From Rhizophagus irregularis (Eukaryota > Glomeromycota > Glomeromycetes > Glomerales > Glomeraceae), in the NCBI RefSeq assembly GCF_026210795.1, contig NC_089457.1, positions 2,914,001 through 2,978,000 of the forward strand: a stretch of DNA of 64,000 nucleotides, given 5' to 3'. Numbering within the stretch: position 1 is the stretch's first letter; each line of letters starts with the position of its first letter. This document shows positions 1 to 64,000 of this stretch, piece by piece. Below the pieces are notes generated by a model that saw only the letters and a program-made list of their open reading frames with translations, searched no databases and was not told the origin of the DNA. The position numbers were made by a program, and so were the translations under genes.

Positions 1-812
1 TATATAATATTAAATTAAATTCTAATAATATGTAATATATATTAATTAAAATTATTTTCATAAGTCTTTATTTTTACAATTTATACAATATAATATTAAA
101 GTAACTTCTAATAATATATATTGCATTAATAAAGGAATATGTTTTTTTTGCACTTGCAATATATCGCATCTTCTTTTTTTGGTAATTTTTATATATTAAT
201 TATATTGATCATTTTGATTACTGACACTTTATTAAAATTTTCTATTTTTCAAAAATCCTAGCATGAGACTTTATGCAATTACTATATATTATAAGAAATC
301 TTATATTATGTATATTTTTGACTGCTCTACAAGTTTTCTTAATATATTAAAAAGGATTTAGAATGTCATTTTTGACTTTTATATTTAATATATTATAGGA
401 GTACAACATAATACAGATGCAATAAAAAAATAAATCCTTAATTAAAATATTAAAAAAAATTATATTAAAATTAAACAAAATATAATAATGATTAATAAAA
501 TTATTGATTTTAGTTTCATATAAATTTTTTTGTAAATAAAAGATATTGCTTTCTTTAGGTATAAATTATTTATTTTTGTAAATTTTTAATACAATATATA
601 TCAATATTATATAATGTTAAAGTAATTTTTAATAATATGTAACATATATAAATTATTTATTTTATAAATTTTTATTTTTAATATAATATAGTGTAATGTT
701 AAAGTAACTTCCAATAATATGTAATATATATATAAATTATTTTATTTTATAAATTTTTATTTTTAATACAATATATATAGTGTAATGTTAAAGTAACTTC
801 TAATAATATGTA
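1..812. repeat. AT-rich satellite (~83 bp units), left part
   Basis: Very AT-rich non-coding DNA. A unit of about 83 bp recurs, most clearly from about 556 to 812. It is recognisable by the core 'aatgttaaagtaacttc' followed by 'taataatatgtaatat' and a run resembling 'ttattttataaatttt'. Degenerate cores also appear near 90 and 610. The same unit resumes right of the retrotransposon at 13781, so the array was split by the insertions between 813 and 13780. No gene is seen here. Confidence 0.75.
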
Positions 813-1053
813 CCATATTTTGCAGGTCACAGTACCCCCCCTATGCACAGTACCCTACAAAAAAGAACTCCCATTTTTATTATTTAAAATAATTTAATAA
901 ATACCTAGGTATTACTCATGATAAATACCCAATTATTATATAAGTTTTATACATATCTACTAATAATAAAAATTCACACAATGGTGGAAAGTATAAGGTC
1001 AAAACCTCTGAAATCTGTATCATACCCGGGGTACTGTGGCCCCCGTTATACGG
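813..1053. mobile_element. MITE with ~33 bp imperfect inverted ends and TA duplication, split at its right end
   Basis: The left end (813-845) and the reverse complement of the right end (1021-1053) share a pattern of CC, TAT, then CACAGTACCCC and TATG. The element is flanked by TA at 811-812 and, beyond the retrotransposon, TA at 13781-13782. Removing both insertions gives 'aataatatgtaatatatat', which matches an intact satellite unit at about 715-735. The retrotransposon inserted in the last four bases (ACGG), so a copy of those bases lies at 13777-13780. No coding capacity. The TA duplication suggests the Tc1/mariner group, but the family is uncertain. Confidence 0.6.
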
Positions 1054-2294
1054 TGTCACCCCCGTCTGCCACCCGGCGGTAAACAAACTTCCCTGCTTTA
1101 ATGTATATTCGTTTTCCACGAAACATTAATATTCTTGCTTGGTTTAGTTTTATTGCTACTTAACTTTCAAATTGCGATAGCTCTCGCCACGATATTTCAT
1201 CCATTATCTTCCTTCAAAATACGATAGTTCTCTTTACAGAAGTTTATATTTTATTCATTTCATAATTCTTGTTATGACATTAAATTCACCATGAATTTGT
1301 CCAATTAAAGTTAATTAAGCGAACATTACAATAAAGTTTAGGGCGAACCTATTACCTTTAAAATAACATTACGCTCTACTAACAATTAATTAAACAAAAT
1401 TACTTTTTCATCATAAGAAAATAGTAACAAAAACAATCGAAACAATTAATTTTCATATCAAAGGGTATTTTATTTATTCTTCATAAAATTCACAATTAAC
1501 TATTTTACTTAAAGTTTTACATCGTATCTGACGACTGTGGAATTCACCTCCCATTCCGCTCCTATTTAAACCAACTTTCTTATTCTTTCTTTTCTTACTT
1601 CTTATTTCTTTCTAATATTTTATATGTTATCTTTTATGCGCTATCTTATATGCTATTTTATATGTTATCTTTTCTAATATGTTATACTATTTTAGTATGC
1701 TATCTTTTCTTTAAAATAAAATAATCTTTCAAATATTGTATCGCAAAGATCCATCTTTTGTGGCTGTGCTATCTTTTCTTTAAAATAAAATAATCTTTCA
1801 AATATTGTATCGCAAAGATCCATCTTTTGTGGCTGTGCTATCTTTTCTTTAAAATAAAATAATCTTTCAAATATTGTATCGCAAAGATCCATCTTTTGTG
1901 GCTGTGCTATCTTTTCTACTGCGTCTCGTCAGCTATTCTTCTACTGCGGCTGCAGTTCATCAATATTTTACATGTTCCTATTTTTTTGTTCCTTTAATTC
2001 GCTATCCTTCCTTTTTATATGATTTATCATTTGTGGCTTATGATTACTCCTCCTAATTGTTCCTATTGTTGAACTTGATAAACTGGTTGCTAAGCCACAT
2101 CGATCAACTCCCCACTTGATCTATTGGTTCTCCGTTAATCATTTAATAAACATTACATCATGTAGATCATTCCTTCTCCTAAAAGTTTATCCTTTCCGGT
2201 TAATTTTATCCCATCATGTGACTTTCTATCGTTTGATCTTTTATTCCATATTATTCCTCCATATTATGCGATTACTCCAGTATCTATGGCTACA
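1054..2294 (-). repeat. 3' LTR of the retrotransposon
   Basis: 1241 bp, starting TGTCACCCCC and ending GGCTACA in plus-strand orientation. It looks identical to 12536-13776 wherever compared, including the short open frames inside. It contains a 69 bp tandem repeat. At 1241 bp it is long for a Ty3/gypsy LTR. The open frames inside it are duplicated with it and are not taken as genes. Confidence 0.95.
1698..1917. repeat. 69 bp tandem repeat, ~3.2 copies, inside the 3' LTR
   Basis: Copies start at 1698, 1767 and 1836, each with 'tgctatcttttctttaaaat' and ending 'cttttgtggctg'. A partial fourth copy starts at 1905. Because 69 is divisible by three, a 23-residue repeat frame stays open on the minus strand. 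That is a by-product of the repeat rather than a gene. Tandem repeats in the U3 part of an LTR often act as enhancers; that role is only inferred here. Confidence 0.9.
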
Positions 2295-2309
2295 GTTTGC
2301 CCCCCACCT
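2295..2309 (-). other. Polypurine tract of the retrotransposon
   Basis: Directly inside the 3' LTR the minus strand reads AGGTGGGGGGCAAAC. A G-rich tract abutting the LTR is where plus-strand DNA synthesis is primed in LTR elements. It lies 30 bp past the integrase stop. Confidence 0.7.
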
Positions 2310-2338
2310 AAAATTTGAGTCCCATCAAATTCGAACTA

Positions 2339-3499
2339 TTACTTCAAAATTTGTCCTTTCAGTAATTCACCATTTACTGGTGTTTTCAATATCTTCCCTT
2401 CCATAGTTTTAATTCTGTATGATCCTTTAGAAATTATCTCATGTACATAATAAGGTCCTTTCCATTTTTCTTCTAACTTTCCAGACCATTGTTTTTCTTT
2501 TGCTGCATCATAATATAGTACTTTATCTCCGATTTGTAATTTCTGCTTTATTCTATTCTTTTTATCATGGTACGATTTTTGTTTTTCCTGAGATTTCCTG
2601 ACATTTTCTTTAGCTTGATTCCTAATGTTTGGTAATCCTTCGATCAACCCATTAACTCTCTCTGCCATGGTAATTTCCTTATCTTCTAAATCTAATAATG
2701 TCTTCATTTGTCTCCCATATATTAAATATCCTGGTTCCATTTTCGTTGAATCATTCCTTTTAGTTCGATACGCGAACAATACTCCTGGTACTTTCAAATC
2801 CCAATCTTCGATATTACTTAGCTTTGCTAATGATTCACATAATGTCTTATTAAATCTTTCAATTAACCCATTAGTTTTTGGATGATAAGGCGTTGAAAAG
2901 TTATGTTTTATCTGAAATTCCTCCATTAATGATTTCACTAATTTATTATTGAAATGACTCCCTCTATCACTCAATATCTTCTTTGGACATCCATGCCTAC
3001 ATATTATATCTTCATAAATAAATCTTGCAATTTCCTTAGCATCTGCTGTTTCCAATGCCTTTGCTTCAGGCCATTTTGTAAAATAATCCATCGCTGTAAC
3101 TATATATCTATTATTTCTCTTTGTTACTGGTAATGGTCCCACTACATCAATCCCAATTTGATAAAATGGTTCTATAACTTTGATTACATTCAGTTCATGT
3201 TTTCCTATTGGTTTTCCTCTTCTCTGACAATTATTACATGATTTGACATAAGCTTCCACATCTTTTCTCATCCCTTTCCAATAATACCCATCCTTGATCC
3301 TATTATACGTTGCATCTATTCCAAAGTGTCCTGATAATTCATGATCATGAGCTATGTACATTAATCCTTCAAATTCGTATTTTCTTATCACTCTTAGTCT
3401 TTTCTCATCTTTTATTTTGTAAATTAATCCTCCTATAATTTCATATTCCCGTTCGTCGTTGATATTCCTCGCTATCCTATTATATTCTTCCTCTTCCAT
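2339..3499 (-). CDS. int: Retrotransposon integrase (separate ORF)
   Basis: 386 residues from an ATG at 3499. The N-terminal zinc-binding motif is H53-X4-H58-X29-C88-X2-C91. The catalytic core has D118 (GIDVVGP), D178 (LSDRGSHF) and E214 (GLIERFNKTL), giving the DD35E spacing of retroviral-type integrases. The C-terminal part has KWKGPYYV, the GPY motif of Ty3/gypsy integrases. No chromodomain follows. It inserts the element cDNA into the nuclear genome. In most Ty3/gypsy elements integrase is the C-terminal part of one Pol polyprotein. Here it is in a different frame from RT-RNase H and separated from it by a small ORF and a 140 bp spacer. How it is translated is unclear: internal initiation, a spliced or subgenomic RNA, or reinitiation. 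Confidence 0.95.
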   Translation of the reverse strand: MEEEEYNRIARNINDEREYEIIGGLIYKIKDEKRLRVIRKYEFEGLMYIAHDHELSGHFGIDATYNRIKDGYYWKGMRKDVEAYVKSCNNCQRRGKPIGKHELNVIKVIEPFYQIGIDVVGPLPVTKRNNRYIVTAMDYFTKWPEAKALETADAKEIARFIYEDIICRHGCPKKILSDRGSHFNNKLVKSLMEEFQIKHNFSTPYHPKTNGLIERFNKTLCESLAKLSNIEDWDLKVPGVLFAYRTKRNDSTKMEPGYLIYGRQMKTLLDLEDKEITMAERVNGLIEGLPNIRNQAKENVRKSQEKQKSYHDKKNRIKQKLQIGDKVLYYDAAKEKQWSGKLEEKWKGPYYVHEIISKGSYRIKTMEGKILKTPVNGELLKGQILK

Positions 3500-3525
3500 G
3501 TCTATGTTGTAATTCTAAAAACTAA

Positions 3526-3613
3526 AGTGTTGTAAAAGGTTGAAATGTTATAAAGGGTTGAAGTGTTGTAAAAATTAAGGTGTTGTAAAAATTAAGGTGT
3601 TGTAAAAATAAAG
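3526..3613. repeat. Short tandem repeat in the spacer before integrase
   Basis: Degenerate ~18-20 bp units built around 'gtgttgtaaaaattaag', about four to five copies. It occupies much of the 140 bp between the small ORF and integrase. It could be slippage-generated spacer or part of whatever lets ribosomes reach the integrase ATG. Confidence 0.7.
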
Positions 3614-3639
3614 CGTCGTGATAACTGTTCCATATATTT

Positions 3640-3981
3640 TTAATTTTTATCTCTCGATTTATTTTTGATCCTTGGTATTCCTATCCTTCTTATATATTTT
3701 TCATTCCCTATAATCAATTTAGATCGTACCCATCCTAATCCTTTTTCTATTGGTCTTTCTTCTATTATCATATTGTTTCCATCTTCCATAATTAATTTCA
3801 CCTTTTTCTCTTTTAGTCTTATTATAATGCGTACATCTACTAGTATGAAGTCTTCTTCTTCTTCAATCCTTAAATGGATAATTGTTTCGTTCTCTTCTTC
3901 TTTTATAGTCACTTTCCATATCTTATCGACCTTTACTCGATAGGTAAGAAACCAATTCATATAACAATCTCCTAATACCAT
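3640..3981 (-). CDS. Small unknown ORF between pol and integrase
   Basis: 113 residues from a genuine ATG at 3981. It lies in the same frame as the upstream pol ORF and is separated from it by a TAA (3997-3999) and five sense codons. The product is highly charged (Lys/Glu-rich) with alternating hydrophobic residues that suggest beta strands. No motif is recognised. It could be a separate accessory protein made by reinitiation or rare TAA readthrough, or the remnant of a once longer Pol that joined RNase H-kinase to integrase. Its coding status is less sure than that of its neighbours. Confidence 0.5.
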   Translation of the reverse strand: MVLGDCYMNWFLTYRVKVDKIWKVTIKEEENETIIHLRIEEEEDFILVDVRIIIRLKEKKVKLIMEDGNNMIIEERPIEKGLGWVRSKLIIGNEKYIRRIGIPRIKNKSRDKN

Positions 3982-3996
3982 TTTGGAGATATAATT

Positions 3997-6330
3997 TTAA
4001 GCTCTTTGGTGTTTTTCTATCTCCTTATATACTTTTCTCCAACTACTATCGTCATTCCTAACTTCAATTTGACTGTATCTTTTGGTATCTTTGTATACAT
4101 CCTGGTTTTCTTTAAACATTTTAACCATGTCCAAATATTCATTTTTCTTCAATGTTGGGTATGACGATTTCTCCATTTTCTTCGTTTCTCTTCCAATATA
4201 ATTTTCCCAACATACATCGCCGTCTTTTTCCAAAAATATCACTATTGATTCATCTATTGTTCCTTTTAATCTGAATATTTCTTTTTCCATCTCATGGTTC
4301 CCATGTGGAGTAATTAATCCTCTGTTGAAACTTTTCGTCTTCTGATAATAATATTCGCAATATGGCGATTTGTCCAGAATTATTATATCCGTATCTTCAT
4401 CATATTCTAACATTCTTCTGTTTATTTGTTCTACTACTTCCTTTCTAAATTTCCATTCTGTTTCTAATTTTGATTCGTGAAATTCACCTTTGTCTTTTCT
4501 TCTCCTTTTGAATGTATTAAATCTTACTTTTAATCCTTGCTTTTCCCACTCTTTAATCAAATTTCGTACTATACTTGTTTTTCCTAATCCATCCACTCCG
4601 TCGATTATAATAACTTGTGGCTTATTTTCTCTTCCCAATTTCTTTAATAATTCTTTTTCTGTCCTTTCCTCCAAATTCAAAAGTATTGCTTCTTTATCGG
4701 TAAAATATTTTTCATCATCCCATCTCCCTTTAAATCTTTTAGCATTATACCATTTATTCCTAAATTTGATATATCTCAATTTCCCCTTATTACTTTCTAT
4801 TTTTGTTATTTCTTGATTCTCGTTCCTTTCTGTTTCTTTTTCTTTAAATCTCAGTCTTGATAATCCATCTGCATTTTTAATTTTCTTTCCACTTCTATGT
4901 ACTATTTTAAAATCAAATTGTTGTAATTTCATTACCCATCTTGCTCTCCTTCCCGTTTGTTCCTTTCCATCTGTTAATCCTTTTAATGCTGCGTGATCTG
5001 TTATCACTATAAATTTCCTTCCTACTAAATATTTCTGAAAATGTTGTATTCCCCAAAATACCGCTAAGCATTCCAATTCTGTTGGTGGATAATTCTTCTC
5101 TGCTCCAACTGTACTCCTACTTGCGTAAGCTATTACAACCTCTTTATTTTCTTCATTCATTTGAGCTAACACTGCTCCTAATCCTATCTTAGATCCATCA
5201 GTTATCAATATAAATTCTCTGCTGAAATCCGGATATACTAAAATTGGATTTTCTGTCAATTTTGTCCTTAATACGTCAAATGCTTCTTGTTGTTCTTCTT
5301 TCCATTCAAACTTTTCATTCTTTCTTGTTAAGTTAAGCAAAGGTTTTGCTATCTTCGAAAAACCTTTTATAAATCTCCTATAATATGAACATAATCCTAA
5401 AAATGATCTTACTTCTGTGACAGTTTTCGGCCTCCTCATATTTTCTATTTTCTCAACTTTCTCTTTATCCGGTCGCAATCCATCTCTTCCTACTATATGC
5501 CCTAAGAAATTTATATTCCTCAATCCAAACTGACATTTCTTCAATTTCACAATCATATTATTCTCTCTCAATTTACTCAATACTTTATCTACATGTTCTA
5601 TATGTTCCTCAAAATCTTCTGAATAAATCATTATATCATCTAAATATACCGTAACAAATTCTCCTATATATTCTTTTAATATTTTATCCATTAATCTCTG
5701 AAATGTTCCTGGTGCATTCTTCAATCCAAATGGCATAACATTGTATTCATATAATCCTTGTGAACAAATGAATGCTGTTTTCTCTTTATCTTCTTCTGCC
5801 ATTTCTACTTGATGATATCCTGCTGCTAAGTCCAAACTTGTGAACCAACTTCCCTTTCTAAATTTTTCTAACAATTCGTCTATCCGGGGTAAAGGATATT
5901 CATCTGACTTTGTCACATTATTTAGCTTTCTATAATCTATACAAAATCTATAATTTCCAGTTTTCTTTCCTGCTAACGTTACTGGAGATGCCCAATTACT
6001 CCATGATTCTCTTATCTTCCCCATCTTTAACAATTGTTCAATTTCTTTCTTTATAAACTTTCCTTTTTCATCAGTTTCTTTATATCTCTTTTGTGCTATT
6101 GGTCCTTGATTTTCTTCAATTATTATTTCATGTTTAACTGTATTTATCCTTCCCAGTTTCTCTTCGTCATATTCGAATATATCTTCATATTCCCTTATCA
6201 ATTTTTTAAATGCCATTCTCTCCTCATCGCTCATCTCTCCCAGATGTGTTTTCTTTTCAAATTTTTCTTCTTTGCTCTCATTTAGCATCTTTACCGTCTC
6301 TCCTTCGTTCAGAAAGCCAAGACCATTCAT
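3997..6330 (-). CDS. pol: Pol: reverse transcriptase - RNase H - thymidylate-kinase-like P-loop domain
   Basis: 777 residues from an ATG at 6330 that overlaps the protease stop (ATGA). Reverse transcriptase has the LDLAAGYHQ, MPFGLKNAPGTFQ and YLDD (about 227-230) motifs. RNase H follows with TDGS near 375, ELE further on and TDH near 441, and a connection ending NADGLSRL. From about residue 570 to the end there is an extra domain that Ty3/gypsy Pol does not normally have. It has a Walker A loop GVDGLGKTS (578-586) and, near 652, LDKSPYCEYYYQ, which matches the DR(S/Y)-x-S-type motif of thymidylate and deoxynucleoside kinases. A nucleotide kinase fold is therefore likely. A role in dTTP supply during reverse transcription is inferred, by analogy with retroviral dUTPases. 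The domain is in one uninterrupted frame with RNase H. Integrase is not part of this ORF. Confidence 0.93.
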   Translation of the reverse strand: MNGLGFLNEGETVKMLNESKEEKFEKKTHLGEMSDEERMAFKKLIREYEDIFEYDEEKLGRINTVKHEIIIEENQGPIAQKRYKETDEKGKFIKKEIEQLLKMGKIRESWSNWASPVTLAGKKTGNYRFCIDYRKLNNVTKSDEYPLPRIDELLEKFRKGSWFTSLDLAAGYHQVEMAEEDKEKTAFICSQGLYEYNVMPFGLKNAPGTFQRLMDKILKEYIGEFVTVYLDDIMIYSEDFEEHIEHVDKVLSKLRENNMIVKLKKCQFGLRNINFLGHIVGRDGLRPDKEKVEKIENMRRPKTVTEVRSFLGLCSYYRRFIKGFSKIAKPLLNLTRKNEKFEWKEEQQEAFDVLRTKLTENPILVYPDFSREFILITDGSKIGLGAVLAQMNEENKEVVIAYASRSTVGAEKNYPPTELECLAVFWGIQHFQKYLVGRKFIVITDHAALKGLTDGKEQTGRRARWVMKLQQFDFKIVHRSGKKIKNADGLSRLRFKEKETERNENQEITKIESNKGKLRYIKFRNKWYNAKRFKGRWDDEKYFTDKEAILLNLEERTEKELLKKLGRENKPQVIIIDGVDGLGKTSIVRNLIKEWEKQGLKVRFNTFKRRRKDKGEFHESKLETEWKFRKEVVEQINRRMLEYDEDTDIIILDKSPYCEYYYQKTKSFNRGLITPHGNHEMEKEIFRLKGTIDESIVIFLEKDGDVCWENYIGRETKKMEKSSYPTLKKNEYLDMVKMFKENQDVYKDTKRYSQIEVRNDDSSWRKVYKEIEKHQRA

Positions 6331-6917
6331 TTTTCCTCATCTCTCTTTTCTCTATCAGTTTTTACAATCGATAACAACTCTTCTTTTTCCATCTCCTCAT
6401 ATTCATCTTCACCCTCTGACTCTTCACTAGAATTGCCATCTATATCATCTATATTCTTTGGATCTTCATTAAATTCACCCCTATTCCCTGACTCCTCAAA
6501 TTCAACATTTTTCTTTCCTCTAAAATCAATTGGTATTTCATATATTCCATTATCCCATTCTATTGTTAACAGACCTTCTTTCATATTTATTATCCCATAT
6601 CTTAATAAATCAGTTCCTAATATTAAATCTTTTCTTCTCGAGTCGATTACTTCGAACTCCAAAGGTATTTCTAAATTTTCGTCAATTTCTATTCTAATTT
6701 CCACTCTTCCTAATGAAGCTATGTTATTTCCATCTGCTATTGTTAATACGACATTACTTTCCTTCGTTATTGGTATATTTAATTCTTTTCTCAGTTCATT
6801 CGTTATCACTGAAGGTCCTGCTCCTGTATCAACTAATGCTCTAATCATTTTTCCTTCAATTATTATATTACATCTTGTTGCTTGTGATTTTTCTTCTTTC
6901 TGATTAATATTCTTCAA
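6327..6917 (-). CDS. pro: Retropepsin-like aspartic protease, expressed after gag
   Basis: About 196 residues, in the same frame as gag and directly after its TGA. The open frame resumes at 6932 and has no ATG near its start: the 6917 position is TTG. A free-standing protein is therefore unlikely, and Gag-Pro by stop readthrough is the simplest model. The active site is LVDTGAGPS (D30-T-G-A, numbered from 6917), and LILGTDLL near residue 98 is the second conserved motif of retropepsins. The C-terminal 60 residues are acidic. The stop overlaps the pol ATG as ATGA. It is expected to cleave Gag and Pol precursors as a dimer. Confidence 0.9.
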   Translation of the reverse strand: MKNINQKEEKSQATRCNIIIEGKMIRALVDTGAGPSVITNELRKELNIPITKESNVVLTIADGNNIASLGRVEIRIEIDENLEIPLEFEVIDSRRKDLILGTDLLRYGIINMKEGLLTIEWDNGIYEIPIDFRGKKNVEFEESGNRGEFNEDPKNIDDIDGNSSEESEGEDEYEEMEKEELLSIVKTDREKRDEEK

Positions 6918-6929
6918 TTCCCCCGAGTG

Positions 6930-6935
6930 TAGTCA
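6930..6935 (-). promoter_or_regulatory. Stop codon in readthrough context (TGA CTA) between gag and protease
   Basis: The gag frame ends TAT-TGA-CTA-CAC on the minus strand (TGA at 6935-6933, CTA at 6932-6930) and stays open in the same frame through the protease. UGA followed by CUA is the best known leaky-stop context in eukaryotic and viral mRNAs. The gag and protease frames are identical and the protease lacks its own ATG. Stop readthrough is therefore the likely way Gag-Pro is made. Inference from sequence only. Confidence 0.65.
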
Positions 6936-9596
6936 ATATCTCAAACCATTTAATAATTTCTTCCTTACTTCTGGTCTTTCATTCATCATTTGTCCCCAAT
7001 TAATTGGTACGCTTGAATTTACAAATTGCTCAAATGGATCAAAATCCCCAACATTTGGTATATTTCGATTTAACTTCACTTTCTCGTTTGTACATTCTCT
7101 AGCAAAATGTCCTTGTTGTCCGCAATTGTGACACCTATTATTATTCTTTCTAGTTTCATATCCTTTCTGTAATTGTTCTTTTGTAAAACCCCTCTTATTA
7201 TTCCCCTGTGCTTTTTGCTGTTGTCCTTGCCATTGTGCATTTCTTCTTCTATCTCTTTCATCATTCATAACCTTGTCTTTATTTCTTTCACTCTTTCTAG
7301 GTGGTACTGGGAACATATCGTATCTTTCCTCATCTTCATAGTTATTCACTTCGTATCCATCGAATCCATTATTATAGTTATCATATCCATCACCCTCATT
7401 ATATCCATCATATCCATCATTATATTCCATATTATACACATTATATCCTTCACCATAATATTCTTCATCAAGGTAATTAACTTGATTATTTTGGCTATAT
7501 GACCCTCTATTATTTCCTCCATATGATCTTCTTTGACCTTCCCTACAAACTCTAGAAGTATGTCCTTTTCTTCCACATGTATAGCAAGTCATTCTATCCC
7601 AGTTCATATTATTTCTTTGGACATTATTATTTCCGATCGGTCTCCTATCATTCCCATTCCTTTGCATTACATATGCTTCATTTCTCTGCATTACATGTGC
7701 TTCCAACCTTTTTATTCCATTAATTAACTCATCCCATTCATCACTTTTAACTTCTTTATTTTGTAATTCTTTCGCAATTGGATTCATTCCTTTATACTTA
7801 TTTGTCTCTTCTTTCAAAATTTCTTCCATGTTTTTCTCTTGTCCTACTCGTTTCATATCCAACCCTGTTGTTTTCATTAACAATTCATCTTTTGCTTCCT
7901 CTTCTCTTTTTGCTTCGTTAACTGCATCATTCAGATTCGTCGGATTACTTCTCCTAACATGATAACCTAGCATGGCATCTAACCCTTGAATAAAATAATT
8001 CACTTGGTATAAATCATCTAACGCATGACCTCTAGTTGCAACTCTTAATATTGACCTAAATCTTCTAATATATTCTTCAACACTTTCATTTGTTCCCTGT
8101 TTAATTCTTGTTAATTCTAACATTTTTCTTCTTTGAACATCATTCCTAGTAAATCTGTCGATTAATCTTCTTTTCAAATTTCTGTCCTCATTATGATCAC
8201 ACCAATTCACTAAATTAGCTGCTACCTTTTCTTTTTCTTCATTATACCATTGTAATGCGATTCCTCTCAAACAAGTTATGGCTATATTTGCCTTATTCTG
8301 TCTACATACACCTCCTCCAACATTTCCTTCTGGTCGTCCGCTTACTGTAAATGCTATCTCAAATTGTCTAATCCAATCATTAATATCTTCATCCTCTTTT
8401 CCACTAAAAGTTGGCATACCTACTATTCCCCCCATTCCTGCGGTCTGAATCCTATCCGCCAAAGTCTGTCCTGCCCCTAACGCATTATCTAATGCATTTG
8501 GTGCCAATCCCATAGCATTCTCCATTATTCTTCTTATTTGTGCTTCATTTGCCATATTTACTATATTCTCTTGAAATAATTCTTGTAAATTGTAATCAGA
8601 TATTTCACTTTCTGTGTCAGAATTTTTAAAATTTAATGAACTATTCGAATCTGAATTTTGACTCAGACCAAAACCTCCTGTATTTATAACATTTTCGATT
8701 TCATTTTCAGATTCTTCTTCTTCAAAATCTTCATCACTTCCGTCCCATATTTCATCCGGACTTAATATTCCTCCAATCTTTTCTGAATTATCCGTATTGT
8801 CTTCTTCTGATTCTTCATTATCACTCTTTTCACCACTTTCTTCACTATCCATTACTCCTGCTTGTTCTTTCAACAACTTATCTAACTTTTTCTTCAATTC
8901 TTTTTCCGACTCATTCTTATTTTCTTGAAAGATTTCAATGAATTCTTTATCTAAAATTTCTCCATCTGTATATCCCATACTAGTTAATCTTAACAATTCT
9001 TCTTCGGTTATCATTGTTCCAATATCTTCAAAAATCTTTTGCAATCTTTTTACCCGATCATCAATTTCATCAATATCTTCTTCCTCACAATCTTTGCATA
9101 TAGTTCCTTCTAATCTAAACATATCATTCATCCATCTTATTTCGCATCTTTCGCACCAGGTTGTGTTCTCATTTAACCATTTGTGCACCTCTTTTCTTAA
9201 CTCTCTATCTTCTAATTCTATTATCCCCATATACCTTTCTATGAATCCTTCTGTTACTATTATTCGATTATTAACTCCAAAATTTTTTATTCTTTGAATT
9301 TCCGATACATCTATTTCGTATCCTAATTTTTCTAAGTTGTTTTTTAGTTCTATTAATTCATCTTGTTCATCTTCCCGTATTTCCCGATTACATTCTTCAC
9401 ATCTGCCGTCTTCTTCCGATATCACATAATCTAATTTCTGTTTATTGCATCTACCACATATTTTTGTACTCAAATCTATCCACTCCTTTATGTCTTCAGA
9501 CTTATCAAATTTCCCCTCCTGAAAAATATAATATCTTATAAAATCATATGTCAACAGTACTCCCGTCTCTATCTTTTCTTTTATTCCAAATTTCAT
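6933..9596 (-). CDS. gag: Gag with duplicated N-terminal zinc ribbons and two CCHC knuckles
   Basis: 887 residues from an ATG at 9596. The N-terminal ~230 residues hold two diverged copies of a ~95-residue module, each with a CxxC...CxxC ribbon (CGRC/CEEC and CERC/CKDC) followed by a helical stretch. Residues ~250-345 are strongly acidic and Ser-rich. A retrotransposon gag domain covers about 400-545, with WIRQFEIAF, ALQWYNEE and EYIRRFRSI. Two CX2CX4HX4C nucleic-acid-binding knuckles follow: CYTCGRKGHTSRVC near 670 and CHNCGQQGHFAREC near 825. Between them is an Asn/Tyr/Gly-rich low-complexity stretch. The protein forms the particle and packages RNA. Its ATG shares one base with the stop of ORF1 (TAATG). 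At 887 residues it is long, and the N-terminal ribbons are not typical of Ty3/gypsy Gag. Confidence 0.92.
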   Translation of the reverse strand: MKFGIKEKIETGVLLTYDFIRYYIFQEGKFDKSEDIKEWIDLSTKICGRCNKQKLDYVISEEDGRCEECNREIREDEQDELIELKNNLEKLGYEIDVSEIQRIKNFGVNNRIIVTEGFIERYMGIIELEDRELRKEVHKWLNENTTWCERCEIRWMNDMFRLEGTICKDCEEEDIDEIDDRVKRLQKIFEDIGTMITEEELLRLTSMGYTDGEILDKEFIEIFQENKNESEKELKKKLDKLLKEQAGVMDSEESGEKSDNEESEEDNTDNSEKIGGILSPDEIWDGSDEDFEEEESENEIENVINTGGFGLSQNSDSNSSLNFKNSDTESEISDYNLQELFQENIVNMANEAQIRRIMENAMGLAPNALDNALGAGQTLADRIQTAGMGGIVGMPTFSGKEDEDINDWIRQFEIAFTVSGRPEGNVGGGVCRQNKANIAITCLRGIALQWYNEEKEKVAANLVNWCDHNEDRNLKRRLIDRFTRNDVQRRKMLELTRIKQGTNESVEEYIRRFRSILRVATRGHALDDLYQVNYFIQGLDAMLGYHVRRSNPTNLNDAVNEAKREEEAKDELLMKTTGLDMKRVGQEKNMEEILKEETNKYKGMNPIAKELQNKEVKSDEWDELINGIKRLEAHVMQRNEAYVMQRNGNDRRPIGNNNVQRNNMNWDRMTCYTCGRKGHTSRVCREGQRRSYGGNNRGSYSQNNQVNYLDEEYYGEGYNVYNMEYNDGYDGYNEGDGYDNYNNGFDGYEVNNYEDEERYDMFPVPPRKSERNKDKVMNDERDRRRNAQWQGQQQKAQGNNKRGFTKEQLQKGYETRKNNNRCHNCGQQGHFARECTNEKVKLNRNIPNVGDFDPFEQFVNSSVPINWGQMMNERPEVRKKLLNGLRY

Positions 9597-9598
9597 TA
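9594..9598 (-). promoter_or_regulatory. TAATG stop-start overlap between ORF1 and gag
   Basis: On the minus strand TAA (9598-9596) of ORF1 and ATG (9596-9594) of gag share one base. Such overlaps are the classical arrangement for termination-reinitiation. The gag frame is shifted relative to ORF1, so readthrough cannot join them. A spliced gag mRNA is the alternative. Confidence 0.55.
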
Positions 9599-10849
9599 TT
9601 TCTCTGATGAATTCTTCTTTGGATTTACTATCAGTTGTCTTAATCCTGTCCTTATTTCACTTAACTTCCACGTTTTATCTTCTACTATTATTTCTATTTC
9701 TTCTTCAGAATCATACATTTCATTATCTTCTTCTTGCTTTATCTCCACTAACTTGAATTTTTGTGTTCTTTCCATTGTTTCTTTTAAATCCGTTACAACC
9801 CATTCTATTACACCATCATCTATTCTCAATATGATAGGATTTCTTGTATATATATCTTCGCTATCTTTAAATGTCATACTATCCATTAGTTTTCTTACAG
9901 TATCTTCTTGCAAATTTTCTCCCTCAGATAACATCTTCTCGAACCATTCTGGTGAATCATTTTCATGATATGTATGTATTTGTTTACCTTCATATTTGTC
10001 ATTCCACCAGTACCTAAATCTTTCAAATCTAAGATATAAACTCATGTTAAAATTCTTTTTCATTTCGTAACTTTCTAAACTATCTTCACTTTCTGAATCT
10101 TCTGGTTCTTTTATAAAGCCCCTAGTATCTATAAATATTCTTATTATCTTTTGTACCATATTCCTGTGATATTCGTGAACATTTTCTATGTCTATATTCC
10201 CATATTCCATATTGGACATTAATTCTTTTACTTTCTCCTCATTCGTAGCTATTCCTTCTTCTTCATAAAGTAATTCCCTGAATGTCTTTATTGCTCCCAT
10301 CTTTACCCGTAATGGTTCAACTTCTTTCGATGTGATCTTGTACCATTGCCAAAATTTTTCAAACCTTCTTTCAACATCCCAATCTTCCAAAATATATTTG
10401 TGTTCTATTAATTCAGGATTCCCAATTAATCTATCAAATACTTCATTCTCTAAATCTCCTTCAATACAATCTCTTACAATTACTAATATAATTGTTCGTA
10501 ATCCTTTTTCTTTCATTTTTGGTTGTATTCTATATCTTATTGACTCTGTTATTCTATCCATTATGTCTCTACATTTTCCCTTGTGTATTGTATCTTCTCT
10601 TTCTGAATTATCCATACTTAATAAATCTATTACTCCCTTGATCGTTACATTATTATATATTATTATTGTATCTTCGAACTTAAATAATGCATCCCAAAAT
10701 TTCTTGAATACCATTGGTTCATTTTCTATCGGATGACATAATTCACAATTTAAACATTCATCTAATTCTCCCGCTCTTAACTCATGTTCTCCTTTATGTG
10801 TCCTATATTCACTTTCCCATTGATGGTACCATTCCATCGTATACTCCAA
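9596..10849 (-). CDS. ORF1, unknown protein upstream of gag
   Basis: 417 residues from an ATG at 10849, the first long ORF after the 1.7 kb leader. The protein is charged, Glu/Lys/Asp- and Trp-rich and probably mostly helical. One small cysteine cluster, CLNCELC, sits near the N-terminus. No signal peptide, membrane segment or known retroelement motif is recognised. Its position before gag, with a TAATG junction to gag, means it would be the first protein made from genomic RNA. The absence of breaks and the coupling to gag argue that it is a functional element gene. It could be a second structural protein or a captured host-derived protein. Confidence 0.7.
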   Translation of the reverse strand: MEYTMEWYHQWESEYRTHKGEHELRAGELDECLNCELCHPIENEPMVFKKFWDALFKFEDTIIIYNNVTIKGVIDLLSMDNSEREDTIHKGKCRDIMDRITESIRYRIQPKMKEKGLRTIILVIVRDCIEGDLENEVFDRLIGNPELIEHKYILEDWDVERRFEKFWQWYKITSKEVEPLRVKMGAIKTFRELLYEEEGIATNEEKVKELMSNMEYGNIDIENVHEYHRNMVQKIIRIFIDTRGFIKEPEDSESEDSLESYEMKKNFNMSLYLRFERFRYWWNDKYEGKQIHTYHENDSPEWFEKMLSEGENLQEDTVRKLMDSMTFKDSEDIYTRNPIILRIDDGVIEWVVTDLKETMERTQKFKLVEIKQEEDNEMYDSEEEIEIIVEDKTWKLSEIRTGLRQLIVNPKKNSSEK

Positions 10850-11471
10850 TTAAATTATTATAAATATTCATCCAGAATTCAAATTGAAATTCCGCTCTCT
10901 TATATATCATTTTTATCGCTTCTATTTTGATCTTCTAACCATCCTTCACTATATCGTCCTTTTCTATTACATATATTGAATGTATAATCTTTCTTTCATT
11001 AAGAATATTCATTTAACAACTTATTCTTCTAAATCTTTTACTTATTCATAATATTCTCATGTTGATCTTTCAATCTTTAAATCCCCTTTTTTGATTTTCA
11101 CAAGTTTCTTCCGCTATTTTTATCTTTCATAATTTCATGTATATATTTTACTGCGCCATTAATTCAAAAATTATTCTAAGTCCACAATCTCCTCAGACTG
11201 CGGAGGTTTTTACTGCGCATTCTAAAAATTTCAAAAATTTTCTAAGTTTTTACTGCGCCTCAAAATTTCCTTTTATCATCGAAATTTATAATTTTCGCAT
11301 TTCACGAACTTCAAAATTCTCATAACTTCTAAAGTTCGTGAATTTTTTAGTTCTTTTTCATTATATATGTAATCTTTACATCCATATATTTAATATTACG
11401 CAAAATATCTTCTTTGTTTAATCTTGTACTAACTCTTATCATAACCATTATGTCGACACACAACATATTAT

Positions 11472-11546
11472 ACTTTATGCGACACACGCATCTACACTTA
11501 TGCGACACACGCATTTATACTTATGCGACACACGCATTTATACTTA
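11472..11546. repeat. ~24 bp tandem repeat in the retrotransposon leader
   Basis: Three near-identical units of the form 'acttatgcgacacacgcatt', each containing the palindrome-like 'tgcg...cgca'. Each unit could form a small stem in RNA. Confidence 0.85.
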
Positions 11547-11881
11547 TTTAACGGTGTTTCTTCTTATTTATTATCTTTTACCATTCAATAACCTATACTC
11601 GGCTTGCCTTTACCTTCCCAATGAAGTATAGTAGTTTCGAGGTTTGCTATTCATCTTATCCCATAATACTTATCTTCTTTTCATGAGTTCAGTTGCGCAT
11701 TTCCCTCAATGCTTCCAGTTTCATCTGAAGAAATTATACTCACGATGGTTTCTCTTTTTGCCTTGTAAATTCAGTTACGCATTCTCAAAATGCTTTCAGT
11801 AGGGAGATGTTCCACTCACGTCTGAGTCCAATTATTTCGATTCCCATCCGAAGAAGTTATATTTACAGCCGGTGTTTTTGT

Positions 11882-11970
11882 AATAGGTTCCCACGTAACC
11901 CTTGTGTTTTAAATAGGTTCCCACGCAACCCTTGTGTTTTGGTAACAGGTTCCCACGCAACCCTTGAGTT
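11882..11970. repeat. ~30 bp tandem repeat in the retrotransposon leader
   Basis: Three units with the core 'aggttcccacgcaaccctt', the first with one substitution (cacgtaacc). The units lie in the untranslated leader of the element. Confidence 0.85.
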
Positions 11971-12516
11971 TATAGTTTACCCGTCAACTTTTCGTTACAA
12001 CATTGTATCCCCAGGAACTTCTGGCATCTGCAAAATACAATGGTGCCCCTCCCAGAATACAACATCTTACGAGGGCTTCCTTAATTTCTTGGTTTTACAA
12101 TTATTAGCGCGAAAACTTTAAAGACGACAACTTTTGTGACTTACTACAATACTTTTCCGGATATTCTTGTAACAAATCTATTACTTTGAAACGAGTTCAT
12201 TATATTCCATCATATCACCGCATCCTTCTTTTTATAATTCCTAAGGTAGGTGTATAATATCGCTATTTCGCCCGTTCCCATTTTAAAGTTTTTCAGGTAC
12301 TTACAACCTTTTCCCCAATATTATATTTTAATTCTAATACCTCTTTTTCTGAGTTCAGATTCTTTGGAATACCACGTCGGTACCATGATCGGAACGATCC
12401 TTCCCTTCGCGAGTGATCAATTCACTTAGTTGTTGACCGATTCCTCCTTAATACCGCATAGGTACTTGACTATAAGAAGATAGTCAAAATGTCGACGTAA
12501 AGTCAACATTTCCTTT

Positions 12517-12532
12517 CTCGGAGCATGCACCA
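12517..12532 (-). other. Primer binding site
   Basis: Three bases inside the 5' LTR the minus strand reads TGGTGCATGCTCCGAG. It begins TGG, complementary to the CCA end of a tRNA. The implied tRNA 3' end has a 7-base acceptor strand, a discriminator A and CCA, so tRNA priming fits. I did not assign the tRNA identity. Confidence 0.75.
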
Positions 12533-12535
12533 AAT

Positions 12536-13776
12536 TGTCACCCCCGTCTGCCACCCGGCGGTAAACAAACTTCCCTGCTTTAATGTATATTCGTTTTCCA
12601 CGAAACATTAATATTCTTGCTTGGTTTAGTTTTATTGCTACTTAACTTTCAAATTGCGATAGCTCTCGCCACGATATTTCATCCATTATCTTCCTTCAAA
12701 ATACGATAGTTCTCTTTACAGAAGTTTATATTTTATTCATTTCATAATTCTTGTTATGACATTAAATTCACCATGAATTTGTCCAATTAAAGTTAATTAA
12801 GCGAACATTACAATAAAGTTTAGGGCGAACCTATTACCTTTAAAATAACATTACGCTCTACTAACAATTAATTAAACAAAATTACTTTTTCATCATAAGA
12901 AAATAGTAACAAAAACAATCGAAACAATTAATTTTCATATCAAAGGGTATTTTATTTATTCTTCATAAAATTCACAATTAACTATTTTACTTAAAGTTTT
13001 ACATCGTATCTGACGACTGTGGAATTCACCTCCCATTCCGCTCCTATTTAAACCAACTTTCTTATTCTTTCTTTTCTTACTTCTTATTTCTTTCTAATAT
13101 TTTATATGTTATCTTTTATGCGCTATCTTATATGCTATTTTATATGTTATCTTTTCTAATATGTTATACTATTTTAGTATGCTATCTTTTCTTTAAAATA
13201 AAATAATCTTTCAAATATTGTATCGCAAAGATCCATCTTTTGTGGCTGTGCTATCTTTTCTTTAAAATAAAATAATCTTTCAAATATTGTATCGCAAAGA
13301 TCCATCTTTTGTGGCTGTGCTATCTTTTCTTTAAAATAAAATAATCTTTCAAATATTGTATCGCAAAGATCCATCTTTTGTGGCTGTGCTATCTTTTCTA
13401 CTGCGTCTCGTCAGCTATTCTTCTACTGCGGCTGCAGTTCATCAATATTTTACATGTTCCTATTTTTTTGTTCCTTTAATTCGCTATCCTTCCTTTTTAT
13501 ATGATTTATCATTTGTGGCTTATGATTACTCCTCCTAATTGTTCCTATTGTTGAACTTGATAAACTGGTTGCTAAGCCACATCGATCAACTCCCCACTTG
13601 ATCTATTGGTTCTCCGTTAATCATTTAATAAACATTACATCATGTAGATCATTCCTTCTCCTAAAAGTTTATCCTTTCCGGTTAATTTTATCCCATCATG
13701 TGACTTTCTATCGTTTGATCTTTTATTCCATATTATTCCTCCATATTATGCGATTACTCCAGTATCTATGGCTACA
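12536..13776 (-). repeat. 5' LTR of the retrotransposon
   Basis: 1241 bp copy of 1054-2294. It is expected to contain the promoter (U3) and transcription start of the element, reading toward lower coordinates. It carries the same 69 bp tandem repeat at 13180-13399. No difference from the other LTR was noticed, which implies recent insertion or gene conversion. Confidence 0.95.
13180..13399. repeat. 69 bp tandem repeat, ~3.2 copies, inside the 5' LTR
   Basis: Counterpart of 1698-1917, with the same unit and copy number. It sits in the presumptive promoter half of the LTR. Confidence 0.9.
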
Positions 13777-13780
13777 ACGG

Positions 13781-14404
13781 TAATATATATATAAATTATT
13801 TTATTTTATAAATTTTTATTTTAATATAATATATATAGTGTAATGTTAAAGTAACTTCTAATAATATATAATATATTAATTAAAATATTGCAAGAGAATG
13901 GCCAGAAATTAAATCATTTTCTAAGGAAGAAGGGAACTCAGGAAGTTAAAACCATAGTACTGTAATGTTATCTATTTTCCATTTTTAGACACTTGTAGAG
14001 TTGTAGTTAATATAATTCTGGATAGAATTTATTATTCTATATGAATCGATTGACTTGACCCTAATTGATCCTGATAAAAACATATTTTGTGAATAACTTT
14101 TGATCTAGCAGTCCAATAGCTAGTCTAATATATTGATTAAAATAATGCAATACATCATACTATATTAAAAAAAATTATATTAAATTAGCAAAATGTAATA
14201 ATTAATGGAATATATCAATTTATTAATTTTAAAAATTATTTTTATTTTTTATAAATTTTATTTTTCAATACAATATGTATTATGTAATGTTAAAATAACT
14301 TCTAATAAAATTAGTAAAAGCATCCATTAGACATACAATGAGTTAGTGGATAAAAACTGTTGCCTAATTTAGATAGAACATATAGATAAAACTAATCTCA
14401 AATA
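13781..14404. repeat. AT-rich satellite resumes, then unassigned DNA
   Basis: 13781-13890 continues the ~83 bp satellite unit split by the insertions. A diverged copy of the core lies near 14270-14310. Between these (about 13890-14260) I see no gene, only AT-rich sequence with stops in all frames. Confidence 0.6.
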
Positions 14405-16690
14405 TTTAAGTGGAAAAATGTCTTCAAGTTATAAGGCAAAAATGCCTTCAAGTTATGAGAACAAAATGGCCTTAAAATTATAAGAATAAAAATAACCTCA
14501 AGTTAGCACGTCTGAAATATGTGTCAGGTTGACGGCGCAGTGTAGCGCAGTAATTCAAAAAAATCTAAGTTGAAGATTTTCTTTTTAATGTAATGCTTTC
14601 AAATTTACACATTAGATGTATTTTCATCTGTTTTACAAAATTCACTTATAAACGGAAGGAGGTTTTGGACGTAGATTTTGACTTTAGTATATAACAACTG
14701 ATTTTATCGTCTTTGCCAATCATTTCCAAAATTGAATTTGTCAAAAAACGGTTTTTGTTAAATAACTCGAAAATGGCCTTCTAAACCGCCTGTATATACT
14801 CTAAGTAAATTTGCAGAGCGGACGAAAATACATCTAGTGCAGTAATTTAAAGGTTATATTTTAAATAAAAAAAATTGCAATTTAATTTTTTTGGAAAAAT
14901 CGCTGCGCCACACTGCGCCGTCAACCTGACATACATTTCAGATGTGCCTCAAGTTATGAGAATGACAATGTTCTCAAAATTACAAAGACTAAAATAAGGA
15001 TAAAATATCCTCAAAATTATGAGAACAAAAATATTCTCAAAATTATGAAGATAAAATTGTTTTCCTCAAAATTACAAGAATAACAATATTCTCAAATTAT
15101 GAGGACAAAAATGTCCTTAAATTATGAGTCTTCAAATTATGTGAACAAAATTACAAAAACAAAATGTCCTCAAATTACAAGAACAAAAATGTCCTTAAAT
15201 TATGAGAACAAAAATATTCTCAAATTGTGAGAATAACAATATCCTCAAATTTATAAGGATAAAAATGTAAAGATTTTGAGAACAAAATGTCCTTAAAATT
15301 ATGAGAATAAAAATATCCTCAAATTATGAGGATAATAATGTCCTCAAAATTATGAGGACAAAAATATCCTAAATTACAAGAACAAAAATATCCTCAATTA
15401 CAAGGAAAAATGTCTACAATTACAAGAACAGAAATGTTCTCAAATTATGATAATAATGTCCTTAATTACAAGGACAAAAATGTCCTCAAATTATGAGGAC
15501 AAAAATGTCTTCAATTGCAAGGACAAAAATGTCCTCAAATTATAAGAACAGAAATGTCCTCAATTACAAGGACAGAAATGTCCTCAAATTACGAGGACAG
15601 AAATGTCCTCAATTAAGGACAAAAATGTCTTCAATTACAAGGACAAAATTGTCCTCAAATTACAAGAACAAAAATGTCTACAATTACAAGAACAGAAATG
15701 TTCTCAAATTATAAGGATAATAATGTCCTTAATTACAAGGACAAAAATGTCCTCAAATTATGAGGACAAAAATGTCCTCAATTGTAAGGACAAAAATGTC
15801 CTCAAATTATAAGAACAGAAATGTCCTCAATTACAAGGACAGAAATGTCCTCAAATTACGAGGACAGAAATGTCCTCAATTAAGGACAAAAATGTCTTCA
15901 ATTACAAGGACAAAATTGTCCTCAAATTACAAGAACAGAAATGTCCTCAAATTATGAGGATAACAATGTCCTTAATTACAAGGGCAAAAATGTCCTCAAA
16001 TTATGAGGACAAAAATGTCCTCAATTGCAAGGACAAAAATGTCCTCAAATTACAAGAACAATAATGTCCTCAATTACAAGGACAAAAATATTCTCAATTA
16101 CAAAAACAAAAATGTCCTCAAATTATGAGGACACAAAAATGTCCTCAAATTACAAGAACAGAAATATCCTCAAATTACGAGGACAGAAATGTCCTCAATT
16201 AAGGACAAAAATGTCTTCAATTACAAGGACAAAATTGTCCTCAAATTACAAGAACAGAAATGTCCTCAAATTATGAGGATAACAATGTCCTTAATTACAA
16301 GGACAAAAATGTCCTCAAATTATAAGGACAAAAATGTCCCCTCAATACAAGGACAGAAATGTCTTCAATTAAAGGGACAAAAATGTTCTCAATTACAAGA
16401 ACAAAAATGTCCTCAATTATAAGGACAAAATATCCTCAATTGCAAGGACAAAATTGTCCTCAAGTTACAAGGACAGAAATGTTCTTAAATAAGAGGACAA
16501 AAGTGTCCTTATAGTTGGACAAAAATCATGTCCTCATAGTTGCGAGGACAAAAATGTCCTTAAAGTTGCAAGGACAAAATATACTCAATTTACAAGAACA
16601 ACAATGTCCTTAATTACGAGGATAAAATTGTCCTCAAGTTACAAGGACAGAAATGTCCTCAAATTATGAGGACAAAAATGTCCGCGCTTA
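14405..16690. repeat. Satellite of ~25 bp palindrome-bearing units
   Basis: Dozens of diverged units of the form 'ggacaaaaatgtcctcaaat', alternating with 'tacaa/tatga'. Each unit contains the small palindrome GGAC-aaaaa-GTCC. From about 15490 there are longer higher-order copies: a block near 15493 recurs 267 bp on at 15760, and the block near 15870 recurs 319 bp on at 16189. The left part (14405-14505) is separated from the main array by a MITE. Lys/Ser-rich open frames through the array are a by-product of repetition. No unique spacers are present, so it is not a CRISPR array. Confidence 0.92.
14506..14947. mobile_element. MITE with ~45 bp inverted ends and 9 bp duplication (Mutator-like)
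   Basis: The left end (starting GCACGTCTGAAATATGTGTC) and the reverse complement of the right end (GCACATCTGAAATGTATGTC) stay similar for about 45 bp through 'aggttgacggcgcagtgt'. The flanks are exact 9 bp repeats CTCAAGTTA (14497-14505 and 14948-14956). A 9 bp duplication with long inverted ends fits Mutator-like elements. Because the target is itself a repeat, part of the duplication could be chance. No transposase is encoded in the 442 bp. Confidence 0.7.
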
Positions 16691-16745
16691 TAAGGTCACA
16701 TGATCTCTGCTTAATATTGGCCAATAAAAACCATGGTTTCCGTAG

Positions 16746-16792
16746 AGGATATAACCTATGCATTTGAGACGCGATGGATAAGGTTATATCCT
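16746..16792. repeat. Perfect 12 bp inverted repeat with 23 bp loop
   Basis: AGGATATAACCT at 16746-16757 and its reverse complement at 16781-16792, just beyond the satellite. A CCAAT motif lies about 35 bp upstream on the plus strand. It could be a hairpin or a dyad binding site; no gene is seen directly downstream. Confidence 0.6.
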
Positions 16793-18861
16793 TTGCCGAT
16801 CAGGCGAATGGGGTGTATCTTTTAACCGAATATAAGAAAGAATCTGATGTAACCGTGCAGATCTAAATTTGTAGTTCTATATATTAATTTCACGTGATAT
16901 AAGTGGTGTACGTAATACCTAATTTTGATCATCCAATGAGAAAAAATTCTGTAGTAATCAAACTGGTAGACTATTTTTTTTTATAGGTTCTATTATTGAG
17001 GGAAAAAAAGCAATCAAATTGATTGCAATCTTGATTTTGTGTGGGATTCGTGTTGTATCAACTTTATCAAAGTTCTTTCATCAATTGTTTATGTAAGTAT
17101 AATTTACAAATTATATTATTGAATTTTTACGTTACTTTAGAAAATAACTAGCGTGAAAAATAAATCTTAAGCAGAAACAAAGTTTATGTTGACAAATCCC
17201 ACGATTGAATATTGACTTATAGTAACGCTCTTAGGATTCAAAATTTGACATATCTCATATCTGGTATTATAATAGATTCTTTTGTTGAGTAACATCGTAT
17301 AATCTAATTTCTTAACAAAGGTTCTAATTTTAATTGAACTTATAATAGCTTTTATTTAGTATATTTAGGCTTAATTTGAATGTAAACTTACATACAATTG
17401 TATTTTAATTATAGTGAAATAATTACATTTTCTTTTTTTTTTTATTGTTCTGTATTTCGGTCATTTTGTAATAATTACGTTTATGAATAAGATGATATTA
17501 TATAAACTGACCTTTCTGATTATAAATTTTAGGGAATTCTCGAACACATCCCTCAAATGTAATCGGCTAATGTTGAGATTATACATAAGTTATATGATCA
17601 ATTAAAATAATTACTCAAACAATCTTATTAATTTTACTAAGCTTCCAAAAAAAGTAGGTATTCAATTGGTTGTGCCCTTTTATATAGACCTAACAAGCAA
17701 TCTATTATCGCAACAAAAGCAAAATTTTATGGACCATTTACAAGGTATAAGGAAGAACAAATAATATAATTAATGATTTTTAAATAATACATTATACATG
17801 TTACTTACTGTGTATATAAATAATGATATACTTTCCTTTATTTTTCCGTGCAAGAGAAATAAATCCATCAATTCTTGGCTATTTTACTAAGAATAATGTA
17901 TACAGTAAGTGAAGTTGAAAGTATATGGTTAAACAATTTTTTAATTTTTTAGTTATGATATTCTATAATAGCGAGTCAATGAATTCTATGAAAAAAAGAA
18001 GTTCTGTAACTCCCATTAAGCTCATTAAAAGGAAATTAAGGAATTTATGAGCACTTTATTAGAATTATTCATCATTTTTTAATCTTTTTATCTTCAGCAG
18101 GAGATTCGTTTGAAAGAACTATGTGATATACAATATGACATAAAAGTTTTTTAAAAAATATAGGTCCATTTTTAAATATGAAATAAGATAAACACCAAAA
18201 CAACTCTCAGGTTTAATAATTACCTTGTTGAAATTCTTACTTTTTAAAGATTGAATAATTGAATTATAAGTGAATTGCGTCAATAACATTGTTTAAAACC
18301 CGCGAGTAGTAAGTTATCAAATTGTGATTTATATCATAGTAACAAATAATAAAAATGTTCTTTTACAAAATTAGCTTTCTCCTTTTTTTCAATGAAATTT
18401 TTTTTAAATAAAACGGGATATAAATCATACAAAATCATATTTAGGTTTTTAATTATTTTTTTTTCTTCAGGTTCAGAAAATAAATATGAAGAAAAAATTT
18501 TATTCACAGCAATCAATTATTAAGGTTATGAACATAACGAAAAGACTTGTTTCAAAAACTGTCAGAATTTTATTGCTCAATTACAAACTGATTTTATTTA
18601 TATAAAAAAAGTTTTACATATACTCTATAATCAGTGTTGAACAAAACCATAAAGAAACTCAGTTAATATCCTAAAAAATATTTCTGTTATAAATATAAAA
18701 ATGAATAGAATAAATTCCTATAATAAGTTATTTAGTACGGTTATAAATTTCCTGGTAAATTAATTCGATCATTTTTCTTCATTTAATCTATTGATATTTT
18801 TAATTTTAATAAATTTATTTATAAAAAAATTGATAAATTAGGAAATTTAAATGAATATAAC
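16793..18861. other. Intergenic, no gene seen
   Basis: AT-rich DNA without an ORF I can support. CCAAT motifs occur at about 16718 and 16933. No repeat family of the window was recognised in it. Confidence 0.5.
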
Positions 18862-21800
18862 TTACTCTGTAAAATAAGTTGAAAGTCCTTCTGTATAAGG
18901 ATTAAGTAACCGAGATGAATAAATAGCTTGTGGATGAGTAGAAGTTAATGGTTTGTTTTCTTTATATTCTTTAAAGAGATATTTTTCTGCTATTTCAATA
19001 TCATCATACAAACCACTTAAAATAGTGCCAATTAATTCAACATTTGGTCTTTTATCTGGATCTGAATCCCAACACTTTTTCATTAGATCAATATATAGAT
19101 TTGATTTCAATTCAGGTATTTCAGGTATTTCAGGTATTTCGGGCCTAATTCCATTACATATATCTAATGCTAATAAACTATCATGTGCACGATTTTCAAA
19201 AGGTTGTTTCCCAGTTATTATATAATACATAACCATGCCAAAGCTATATACATCTGCTGCTTGAGTATAAGGCTTGCCTCTTAATACTTCAGGAGCTACA
19301 TAAGGCATCACTCCATAAATTTTTGTTTCATCTTCATTACCGACTTCTCCACATAATCCCATATCTGAAATATGTATACCTATGGGAATATTTACAATAC
19401 TATCATAATCACTAATTAATATATTTCCTATATGAAAATCACGATGAACCATCTGCTTCTGATGAATTTCTTCAAGACCTTCAAAAGTATATTTTAACAA
19501 ATAATATTTGACATAATCATCAAAATTTTTATTGAAATAATGCATCCAATTATTAAAACTTCCACATTTTGCATATTGAAGAACTATAATATGATTTTTT
19601 GTAATGGGATTTTGTGATATTCCATATACTTTAAGAACATTATTATATTCATAACCCGTAATTGAATATGCTTTAATCTATTTAAGTATAAACAAAATTA
19701 ATATATTAATAATTATTTCAATTTTATAAAGAAATTTCATACCTCATTTAAAAATTCGTCAGTAATATTATGTGAGTTATCTATACATTTTAATGCAACT
19801 TCTTTATAATTATCTCTTCTGCATATCTTTTTATCATAATTAAATTTTAATAGACCATCTTTCCATATTGCTGAATATATTGTAGCAAACCCACCTTTAC
19901 CCACTTCTTCAATATAAGCAAACTGATTGTATGGTATCCATTCAAATATTACATTATCATAATCATCAATTTTCAAATGCATTTCTTGAATAAAATCATC
20001 AATTTTTTGATTTCCACTCCAATTTGTCAAATTATTTTGTATATAATTTATTTGGCATGATTTACAAAAGTTATTTTCTAAGTCATTATATGGCTTGCAA
20101 CATCTTTTACAATACCTATTATTTTGAAGAACTAGAATATACCCTTTTTTATTTTGATTTTGAGACATTCCATATATATCATTATAATTGTTAGCCTATT
20201 AAATAGTGTGAATTAAATTATTGTTTGAACCAAATACTTAAGATAGATAAATAACTTCCATACCTCAATAAAAAACTTGTTAATATCTAATGTTAAGCAT
20301 TTTAATACAACTTTTTTACAAGAATTCCTTATCCATTCCTTTCTATCTTCTTCATGATATAATGGACCATTCTTCCATATTGCTGAATATATGATAGCAA
20401 CATTATCATCAACTTTTCCAGTTTCTTTAATATTAATAAACTGATTGTATGGTATCCATTCAACTACTCTATCATTGAAACCATTTATCTTTATTTGCTT
20501 TTCTTGAATGAAATTATCAATTTTTTCATTTCCACTCCAATTTGCAAAATTATTTTGTATATAATTTATTTCACATAACTTACACCATTTATTTTCTAAA
20601 TTATTGTATAGTTTACTACATCGTTTACAATTCCTATTTTGAAGAACTAGAAGATAATCATTTGTATTTGGATTTTGAGATATTCCATATATGTTACTAT
20701 AATGATTGCCAACCTATTAAATAAAAATAAAATAGTTATTCCTTTGAAAATTTAAATTATTAAATTTATAAATAATTTTTATACCTCATCAAGAAATTCC
20801 TCAATATCTAATGCTAAGCAATTTAATATAACTTTTTTATTAGGATTCCTTATCCATTCCTTTTTATCATATCTATAATATAGTGGACCATTTTTCCATA
20901 TTGCTGAATATGTAATAGCAGCATTATTATCAACTTTTTCAATTTCTTTAATATCAGAAAATTGATCATATGGTATCCATTCAATTATTATATGAGTCCA
21001 ATAATTAATTTTTAATTGCATTTTTTGAATAAAATCATCAATTATTTCATTTCCACTTAAATTTGTAAAATTATTTTGTAAAATTAACCATGGTATACAT
21101 TTCTTATCATTTAAAATTATAAAATAATTTTTTGTATCTGGATTTTGAGATATTCCATATATATGATTTCTGTAATTATTAACCTATAAATATAAATAAA
21201 TGATTATCTGAAGTAAAATATTTAAGTTGGCATATAAAAAAGTTTCATACCTCATTGACCTTATTGAAAAATTCCTTAATATCTATTGCTAAGTAATTTA
21301 GTACAACTTTTTCATTAGATTTTCTTATCCATTTATTTTCATAATATAATGGACCATTTTTCCATATTGCTGTGTACATAATAACAGTATTATTATTATT
21401 TTTTGCCATTTCTTTAATGTTAATAAATTGATTGTATGGTATCCATTCAACTATTTTATTATATTCATAAATTTTTGATCGCATTTCTAGAATAAAATTA
21501 TCAAATATTTCATTTTCACTAATCCAGTTTTTATTTATATGACATAATTCACACAATCTAATATATTCATTTGTATATAATTCACCACATTTTTCACAAT
21601 ATTTATCAATTGATAAAACTATGATATATTCTTTGGTATCTGAATTTTGAGATATTCCATATATTCCAGATATGTCATTATTATTGTTAGTCTATATATA
21701 TTAATAAGTATAAATGTCTATTTATTTGAAGTATTTAAATTAAACTTATAAAATAATTATCATACCTTACTAGGAAATTCATTGATATCCAAAGATTTTA

Positions 21801-24242
21801 ATACAACATTTGTATAGGAGTTTCTTATCCATTTCTTATTAATATATAATGGACCATTCTTCCATATTGCTGAATATATAATAGCAGTATTGTTATTATC
21901 TTTTGCAGTTTCTTTAATATTAATAAACTGATTGTATGGTATCCATTCAACTATTTCATCATCGAAACTATTAATTTTTAATTGTATTTCTTGAATTAAA
22001 TCATCAATTTTTTTATTTCCACTCCAATTTACTAAGTTATTTTTAAAATAATTCATTTGACATGAATTACACCACTGATTATATATATCTGTATATTGCT
22101 TACTGCATTTTTCGCAATATTCATCTTGTGAAACTATGATATAATTTCCTGTATCTGGATTTTGAGATATTCCACACATTAAAGAATAATACTTCTTATG
22201 AAAGGAATCATAAACTTCACAGTTGTTAACCATCAGTATACCTTTAACCTGTTTAATGTAAATAAATTAGTACTATATAGAGTATATTAAAAAAAAGATT
22301 TTGAATTAAACTTAAAATAATTTTTATACCTTATTAAGAAAATCATCAATTGTATTTTGTGATTTATTTAAATAATTTAATGTAATCAATGTAACTTTTT
22401 CAGACTTTCTTATCATTTCCTCTTTAATAGAATTATAATATGATGGACTATCATTCCATATAGCTGAATGTATTGTAAGTAAGTCATCATTTTTTTCTAT
22501 TTCTTTAATATTAACAAACTGATTATATGGTATCCACTCACATATACTATCTGTTAATTGCGTTTTTTGAATAAAAATGTCAATTTTTTCATTTCCACTC
22601 TTCCATTTCGTGAAATTATTTTTTAAATAATTTATGTGATATGTCTGACACAATTCATCTTCAGATATTCCGTTTTGTAAAATAATGATATATTCTTTTG
22701 TATTTGGGGTTTGAGATATCCCATAGCATGTATTGTAACTTTTAGCCTATTAAATATAAATAAAGTTATTATATTTTGAAGTATTTAAGTTAAATTTATA
22801 AATAATTCACATACCTCATTAAGTAATTCATCAATAATATTTTGTGAATCATTAAAACATTTTAATGTAACTTTTATATTAGGGTCTCTCGTCCATTTCT
22901 TTTTAGATTTATTATAATATAATGAACCATTACTCCACAATGCTGAATATATAGTAGCAGTTTTATCAACAACTTTTCCTATTTCTTCAATATTAATAAA
23001 TTGATTGTATGGTATCCATTCAACTATTTCACCATTGAAACTATTAATTTTTAATTGCATTTCTAGAATGATATCATCAATTGTTTCATTTCCACTAGTC
23101 CAGTTTTTAAACTCATTTTTAAAATAATTTATATGACATGACTTACACCATTTAATACATTTATTTGTATATTTTTCACCACATTTTTCACAATATTTAC
23201 CTTGAACAATGATGTATTCTTTTGTATCTGGGTTTTGTGATATCCCAATATTGTAATTTTTATCCTATTAAATATAAATAAAGTTATTATATTTTAAATT
23301 ATTTAAGTTAAATTTAAAAATAATTCCCATACCTTATTAAATAATTTATCAAAAATATCTTGTGAATATCTAAAACATTTTAATGTAACTTTCAAATTAG
23401 GGTTTCTTATCCATTCCTTTTTATATTTATTATAATGTAATGGACCATTATTCCACAAAGCTGAAGATATAGTAGTAGTTTTATCAACAATTTTTCCTAT
23501 TTCTTCAATATAAATAAATTGGTTGTATGGTATCCATTCAACTATTTTATCATTGAAACTATTTAATTGTATTTCTTGAATGATATTATCAATTATTTCA
23601 TTTCCACTGGTCCAGTTTTTAAATTCGTTTTCAAAATAATTTATATGACATGACTCACACTGTTTAATACGTTTATTTGTATATTTCTCACCACATTTTT
23701 CACAATATTTATCTTGTAAAACTATAAAATAATCTTTTGTATCTGGATTTTGAGATATTCCATGCATACTGTCATAACATGTTATAGCCTATTAAAAACA
23801 TAAACAGAGTTATAATATTAAATTACTTAAATTAAACTTATAATAATACCCATACCTTATCAATTATATTTTGGAAGTTGTTTAAACATTTTAATACAAC
23901 TTTTATATTAGGCTTTCTTGTTAGTTCTTCTTTATTAATATCATAATGCAATGAACCATTATTCCATAATGCTGAATACATAGTAACAGTATTATCAGCA
24001 TTTTTTTTTATTTCTTTAACATTAATAAATCGATTATATGGTATCCATTCAATTATTGTATCAAAATATCTATTAATTTTTAATTGCATTTTTTGAATAA
24101 AGTCATCAATTTCTTCATTTCCACTTGTCCATTTTGTAAAATTATTCTTTAAATAATTTATTTGACATGGTCTACACCATTTTTTAGATGTATCTGTATA
24201 TTTTTCATCACACTTGTTGCACACATCAATATGGTATAACAT
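18862..24242 (-). CDS. Kinase gene with nine tandem zinc-ribbon/N-lobe exons and one catalytic C-lobe exon
   Basis: Ten-exon model: 24242-23856, 23788-23333, 23264-22815, 22746-22330, 22248-21766, 21691-21251, 21183-20785, 20713-20264, 20195-19743, 19677-18862. Introns are 65-81 bp, start GTAT and end AG. Every exon is a multiple of three in phase 0, giving about 1583 residues. Exons 2-9 each encode part of kinase beta4-beta5 (...GISQNP...), a CxxC...CxxC ribbon, a helix (DDFIQEMQLKI-like), then EWIPYNQF and kinase beta1-beta3. Exon 1 starts with ATG in front of the ribbon. Only exon 9 has an intact glycine loop (GKGGFATIY) and VALK. Exon 10 has the catalytic HRDFHIGN, DMG in place of DFG, and APE, so it is probably an active TKL-like Ser/Thr/Tyr kinase. 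Exon 7 has lost the whole ribbon and exon 4 half of it; the beta3 lysine is lost in exons 4, 6 and 7. Alternative: exons 1-9 are spliced selectively. The C-terminus could continue through a GTAAGTT donor at 18866. Confidence 0.8.
19743..24242 (-). repeat. Nine-copy tandem exon-intron duplication in the kinase gene
   Basis: Repeat period is about 470-530 bp (exon 387-483 bp plus intron 65-81 bp). The duplicated unit starts and ends inside the kinase N-lobe: it runs from beta4 through the ribbon and back to beta3, so it is a circularly permuted slice of the kinase gene. Exon 8 (20713-20264) has 150 open codons without a single methionine, which supports coding as an internal exon. All copies keep splice sites and frame, arguing against simple decay. 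Confidence 0.85.
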
Positions 24243-25817
24243 TATTTATTCTTTCATTAATTTATTTAGTTTTTTTTAAAAAAAAAAAAAAATTTAAAAC
24301 GCTAAACTTCGTGTCATATTTTTATGTATTTATAATGTTACACTAGAGTGTTTGTTACCTCCACACAAAATAACGATGTAATATTTAAATATTGTTTCAC
24401 GAAAAAAAATATGCAAGCGGATCACTGATCATATGGTATTTGTACTAATTTTTATATTTCTCTTTTTTACGTGTTATTCTGTGCAATAAAGATAAAATAA
24501 GATTATATTCTCTTTGCTGAGGTATGGTATAGTCATATCTTCAACGACTTAGACGTAAGACGAATACATTTACGTAAATATTATTTAAATCTTTCTCATA
24601 TGATGTAACCCGCAGATCGGCAGATGTAATTATTATTTTGCTTTTTTTGAACTAAACAATATACAGCCCGTAATTCTAGAAAGCCCCATAGTTTACGCCG
24701 AAACCGTAGGACAACAAACTTTCGGACTTTTCGGAAAATTGAATTTTTATTTTTTCTGAAGATCTGCAAGAAAATCTGCAGGAGCCGTTCCACTATCAAA
24801 TAAATAAATCAACTAAATCTCATTCGTTCTTTCCACGTCCAGTAGTCATCACGTGAGTTCTCATGTTACTGCGCCGCCCGCAGCTATCTTCAAAAATTAT
24901 CACTTTATGGTTCTTGTACTAGGTTCCACTTTTTCGTCAAAGAAAAGTTGTATAGAGCTTTATTGTAACAATGTTTAATACTTTTGTTCATCATCGTTTC
25001 TCCAAAATATTTCAACTTATTGCTGTAGTTCGATAAAACCCTATTTTCTAAATAAAACTTTGTATAGATAGATGTAAAAATAAACTATTATAAAAAAATG
25101 AAAAAATTGGTTTTATTAAAGAGTCCTTTTTTCGACCGTAAAATTTTTGGTTGTGAGTAAAAATTTTTTTTGTACCAATATTAGTTTTATTACAATAAGT
25201 CCAAATTGAAAAGGATTCAAAATAGTAGCTTCTACATAATTTAATGCTACAATTAAAATTCTCATGATATTTTCTTGATTACATATTTTATACTAACATC
25301 TACAAATAAATCAGTAGTTTAAGTGAGAGTCATTATATAATCGTTATTCAATATTAGCACATGGTGATACTTTTAACAGTATTTAATTTTAGCGTCACGG
25401 CAGTCCATATATATTCTTTAATGTAACTAAAAAACAAGGTAACCTCGGACGATCATTTTTTGAAAAATTTACCCAAGAATCTGGAATCAAAAATGATCAG
25501 CAAAATTAAATTTCAGATTTATATAGTTACACATTTCAATTTCTAAATTTATTTTGATTTTTTTTTTTGCGCAAACATTATAGTGGGTTTAAAGAAGAAA
25601 AAATTTCTCAAAAATAAACTGTCCTCAGTAAAAGTAGTAAACCAAATCCAGCATCAACAAAACCTTCCTCAGTACTAAATATACATACTACATAAAACTT
25701 TACAACGAGCCTCAAACTACAAATTATAAATAAGATTTTTGATTATAATCGCAAAAATTATCAAAATTTAAATATTTTGTATATGTTTTACTAAATTTTT
25801 ATTGATTTTAATAATAC
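24243..25817. other. Intergenic, upstream of the kinase gene
   Basis: A poly(A)/poly(T)-rich stretch lies directly upstream of the kinase start (24270-24295). The rest shows no supported gene. A conserved 'cacgtga' motif lies at about 24851 and may be a coincidental E-box. Confidence 0.4.
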
Positions 25818-26113
25818 TTTGTCATTAAGAAGGTAAATTTCAATACAAGAACATGAATTAATTCGTCGGCATACAGTATGTCTGAAATTTATCAGTATTC
25901 GAAAATGCAAAAATTGTATTAAAATAACTCATTGATTATTATACTCACTTGATAAGGGTATTAAATACTTTCACTGAATACTCTGATTTTAAAATTTAAA
26001 TATTGTTTCCAATTATTATACAAAAATAAGGTGAACTTAATAATAATGTATAGCTTTCTCCTCTCCAACTAATATTTCCACATCAGAAATTTACCAATTT
26101 TAGAATATTCTTA
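25818..26113 (-). pseudogene. BTB gene relic
   Basis: On the minus strand, 26113-25949 aligns by eye with the BTB exon 1 of the neighbouring genes: ILKxGxF, EILVGE-like, SSPYF, and the end VKVFNTLIK followed by a GTGAGTAT donor. It has several frameshifts and stops. After an intron-like gap, 25869-25818 matches the start of exon 2 (ADEL...LLNDKE-like). The BACK and TLDc parts are missing. A decayed, truncated member of the BTB array. Confidence 0.7.
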
Positions 26114-27755
26114 TTTAAGATTTATTCTGAAAAAAGATAAGTGACAAAAATTCAGGCCTACCCTATAAAAAATTTATTCCGTGTTATTTTTATTCCATGT
26201 TATTTCCGTAAATGTTTCATATTTACGGAGTTTTAAATAAAATTTTTACAAAGCTTATGTTTGACAAATGACTTTGGAATGACAAATAATTTGACAGTTA
26301 TTATGATCCTATTCAATTATTCTGAGTATAGGATTAAGTAATAAAGCGAAATTAATCTTGATTTATATTGTACTATTCGGTGAGATAAAGGTTAGTATAG
26401 TAACTTTATAAAGAAATTATGTTTATGAATACAATATTTGGGTAACTGTGACAGAATTCAAGGGTCAATATGTTTTCCTAATATAATTGAAATTATTTTA
26501 TCCTTTACCTTGCTAGTTGGTAGCTACTTTGGCTGGTTCAGCCCTAGTCTAAGATAATGTTTTGAGCCTTTCTTATATAATTAATTAAACATATAACGTT
26601 ATAAAAATATTATTCATACATACATAAATCACATGAGAATATTTCATTAAATTTAAAAGAAACTAGAATATTAACAATTATTTTATTTATTATAATTTTT
26701 CGGTTAATTTATCAAGATAGGTACTTCCAAAATATTAGGGATAAAGGATGTAGGTAGCTATTTCAAATAATGAGGTGATAAAATCTAAATTGAAGAAGAT
26801 CTTAACATCAGCATTTCGTTTAAATGAACGAAAAGAAAATATTTATATAAAGTATACGATAAATTTCTTCTAATTTAGCGCAAATAAACGAAAGTAATGT
26901 CACAATTTTTAATTATTCTTATAATTATGCAGCTCATATCTAATAGCATTTGTCGTTCAAAGAAGAGACCTTGGCTATTATTTATCAGGGATATTAGCTT
27001 TTCATGAACCAAAACATCTTCAGAAATACATTTCTGATTGCAAACAAAAACAATTAAAGAGAAATTCATTATTTTATAAATTGAATGTTCTCAACAAATA
27101 TATTATCTTTATATTTTTCGCTTACCTTTTTTTTAACAATAAAAGATGTATAAGAATGACATGAAATGGTGCTCCATAATAGTAATTTTCGTTATGCTGT
27201 TCTGATACGCAGATTATTTAGAATTCCTTCTTGTAAAGATGAGTTTCAGTTTATAGTCAGAACCATTACCACCATCAGGATTACCAGTTCACACCAAGGT
27301 CTATTTCCGTTCCAATAAATAACACTTTTTAGTATCATACTCTGAGAGAAAAAAGATGTAAAGCACCATTGATCATAATGTAATTAATGTAATTGATAAA
27401 TGAAAATTTTATTGTAAGCTTAATCATTTCACTTGTTTTAATAAAAGAATCATTTTTTAATAATCTATTTAATAACCTCACAAAATATTATACATAAATA
27501 ATTTAAATTAAAGAAAAAAAACTAGACATCGGGTATAACATAGTTAAACTTACTCTCCTCTTATTTGATTATACAAACTTTTCAATGTCCGAAATATCAT
27601 TTAATTCTTTGTCAAGAATTTTCATCTTATATTTGTTTTCGGAAATTTCACTTGTATTATAAAATTATTCATGAATAATTTTTGTTTTAACTAAAAACGG
27701 GAATATAATAATAAAATAATAAACTAGACACCAGAATTTACAAAAGAACAACTAA
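26114..27755. other. Intergenic, no gene seen
   Basis: AT-rich sequence without supported genes. 'ccctataaaaaattt' at about 26162 also occurs near 36070 and resembles the end of the element at 48661, so small transposon pieces are possible. Confidence 0.4.
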
Positions 27756-29235
27756 CTACCTATAAATAACTTTGAATACTTCATAATCATCTACTTCAAA
27801 ATATTCATTACTTTGCCTAATTGCTTTTTCATAACCATTTTTAGAACATTGCCCTAGTTTATCTCTATAAAGTAATTCAAAATCTGAATTTCCATGACCG
27901 AAAAATGGACCACGTTTCCTACTGGTAAGGATCGCATGTTCTGTATCAATAACTTTACTAAAAATAGAATTTTCTAGATTAACTTTATCTAATGAAAAAA
28001 TAAAACTTTCTTCTGTACTAATAAATTCACCAAAACCAGCCACAGATTTCCAATTACATGGATTAAATCCTCCAAGAATCTCATTAGAATTTTTAACACG
28101 AGCAATAGTAACTGTAGGTTTCTTCTTATCACAGTACTTATGAAATATATTTTTATCAAATCCATCTCTACTTCCACGTACAAGTAAATCAAAATCATAA
28201 TTAACTTCCCACTTTTGTTTTTTCATAGCCTTTATCCAATTACAGATAAGTGAAGCATCTCTTAAGTTGATTATTTGAGAATCTAAATATTTCACTATTT
28301 GTGGACTTGTCAAATCTGCATTTAAACAATGATCTTCAACAATTTTGTTATAAAACGTATCATCGAAAATGCTTTTAAATGGTTTGATTTTCGTAATAAA
28401 ATCTATACTACTTACTTTTTGAAAATTAATATGAGAGATAAATGGTTGAATTAAGGTACCAAAAGTAGTAATATTATCAATAGTCCACATTGTGGCATCT
28501 GATGGTAATTCATTATTAGATTTTGCAATAGCCCATTCAATAAGCTTATTCCAGACATCAATTTGTTTTAAAGAATCACTATATTTAGTCAAAAATTCAA
28601 GAAAGCATTCTTGTCCAATTGTAACGAAATCATCTGCTCTAAAAACTATTGAAGGATCCTTCCGACATGATATTTTACAAAATTGGGATAATATTGTAAA
28701 TTGGTCATATTTTTCTATAGTGTTTAAAATAAGAATAAAGTTTGACTTTAATGACTCTTTATCATTAAGAAGATATTTTTCAATATATGAGCATAATTCA
28801 TTAAGACATAATTCATCAGCTGCAATTAAAAGTTCAATGATTGTCTTAATATCATGCTTTGCAAGTTCAAGTTTGCCGCTATATATATAGCTACAATTTA
28901 AATTAAGTTTAAAATTAGTTAATAAAAATAAAGATGAATATCATTAACATAATAACTTATAACACTTTTTCTTATACTTACTTGATAAGAATTTCGAATA
29001 CTTTAACTGAAATGTTTGGTTTTTGATATTTAATAATATTATTTTCAATTATTATCCAATTATCAGAAAACGCACTTCGAAAATAAGGTGAACAAACTTT
29101 TAATATAAGAGAATGCAAATGAAAAGTTTTTGTGTTTTGTTTTTCTCCAACTAATATTTCTAAATCAGAAAATTCTCCAGTTTTAAGGATTTTGGTGTAC
29201 TCTTTAAGTACTAAATTTGATAATTTTGCAGACAT
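27756..29235 (-). CDS. BTB1: BTB-BACK-TLDc protein
   Basis: Two exons: 29235-28982 and 28890-27756 (GTAAGT donor, TTGTAG acceptor, phase 2, 91 bp intron), giving 462 residues. The BTB domain (about 20-120) has the FSDLEILVGE, FHLHSLIL and SPYFRSAF pattern and the intron falls at its ILI(N)YIYSGKLEL segment. A BACK-like helical part follows (AADELCLNEL, SRKDPSIVF, VWNKLIEWAI). The C-terminal TLDc domain has LLVRGSRDGF, VTIARVKNSNEILGGFNP and YEVF near the end. BTB-BACK proteins often recruit substrates to Cullin-3 ligases; TLDc domains are linked to oxidative-stress responses and V-ATPase binding. Its actual target is unknown. Confidence 0.9.
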
Positions 29236-29283
29236 ATTTATTAAAAAAATTTTAAAATAAAAAAAAAGTTTTTAACTATTAAA

Positions 29284-29316
29284 CGATCGACCTTGTAATA
29301 CTTGAATTCGGGCCGA
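29284..29316 (-). promoter_or_regulatory. Shared upstream motif, BTB1 copy
   Basis: About 50 bp upstream of the ATG, 'gatcgacc..gtaatacttg' followed by 'aattcgggccga' matches sequences at the same place upstream of BTB3, BTB4 and BTB6. It is either a conserved promoter element or a leftover of tandem duplication. Confidence 0.5.
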
Positions 29317-31212
29317 CGGGCCGCGGGACCGAAAATTGAGGATGCTAATCATGTGATAACCATAATCACGTGAGAATATATTGCTGTGTGCCTGTGTCGA
29401 ATATAATTAAGTATTCCGTATGTCACACTCACACATTGACTAAATGATCGCGTACTTTTATTATAATATACGGATTTATATACCCGCGTATGATATTTGG
29501 ATAAAAAATTTCAATTCTGATACCTAATTCAGTCTAATTCTCTATAAATATTATTAATTAATACGGCGTCAAAAAAATTTTGTTGGGAAAGTTTTATTAA
29601 ATATTGACCATAATTAAAAATTAGAGTTAACTCTAGTTTTTAATACATTTAAAAGAATTAAATACTTTTCTTTCGTATAATTTAAAATTACGTTAACATA
29701 ATTGTACAACATAAAAAGATCTAAAAAAATTTGTTATAAGTAAATACTGTACAAACTTTCATAATGATTTTTAATTATTCTTACTTAAAATTTCATTTTA
29801 AAATCTTACGGTACTACTTGATTCGACTTTGCTGTCCAAAAAACAGGTTATATGAATTTCCTCGTTTATTAGACAATTACATCATTATGTATATTTAAAT
29901 AATTATACCGCATAAGAATTATTATGCAAAGAATTGTAACGTGCTTCACAAATACAATAGAATTGAAATGTTATAAATATTACATATTAAAATCAACAGT
30001 ACTTACTTGCTCTTGCGATTGTCTAGAAATATTGATACTTTTTTTTAAGTATTAGTGATGAAAAGGTAATTATAATCATTTGTCTGATGATTACTGATGA
30101 TTGTTGTATACAGTGTAGTTATTACAATATTCGGAAAATTATCTGGTAAAATAATTCATGCATACAACATAAATACGTATATTATAACAAAATGTTTACG
30201 TGGAACTTTATTTTCAACTCATAGCAAAAGATTCGTTTGTATTATAAAAGTTTTGTAAAAAAAATAAGACAAAGGTCTTGAACAAAACATTGCGCAATTA
30301 AGCCAGAATATCTTGATTGTGGTTGAATGTTTGCAAACGAAAATACTTTTGTCTTAATGGTCTATTTTTTACAATTAGAAAAATCAGAATTTTTAAATTT
30401 AATGATGGCATAAGTGAATGCGAAATTAAGGGATCGAAAGTTTATTTTATACTAAGCGTCATAAAACTAGTAGACATTCGAATTCAACTATTATTATAAC
30501 TAAATTTTTTTATAACAAGTTATATGTAATATTGGTAATATTTGTGAAAATAAGAATGGTATAAGAATAACCAAAAATCCTCAAACTCAATTCGGAATAA
30601 AGCATAATATTATTTTTTAAAAAAAATTTTGATTTATCTAATTTTTTATAGTTACATTTGAATAAATAATTTTCCCAGACGGAGACGACTTACAAATGGA
30701 CATTAAGTCATATTTTGATGTAATAAATTTGAATTTCAAAAGAGCCAATTTCAGATACCATCCCATCACCATTTCATGAATATTAAATTGACTAAGAGAC
30801 TGCACAATTCATTTCATTCAATTCATAAATGTTATTGGAATTTAAATATCCGATTTTCAGCTTTATTTTTTACGAGATCAATACTGTTTAGATGTTCAAT
30901 CAATAGAATTTGGCTTACTGATCATTATTTTGATAAAAGTTTGTCATCAGCCATTATAATTAATCTGGTAAGGAATTTATTTTCATGATTTGTTTAATTT
31001 ATGAAAAGAGGTTTTCAATATTATGCAACGTTAAATTTTAGTGCGTGAGACTGATTACACAATTATACTAATCATGAGAAATGAATTGTACATTGATAAG
31101 GTAAACTTTATCATGATTTGAAGTAAATTTATAAAGTAGTAAAGTAAAAAGGATTTCGAAGCTAGGTCTGCTCATAATTTTTAAAAATAAGTATTAAATT
31201 AGTATTCAGAAT
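29317..31212. other. Intergenic, no gene seen
   Basis: AT-rich sequence with no gene I can support. Short open frames here show no family signal or splice context. Confidence 0.4.
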
Positions 31213-33487
31213 TCATGAATAAATTTTCATCAATTGAAACACTTCATATTCTTCAACATAAAATCTATCTTCAGTTTCTCTAATCGATCTTTCATAAGAA
31301 TTTTTACAAACTTTACAATAATAATTAAATGTACTAATATCTAATCCCCATATAATAAGGTCTCCGTTACCAAATGATGGACCATAAAAAGATATATTAT
31401 CTATAGCATATTGATTATCAACTATACGACTTAAAATATAATCATCATTTCTTTCTTTATTATTAAAAGAAAATATAAAACTATCTTTAGTATTGCCATA
31501 TTTATTAATGGATTTCCATCCAATCGGATTATATCCTCCAAGAATTTCGTTACTATCTTTCACTTTAGCAATTGTCACAGTGCGAGAATGAAGATCACAA
31601 ATTTCATGAAATTTATCGGGATAAAATCCATCACGAGATCCACGAAATAATAATTTGAACTCATATGGAGTAGTTAACTCATCTAATTTATCGACCCATT
31701 TCGAGATACTTTCAACATGTTGAGATGTAATTATAGTAGAATCAATATTTCTTGAATCAATATTTCTAGGTATACGAGGTTTTGATTCACCTTTCTTGTT
31801 ATCAGGATTCAAAAGACTCAATAATAAATCATCAAGTAATTTTTCCGGTAAAACTTTTTTAAATGGATATACTTTTTCCGCAAACTCTTTAGAAGTTAAA
31901 TTGTAAAATCTAATCAACGGGATGCATAGTTTTAAGGTACTTCCCAAAGTCTGGAAATCTTCTTCTTCTGTAATTTTTGTAAGGTCAGATGGTAGTTCCG
32001 GATTTTGAGCAATTCCCCATTTAAGTACATGTTCCCAAACCTGAATTTCGCTCATTTGAAGATAATCATCCCGAATAACTGAAATCAAGAGTTTTTCTGG
32101 AATAGAAGTAAAATTTGGCGATCCGAATATCTTATTTGGTTCATTGGATATTAAATCATTACAAAATTTTTGAAGATCCAAGAAAGATTCATTTTCAGAG
32201 CTTGTTCGATATATTAAATCAAAATTTTCTTCCATCCAATCCGCTTTATTTTCAATCAAAAAGGATTGTATATAAGCGATTAATTCCTGAAGATTTAGTT
32301 CATTAGCGGCAACTAATAGCTTAATTATATCTTTAGTATCACATTCTTTTAGAGAAAGTCTTCCACCATAAATGTATCTAAAATAAAGATAAAATATTTT
32401 GAAATTAATAAATTGATAAAAATAATTATTATTATTATTGTTATTTTTTTACCTTAAAATTATTTCAAAAATTTCAGGTAAAATATTAGGTAGTTCAATA
32501 CGTGCCAAAGTTCCATCATTATTCTTTTTATTAGTTGATAACATTCTTCTCAAGAAAGAAGAACGGTAATATAAAATAACTGTATGAGCATGAAATGTTC
32601 TTACATGAGGGTCGCTACCAACTTCAATATTAACATCATAATATTCGTCGTCGTTCAAAATTTCAAGGAAATTCTGCGATAATTTTGGTAAAAATTTACA
32701 ATTATCAATAATACTTGTTATTGTATTTTCAATAACTGTTGAACAATCATTCCATTTTTGCAAAATAAATTGTTGATTCTTGCTACCATGCTTTTCATAT
32801 AGGATGATTTTTTCTCCCTATAAAACACGATTTAAAAAAAGAAATTAAAAATTAGTACTATTAATCTTTTATCTAATAAATTAATTTCAATAGCCTTTTT
32901 ACCGAAACATCAAGAACAAATTTTCGATCATGTTTCAAACTGATAGTATTGTCTTCATGGTTATAATCCCATTCTTGAGCGGCACAAGATTCAGCATATC
33001 TTACATATTGAATAATTTGTGTGCCTTTACAAATGTTGAAAATAGGTTAATTTGTAGAATTAGAGAAATCAAACAATGATATTTACTAGAAATAATTATT
33101 CACCGTTTACATATTTCGCTTGTTTAGTTAAAGTGAAAAAAAAAAATTGGATTTTAGGGTTAAGAAGATTTTAATTTCAAATAATTAAATAATATTTATA
33201 CTTACCTCCAGCAACATCGAGCATGAAACCAGACCTTTTGTTGGCAATAAATCCGCCATTAAAATACCAGAGTTGCGCATCAACCTAAACATAGAGGAGA
33301 GAAAACTCGATTAATAAATAACAATCAAAGAATTTTTACAAGAATATTAGATTTAACACTTTACGATAGGATCATGTTCGGATTTCTTAGTAACTTGGAT
33401 GATTCTAGCAGGCTGAAAAATAGAGGCACCTTCAACCTCAAGAACTTTCCCGGAATGTTGAGCTATAATCCAATAAAAATTAGTCAT
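31213..33487 (-). CDS. BTB2: ricin-B-like lectin - BTB - BACK - TLDc protein
   Basis: Five exons: 33487-33365, 33284-33206, 33024-32903, 32817-32453, 32377-31213; the sum is divisible by three and gives 617 residues. Exons 1-3 and the start of exon 4 encode a beta-trefoil-like N-terminus: FYWIIAQHSGKVLEVEG, then LWYFNGGFI, FMLDVAGG, AAQEWDYN, FVLDVSGEK and NQQFILQKW. This matches the LDV and Q-x-F/W rhythm of ricin-type lectins. A BTB domain follows (YYDVNIEVG, FHAHTVIL), split in phase 2 at the same place as in the other BTB genes (ILR|YIYGG). Then come a BACK-like part and TLDc (LLFRGSRDGF, NEILGGYNP). A possible sugar-binding or protein-binding adaptor of a Cullin-3 ligase; that role is inferred. 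It is more diverged than its neighbours. Confidence 0.85.
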
Positions 33488-34009
33488 TTTTCAAAAAGAA
33501 ATTTAATAGAAAAATTGTGATGCGAAATATTTTCGACCAAAATGTAAAGAGAATATCGTAAAATTTGGATATCCGAGGTTATTTATTTGTACATATTTTA
33601 TTCGGCAATCGGAAAAATCATTTAACCAAATTACACGAATGTTACGTTGATCACATGTCAATCCATAGTTATATTACACAAGAATCTCAAGAATTTGAGC
33701 GTAGAAAAAAAAGCATAATAATTTTAGAACTATTTGAATTTTTTTGCTAATGATAATTTTGTGTAAACAATAATAATAATATAATAATAATAAATTTGAA
33801 CAAGTATAGGATTTCATGAAAATCTACTTATTAACAAATGAACAACATGTACCAATGGATATCCTACCAACGATCAAAGACGGTATATTTTATTTGAAGA
33901 ATGTTACCAACTGTGAGCATGTTGGTTAGCCTATGTACTACCTGGTTCCTATGAGTCCTATCACAGAATAATAAGATTTTTTTTAAAAAAGTCTGTACGC
34001 AAAAACAGA

Positions 34010-34098
34010 TGCCCAGTGCAGGAATTTAACCCGCGTTTCCACGTTTACATTGGTAGCGTAAATAGGTGTGGCGTTCTAACCAACTGAACTAACCGGGC
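34010..34098 (-). tRNA. tRNA-like sequence with enlarged anticodon arm
   Basis: The minus strand starts GCCCGGT and ends ACTGGGC-A, a 7 bp acceptor stem with one G-T pair. The D arm GTTC...GAAC contains a good A box (TAGTTCAGTTGG). The T arm GCGGG-TTAAATT-CCTGC pairs but has one mismatch to the B box. The anticodon arm CCAC...GTGG encloses an extra TTTAC...GTAAA hairpin, as an intron might, so the anticodon cannot be assigned. TTTTT follows 4 bases after the discriminator, a possible Pol III stop. The acceptor and D arm resemble eukaryotic tRNA-Ile. It could be a divergent tRNA, a pseudogene or the head of a SINE. Confidence 0.55.
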
Positions 34099-35559
34099 GA
34101 TTTATTTACTGTGTATTCTATTAAATAGTTATTTTATGGATTTTATGGGATGAAGATTTGATGACCAATTAAATTAGTACTTTTTTTTTTCTCTCTTTTT
34201 AAACAATAAGTACTTCTTTTTTATAGTTTTTCCCATTACTGGAAGAATAATTATTTCTTTTTAATAATCATATATATCCAAACTGGATGAATGAAAATGG
34301 TATTTGAATATTTTTATTATTTCCACTAATAAATATTATGAAAATTTATAAAAAGTTATTCTATTTTATATTTGCAAAATAGATTTTTTCCTTTTTACAA
34401 GGTATATTACAAACGTTTATGTTTTGATTAAATTTAAAATTTCATAGACTATGCGCCTTTGATACTTGTGATAGAATTTAAAAAGAATTATTAGTGGGTT
34501 TATTAACAAAAATATGTTTATAAAGAAGTGTATATAGGTTGCTTTATTGCACCTTAATCAAATTACCATTACATATTTATCACTCACTATACTTTATGTC
34601 ATTATTGCTAATTTATGAAAAAAAAGTTCAGAATATATCATCAAATTGGAGAGGAAATTCCAGAAAATTTCCGAATTGATACAACGATACAACAGCTCAC
34701 GTTTTAAATGATAAAAAAATAATATCCCTTGATTTTGATTTTTCTTTTATTGGGTCATAAATATTATTCTTTGAGTTTAGAAATGATGGCTTGTTTGTAT
34801 ATTGCAACAATAAAATTTTATTACAATGAAACAAGTAGCAGTAGTTTTATGAAAGAATGAAAGAAAAGCTAGAACAGTTAATTGATGGTTTTATATTATA
34901 ATGTAATACCTTGACACCTGACGCGTGTCACCTAAACATCAAATTAACTTTATTACTAAATGAATCATCAAAAAATATATAATTCCGAAATATGACATTA
35001 AGTTATTCAAGTCTTATTACAGAATAAATAGTAAAATGAGCAGGAAAGTTTATCCAATATATGATATATAAATTTCCTTATAATGTTGCTAGAATATATT
35101 CCTGGCCTTATGTAATTATAAACGTAGTGTTGTGAGTTTATTTTACATTTATGAATAATAGGGAAATAAGCATTTTGCATAGGAAATTGAGTTTGCGTAG
35201 CTAAAGAACTATTCATTATAAATCTTTCATCAATCTTAATTATTACTCCAGTTATTTCAGTAGCAATAGAAAATATCATGCATGATGGAATAAAAGAATG
35301 CAAATTTGTATATAAATGGGAAATGTCAAAATAGGATCTCTATATGACTTACAAAATAATTATGTTAGTACTTGAAAGAATAGATCAAAACAAAAAAATA
35401 ATTAGTGGTAAATTATTAAATAGATATACAGGTACATTAATAATAAATGAGTTTTTATGATATTTTAGCACAAAATTTAGTATGCTAATTTCGTTTAAAA
35501 ATTACATATTGAATAAACAAGTATGTGAGATAAATATAAAAGAAAAAATAAGTAAAATA
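34099..35559. other. Intergenic, no gene seen
   Basis: AT-rich. A 98-codon open frame on the minus strand (35303-35007) shows no recognisable family or splice context and is not called. Confidence 0.4.
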
Positions 35560-35760
35560 ATCCCCTGTCGCACTAAGTGTCACTCATGATCACCTTCATA
35601 CTAATTTTTAAAAATTGCGAGTGATTAGTTGAGTTTATAAATGACCGGGAATCTTCGTTTAGTTATTTCCCGGTCTTATATAGATAGCCGGGAAATTACT
35701 AATTTTAGTTTAAAATAGTTAAAATAGTTAATATTTAATGAGTGACACGCTCCAGGGGAT
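35560..35760. mobile_element. 201 bp MITE, TA duplication
   Basis: The ends are inverted: ATCCCCTG...GTGTCACTCAT on the left and, reversed, ATCCCCTGGAGCGTGTCACTC on the right. Direct TA lies outside (35558-35559 and 35761-35762). A second inner inverted pair, GACCGGGAA / TTTCCCGGTC, sits around the middle. Consistent with a Stowaway-like (Tc1/mariner) non-autonomous element. Confidence 0.7.
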
Positions 35761-35762
35761 TA

Positions 35763-38023
35763 CCCATTTATTTCCAACTCCCCATGAAATAAATAATACG
35801 AAACTACCGGCGATCTACAATTAGTGCAATATATCGGATTCAATAAAGTCAAAAATAAATCAAAAACTCTACCGAATTATTTTCTCTTCATAATTTCTAT
35901 AATGATACTAGAAATAATAATTAATTGTTTTCATAAGAATTTTTAAATTTTATCTCTTTATTTTTTAGATGAATAAGATGATAATCAGTTTATATCTTGG
36001 GTATGATTTCCTCTTTATTTTCATTTTTTGACTTTGTTCTTTATTCTAAAGTCTTAATTTATTTGGCAAACCCTATAAAAAATTTTAACTGTTATTTCTT
36101 TAAAAACTTCATAAAAAATAAGCCTTTCATGGATTCATTCACGGAAAATGAAAATAATTCGATAGATTCCGTGATATAAGTTTATTAATTCCGAGTCTTT
36201 TACGGAAAAAGGATGGAATATAAAAAACGGACCGACTTTTTTTACAGAGAAACACAACGAAAAGGTACGTTGGAAACAGAATTTTTTATTAAGAACCTTT
36301 ATTCATATACAGAAAATGGTTCCTTGTACCTATGAATAAAGAGTATAGAATTTAAAGTAGCTGTTGTTGTGAGCTGTTAAATATCCAGGGTAATTTATTC
36401 GTATTTTTTTTTTTGTTTCTATGAAGTCCCTTTGTGTTATCATTCACATACATTAACTTAATATTATTCTTAATCGCAGAATTGTACAAGAAGAACGTTA
36501 TTAGGGTACCTTTGTATGATTTACATGGTACCTTTTGATAAAAGATGGAAGTAAAAATAAGATAAGAGGCCTGTTCCTTACTGTTAATGTTAACACACGG
36601 GTCACCTTGGGGCACCAAATCATCATAATTTAATGGTGTTAAATTATAATGAGAATTGACCGTTAAACCTTCTTTTACATGGCAAGACTATGATAAGGAA
36701 CCTCATATCTTACGTTTAATAAATATTTAGTCAAACTCGAAAACTTTTATAGAGTTATTAATTTTTTTATTTAAAGAAGTCATAATGATTATAAACAGGG
36801 CGGGGTATGACTTGTGAGAACAAAAAAAATTTTTTTCCAACGTACACTTAATGCGTTATAATAATGATGTTTCATGATTCACTATGAATCATAAGTAATT
36901 CTAAATTATATTTTAGCATCCAATAGCATTGTTTAGTTGTACTAATTTCCTTTCTTTTTTGGTATATCTCTCTCAAGAAATCTTTCCAATTCTTAATGCT
37001 TTTGATCCCAATGTAGATTTTAATACTTTAAACAATTTGCAATTTCAATTCTTTCAATTCCTCGCCCTATTTCTAGAATAAAATTTATGAAAAATGGATA
37101 TCAACAGATATTGTCCAAGTTACGCAATTAGTCTTGATATGTCAATTTATTTAAGCCTTGATCTGTAATAATTACGTAATTATAAAAATCTATAGAATCA
37201 CGGTATTTATATAGGTTTTTTTTTAAGAATATTTCCCTTAAATCTTTCTCATTTTTTTTCTAAATTGTTAAACAAAATTACAAATACGACATGGTTAATA
37301 ATGAAACTATTCCTTTGAATGTAAAAGCAGTAGTAAGTGGTTATTTTGGCTTAAAAATAATATAATCAGTATATAAATATATTTTACTTACTTACTTTAG
37401 TGGCTCTTAATAGCTATAATCTTCTTTAGTATATTCTGTTCCTATTTCATGGACATCAAACTTTGGTTTCATCACAATTCGGTAAATTTTATGAAATATA
37501 TTTTTTAAATAATTCGGATTAAAAATACTAAACAATTCTGATTAAAATTTATATAATTCAGATTGGTGATTCTATTCTTATCCTTGTTCTTATGAATCTA
37601 CACTTCTTAATTTTTGTCTTACTATTCGTAATAATTAATCGGCAAGTTGATAATAGAATTTGTCCTGAATGCCACTAAAAGATGTCTCATAATCTATTCA
37701 TATAATGGAATATTAAGTAAGTAAATTCTTTATGCAGCGAAAAACCGAAGTCTACGCACTATTTCAAGATTATGATATACACACACACATTTTAATTGTT
37801 CATTGAAATTATCAAATCTAGTATCAATGTTTTTAGTTTACTATGAAGTTTTGGGTGTACCTTTGGCAATATGTGATTATTAATAAACGTAAAGTGTATA
37901 TTTAAATTAGTGATAGTATTTGCATTTTTTTCTAATATGAAAAATGATCGCTCACATGAATTTCTCTGTCCCTTCACGTGACGACGTGACGTCATCCAAT
38001 GGCCGCAAATTTTAGTTATATCG
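35763..38023. other. Intergenic, no gene seen
   Basis: AT-rich. Near 36069 'ccctataaaaaatttt' resembles sequence at 26162. A short CA run lies at 37780. No supported genes. Confidence 0.4.
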
Positions 38024-38031
38024 GTATATCC

Positions 38032-38338
38032 CAGTGTTCGGAAATGACCTGGTCATTTGACCTTTTAAATGATTTATGAAATCATTTGTCATTATTCATA
38101 ATCATTTGTCATTTGGTCATCTCAATCATTTGATTTTGATTGGCTAATATTTATCACATAAATAATCATGTGACTATAATTAAAAAATAATGAATGTAGT
38201 GTAGGCAAAAATTATAATGCTGACCAAAATTACATTCAAATGACCAAGGTCATTTGTCATTTAAGCATTGAAATGACATATCATTTGTCATTTGTCATTT
38301 GAATCATTTGGTCATTTCAAGTCATTTGCCGAACACTG
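38032..38338. mobile_element. 307 bp hAT-type MITE, 8 bp duplication
   Basis: The ends read CAGTGTTCGGAAATGAC and, reversed from the right, CAGTGTTCGGCAAATGAC. Exact 8 bp direct repeats GTATATCC flank it (38024-38031 and 38339-38346). An 8 bp duplication and CAGTG ends are hAT hallmarks. The interior is built from many copies of 'tcatttg' and its complement, giving extensive foldback. No coding capacity. Confidence 0.85.
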
Positions 38339-38346
38339 GTATATCC

Positions 38347-39011
38347 TAGTTTTTATAAAGCATATATTTCTTTATTAAGTCAATAATAATAAATACAGTA
38401 TATTTATCTGATATTCATGTTCACCTTTGCAAAACAAAATTATTACAACAAACTTTAAACTTCGATATGTAGAAATGATTGATGGCTGATAGGATTTATT
38501 GAAACACATTATAGTCTATGACGTCTATCTATGTGTTCCTTTTTTTTATGTTCCCCTTATTTTTTTTTTAAATTGGTGGATTAAGATGGGGCATACAATC
38601 ATTATTTTTTGTATTGTTTAAAAACTACAGTAATACTCCTTATTTATGATTTATTAGGCTAGATTGATTTTTGAGGAACTATAATGGAAGAGTTTATTCA
38701 TTAATGAATTCTTGTTAATAAATTGTTTGAGAAAACATTTAATTCATATATGATGCAAAATTAGATGTATGAATTTGGCTTTGATATCTTAAAAAATTTT
38801 GTAATAAATGAATATTTAAAATCACATTTCACACAAAAAACCACTCATTTGATTACATTGTATATATTAGATTTGAATTTTAGTAGGTTATTTTAATGAA
38901 ATTTTTTCAATAATTTATATAAGTCAGGTATATAAATTTATATTACATAATGCAGTGATTTTTTTTTTAAAATAAAATAACATAATCATTTAACAAATAA
39001 GAAAAAAATTT
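38347..39011. other. Downstream region of the MLKL-like gene
   Basis: AT-rich with no ORF I can support. It probably includes the 3' untranslated region of the minus-strand gene to its right. Confidence 0.4.
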
Positions 39012-41658
39012 TTATATGTCATGTTCCTTACAAAATGTAATAGCATATTCATAACCTTTATAAGCAGCTAATTTCATATAATATTTAGCTTTTTCTATAT
39101 CTTTCGTACAACCAATACCATTGTAATACATATTTCCAGCGTTATACATTGCTACTACAATATCATCATCAGCAGCTTTTTCAAAATATTTAAGAGCTTC
39201 TGGAAAATTTTGATCAACACCTTTGCCATGATACAAACAATCTCCAAATCTTACTTTTGCTTCAGGGAATTCATTTGCTTCATTATCAGCAACTTCTTTA
39301 AATAATTCAGCAATTTTATCTTTATTTGGAGGGCTCTCAGCATATCCTTTTGAAATGTAATATGCTTTATAATATTTTGCTATGATTTGACTACGGTTTG
39401 CTGTACCTCCTGTATTACCAAGGTTTGCATAAGCTTCAAAACATTTATATGCCGTTTTTACCTTTCCAGCTAGTTCACCATATTTATCGCACAACTTATG
39501 TTGTTTTACTGCATCAGTGAGTGTCATATATTTAAATGATTCAAGATCTGGAAGGGCGTATGAATCAATATTGTCTGCTCGTTTTGGATGAGACTTTTGC
39601 ATAGAGTTGTTTCTGCTGTTTTCGCTTAGGTTTGGGCCACTAGAACTTGATGCAACTTGTGAATATTTCTTGAAACAATTATTAAGAACTTCAAACATTT
39701 TCGTGATTTTTGGCCTAAAATCTGGGTCATGATGAACGGCTAAAAAAAAATATGTAACTAATTAAGTATAATGAATAAAATTGTAATTTAAATTATTTTA
39801 TTTTACATACCTTCAATTTCTAATTGTTTGAATTCCTCTGGCATTTGACTATTTTCAGAAAATGGTTCTCTATACATTTTATTACGTACCATATCAATTA
39901 TATCCACATAACAATAATTATCCTGATGTGGAGTTCTTTCTTCAGCAATTTCCCAAAGTAAGATTCCAAAACTAAAAACCTCACATCGATTATTATATTC
40001 GACATCTGGAGGCCTCACCATCAACTCAGGAGCACAATAACGTTGTCTGTCTAACATGTGGCTTTGGTTTATTGCAGCTGGGTAATTGCTATTAAAATTT
40101 TTAAAATTTGCAAGTTTCGCTGTCTCATTAAATGTAATTAATATATTTACAGCCCTAATATCTCGATGAAAAATCAAAAAAAAAGAAAAAAAAAATTAAA
40201 AATTTCGTTAATTAAATAAAAGCTGATTATATAATTACCTCTACAGTTCTTAAAAAATTTAATCCACGAGCAATATCAAGGGATATACGTAATTTTGATT
40301 TAAGGTCGAAATCATTTTTATTTTGATAAAATTCACGCAAATTTCCACATTCAGCCCATTCAGTCACCAAATACTGTTTATTTCCCTCACAAGTAAGTCC
40401 ATAAAATCTTATGATGTTTTGCCAATCATGAAGTTCTTTAAGAATTGTAACTCGATTTTGTACAAGCATTTTGTCCTCTCTCTCAGAGATAGTTTTAAAA
40501 GCGAATTCGGCACCTTTATTTGTTGTTTTATACCATTTAGTTACACGTTCATATCTACGCGATTTCTCATTATAATCCCGTTCATAATCAGAAAATTTTA
40601 GTGGATGTACCTGAAAAATATTATCAATTTTTGCTTGATTTAAAAATGGATTTTGAGAAGTTTCTTTCATAAATTTTTCCATTGCATTATTCATTGCATT
40701 AACTTTTACAACTGTTGAAAAAAACTTTTTACTTAAGTCTGCGAAGCAGTCGTTATCATTAATTCCAGCCACCATTTCTTGTAGGTACTATAATTTATTA
40801 ATATAATATAAATTAATTTTATGTTCAATTATTGCCGTTTTCAGAAATGTTGACATTAGAATGTCGATCATTTCTATAAATCGAACACACCGAACACACA
40901 CCGAACACAGCAATTAAAATTAAAAAAAAACAAATTTTCCTTTAAAAAAAGCAAAATTAAAACTTTAGTAATATATTTTTAGGTAGTGTGCATAAAAAAA
41001 TGTATAAAAATTATATTATTTGCATATATGTATTCACTTGTATTTGCTTGTATTTGCCAATGTTCGGTGTGTTCGGTGTGTTCGGTATAAAATGGTCAAA
41101 ATTTCAGATTGTCAACATTTCTGAAAACGGCAATAAAAGTATAATAAAACTCAATTTTTTTAATCTTACTTTAAATAAATCATCTTGATCGGATTTTAAT
41201 TGTTCAAGTTCATCAGCAATTTCAACGTTAATAGAAAAAGACAATAAATTAATATAAACATCAAATTCTCCACATAATTCTTTAAAAACTTTCTCAATAC
41301 TTTTTTCTTTAAGGTATTTTATCAAAGTTTTCATTTGAGAAATTTCTGATATAAAATTTTTAATTCGTTTTGTAATAGTAGATAATTCTTGTAAACGTAT
41401 ATAATTTATTTTATTAAAAAAATCTTCTCTATCTTTTCTTTTTTCTCTAAGTTCTCGTATGGCTAATTCTGCTACATGAACTCGATTTTTTAATATTTCA
41501 CAAGTTCGTTTATTATGTTCAGCAGCTTCTACTAATTCGATGGTTTCGTTAAAAAAATTTCCAATTTCATTAATTAAAGGAAGAAATTTTGCAAATGGAA
41601 CAATCATTAAAGCACTATCTCCCAAATTTTCAGTGAAATCATCTATTTTTTGATCCAT
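39012..41658 (-). CDS. MLKL-like architecture: helical bundle - pseudokinase - Sel1 repeats
   Basis: Four-exon model: 41658-41170, 40787-40239, 40174-39811, 39739-39012; 709 residues, sum divisible by three. Residues 1-165 form a long-helix bundle (LINEIGNFFNETIELVEAAE, ITKRIKNFISEISQ) like the N-terminal domains of MLKL/HeLo-type proteins. The kinase domain (about 185-500) has FAFKTI (beta3 Lys), VTEWAECGNL, HRDIRAVN, and CAPEL in place of APE. It lacks a glycine loop and has ANF where DFG should be, so it is probably a pseudokinase. The C-terminal ~150 residues carry Sel1 repeats (AKVRFGDCLYHGKGV, AMYNAGNMYYNGIGC). Bundle plus pseudokinase recalls the necroptosis effector MLKL; function here is inferred. 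Intron 2 lacks an AG acceptor (see findings), and intron 1 contains a MITE. Confidence 0.8.
40832..41133. mobile_element. 302 bp TA-flanked MITE inside an intron
   Basis: Perfect 24 bp inverted ends beginning TTGCCGTTTTCAGAAATG, flanked by TA on both sides (40830-40831 and 41134-41135). Subterminal inverted arrays of 'cgaacacac' (40886-40918) and 'gttcggtgt' (41060-41085) strengthen the foldback. It lies wholly within intron 1 of the MLKL-like gene and explains why that intron is 382 bp against 60-100 bp for others. Tc1/mariner-type (Stowaway-like). Confidence 0.85.
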
Positions 41659-42514
41659 TCCTAATAATTTAATTAATAATTTAATCGAAATTTTTTTTTC
41701 TTTAAGATGCTACAAAGATCATCGTTTTATTTAATCATGTATGTGCTGCTGTACTACATAGTATAATAACACTATATTATACTATAATAGCACTATATTA
41801 CATTATAATAGCACTATATTATATTAGGATAACGGAGATATATCATCATGCTGCACACAGATAATTACTAAAAAAATGAAGTAGTACATAAACGATATGT
41901 AACTTATTAATTAAATAGAAATTTTTGATTTATTAAATTATTCATATTATAAACAATATAGCGAGATAATCTTACTACTATGTTTTTGTATTAAATGTAA
42001 AATTTTTAATAGTTACTTAAAAAAAATTGTTTAGCATGTAAATCTTATCGAATTTTTAAATTTTTTTTATTTATTTTATTTTATTTATATTTTTTTTTGA
42101 ACAGAACTATGAATTTAATTTAATAAAAGTGCTTTGTTTAGAAAAGAGAAAAAAAAAATAATAAAATCAAAAATAACATTTTTATCAAATGAATATACAT
42201 ATATATCTCTATTTTCATCAAAAAAAAAAAAAATTGAAAAAAAAGGTAGATTTCTGGACATCTCGTCTGATATATGAAATTGATGTTCGACATGACGTCA
42301 AAGACATCAGCTGACATGATGTCCAAAAATCACTATATTTCTGACTTAATAAGAACTATGGTTAGACCAAATAAAAATAATTTCCAAAAACTCAAAAAAA
42401 AACTCAAATTTCTTAATTTGGTCTATCATGAATCGATATCACTATGGCGTAAAAAAATTTTGATTTTACCTTGATATACCAATACAAACTACTTTCTTAA
42501 TCTTTTTGAGATAA
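41659..42514. other. Intergenic with short tandem repeat
   Basis: Near 41756-41827 about three and a half units of 'actataatagcactatatta'-like sequence occur in tandem. Otherwise AT-rich with homopolymer runs and no gene. Confidence 0.5.
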
Positions 42515-43991
42515 TTATTTGTAAATAACTTGAAATACTTCGTAATCATCTACTTCAAAATATCCATCACTTTGTCTAATTGCTTTCTCATAACTATTTA
42601 TAACACATTGACCCTTATATTCGTCATAGAACAATACAAAATCTGAATCATCCAATCCAAAACATGGCCCAAAACCAATATAATTGTAAATTGCATGTTT
42701 TGTATCAATAACTTTACTAAAAATAGAATTTTCTAGATTATTTTTATCTAAAGAAAATATAAAACTTTCTTTAGTACTAATAAATTTACCACCCACGCAA
42801 TTCCAATTACATGGATTAAATCCTCCAAGAATCTCATTGGAATTTTTAACACGAGCAATAGTAACAGTAGGTCCCCTATTATCACAATGATTATGAAATG
42901 TATCTGTATCAAATCCATCCCTACTTCCACGTACGAGTAAATTAAAATCATAAGAGATTTCCAGTCTTTGTTTTTTCATAACCTTGATCCAATTACAAAT
43001 AAATGAAGCATCCCTTAAGTTAATTATTTGAGAATCTACTATTTGCGGACCCGCCAGATCTGTAAGAATATAATTAATGTAATAATTTTCAATAATCTTA
43101 ATATAAAGCTTATCATCAAAAATGCTTTTAAACGGTTTGATTTTTTGAAAAAAATCCATACTACTTATTTTTTGAAAATTAATATGGGAGATAAATGGTT
43201 GAATTAAGATACCAAATGTTGTTACATTATTGTTGGTCCAATTCCTGATATCAGATGGTAATTCATTATTAGAATTTGCAATAGCCCATTGAATAAGCTT
43301 ATCCCAGACTTCAATTTGTCTTAAAGAATCATTATTTTCGGTCAAAAATTCAAGAAGGTATTCTTGTTCAATTGTAACGAAATCATCTGCTCTTAAAACT
43401 AGTGAAGGATCCTTCTGATAAGCTTCTTTACATAATTGTGCTAGTTTTTTAAATTGTTCAAATTTATTTACGGTTTGTAAGATAAGAACAAAGTTAGACT
43501 TCAATGACTCTTTGTCGTTAAGAAGATAATTTTCGATATAGGGACATAATTCATTAAGACATAATTCATCAGCTGCAATTAAAAGTGCAATGTTCGTCTT
43601 AACATCATTATTTGCGAGTTCAAGTTTACCACTATATATATAGCTTCAGTTTAAATTAAGTTAAATTTAATTAATATAAGATAAGTGTCAATATGTTCGA
43701 TAATACAATAACATAAACCTTTTTTCTTTATACTCACTTTATAAGAATTTCGAATACTTTAACAGAAATGTTAGGTTTTTGAAACTTAATAATATCATTT
43801 TCAATTTTTACCCAATTATTTGAAAAAGCACTACGAAAATAAGGCGAACAAACTCTTAATACAAGAGAATGTAAACGAAAAATTTTTGTGTTTGTATTTT
43901 CTCCAACTAATATTTCTACATCGAAAAATTCACCAGTTTTAAGGATTTTGGTATATCCGTCAAGTAATAAATTTGATAAAACTATGGACAT
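42515..43991 (-). CDS. BTB3: BTB-BACK-TLDc protein
   Basis: Exons 43991-43738 and 43643-42515, phase-2 intron of 94 bp (GTGAGT donor, CTGAAG acceptor), 460 residues. Domain order is as in BTB1: BTB (EFFDVEILVGE, SPYFRSAF), BACK-like (AADELCLNEL, KDPSLVLRADDF, VWDKLIQWAI), TLDc (LLVRGSRDGF, ARVKNSNEILGGFNP, FEVDDYEVF). The C-terminal end is VDDYEVFQVIYK, the usual ending of this family. It is close to BTB1 and BTB4, so probably a tandem duplicate. Confidence 0.9.
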
Positions 43992-44036
43992 ATTTATTTT
44001 TTAAAAAGAAGAAAATTTTTTTTTTTCCAATTTTCT

Positions 44037-44060
44037 ATGATCAACCTGAATTTAAGCCGA
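44037..44060 (-). promoter_or_regulatory. Shared upstream motif, BTB3 copy
   Basis: 'atgatcaacctg' then 'aatttaagccga', about 45 bp upstream of the ATG. It is a shorter version of the motif before BTB1, BTB4 and BTB6. Confidence 0.45.
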
Positions 44061-44397
44061 TGCGGAGTGTAGCACATGACAATTTACTATTTTTATGGTA
44101 ACACAGGTGACATATTATGCAGGTGAAAAATAGAGATCAGATCACTCAAACTAACAAAGTCGTTGAGATAAATATAAACAACGCGAACGAGACAGTCACG
44201 TGAACAGTGACGGTTAGACATCACACCTTTCGGTTGTGGTAAGATAACAAATTTTGTTTTACATGTAACACATTTTTTGTAACATTGATGGCTATTTATA
44301 ATTATTATTAGACTTTAATGGTTCCCGTTTACCTAGCATAATAAATTTAGTAGCGTTTTATTAGTTATTATGAGATGTCAAATAAATGGGTACGGTA

Positions 44398-44822
44398 CGT
44401 TTCGTCTAAATCCATTTTGCTGGATGACTTTTCTCCAAGGCCATTTCATCAAAAGAGTGTTTCGCCGAAGGGTCATTTCGCCGAATAGAAATTTCGCTGG
44501 ATAGACATTTGCCGGATCCTTTTCTCCGAATCATCCATTTCACCGAAATCTACCTCATCGAATAGGACATTCTGCCGAAAATGTTAGTGTTGACATTTTA
44601 TCATTAAGAATTCAATCTAATACCCCGATTGTTTATTAATAATATTAAATTATTAAATTGTAATCTAAATAAACATTATTATTAAATATTACAAAAATTT
44701 TCGTAAATATCATATGAATATTTTGGAACAATATGATTTAAAATTTCGGCGAAATGATTTTGACAAGAAATCCTTCGGCGAAATATTCATTCGGTAAAAT
44801 AGACTTCGGCAAAATTGAAATT
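44398..44822. repeat. Foldback region of TTTCGCCGAA-type repeats
   Basis: The left half (44398-44580) carries many degenerate copies of 'atttcgccgaat' on the plus strand. The right half (44745-44822) carries the inverse 'ttcggcgaaat', around an AT-rich core. A rough inverted match (AATCCAT...TTTTGC) also marks the edges. It looks like a non-autonomous foldback transposon whose arms are minisatellites. No target duplication was found. Confidence 0.65.
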
Positions 44823-45580
44823 ATGGATTAATTCCAAAAAAATTGGTCGGAAAATTTTTTAGTAAATATGAACTAGCGTTAAATTATTGAGTTGAGTTGG
44901 CGAAAAAAATTATGTACTCTTAAATATTTGAAATACTTTCATTTTGTTATAAATTTTTAACAATTACTTGACCAATATAAAAAGGCCTTTAAAGATAATT
45001 TATTATAAAGTAATCTTGTACGCAGTGTGTATATTAATCCAAATTTTTTTCAGAATTATAATATTCAGAAAATTATCAGCAAAATGATTAGTAAGATTTT
45101 ACATGTATTTTAGTTCTAAACAAAGCATTATACAATTAAGTAAGTATTTATTTAAGAAGAAGTAACCTTTGTCCTACAAAAAAATAGATCCATATTTTAT
45201 ATTCAGCAAACACAGAATATTCAATCTCGGCTTGCTTAGACTTTGCTGAATATGCAGTTTTTTATTTATATAATCATGTTATGTTACTCGCTATGAAAGG
45301 TAAGATAAAAGACGGTTTTTAGAAATCAAGCGTTCTTTGATATACCAAGTAAACGGAAATTGCTAAAATCCGTCACTTAATATGCAATCATGACGTAAAA
45401 CGGGTAAATCACGTTAAAAATAAATAAAATTGTATTTCAAAAGAGTATTGCCAAAGGTAGCTTAATTAAAAAAGGAAATTATAGTAACGTAAGTGATTGA
45501 ATGGAATTGCATGTGTTACCACAAACTTATCTAGTAAATTGTCCTACATTTACGTAAATTAATACTTTTTTGAAAAACAA
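44823..45580. other. Intergenic, no gene seen
   Basis: AT-rich with no supported ORF or repeat. Confidence 0.4.
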
Positions 45581-47050
45581 TTATCTATAAACAACTTGAA
45601 ATACTTCATATTCTTTTACTTCAAAATATTTATCACTTTGTCTAATTGCTTTTTCATAACAAAGTTTAGAACATTGACCTCGTTTTCCTTCAAAAAGTAA
45701 TTCAAAATCTGAATTTCCAGATCCAAAAAATGGACCATAATTATTACCATTAAAAATTGCATGTCGTGTATCAATAACTTTACTAAAGATAGAATTTTCT
45801 AGATTATTTTTATCTAGAGAAAAAATAAAACTTTCTTTAGTACTACTAAATATACCAAAACTAGTCACGGAATTCCAATTATGTGGATTAAATCCTCCAA
45901 GAATCTCATTAGTATCTTTAACACGAACAATAGTAACTGTAGGTCCCCTATTATCGCAACGTTTATGAAATGTACTTGTGTCAAATCCATCTCTACTTCC
46001 ACGTACAAGTAAATTAAATTCATAAGTAACTTCTGGTTTTTGTTCCTTCATAATTTTTATCCAATTAGAGATAAATGAAGCATCCCTTAAGTTAATTATT
46101 TGAGAATCTATATAATTTGGACTTGCCAAACCTGTAAGAATACTATCAAAGCAATAATTTTCAATAATTTTAATATAAAGCTTATCATCAAAAATGATTT
46201 TAAATGGCTTAATTTTTTGAAAAAAATCCATACAGCTTATTTTTTGAAAATTAATATGTGAAATAAATGGTTGAATCAAAATACCAAATGTTGTTACATT
46301 ATTGTTGGTCCATTTTGTGACATCAGATGGTAATTCATTATTAGATTTTGCAATAGCCCATTGAATAAGCTTATCCCAGACTTCAATTTGTCTTAAAAAA
46401 TCATTATTTTTGGTCAAAAATTCAAGAAGGTATTCTTGTTCAATAGTAACGAAATCATCCGCTCTTAGAACTAAGGAAGGATCCTTCTGACAAGCTTCTC
46501 TACAAAATACTGATAAATTTTTAAATTGTTCAAATTTATTTACAGTTTGTAAGATATGAACAAAGTTTGACTTCAATGACTCTTTATCATTAAGAAGATA
46601 TTTTTCAATATGGGGGCACAATTCATTAAGGCATAATTCATCAGCTGCAATTAAAAGCGCAATGATTGTCTTAATATCACTATTTGCAAGTTCGAGTTTA
46701 CCGCTATATATATAACTTTTGTTTAAATTAATTAATATAACATAAGATAAATGTTAATAACATAATAACATAAACTTCTTTTTACTTTATACTCACTTGA
46801 TAAGAATTTCGAATACTTTAACAGAAATATTTGGTTTTTGAAACTTAATAATATTATTTTCAACTTTTACCCAATTATTTGAAAAGGCACTACGAAAATA
46901 AGGCGAACAAATTTTTAATACAAGAGAATGCAAACGAAATGTTTTTGTGTTTGCATTTTCTCCAACTAATATTTCTACATCGGAAAATTCACCAGTTTTA
47001 AGGATTTTGGTATATTCTTCAAGTAATAAATTTGGTAAAACTATAGACAT
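45581..47050 (-). CDS. BTB4: BTB-BACK-TLDc protein
   Basis: Exons 47050-46797 and 46715-45581, phase-2 intron of 81 bp (GTGAGT donor, AAAAG acceptor), 462 residues. BTB (EFSDVEILVGE, SPYFRSAF), BACK-like (ELCLNELCPHIEKYLL, VWDKLIQWAI) and TLDc (LLVRGSRDGF, VTIVRVKDTNEILGGFNP, VKEYEVF). It is very similar to BTB3, about 3 kb away in the same orientation, so a recent tandem pair. No damage seen. Confidence 0.9.
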
Positions 47051-47127
47051 ATTTATTATAAAATAAATAAATACTGTATTGAAGTAAAAGTAAAATTAAA
47101 AATAAGAATTTTTTTTTTCTTTTTTAA

Positions 47128-47160
47128 ATGATCAACCTGTAATACTTGAATTCGGCCGAT
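47128..47160 (-). promoter_or_regulatory. Shared upstream motif, BTB4 copy
   Basis: 'atgatcaacctgtaatactt' followed by 'gaattcggccgat', about 80 bp upstream of the ATG. The best-preserved copy of the motif. Confidence 0.5.
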
Positions 47161-47247
47161 ACGCCCGAACATTGTTTCATTATTTTTACACTTGTGACAC
47201 TTGTGACACATTTTTTTTTATTTATTTTGTAACATGTGATTTTACTC

Positions 47248-47628
47248 TAGAGGTTGGAACCGACCAAAAAAACCTTAATCGATTAATAATCGATTAACCA
47301 AGGGCCTAATCGATTAATAATCGATTAATATTAAAATATTAAAAAATTTTTTTTTTTTGACCGCAGATTGCACCAAATTGTTTTTGATCATACATTTAGT
47401 TATAGGAAAGTCTTATTTATTATTATTATCATTAAAAAATTAATACAAATTCTTTCAAGTTCGGAGAACACGTGACCAAAAATTCACAGCTCTGGGCCGC
47501 ATTAGATAATTTGACCAGAATTATGGGTTGATAATTTTAATCGATTAACCGATTTTTGAGATACCTTAATCGATTAACCGTCTTAGTCGATTAATTAATC
47601 GATTAACCTTAATCGATTCCAAACTCTA
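47248..47628. mobile_element. 381 bp hAT-type MITE, 8 bp duplication
   Basis: The ends read TAGAGGTTGGAACCGA and, reversed from the right, TAGAGTTTGGAATCGA. Exact 8 bp repeats TTTTACTC flank it (47240-47247 and 47629-47636). Roughly nine copies of the palindrome TTAATCGATTAA or close variants are grouped near both ends. An 8 bp duplication and TAGAG ends are typical of hAT elements. No coding capacity. Confidence 0.85.
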
Positions 47629-47639
47629 TTTTACTCTGC

Positions 47640-47830
47640 TTTAAGCAGTACAATGAAATCATGAATACTCATTTTAGCGCAAAATGTTAGATTCATTTGA
47701 CTAAAGTGGTAAAAGTATGTTCTGAAGTTAGCAAATAGAATAAAAAAATCTGGGAGTTAATATCATTACAAAAATAATAAATATCATATCTAACCTTACA
47801 AAAAATTAAGATATAGAATTAAAGTGTATT
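47640..47830. repeat. Diverged copy of the repeat found at 49030-49560
   Basis: Shares the order 'cattttagcgcaaaa', 'ttcatttgactaaagtgg' and 'tctgaagttagcaaatag' with the units at 49030-49560. It lies just outside the hAT MITE. Confidence 0.5.
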
Positions 47831-48660
47831 TGGAAAAAGAAGCTTTCTAATATTTTCCATTCATAACCTTCTAGTGGTAATAAGTTTTTTAAAAGATTTT
47901 GCTAAAGCTCAATATCATAATTTTTCTTTTATTAATTAGATAACAAAAATTATATTGACTATTTTATGATGGGTTGTATTAATTTGTATATAGCTTAAGT
48001 CTTAAGAGATCAGTTTTGAATCTTTATTGGAGAAATTTTATCAACAGTAATATATACTGTATAAATTTCATAAGAAACTTTTATTTAATATAAGAAAATT
48101 ATAAAATAATTACTATTTACACAGACATAAATATAATTCCTTAATATTTTATTTTTAACAATAAAGTACTTTATGAAGATTTTCTAAAGGAATTTCTTTG
48201 TTTAAATTTGTATTTAATTAATAAATATCTATTTATAGCAGAAAGTCTTTCCATTATAAATTAAAAGTAATGCATGGAATGTAGATTTAATTTTACATCC
48301 CTTATGTACTATGCTAAAGAAAATATACCTAAATAGATATTTGTTTATGATGGATGATATCCATTGGTTTATTGCAAGCTTTAAGCATGATGGTAATTTA
48401 TATTTAAAGGAGAATCTTTTAGTTATAGCTCCGAATATTTTAAATAACTTGAAAAAATATTTTTAAAAATCAGAATTTATATATGAAGTATAATTGATTT
48501 ATTATTTCAATAAATTATTTGTTGTATTTGTTTTATTTTTTTTATTTTTTATATAAGTTACATTGCATTATAAAATAATTAACAGTGATAAAATATTAAA
48601 TTTTAAATGAATTACCGGTAATTCAAGATGCTTTGTCAGCAATTGTCGAATCAAAAGAAG

Positions 48661-50221
48661 CCCTATAAAAAAAAATGTCCAGTTTTTGTTCAGAAATCGT
48701 CCGCCTATATTTTCCGGACAAAAACAGGATCTATAAACATCCAGAATATTGCAATATTCCGGACATTCATAAATAAGGAATTCGTCCAGTTTTTGCCATA
48801 TATTTGTCCGTCATTTGTCCAAATTTTGATTATTCATAAATAAGTAATTTGTTTATATGATTTACTTTATAGTTTTTTTAGCAGTATTATTTATTTATTC
48901 AAATTAAAAGCATAACAATAAAAATCATAGACTATTTATTATATTATAAAAAAAATAACTTTATTATAAATTAATCAATTAATACGATATGCCTCCACTA
49001 ATATTATAATCTACTTTCATTAAAATTAAGATACAAGTAATTTTAACCTTGCTGAATAATTTTACTTAAGCATAAAAGAGTAGTTTCATTTGAATAAAGT
49101 GATGAACTTACATTCTAAAGTTGGAAAATAGAAAAGCAAAATTTAAAAATTAGTATTCAATTAAAAAATGCAACTTACTCTATGAATATTGTACCTACAC
49201 TTATGAAAATCTAAATTACAAGTAATTTCGACCTCATTGAACAACTTTACTTAAGCACAAAAGGGTAATTTCATTTGGTGAAAGTGGTGAAATTACGCTC
49301 TGAAGTTTAAAACAGAAAAACGAAAATTTTGAAAACCAGTACTATTATAAAAAATCATGATTTTCTCTATAATTATCATACCTATGCATATGAAATAAGT
49401 ATAATTTAACATTGCTGGACAACTTTGCTTCATAAAAGATAGCTTCATTTGGCCAAAGTGGTGAGATTATGTGTGAAATTACGCTTCAAAACTAGAAAAT
49501 AAAAATACAAAAGTAAAAAGAAGAAATTAAGGTACTATATATTATATAAAATATTATAACTTTACAAGAACAAGTAATAAAAACTGAGTTAAAAGAGTTT
49601 ATTATGTGTTAGTTTGTACTTTTGAAAAAAGGGGGAAAAGATTTTTTTTACAGCTATCACGTAAACAATAAACAAATAAACAAAAAATGTAATCACATGA
49701 TATCAGTGACGATCATTTGAATTTTGATCTTAATAAAATTAATGTTTATGTAAAGCGAAAAAATCAACTGCACGTGGTACAGTAATTCTATAAAATTAAT
49801 TTTTTTATTGTTCAACCATTAATTATTGAATATAGTAGAGGAAAAAGTTGTGAGATATTTTGCTGTAACTGTCAGTTATATACACTACATTCTCGTTAAA
49901 TATGGTGGTGGATCAAAAAAATTCTGGATATTTTATAGACGAATTCCGGACGATCAAAAATATCAAATTCCGGATGATCAAAATTCCTTGGACATTTTCC
50001 AGACATATTCTATACATTCAAAAAATTCCGGACATTTTTTTTGGGCAAATTCCAGATGATCACAAATTCTGGACATTTTTCTAGACAAATTCCAGACAAT
50101 CAAACATTCAGAAAATTGGTTTTCGTCCTAAATCCTGCAATATCTGGACAATTTCCGGACATTTTCTGGATGCACCCGGACATTTTTAGATACAATTTCC
50201 GGACATTTCTTTTTTATAGGG
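48661..50221. mobile_element. ~1.56 kb non-autonomous element with CCCTATAAAAAA ends
   Basis: The left end CCCTATAAAAAAAAATGTCC and the right end (reversed) CCCTATAAAAAAGAAATGTCC are inverted. AAG occurs on both outer sides (48658-48660 and 50222-50224), a possible 3 bp duplication. Both arms, 48661-48830 and about 49910-50221, are filled with 'ttccggaca' and its variants. The core includes three diverged ~180 bp tandem units. No transposase ORF. The superfamily is uncertain; a 3 bp duplication would fit CACTA or PIF/Harbinger relatives. Confidence 0.6.
49030..49560. repeat. Three diverged ~180 bp tandem units
   Basis: Units start near 49030, 49215 and 49396. Each has 'aagtaattt..acct', 'ttacttaagca(t/c)aaaa', 'tttcatttg' plus '..aagtg', and 'gaag/aaaatagaaaa'. 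A fourth copy is at 47640-47830, outside the element that contains these. Confidence 0.6.
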
Positions 50222-50224
50222 AAG

Positions 50225-50939
50225 AGTTTCACTTTGGATCTCTGTATATGGTGAATTCTTTGCATTTTTTGAAATTGTATATACTGGCGAAGGAATTATA
50301 TAGAAATAAAGATAGTGATACATAATAATCAATTAAAGAAGAAAGAATCAACACCTAATATGGATGAAACCTTTGCTCATATTAGAACTTTGAACAAACT
50401 TAGTATTAATAACTCATCCAATAACAAAATAAATTAATGCTTATTTCCAACTTTATTGGAAAACTGGTCAACTATTAAAGTGGCTTTAATATACAACTTT
50501 GCAAAACATTATAAATTTTACTGATAATATTCATACATTTAATGTTATTCAGCAAGATATTAAACAACCTTTTTGTTAATTCAACTGAAACATGATTCTC
50601 TATCATGATAAACAAATTAGATTTGTCCAAAAATGCTATGGAGATTATTATAATCAGAAACATATGATCAATTCTTTTTTAGAAAAAAAAATGTACCATC
50701 ATTATAAATTGAGTTTACTTCTGGATGCACTTACAGTCAATAATCATGTATGTCAGGTTTTTTTAATTGGCTTAGTATTAATTACTATTTAAAATTTTAT
50801 TAATAACTAGGTACAGAAACTTTATCACACTAGTAGCAATTTTATTAAGCCGATCATCACGCGTTATTATGACGTAAGCAAATAATAATTTAATCATTCA
50901 CTGCGCCACATAACTTCTGTAAAATGAAACAATCGTTTA
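50225..50939. other. Intergenic, no gene seen
   Basis: AT-rich, short open frames only. No homology recognised. Confidence 0.35.
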
Positions 50940-51930
50940 TGGTCACATTATTGCCAAACAACTGGAGTGTGGGTTAATGACATACTTAAACGTCTTCGTG
51001 AAACTCACTTTTTAACACCAAAAAAACAAACTGGCTGCCTACCACTTCTTAACTTAACGGCTCAACAAAAACTCAAGCCCTTTGTCAAAGAAAACTGTGA
51101 AAATCGTCGACTTTGTTCAAAAAAACTTGCGACGATTTGGACAGTCCAAACAAAGAAACCTATTTCTCGTGCAACCTTAAAAAAGTTGGACTCACAGCAT
51201 GTGTTCCTCGTTGTAACCTGCAATGACAGAGGCACATTTTCAGGCCAGGCTCGGTTACGAACATGAAAATTGGACGGTAAGACAATGGAGGAGAGTTCTA
51301 TTTTTATATAAAAGCACCTTCACTCAACAGGGTCGTCAGGGGAGGAGTTAAATCCTGATTGTATTTCAGTTACCATGAACAGTCCTAGAAAAATGTTTTG
51401 GGTGCTTTTCCTGGAATAGCCTTGACCAGTTGTCCCATTGAATAGTTCAGTTACTGGCCAAATACATGCTAAAGTTATTAATGATTATGTTGTACCTACC
51501 TTGCATAGACATTTTCCACGGGGTAATGGAATCTTTCAGGAGGATAATGCTGCACCACACCGTTCAAAGGTTGCCATGGCCGCACGTGAACATGCTGGGA
51601 TTGTGATGCTTGATATTTGGGCTGAAATGAAGATGATGGTTCGTCATCTTTCACCACCACCATCTAGTATTAGTGTGCTTACAGAGTATCATGTTAAAGA
51701 TGCATGGAACGACATTCCTCCTGAATATTATAGAAAATTAATCAATAGTATACCTCGGAGGATTGATGCAGTTATTTCCGCGAATGGAAATAGAATTGAT
51801 TATTAAATTTTTTTAAAATTCAATAAAGGAAGGCGTAATAAACATGTTAAATTTTTATTTTCATCATATTTAGTATATAAATGTTTTTCAAATTTGAAAA
51901 GTGGCCGGATAATTTTGGGCACCATCTGTA
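50940..51930 (+). pseudogene. Tc1-like transposase relic
   Basis: The plus strand carries pieces of a Tc1/mariner-type transposase. An N-terminal helix-turn-helix-like part is at 50967-51240, and YEHENWTVRQW follows in another frame near 51255. 51438-51806 has IFQEDNAAPHRS, the second catalytic Asp region. The segment that should carry the third acidic residue (usually ...SPDLNPIE...) is missing between IVMLD and IWAEMK, and the middle has stops and frameshifts. A terminal-repeat-like end (..ggataattttgggcaccatctgta) lies at 51907-51930; no left partner was found. Inactive. Confidence 0.8.
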
Positions 51931-51939
51931 AACCACAAC

Positions 51940-52070
51940 TCGAGCCAAAAGACTTCGGGTTAACGGGTCAATCGGGTCCTGTAACCCGACCCGATACTGA
52001 TTCACGAATTTGATGACCCGACTTAAATATTTCGGGTCAATCCGAGTTGACCCTACCCATTCGTTGGAAT
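51940..52070. repeat. Cluster of ACCCGA/TCGGGT motifs
   Basis: About eight copies of 'cgggt' or 'acccg' on both strands, for example 'gtaacccgacccgata' and 'ttcgggtcaatccgagttga'. Small foldback structure next to the transposase relic. Possibly a degraded MITE. Confidence 0.5.
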
Positions 52071-52084
52071 TTTTATAAAGGTAC

Positions 52085-52375
52085 GGATTAGGTTTTATGG
52101 ATTAACCAAATACCCAGAAACTAAAGAATTTATGATGTTTATAGAATTTGGAAAAACAAAATTAATTGTTTATATAATATATTCATAGACCTACGAGATT
52201 ACATGAATTAGGATATTTTCATAAAGATTTTCATTGTGGAAATATCTTACAAATTAAATCTAGAAATTATAAAGTTAGTTCTAACATTTCAGACTTTGGA
52301 TTATCAGGACCAGTAAATGAAGATGATAAAGTAGTACATGGGGAATGCCATAAATTTCTTAAATGAAGAACCATA
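52085..52375 (+). pseudogene. Kinase C-lobe relic
   Basis: Plus-strand fragments read FYGLTKYPET, LHELGYFHKDFHCGNIL (the HRD region, here HKDFHCGN) and ISDFGLSGPVNEDDKV, then a damaged PEV-like stretch and LNEEPYTS. A frameshift and a deletion follow the activation segment, and the N-lobe is missing. It resembles the catalytic exon of the kinase gene at 18862 but is on the opposite strand. Confidence 0.75.
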
Positions 52376-53074
52376 TACATCATGATCATCTCATTTTATA
52401 TTTAGCTTTGACATTTTTTAAAGTAAAAAAAAAAAAGTTGCTTAGCATAATGAGTAGTGTAATGAGTAAAAACATAATTACACACCGGTATTACACAAAT
52501 ATTAAACTAAGAATATACTAACTGATTAATTGTGATAGTATTTTTCTGTACAAATATATCATACTTATCGTGCATACTGGTTCCATCCTATACTATTTCC
52601 TCAAAATGCCAAAGCTAAATAGAGACGTTCTTTATTGATATTAAAAGAATTAAAATTGATAGAATAATTACAATTTATTATAATTATATAAATGAAAATA
52701 ATGTACACGATGAGTAAATAATATGATAATTTTAATGATTCTTGCTTATAATTTAGCGATAACATATTTACTAAGTTGGTAAAATGTTTCATGTATGCGA
52801 CGTAAAGATTTTTCCATGCATTTTAACGAAATTCATGCGCAAGTTTTATTTCTAACATTTCTAACTCGAACAAAAATTGCGCTTGCATTGTAAAATTCAG
52901 AAAAAAATATTGGGAACATAAGTCCTGAATATGCCCGTTATGAAAGGTAATACACTTTTTATTAAGCGTCATTAGACAAGACTTTCAGAAATTTATTTTT
53001 ATCTTTTTATTTTGATCTACCAATATCAATCGAAAAAATATATAGTACTGTTTTAATTTTTTTTTGAGAACCAA
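52376..53074. other. Intergenic, no gene seen
   Basis: AT-rich without supported genes. Confidence 0.35.
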
Positions 53075-54524
53075 TTATTTATAAACAACTTGAAATACTT
53101 CATAATCATCTATTTCAAAATATTCATTACTTTGTCTGATCGCTTTTTCATAATTTACATTAGAACATTGACCTTGTTTCTTTTTATATAATAATTCAAA
53201 ATCTGAACTTCCAGACCCAAAAATTGGACCATAATTTTGGCCATTAAAAATTGCACATTTATCATCAACAACCTTACTGAAAATAGAATTAACTAAATTA
53301 TCCTTATCTAAAGAAAAAATGAAACTTTCTTTAGTTTCTCCATAATCTTTATTGGATTCCCAATTAAGTGGATTAAATCCTCCAAGGATCTCATTGGAAT
53401 TTTTAACACGAGCAATAGTGACTGTAGGTCCTTTATTATCACAATGTTCATGAAATATAGATTTGTTAAAGCCATCTCTACTTCCGCGTATAAGTAAATT
53501 AAAATCATAAACAATTCCCTGTTTTTGTTGTTTCATAAGTTTTATCCATTTAGAGATAAATTTAGCATCTTTTAAATTAATTATTTGAGAATCTATATAA
53601 TTTACTAATTTATAATCATTATTAAAGCAATAATATTCAATAATCTTAATATAAAATTTATCATCAAAAATGCTTTTAAATGGTTTGATTTTTTGAAAAA
53701 AATCCAAACGGCTTATTTTTTGAAAATTAATGAGGGAGATAAATGGTTGAATTAAGGTATCAAAAGTAGTAATATTATCAATAGTCCACATTGTGATGTC
53801 TGATGGTAATTCATTATTAGATTTTGCAATAGCCCATTCCATAAGCTTATCCCAAACTTCAATTTGTTTTAAAGAATCATTATTTTTAGTCAAGTATTCA
53901 ATAAAATATTCTTGTTCGATTGTAACGAAATCATCTGCTCTTAGAACTAGTGAAGGATTTTCTTGAAAAGATTCCTTACAAAATTGTGACAGTTTTATAA
54001 ACTGCTCAAATTTATTTGTGGTGTATAAAATAAAATTAAAGTTTGATTTTATTGATTCTTTGTCGATAAGTAGAAAATTTTCAATATAAGAACACAGTTC
54101 ATCAAGGCATAATTCATCAGCAGCAATTAAAATAGCTATATTTGTTTTAATATCATTATTTGCAAGTTCAAGTTTACCGCTATACATATATCTAAATTTA
54201 TAATAAAACTATCAGTTATTAGCAATTAGTAATATAGATAATATATTTATTTTTCTTCAGTTATACTCACTTGATAAGAATTTCGAATACTTCTCCAGAG
54301 ATATTTGGTTTTTGAAACCTAATAATATTATTTTCAATTCTTATCCAATAATTTAAAAATGCACTACGAAAATAAGGAGAATGAACTTTTAAAACAAAAG
54401 AATGTAAACGAAAAATTCTAGTATTTGGTTCTTCTCCGACTAATATTTCTGTATCGGAAAATTCACCAGTTTCAAGGATTTTGGCATATCCTTCAAATAG
54501 TAAATTCGATAATTTCGTAGACAT
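53075..54524 (-). CDS. BTB5: BTB-BACK-TLDc protein
   Basis: Exons 54524-54271 and 54191-53075, phase-2 intron of 79 bp (GTGAGT donor, TTTAG acceptor), 456 residues. BTB (EFSDTEILVGE, SPYFRSAF), BACK-like (AADELCLDELCSYIENFLL, VWDKLMEWAI) and TLDc (LLIRGSRDGF, ARVKNSNEILGGFNP, FEIDDYEVF). The upstream region shows only a weak trace of the motif seen before BTB1/3/4/6 (near 54613). Confidence 0.9.
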
Positions 54525-56545
54525 TATTAAAATAAAAAAAAAATAAATAAATTGAGCTATTTATTTTTTATTTTTTCCTTTTTTTTTTATAAAAAAAAAA
54601 AGAACTTATAATTCTTGACCAGCGCCGAAATCAACAACATTTACTAATAAAATTTGTCATTTTTAGTGATACCATTTCCAAATAAAGTTATATTACAAAA
54701 AAATTTTTTAATTATTATATAAACAAACGCCTGACTTTTGATTTTGGAAGTATTTTACCCTAAATCTGGTAGATTGGAAATAAAGTGACAATCGTATTCA
54801 TTGTTTTTATGATCAGATGGCGCATCAACCTGGCAAGCATCACATGGGACGCTCCATTTTTAGTTAAATGGTAATCATAAAACATAAATTTGTAGCTTGC
54901 GATAAGTTTGGACGTATTCATTTATTTCTGATATATTTGTCACTCATAAAGCTAGTACTATGAAGAGAAATAATCTTAAATTAATAGATTGATAAAGTTA
55001 ATTAATATTATACCGTATTTACAATATTCGCCAAGTCAAATATATTGTAAGTGAAACACCACCTCATCTAATCACAGAAAAAACCGGATGCTACATTTTT
55101 CCTATTCGGTAATTTCGAAATAATAGTGATACAAATTTTTTTTTAAAACAAAGTTGCCCATAAAGTCTTTATAAAATGACCAATTTACATTTGCAAAGTA
55201 CATTCTTTTGGTTGTGACCTACCAGAAAACTTTACCTGAGGAAAAGGACTTCACTAAAAGTAGTTGATGGTTATGTTAATCATTAATTTAATTGAATTAA
55301 AATTAAAAAATTGAACCAAAAACTATATAAAGTATGTATTAATGTTTTTGTTTGAAAGTTGACTCCACACTTCATAATCGGACCGCATCTAACTAAATGT
55401 TAAGAACACGATTCATAAATTGAGGCTATAATATTTGAATATCAGTAGTTACGCATTTGGATCCTAATAATTCTAGAACATTGTATAGTGAACATTATTG
55501 GCCACACGAAAAATCAAAATAATTTCTACCTCTTTAGAAGAATTACGGTTCATATTATTACCTCTGGTAAATCTAGAGTATATAATGTACGGTTCTGTTA
55601 GAGCTTACGCCTCTGCGCAAAAAGTTAAATATGTTATACATGCACATTCTTGTATTGTATTATTCAACTTCGTGATGAACTAAATAAACATAAAAATTTT
55701 GATCCATAATCAATCCATGTACAATCTAAACGAAACTCAATTTAAACAACGTAAATTGTTAAAATAAAATCCCAATTTTTTTTTTTGTTTTTATTTGTAC
55801 AATTTAGAATTGCTCCCACCAGCATGAACTTTTGAAATATTCGGTAGGAGTTACTTTTTTTTAATTCCCAACATATAAATTTGATAGAAGAGTAATAATA
55901 ATATAACAATTTTGACGACGTTAATATTTTCATCTATTGAATAAAGAAAGATAAATACATTCATTTTCATTGAATTCATCAAAAAGAGAGACATAAAATG
56001 GTGGTATTCTCATGTCTCCAGAATTGATGAATAAAAAGTTATTAGGGTCTTTACGTATCAGGAACTTTTTTATGCTGAATTAATACGGTTTAACGTTCTT
56101 GGCATAAAAAAAAAAATATATTAGCAAATAATGAAAAAATATTTATATATTGTATATGATGAATCTCGTCTAATTTAAAATAAATAAATAATAGAAAATC
56201 CATCATAATTTTTAATTATTATTACATTTAATCTTGCGGCGCACTTGCTGGTGGAGTTTATCTTTTAACGTAACAAAATTAAAAATAAACATAAAACGGA
56301 GAGAATAGAGAAGAGAAATGCTACTCATCATGATGTAAAGATAATTGTATGATTTTTTCATTTATTTATAGCGTCAATATTACGTACTACGGTATATATC
56401 ACAAATGTAATATAATAAATCTTTTATTAAAGTGAATAAATAAACAAGTTTACAATAAAGAAATAAGATTTTTGTAAAATTAAAAAATTTAAATTATTTT
56501 TTTAAAAAAAAACTAGAAAACAAATATAAATAAATATATACTATT
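54525..56545. other. Intergenic, no gene seen
   Basis: Poly(A)/poly(T) tracts directly upstream of BTB5, then AT-rich DNA. No supported gene. Confidence 0.4.
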
Positions 56546-58055
56546 TCATCTAATACAATTATAAATAATCTGAAATACTTCATAATCAATTATTTCAAAA
56601 TATTTCTCACTTCTTCTAATTGCTTTTTCATAACTTGTTTTAACACATCGACCCTTTTTATTACATGAAAATAAATCAAGATCTGATTTTCCGCTTCCAA
56701 AACATGGACCATATCCTGAACTATTATAAATTGCATGTTCAATATCAACAACTTTACTGAAGATAGAATTTTCTAAATTATTATTATATAAAGAAAAAAT
56801 AAAACTTTCTTTAGTACTAATAAAATCACCAAAACCAGACACAGAATACCAATTACATGGATTAAATCCTCCAAGAATCTCATTAGAACTTTTAACACGG
56901 GCAATAGTAACTGTAGGTCCCTTATTATCACATAAATTATGAAATGTATCTTTGCTAAATCCATCTCTACTTCCACGTACAAGTAAATTAAAATGATAAG
57001 TAATCCCCCTTCCTTGTTGTTTCGTGATTTTTATCCGATCAGCAATAAATGAAGCACCTCTTAAATCAATTATTTTAGAATCTATATCGTCCACCAATTG
57101 TGCATCATCCACCAATTGTGAAAAATCTGTGCAAACGAAATATTCAATAATATCAATAAAATGCTCATTATCAAAAATTCTTCTAAATTTATTGACTTTT
57201 TGCATAAAATCTAGACGACTCATCTTTTGAAAATCAATAATAGGGATAAATCGTTGAATTAAGGTACCAAATGCTTTTATATTATCTTCAGTCCACTTTG
57301 AGACATCTGATGGTAATTCATCATCAGATGTTGCAATAGCCCATTCAATAAGCTTATCCCAAACTTCAATTTGTCTTAAAGAATCATTGTCCTTAGTCAA
57401 ATATTCAAAAAGGCGTTCTTGATTGAGTGTAACGAAATCATCTGCTCTTAGAACTACTGAAGGATCCTCCTGGAAAGCATCTTTACAAAATTGGGATAAT
57501 TTCGTAAACTGATCAAATCTATTTGTGATATGCGAAACAAAAACGAAGTTCGATTTTAATGATTCTTTGTTGATAAGAAGAAAATCTTCAATATAAGAGC
57601 ACAATTCTTTAAGACATAATTCATCAGCTGCAATTAAAAGTGCAATGTTTGTCTTAACATCATTATTTGCAAGTTCAAGTTTACCACTATAAATATACCT
57701 AAAATTAATATAAAATTAATCAATAATTATAACGTAGTCGTATAAAACCCACAAACGTTACTATTGATTATTATATACAGTATATTACTTACTTGATAAG
57801 TATTTCGAATACTTTTACGGAAATATTTGGTTTATTAAATTTAATAATATTATTTTCAACTTTTATTTTCTTATTTGAAAATGCATCACGAAAATAAGGC
57901 GAACAAACTTTTAATACAAAAGAATGTAAACGAAAAATTTTTGTGTTTGCTTTTTCTCCAACTAATACTTCTATATCATAAAATTCACCAGTTTTAAGGA
58001 TTCTAGTATATTCCTTAACTAATAAATTCGATAGTTCCATTATTTCCATAGTCAT
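56546..58055 (-). CDS. BTB6: BTB-BACK-TLDc protein
   Basis: Exons 58055-57793 and 57698-56546, phase-2 intron of 94 bp (GTAAGT donor, TTTTAG acceptor), 471 residues. BTB (EFYDIEVLVGE, SPYFRDAF), BACK-like (ADELCLKELCSYIEDFLL, VWDKLIEWAI) and TLDc (LLVRGSRDGF, ARVKSSNEILGGFNP). It contains a small in-frame duplication, QLVDDAQLVDD, before the TLDc domain. The N-terminus is three residues longer than in its paralogues. Confidence 0.9.
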
Positions 58056-58098
58056 TTATGTTGTGGTTTTTTAAGGAAAAAAAAAATTTTTTTTTTAC

Positions 58099-58130
58099 AT
58101 GATCAACCTGTATTGCTTAAATTTGGGCCT
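58099..58130 (-). promoter_or_regulatory. Shared upstream motif, BTB6 copy
   Basis: 'atgatcaacctgtattgctt' followed by 'aaatttgggcct', 44-75 bp upstream of the ATG. Matches the motif before BTB4 with several substitutions. Confidence 0.45.
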
Positions 58131-58489
58131 ACCCTAACCTAGAAATGGGAACGGGCATCACGTGTAATGTAAGGGATGGATCGAGTCCCAGGACCCAGAT
58201 TCAGTTCTGTAATTCTGACCGGAATTATCCGCTAATGTTGGCTAACTACCATAATTTGTCGCTTTAAATTTATTATTAATAAATGATTACAACAAACTCT
58301 GAAATTTTATTAAATAAATGTAATGTTCATTTTTAAATGTATGTATATTAAGATTGATAAATTAAAGCATCCATTTGATAAACAATATTCCCGCAATCCT
58401 AAAAAAGTGTAAATGAGGAACTAAAATATCTTTGGAGCCTAACACACCCAACTTAAAGCAGAGTAATTCTACATTCCAAAAAAAAATAG

Positions 58490-58945
58490 ACCAAAATTCA
58501 TACTATTAAATTGCATATTCAATATCAATAAATTATTGAAAATATAGTTTTCTAAATTAATAATTTAGCAAAATTTACCTCTAACTCACGTACAAATAAA
58601 TTGAATTTATAAATAAGCTTCATGTTTATAATATTTATTTAACTAGCAATAAATGAACTATATAATTATCGTAAATATTTTTTTTATTTATAATAAATTA
58701 AGCGATATAAATGATTAAGGTACAAACCGTTATTGCATTATTCACTTTGCGACAATGATTTTAAATAATCTCTAAGAAATTTGTTTGATCGATGCGAGTT
58801 TATCTGCTTTAAAAGAACTAGGGAAGGATTCTCCTGATACGCTTCTTTACAAAATTATAGTATAAGAAAAATATCAGAGAATTCACAAGTTTCAAGGATT
58901 TTTGAATAATAAATTTAACGATTCCGCTAGAAACCCTTTTTTTTG
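58490..58945 (-). pseudogene. BTB-TLDc gene relic
   Basis: The minus strand contains, in order but in shifting frames, a BTB piece (LKLVNS-like, from about 58925), a BACK piece (FVKKRIRRILP, matching FCKEAYQENPSL), and TLDc pieces (YKFNLFVRELE for YxFNLLVRGSRD, then a NLENSIF-like stretch). Large deletions and stops throughout. A decayed member of the array between BTB6 and BTB7. Confidence 0.65.
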
Positions 58946-59439
58946 CGAATACTATTCTGTCGTGATACTAAACGGACAAAATGTTTAAAAATGCGAAAAT
59001 TTTGAATAAAAAATGGTAAAAGCTAGATAACTTTGGTGATAAAGTTAAAAGAAGTCATAAATAAGCCATTAAGTCGCTTCGCAATCTTAATTCCTTAATT
59101 TCTAGATTTATCTTCGCAATATTTAAGGAAAGAGTTGAATTATGAGGAATACGATGACTTCAAAGAATAATCATATTTAATATATTTAAGCAATAATTGG
59201 GTAATGTTTAAAGGCCATTGCGGTAATAAAATTTATTAAAGTAATAAATATATATATACTCTATACGATTATTTTGTCTAAATTTAACGTAAATAAACGT
59301 AAATGATACAACCATTCATCATCATTTAATCTTGCAGAATAATCAATTATTCTACTTATATAACAAGATAGGTATAGTCGCTCCTCAATTATGATTTGTA
59401 TGCTGTATATTTGCATCAATATTTAAAAATTCATAATTA

Positions 59440-59690
59440 CTCACTTTTGGTCTTTTATCAAGATCATTAATCTAGAATATTCCTGTTCTGTTCGGTCACT
59501 TCAATATCTTCAACAATCTTTGGTCTTAATTCCTTACAAATATTTAAGGAATATCAAGAAATCATATCGGAAGAATTAGTATCATCGGGCTTCCACATAG
59601 TACTTCAGGAGCGATATAAGGAAGTACCATAAATTTATTAGATTTGACGAGTTTGTCGGATCACTTATAAAAGTATTTGCAGTATATCAT
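59440..59690 (-). pseudogene. Kinase C-lobe relic
   Basis: The minus strand reads VLPYIAPEVLCGS (activation loop and APE) and later CKELRPKIVEDIEV and LDKRPKV, the end of a TKL-type kinase domain. They are separated by frameshifts, and HRD/DFG are missing. Related to the kinase gene at 18862 and the plus-strand relic at 52085. Confidence 0.65.
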
Positions 59691-60322
59691 TAATTAAAGG
59701 GTATGGAATCACCGTGAGCTAATTAAAATTCACGTAAAGCCAAAAGTGCATCTTCATGGCCTTTTTAAGGACAAAAATAGGATTTATATTGAACGTCTAC
59801 ATCTAACAAATAGCCTTATAAACGGTAATGGATCCGATTTTAGCGATCCATTATATAACTTTCTTGTTAGTTCTCGCCCTTAATTGAAATTAAGCATCCG
59901 CTAGTCCATTTATTGAAATCCTGACGAAGTCATAACATCAGGATAAAAATAATTTTCTTTAAATATATTTAAAATATTTTCAAACATATTTTTTTTCAAA
60001 AACAAAAATAAAATGGGAAAAAAAATTTTGATTTTTCGTGAAAAAAAAAGAAAAATTTATTTATTTACATTAGAAATTTCTAAAATTCTATCAAAAGAAT
60101 TTTTTAATTACAAATTGATTTGTTTTTGTAACAGCAGGTCAAAAATGTACACTCGCACTTTACACATTACGCCCAAACTATTTGAAAAATTGATTAACCT
60201 TAGATTATTTAATTCTGACCAGAATATTTAAAAAAAAAAATTAAATAAAAAAATAAACAAGGGAATAATATATATAGATAATTTATGATCCCAATAATCT
60301 CAAAATTTCTATATTTTAAAAA
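59691..60322. other. Intergenic, no gene seen
   Basis: AT-rich. A 72-codon Lys/Phe-rich frame (60013-60231, plus strand) is probably chance. Confidence 0.4.
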
Positions 60323-61546
60323 CTAAAATCTACCCCCTCTCCCACGGAAATGAGGACGCGGACCAGGAAGCGGGTATCGAATGGGTGGAGGTGGGATATG
60401 TGGCATACTTTGAGAGATAGGCTGAGAGACGGGGGGAGGAGGTGGTGGGGGAGGAGGAATAGAGTTAAAGCGAACGGAGCGCATAGAACGGGAACGGCCG
60501 GGAATATAATTATAATTACGGTTAGAATTGTTTGGCATTAAAGGAGATGAAGGGGGTGAAATAAAAAAAGGCATAGAAGGTTCCGATATAAATTCTGGAG
60601 AATTCATTAACTCATCATGAATATTATTGAAAGAATAATGTTCAAGAATTTTAATATAAAATTTGTCATCAAAAACATTCTTGAAAGGTTTAATTTTTTG
60701 AAAAAAGTCTACACGAGTTATTTCTTGAAAATTAATATGAGATATAAATGGTTGAATTAATTTCTTAAATATTGTTACATTAATATCAGTCCATTTTGTA
60801 ACATCAGAAGGTAATTCATTAGATTGATCAATAGCCCATTCCATAAGTTTATCCCAAATTTCAATAGGATTTAAAAAATGATTTTTGTTAGCAATAATAT
60901 CAAGAAGAATTTCTTTTTTGATTGTAGTGAAATCATTTGCTTTAAAAATTAATGAAGGATCTTTTTGAAAAGTATCATTATAAAATTGTGATAAGTATAT
61001 AAATTGAGTGAATTTGTTTGAAATATCTTGAATAAGAACAAAATTTTGTTTTAATAATTCTACGTTCTTTAAAAGACATTTCTCAATATAAATGCATAAA
61101 TCACTAAGACATAATTCATCAGCTGCAATTAAAAGTGCAACATTTGTTTTGACATTATTATTTTCAAGTTCAAGTTTACCACTATATATAAACCTATAAA
61201 AAATTAAATAGATAGAATTTTTATTAATAATTGTTGTATTTTTCAACGTCGTTGCCGATAAAATTATATATATATATATATTATTTACTTACTTGGTAAG
61301 AATGTCGAATACTTTTACTGAAATATTTGGTTTTTTAAATTTAATAATATTATTTTCAATTTTTATCCAATTACTTGATAATGCGGTACGAAAATATGGT
61401 GAACATACTTTCAATACGAAAGAATGTAAACGAAAAATTTTAGTGTTCGGTTGTTCTCCGACTAATATTTCTATGTCATAAAATTCTCCAGTTTCAAGAA
61501 TTTTAGTATATCCTCTAAGTAATAAATTTGATAGTTCCGTATTCAT
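60323..61546 (-). CDS. BTB7: BTB-BACK protein with proline-rich/RG tail instead of TLDc
   Basis: Exons 61546-61293 and 61193-60323, phase-2 intron of 99 bp (GTAAGT donor, TTATAG acceptor), 374 residues. BTB (EFYDIEILVGE, SPYFRTAL) and BACK-like parts are as in the paralogues up to FDDKFYIKILEHYSFNN. The TLDc domain is then absent. The last ~90 residues are low complexity: FISPPSSPLMP, a run of nine prolines, PHIPPPPIRYPLPGPRP and a C-terminal RGRGGRF. That part of the gene is GC-rich compared with its surroundings. Polyproline could bind SH3/WW/profilin-type partners and RGG can bind RNA; both are inferred. The frame is intact. Confidence 0.85.
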
Positions 61547-62101
61547 TTTTTAAAAGAAAAAAATGAGAAAATATTTGTATGTAATTTTTTTTTTTTTTCC
61601 AAGAGAAAAAAGGAAAAAAAAATGAAAGAAAAAAAAAATAAAACAATGAGCGGTGCGTAAATATTTATTTTTTTGTTCATATATATGTCAATGATATTCA
61701 CTTAAAAATTTTCCGGAATTGTTAAAACTAGACGAATCCGAATTTTACCGATACCCACGCCGAAAAAAAGAATAATTTTTATACCCAAAAATTTATAAAT
61801 TTAGGTCGGAATTACTTTGACCTAAAGTGGAAACAATATCGGAAAAAATATCCCGACTATAAAAAGATGGAAAGATAAGACTGTTATATATACTGTATGT
61901 TGCCATTTTTTAATTTAACCTTAACTTTAATTTTTCATTTATAAAAATATGTATATACAGACAGGTATTTATTTAGAAATTTATGTACTAATTACATAAC
62001 GTACGCTAAATAACGCTAAAAATATATATATACATATATATCTGTATATATATAATTTTTTTTATATAAATAATATATAAATAATATAAATTACTCTATT
62101 A
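61547..62101. other. Intergenic
   Basis: Poly(A) tracts and a (TA)n run at about 62017-62060. A stretch near 61830-61850 ('tttgacctaaagtggaaac') recurs at about 63620. No gene. Confidence 0.4.
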
Positions 62102-63034
62102 TTAAAAATCATTAAAACAACAAGATTCAAGAATTTTAATATAAAATTTATCATCAAAAATATTTTTGAATGGTTTGATTTTTTGAAAAAAATCCTCACG
62201 ACTTATTTTATCGAAATTAACGTAAGAAAGAAATGGATTAACTATTTTACCAAATGTTTTTACATTATCATCCGTCCAATTTGTAATATTTGATGATAAT
62301 TCATCTGATTGAACAATAACCCATGCTGAAAGTTTATCCCAAATTTCAATTGGTTTTAGTGAATGATTATTTTTAATTAAAAGTTCAAGAAGAAATTCTC
62401 GTTTAATATCAGTAAAATCTTTTGCTTTGAAAATTAATGAAGGATTCTGTCGATAAGTTTCTTTATAAAATTGTGATATTCTCGTAAATTGATCAAATTC
62501 GGTTGTTACATGTAATAAAAGTACTAAATTGGATTTTAATGATTCTCTATTATTGAGTAAAAAATCTTCGGCATATGTACATAATTCATCAAGACACAAT
62601 TCATCCGCCGCAATCATGAGTTCAACATTCGTCTTAACATTATCATTCACAAGTTTAAGTTCACCGCCGTATATATATCTAAAAGATAAAAAAAGCAATA
62701 TATCGTAAATATAAGATTATTCTTTCTAATATATGATAAATTTTTCAATACGCTTTCTTCTTATGCCTTACCTGGTAATAATTTCGAATACTTTAACGGA
62801 AATATTCGGTTTTTTAAATTTGATAATATTATTTTCAATTTTTACCCAATTACTATTCGTTAATGCGATACGAAAATATGGTGAACATACTTTTAATACG
62901 AAAGTATGTAAACGAAAGATTTTAGTGTTTGGTTCTTTTCCAACTAATATTTCTATATCAGAGAATTCTCCAGATTCGAGAATTTTAATATATTCTTTAA
63001 ATAATATATTCGATAATTCCATCGACGTCGACAT
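62102..63034 (-). CDS. BTB8: BTB-BACK protein without TLDc
   Basis: Exons 63034-62772 and 62678-62102, phase-2 intron of 93 bp (GTAAGG donor, TTTTAG acceptor), 279 residues. BTB (EFSDIEILVGK, SPYFRIAL) and BACK-like (AADELCLDELCTYAEDFLL, IWDKLSAWVI) parts are intact. The frame stops at CCFNDF, exactly at the BACK-TLDc linker. No TLDc remnant is seen downstream before BTB7. Either a genuine short BTB-BACK protein or a truncated duplicate. It is closest to BTB7, which also lacks TLDc. Confidence 0.8.
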
Positions 63035-64000
63035 AATTTTTTTTTTAAAAAAAAAAAAAAAAAAATTTAAAAAAAAATAAGGAAAAAAAATAAGAGGAAA
63101 ATATTATTTGTAACGCAACGCATTAAACTGCTTCACAGTTTAAAAATAATTTTTTTTTTGTTAATGATATTCATCCGTTTGGTGTTACTTTACTGCGACC
63201 ATTTTTCGAAACAATTACGTTGTTCATCATGGATACTATACAATATTATAAGAAATATTATATTTTGCAAAAAATATAAGATAATCAAATAGATAGAAAA
63301 ATTGACAAATATGTCTCTATTATTTAAAGATACAATAGCTTATTGAATAATGTTGGGATGAACAAAGGTTAATGCGGTTTTTGTTTTTTTTGAAAGAGCT
63401 ACAATACCCCAAAAAAAAGAGATCTTTTTTTGTCTTTCCAGAATGAGTTTAACCGACTTATAATAATACATAAAATCATGTGGTCAAAGCTCCTTTTGTA
63501 TAGATAAGGAGTGCAAACTCCACAAGTATTCCGGCTGGGGCTAATTACTGCATTGTGTGACAAATAGATCACTTGCCTGTAGAATTTTAGAAAGTTACTA
63601 CGGCAACTTTTTGCTTTAACCTAAAATGGAAACAATAACTTTTTTTAAAAAAACATGAAAATCCAAATGAAAAATCTTAATTCCGGCCGAAATAATAGTT
63701 CGGCTAGAATTAATATCGGAGAATTCCTGGTAGTAGTTAACAAATTTATTAACATACTAGTATGGTCCATTAAAATTATGTGAAATGTGTATTTTCCATA
63801 TGTGTCTACCAAGATCTGAAAGGCGAATCTTCCAAGGTTGTACTAAACATCTTATGGCCGAACTGAACATCCATCTCAAGACCAGCGGAAAAGAAGCATC
63901 AAAATCGCAATATGTATGTTTGAACTTGGTTGTTGGTGCGAATCTAACGTAGGCAAGTTTGAACTTTAGCTAGAAAAAAAACATCCCAGGACCCATGGAC
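63035..64000. other. Intergenic, no gene seen
   Basis: A 50 bp A/T homopolymer-rich stretch lies directly upstream of BTB8. The rest is AT-rich; 'aacctaaaatggaaacaata' at about 63620 is related to 61835. No supported gene. Confidence 0.4.

Follow-up and report, generated by a model that had tools for sequence, protein, structure and literature searches.

A nucleotide-kinase-like Pol domain between RNase H and integrase in Ty3/gypsy retrotransposons of Rhizophagus irregularis

The window, a 64,000-nucleotide stretch of Rhizophagus irregularis contig NC_089457.1 (RefSeq assembly GCF_026210795.1, positions 2,914,001 to 2,978,000), contained one complete LTR element on the minus strand (1054-13776), A+T-rich with a GC content of 31%, in which the following features were located.

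1050-1053, no strand assigned: target-site duplication ACGG, left copy
1054-2294, minus: 3′ LTR, 1241 bp, starting with TG and ending with CA, 0 mismatches to the 5′ LTR
2295-2308, minus: polypurine-like tract GGTGGGGGGCAAAC, adjoining the 3′ LTR
2339-3499, minus: integrase ORF, 386 aa (Integrase_H2C2, rve)
3640-3981, minus: 113-aa ORF separating the kinase from integrase, with no protein family scoring above cut-off
3997-6330, minus: Pol ORF, 777 aa (RT, RNase H, linker, kinase)
6327-6917, minus: 196-aa ORF for an aspartic protease, sharing AATGA with the start of Pol
6933-9596, minus: gag ORF, 887 aa (Retrotrans_gag and zinc knuckles)
9596-10849, minus: 417-aa ORF upstream of gag, its stop overlapping the gag start (TAATG)
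12517-12532, minus: primer-binding site, 16 nt, complementary to the tRNA-Gly(GCC) 3′ end plus CCA
12536-13776, minus: 5′ LTR, 1241 bp
13777-13780, no strand assigned: target-site duplication ACGG, right copy

The element is a Ty3/gypsy LTR retrotransposon and a recent insertion, very recent in view of the identity of its two 1241-bp LTRs. The assignment to Ty3/gypsy, already made in a sequence-only reading of this DNA, agreed with both the domain order (gag, protease (PR), RT, RNase H and integrase (INT), as expected) and the LTR features (TG..CA ends, target duplication, tRNA primer site and polypurine tract). The primer site matched three tRNA-Gly(GCC) gene copies at the 3′ end plus CCA, and a reversed control pattern gave 0 matches. 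No chromovirus chromodomain was matched in the 386-aa INT at E<=1, a search that a very divergent one could escape. The ORFs ran in the order 417-aa ORF, gag, PR, Pol, 113-aa ORF and INT, and the overlaps at the 417-aa ORF/gag and PR/Pol boundaries suggest re-initiation or frameshifting as a possible expression strategy. The 113-aa ORF was represented by 25 rows genome-wide, 23 of which adjoined kinase rows of at least 95% identity in a comparison made by eye. Each LTR held three identical 82-nt copies at a spacing of 69 bp (window 1698-1917 and 13180-13399), and a long array of AT-rich repeats of about 24-25 bp occupied window 14400-16700, some 0.6 kb from the element.

The 777-aa Pol ORF matched RVT_1 (1.7e-41) and RT_RNaseH (3.1e-36), followed in the same frame by a P-loop region. 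The fusion of this region to RNase H, noted earlier from the letters, is thus real, and only the description of the ORF as a whole Pol had to be given up, with PR (6327-6917) and INT (2339-3499) encoded in separate ORFs. Within Pol, the parts of the domain were as follows.

4000-4626, minus: kinase domain of the TMPK/dNK (thymidylate kinase/deoxynucleoside kinase) fold, Pol residues ~569-777
4342-4374, minus: DKSPYCEYYYQ motif where beta-3 ends, corresponding to the TMPK DR(Y/H)..Q
4492-4512, minus: FKRRRKD basic loop after beta-2, with domain K52 and R55 in 53/53 rows
4573-4599, minus: Walker A (P-loop) GVDGLGKTS, coinciding with the switch zone of the kinase cassette
4627-4851, minus: linker joining RNase H to the kinase, C-like (subfamily B has one of about 11 aa)

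A search of the genome (146.7 Mb, 32 contigs) gave at least 151 kinase matches, 150 of them tabulated. Of these, 130 reached full length (at least 590 nt), and open frames of 500 aa or longer contained 108 of the 130. A chance P-loop or an assembly artefact was rejected because the matches were so many, mostly full length and in long frames. In the reverse search from RT-RNase H, 104 of 353 candidates were scored, giving 105 rows, none of them below 65% identity to the window. On the same strand, 104 of them had a kinase match no more than 1.5 kb downstream, and the exceptional one had its match 15 kb downstream. These 104 rows corresponded to 103 distinct kinase rows, one broken RT being counted as two rows, and 47 of the 150 kinase rows, including truncated copies and copies with an unscored RT, had no scored RT row in reach. 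The comparison covers RTs at least 65% identical to the window, and the spread of the domain is described within that range. Protein P0001 of R. irregularis DAOM 181602=DAOM 197198 was 100% identical over the kinase domain, and named matches beyond this species came from R. clarus, R. diaphanus (fragments) and Glomus cerebriforme, along with metagenomic proteins. The sequence-only reading had depended on the domain recurring in other copies of the family, as it does, and the domain is also present in several Rhizophagus/Glomus species.

The arrangement ARRANGEMENTS, with the kinase between RNase H and INT, was found in all elements read. In subfamilies A (window) and C the kinase was joined to RNase H via a linker of ~80 aa and in subfamily B via one of 11 aa, and in subfamily D (593-aa ORF at L032), as in proteins P0027 and P0029, it lay on a separate ORF fused to INT. 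We read the domain as a captured nucleotide kinase of the TMPK/dNK superfamily that is probably standard in Pol, between RNase H and integrase. It recurs in a set of related subfamilies and provides a clear marker for this group of Ty3/gypsy elements. Four loci (L024 on C3, L026 and L027 on C11, L028 on C31) had no RT in the 1.5 kb upstream, apart from a stretch matching the final 27 residues of the RNase H query; L026 and L027 were identical over 3630 bases. At L024, a 569-aa frame fused a gag-like remnant through the RNase H end to a kinase that is intact, INT came downstream in its own ORF, and this locus represents a non-autonomous form that retains the kinase.

Conservation of the domain was assessed in 53 aligned rows, comprising the window and 52 of 117 related proteins, mostly those covering the kinase domain. 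Identity to the window was 51-84%, and the putative catalytic residues were nearly invariant, with the Walker A Lys of GxxxxGK[ST] in 51/53 rows and D97, R55, R73 and R158 in 53/53, so that the P-loop, the basic acceptor loop, the D-K motif and the LID-position Arg were all conserved. Among the best-scoring 30 genomic copies, 11 of the 12 scored key residues were identical in 30/30, the twelfth, R55, was kept in 29/30 with K in one, and one stop codon was found. The kinase is under purifying selection, like RT and INT, in subfamilies A, B, C and D; the A-B kinase pair, which was the sole unsaturated comparison, gave dN 0.052 and dS 0.685 (ratio 0.076), and the other five kinase pairs, with dS above 1, are only indicative.

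Structure prediction gave a confident model of the window domain, and the model and the fold search placed it inside the TMPK/dNK superfamily, which leaves the fold proposed from sequence standing. The matches listed (50 per search) were nearly all nucleoside or nucleotide kinases, TMPK and dNK being tied, and a structure search of a viral library was equally mixed. When the sequence profile was compared with the PDB, FtsY ranked above the TMPKs; an FtsY/SRP identity was dropped after the fold search, these top matches covering only the N-terminal part around the P-loop. Searched with HMMs, 45 of the 53 rows matched Pfam Thymidylate_kin at E<=0.01, though the window domain remained under the curated cut-offs, with 21.6 of 27 bits for Pfam gathering and 18.9 of 83.25 for the NCBIfam dTMP kinase model; the values of 97% (against a three-row TMPK profile) and 44% (guanylate kinase, single sequences) are not strictly comparable. 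The domain shared its fold, Walker A, an Asp at the end of beta-3 and the LID-position Arg with S. aureus TMK (4hld), human dGK (2ocp), PF02223 and PF01712, from which it differed in carrying DK in place of DR, in an identity of 13-15% in structural alignments, and in being fused to RT-RNase H or INT. Thymidylate kinases carry a DR(Y/H/S) motif, which was visible in the three TMPKs compared. The motif that was likened to the DR type from the letters is DK, with K in 52/53 rows. Likewise, of the proposed thymidylate kinase the TMPK/dNK fold was retained, and TMPK is a candidate beside other (d)nucleotide or nucleoside kinases, the DK motif, the tie between folds and the scores below both cut-offs all speaking against a firm dTMP-kinase reading.

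We lean towards reading the Pol kinase as a catalytically active enzyme that phosphorylates (d)NMPs and serves reverse transcription. TMPKs hold the phosphate of the acceptor with the loop after beta-2, and the FKRRRKD loop presumably occupies the place of this dNMP-phosphate loop; because its basic cluster is invariant, the acceptor is most likely a deoxynucleoside monophosphate, with dTMP as the first candidate. A deoxynucleoside kinase of the salvage type, converting dN to dNMP, would fit the fold tie and seems a rather unlikely alternative: dNKs carry a catalytic acidic residue, the general base, after beta-2, where the loop FKRRRxD is invariantly basic (though D57 follows in 51/53 rows), and both the Thymidylate_kin matches and the Tyr-Gln that follows the DK motif are TMPK-like.

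The same unusual acceptor motifs (DK, KRRR), a substrate that sequence alone does not fix, weak Pfam matches across many P-loop families and a weak PHROG polynucleotide-kinase match (E 0.0016) of the distant relative P0122 could also point to a P-loop kinase with a different acceptor during cDNA synthesis or integration, for example the end of a nucleic acid or another small molecule; we regard this as improbable given the nucleoside and nucleotide kinases that fill the structure matches listed. Least plausible is a catalytically inert module serving packaging, Pol architecture or interaction with the host. In its favour, all arrangements read have the kinase between RNase H and INT and RT-less copies retain it, but for such a module the Walker A Lys, D97 and the three Arg residues would be unneeded, as would the integrity of the key residues in the best-scoring genomic copies. 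We infer that the kinase is probably active.

If the Pol kinase is an active (d)NMP kinase, its translation as part of Pol would lead to packaging in the virus-like particle together with RT, where it could supply dNDPs and dTTP locally for reverse transcription of the A+T-rich element, which would matter when host nucleotide pools are low. The dNTP pools of the host are what retroelements draw on, and also a means by which hosts restrict them. Help with dTTP supply in non-dividing hyphae, as suggested in the sequence-only reading, may be one form of this role. The need for an element-borne kinase is not obvious, because the host has a TMPK-like gene of its own. By analogy, the supply role would parallel that of retroviral dUTPases, which are thought to serve the dUTP/dTTP balance. 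Non-primate lentiviruses place a dUTPase between RT and IN, and its fold and reaction are unrelated to those of a P-loop kinase. According to PMC5408684, retroviral dUTPase takes the same slot as the Rhizophagus kinase, between RT/RNase H and IN. Within LTR elements, dUTPase domains are described for fungal Ty3/gypsy (PosPlaTy3 of Postia placenta, PMC2864245) and for bdelloids (PMC5408684), and in these papers viral dUTPase is proposed to serve replication when cells are not dividing. These are likewise captured nucleotide-pool enzymes inside an LTR-element Pol, at variable positions, but they hydrolyse dUTP, whereas the Rhizophagus element carries a P-loop kinase fold; the word 'kinase' has 0 occurrences in the main texts of these two papers. 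The Ty3/gypsy elements of orchids that carry an m6A demethylase domain (PMC9289625) are similar in their gain of an enzymatic domain and differ in enzyme and host.

The main text of the R. irregularis transposon study PMC8647823, in which unclassified repeats make up about a third of the genome, has 0 occurrences of 'thymidylate'. No report of a nucleotide kinase in an LTR element was found among the matches listed for the open-licence literature, as far as their text was available, a scope outside which subscription papers and Repbase notes lie. Automatic annotation has given the name 'thymidylate kinase' to some JGI metagenome proteins, so that the domain, as far as could be searched, has been labelled by machine and not described. 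With a (deoxy)nucleotide kinase of its own beside RT, this element family would offer a direct and testable example of DNA precursor synthesis encoded by a retroelement, and the precedent set by dUTPase would then reach from cleaning the nucleotide pool to making it.

Comparison of the subfamilies revealed that the kinase has a history different from that of its neighbours: 1) RT-RNase H of A was 78.6% identical in amino acids to that of C, 67.7% to B and 65.5% to D, 2) INT of A was 81.3% identical to that of C, 60.0% to D and 59.2% to B, and 3) the kinase of A was 89.7% identical to that of B, 62.5% to C and 60.3% to D. The kinase tree agreed with this pattern, A, B and E grouping together (100/99) and C and L044 falling in another group with moderate support (91/94, 91/87). 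Locus L044 was nearly identical to A in RNase H (99.1%, 3/328 mismatches) and linker (98.4%, 4/243) and diverged in the kinase (70.0%, 180/600), the difference between linker and kinase being significant (Fisher 4e-25); INT (88.6%, 41/360) was also more diverged than RNase H. L044 is likely to represent the earlier state. Identity switched at the P-loop codons (window ~4560-4610), and the far edge of the swapped unit fell somewhere past the kinase and before INT, the interval that holds the 113-aa ORF in A. The subfamilies therefore appear to swap the kinase domain as a unit, presumably by template switching between co-packaged or co-expressed elements, which suggests that the kinase is a self-contained module, subject to replacement and not to loss. 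Such swaps can serve as a natural experiment on separate selection among the modules of Pol.

As for the donor, a profile search gave 102 matches, all of which below E 1e-3 resembled this kinase family or NUDIX-kinase relatives, the remaining two being dTMP kinase-like proteins (E 1.2 and 6.3). The nearest relatives without an RT or INT match were the metagenomic proteins P0122 (393 aa) and P0130 (352 aa), which were 44% and 38% identical to the window kinase, shared its DKSPY.EY.YQ motif and differed in having a NUDIX domain (Pfam E-values 2.4e-5 and 5.5e-8) before the kinase; the structure model of P0130 was weak (pLDDT 69.1). A segment of ~35 residues upstream of the P-loop of the element resembled that of P0122. 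In a shuffle test of the linker (200 shuffles each in 21 relatives, the window excluded; the segment includes three residues next to beta-1), the P0122-like segment reached p<=0.01 in 16/21 relatives and had p>=0.05 in 3/21, and similarity to P0130 in the same segment gave 9/21 and 8/21, respectively. A NUDIX remnant in the linker is a lead, and the best lead for the donor would be a NUDIX-kinase ancestor, P0122 and P0130 being known from protein sequences alone. No donor relatives were found in 50,697 phage records, nor in viral contigs or GTDB genome contigs, where distant donors could escape because short conserved words and tblastn at E<=1e-3 were required. We can only tentatively propose, as one possible history, that in Ty3/gypsy elements of arbuscular mycorrhizal fungi the Pol kinase became an obligatory particle-borne enzyme, that it came from a nucleotide-pool protein of the NUDIX-kinase type after loss of most of the NUDIX half, that it is swapped between lineages as a cassette, and that the retroelements compete partly over nucleotide supply.

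A recent copy of the host thymidylate kinase was not supported as the origin, the host TMPK-like gene being separate. The PF02223 search of the genome gave four matches (two on C13, one on C24 and one on C6), of which C13 3242213-3242464 together with 3242883-3242981 was taken as the host TMPK-like gene and the C6 match was a degraded retroelement copy. At the host locus L034 (C24: 3288271-3288729), an HMG-box-like frame, recognized by eye, lay just before a thymidylate-kinase-like stretch (PF02223, E 8.5e-11) that reads LEGCEDTNTT at the place of the P-loop.
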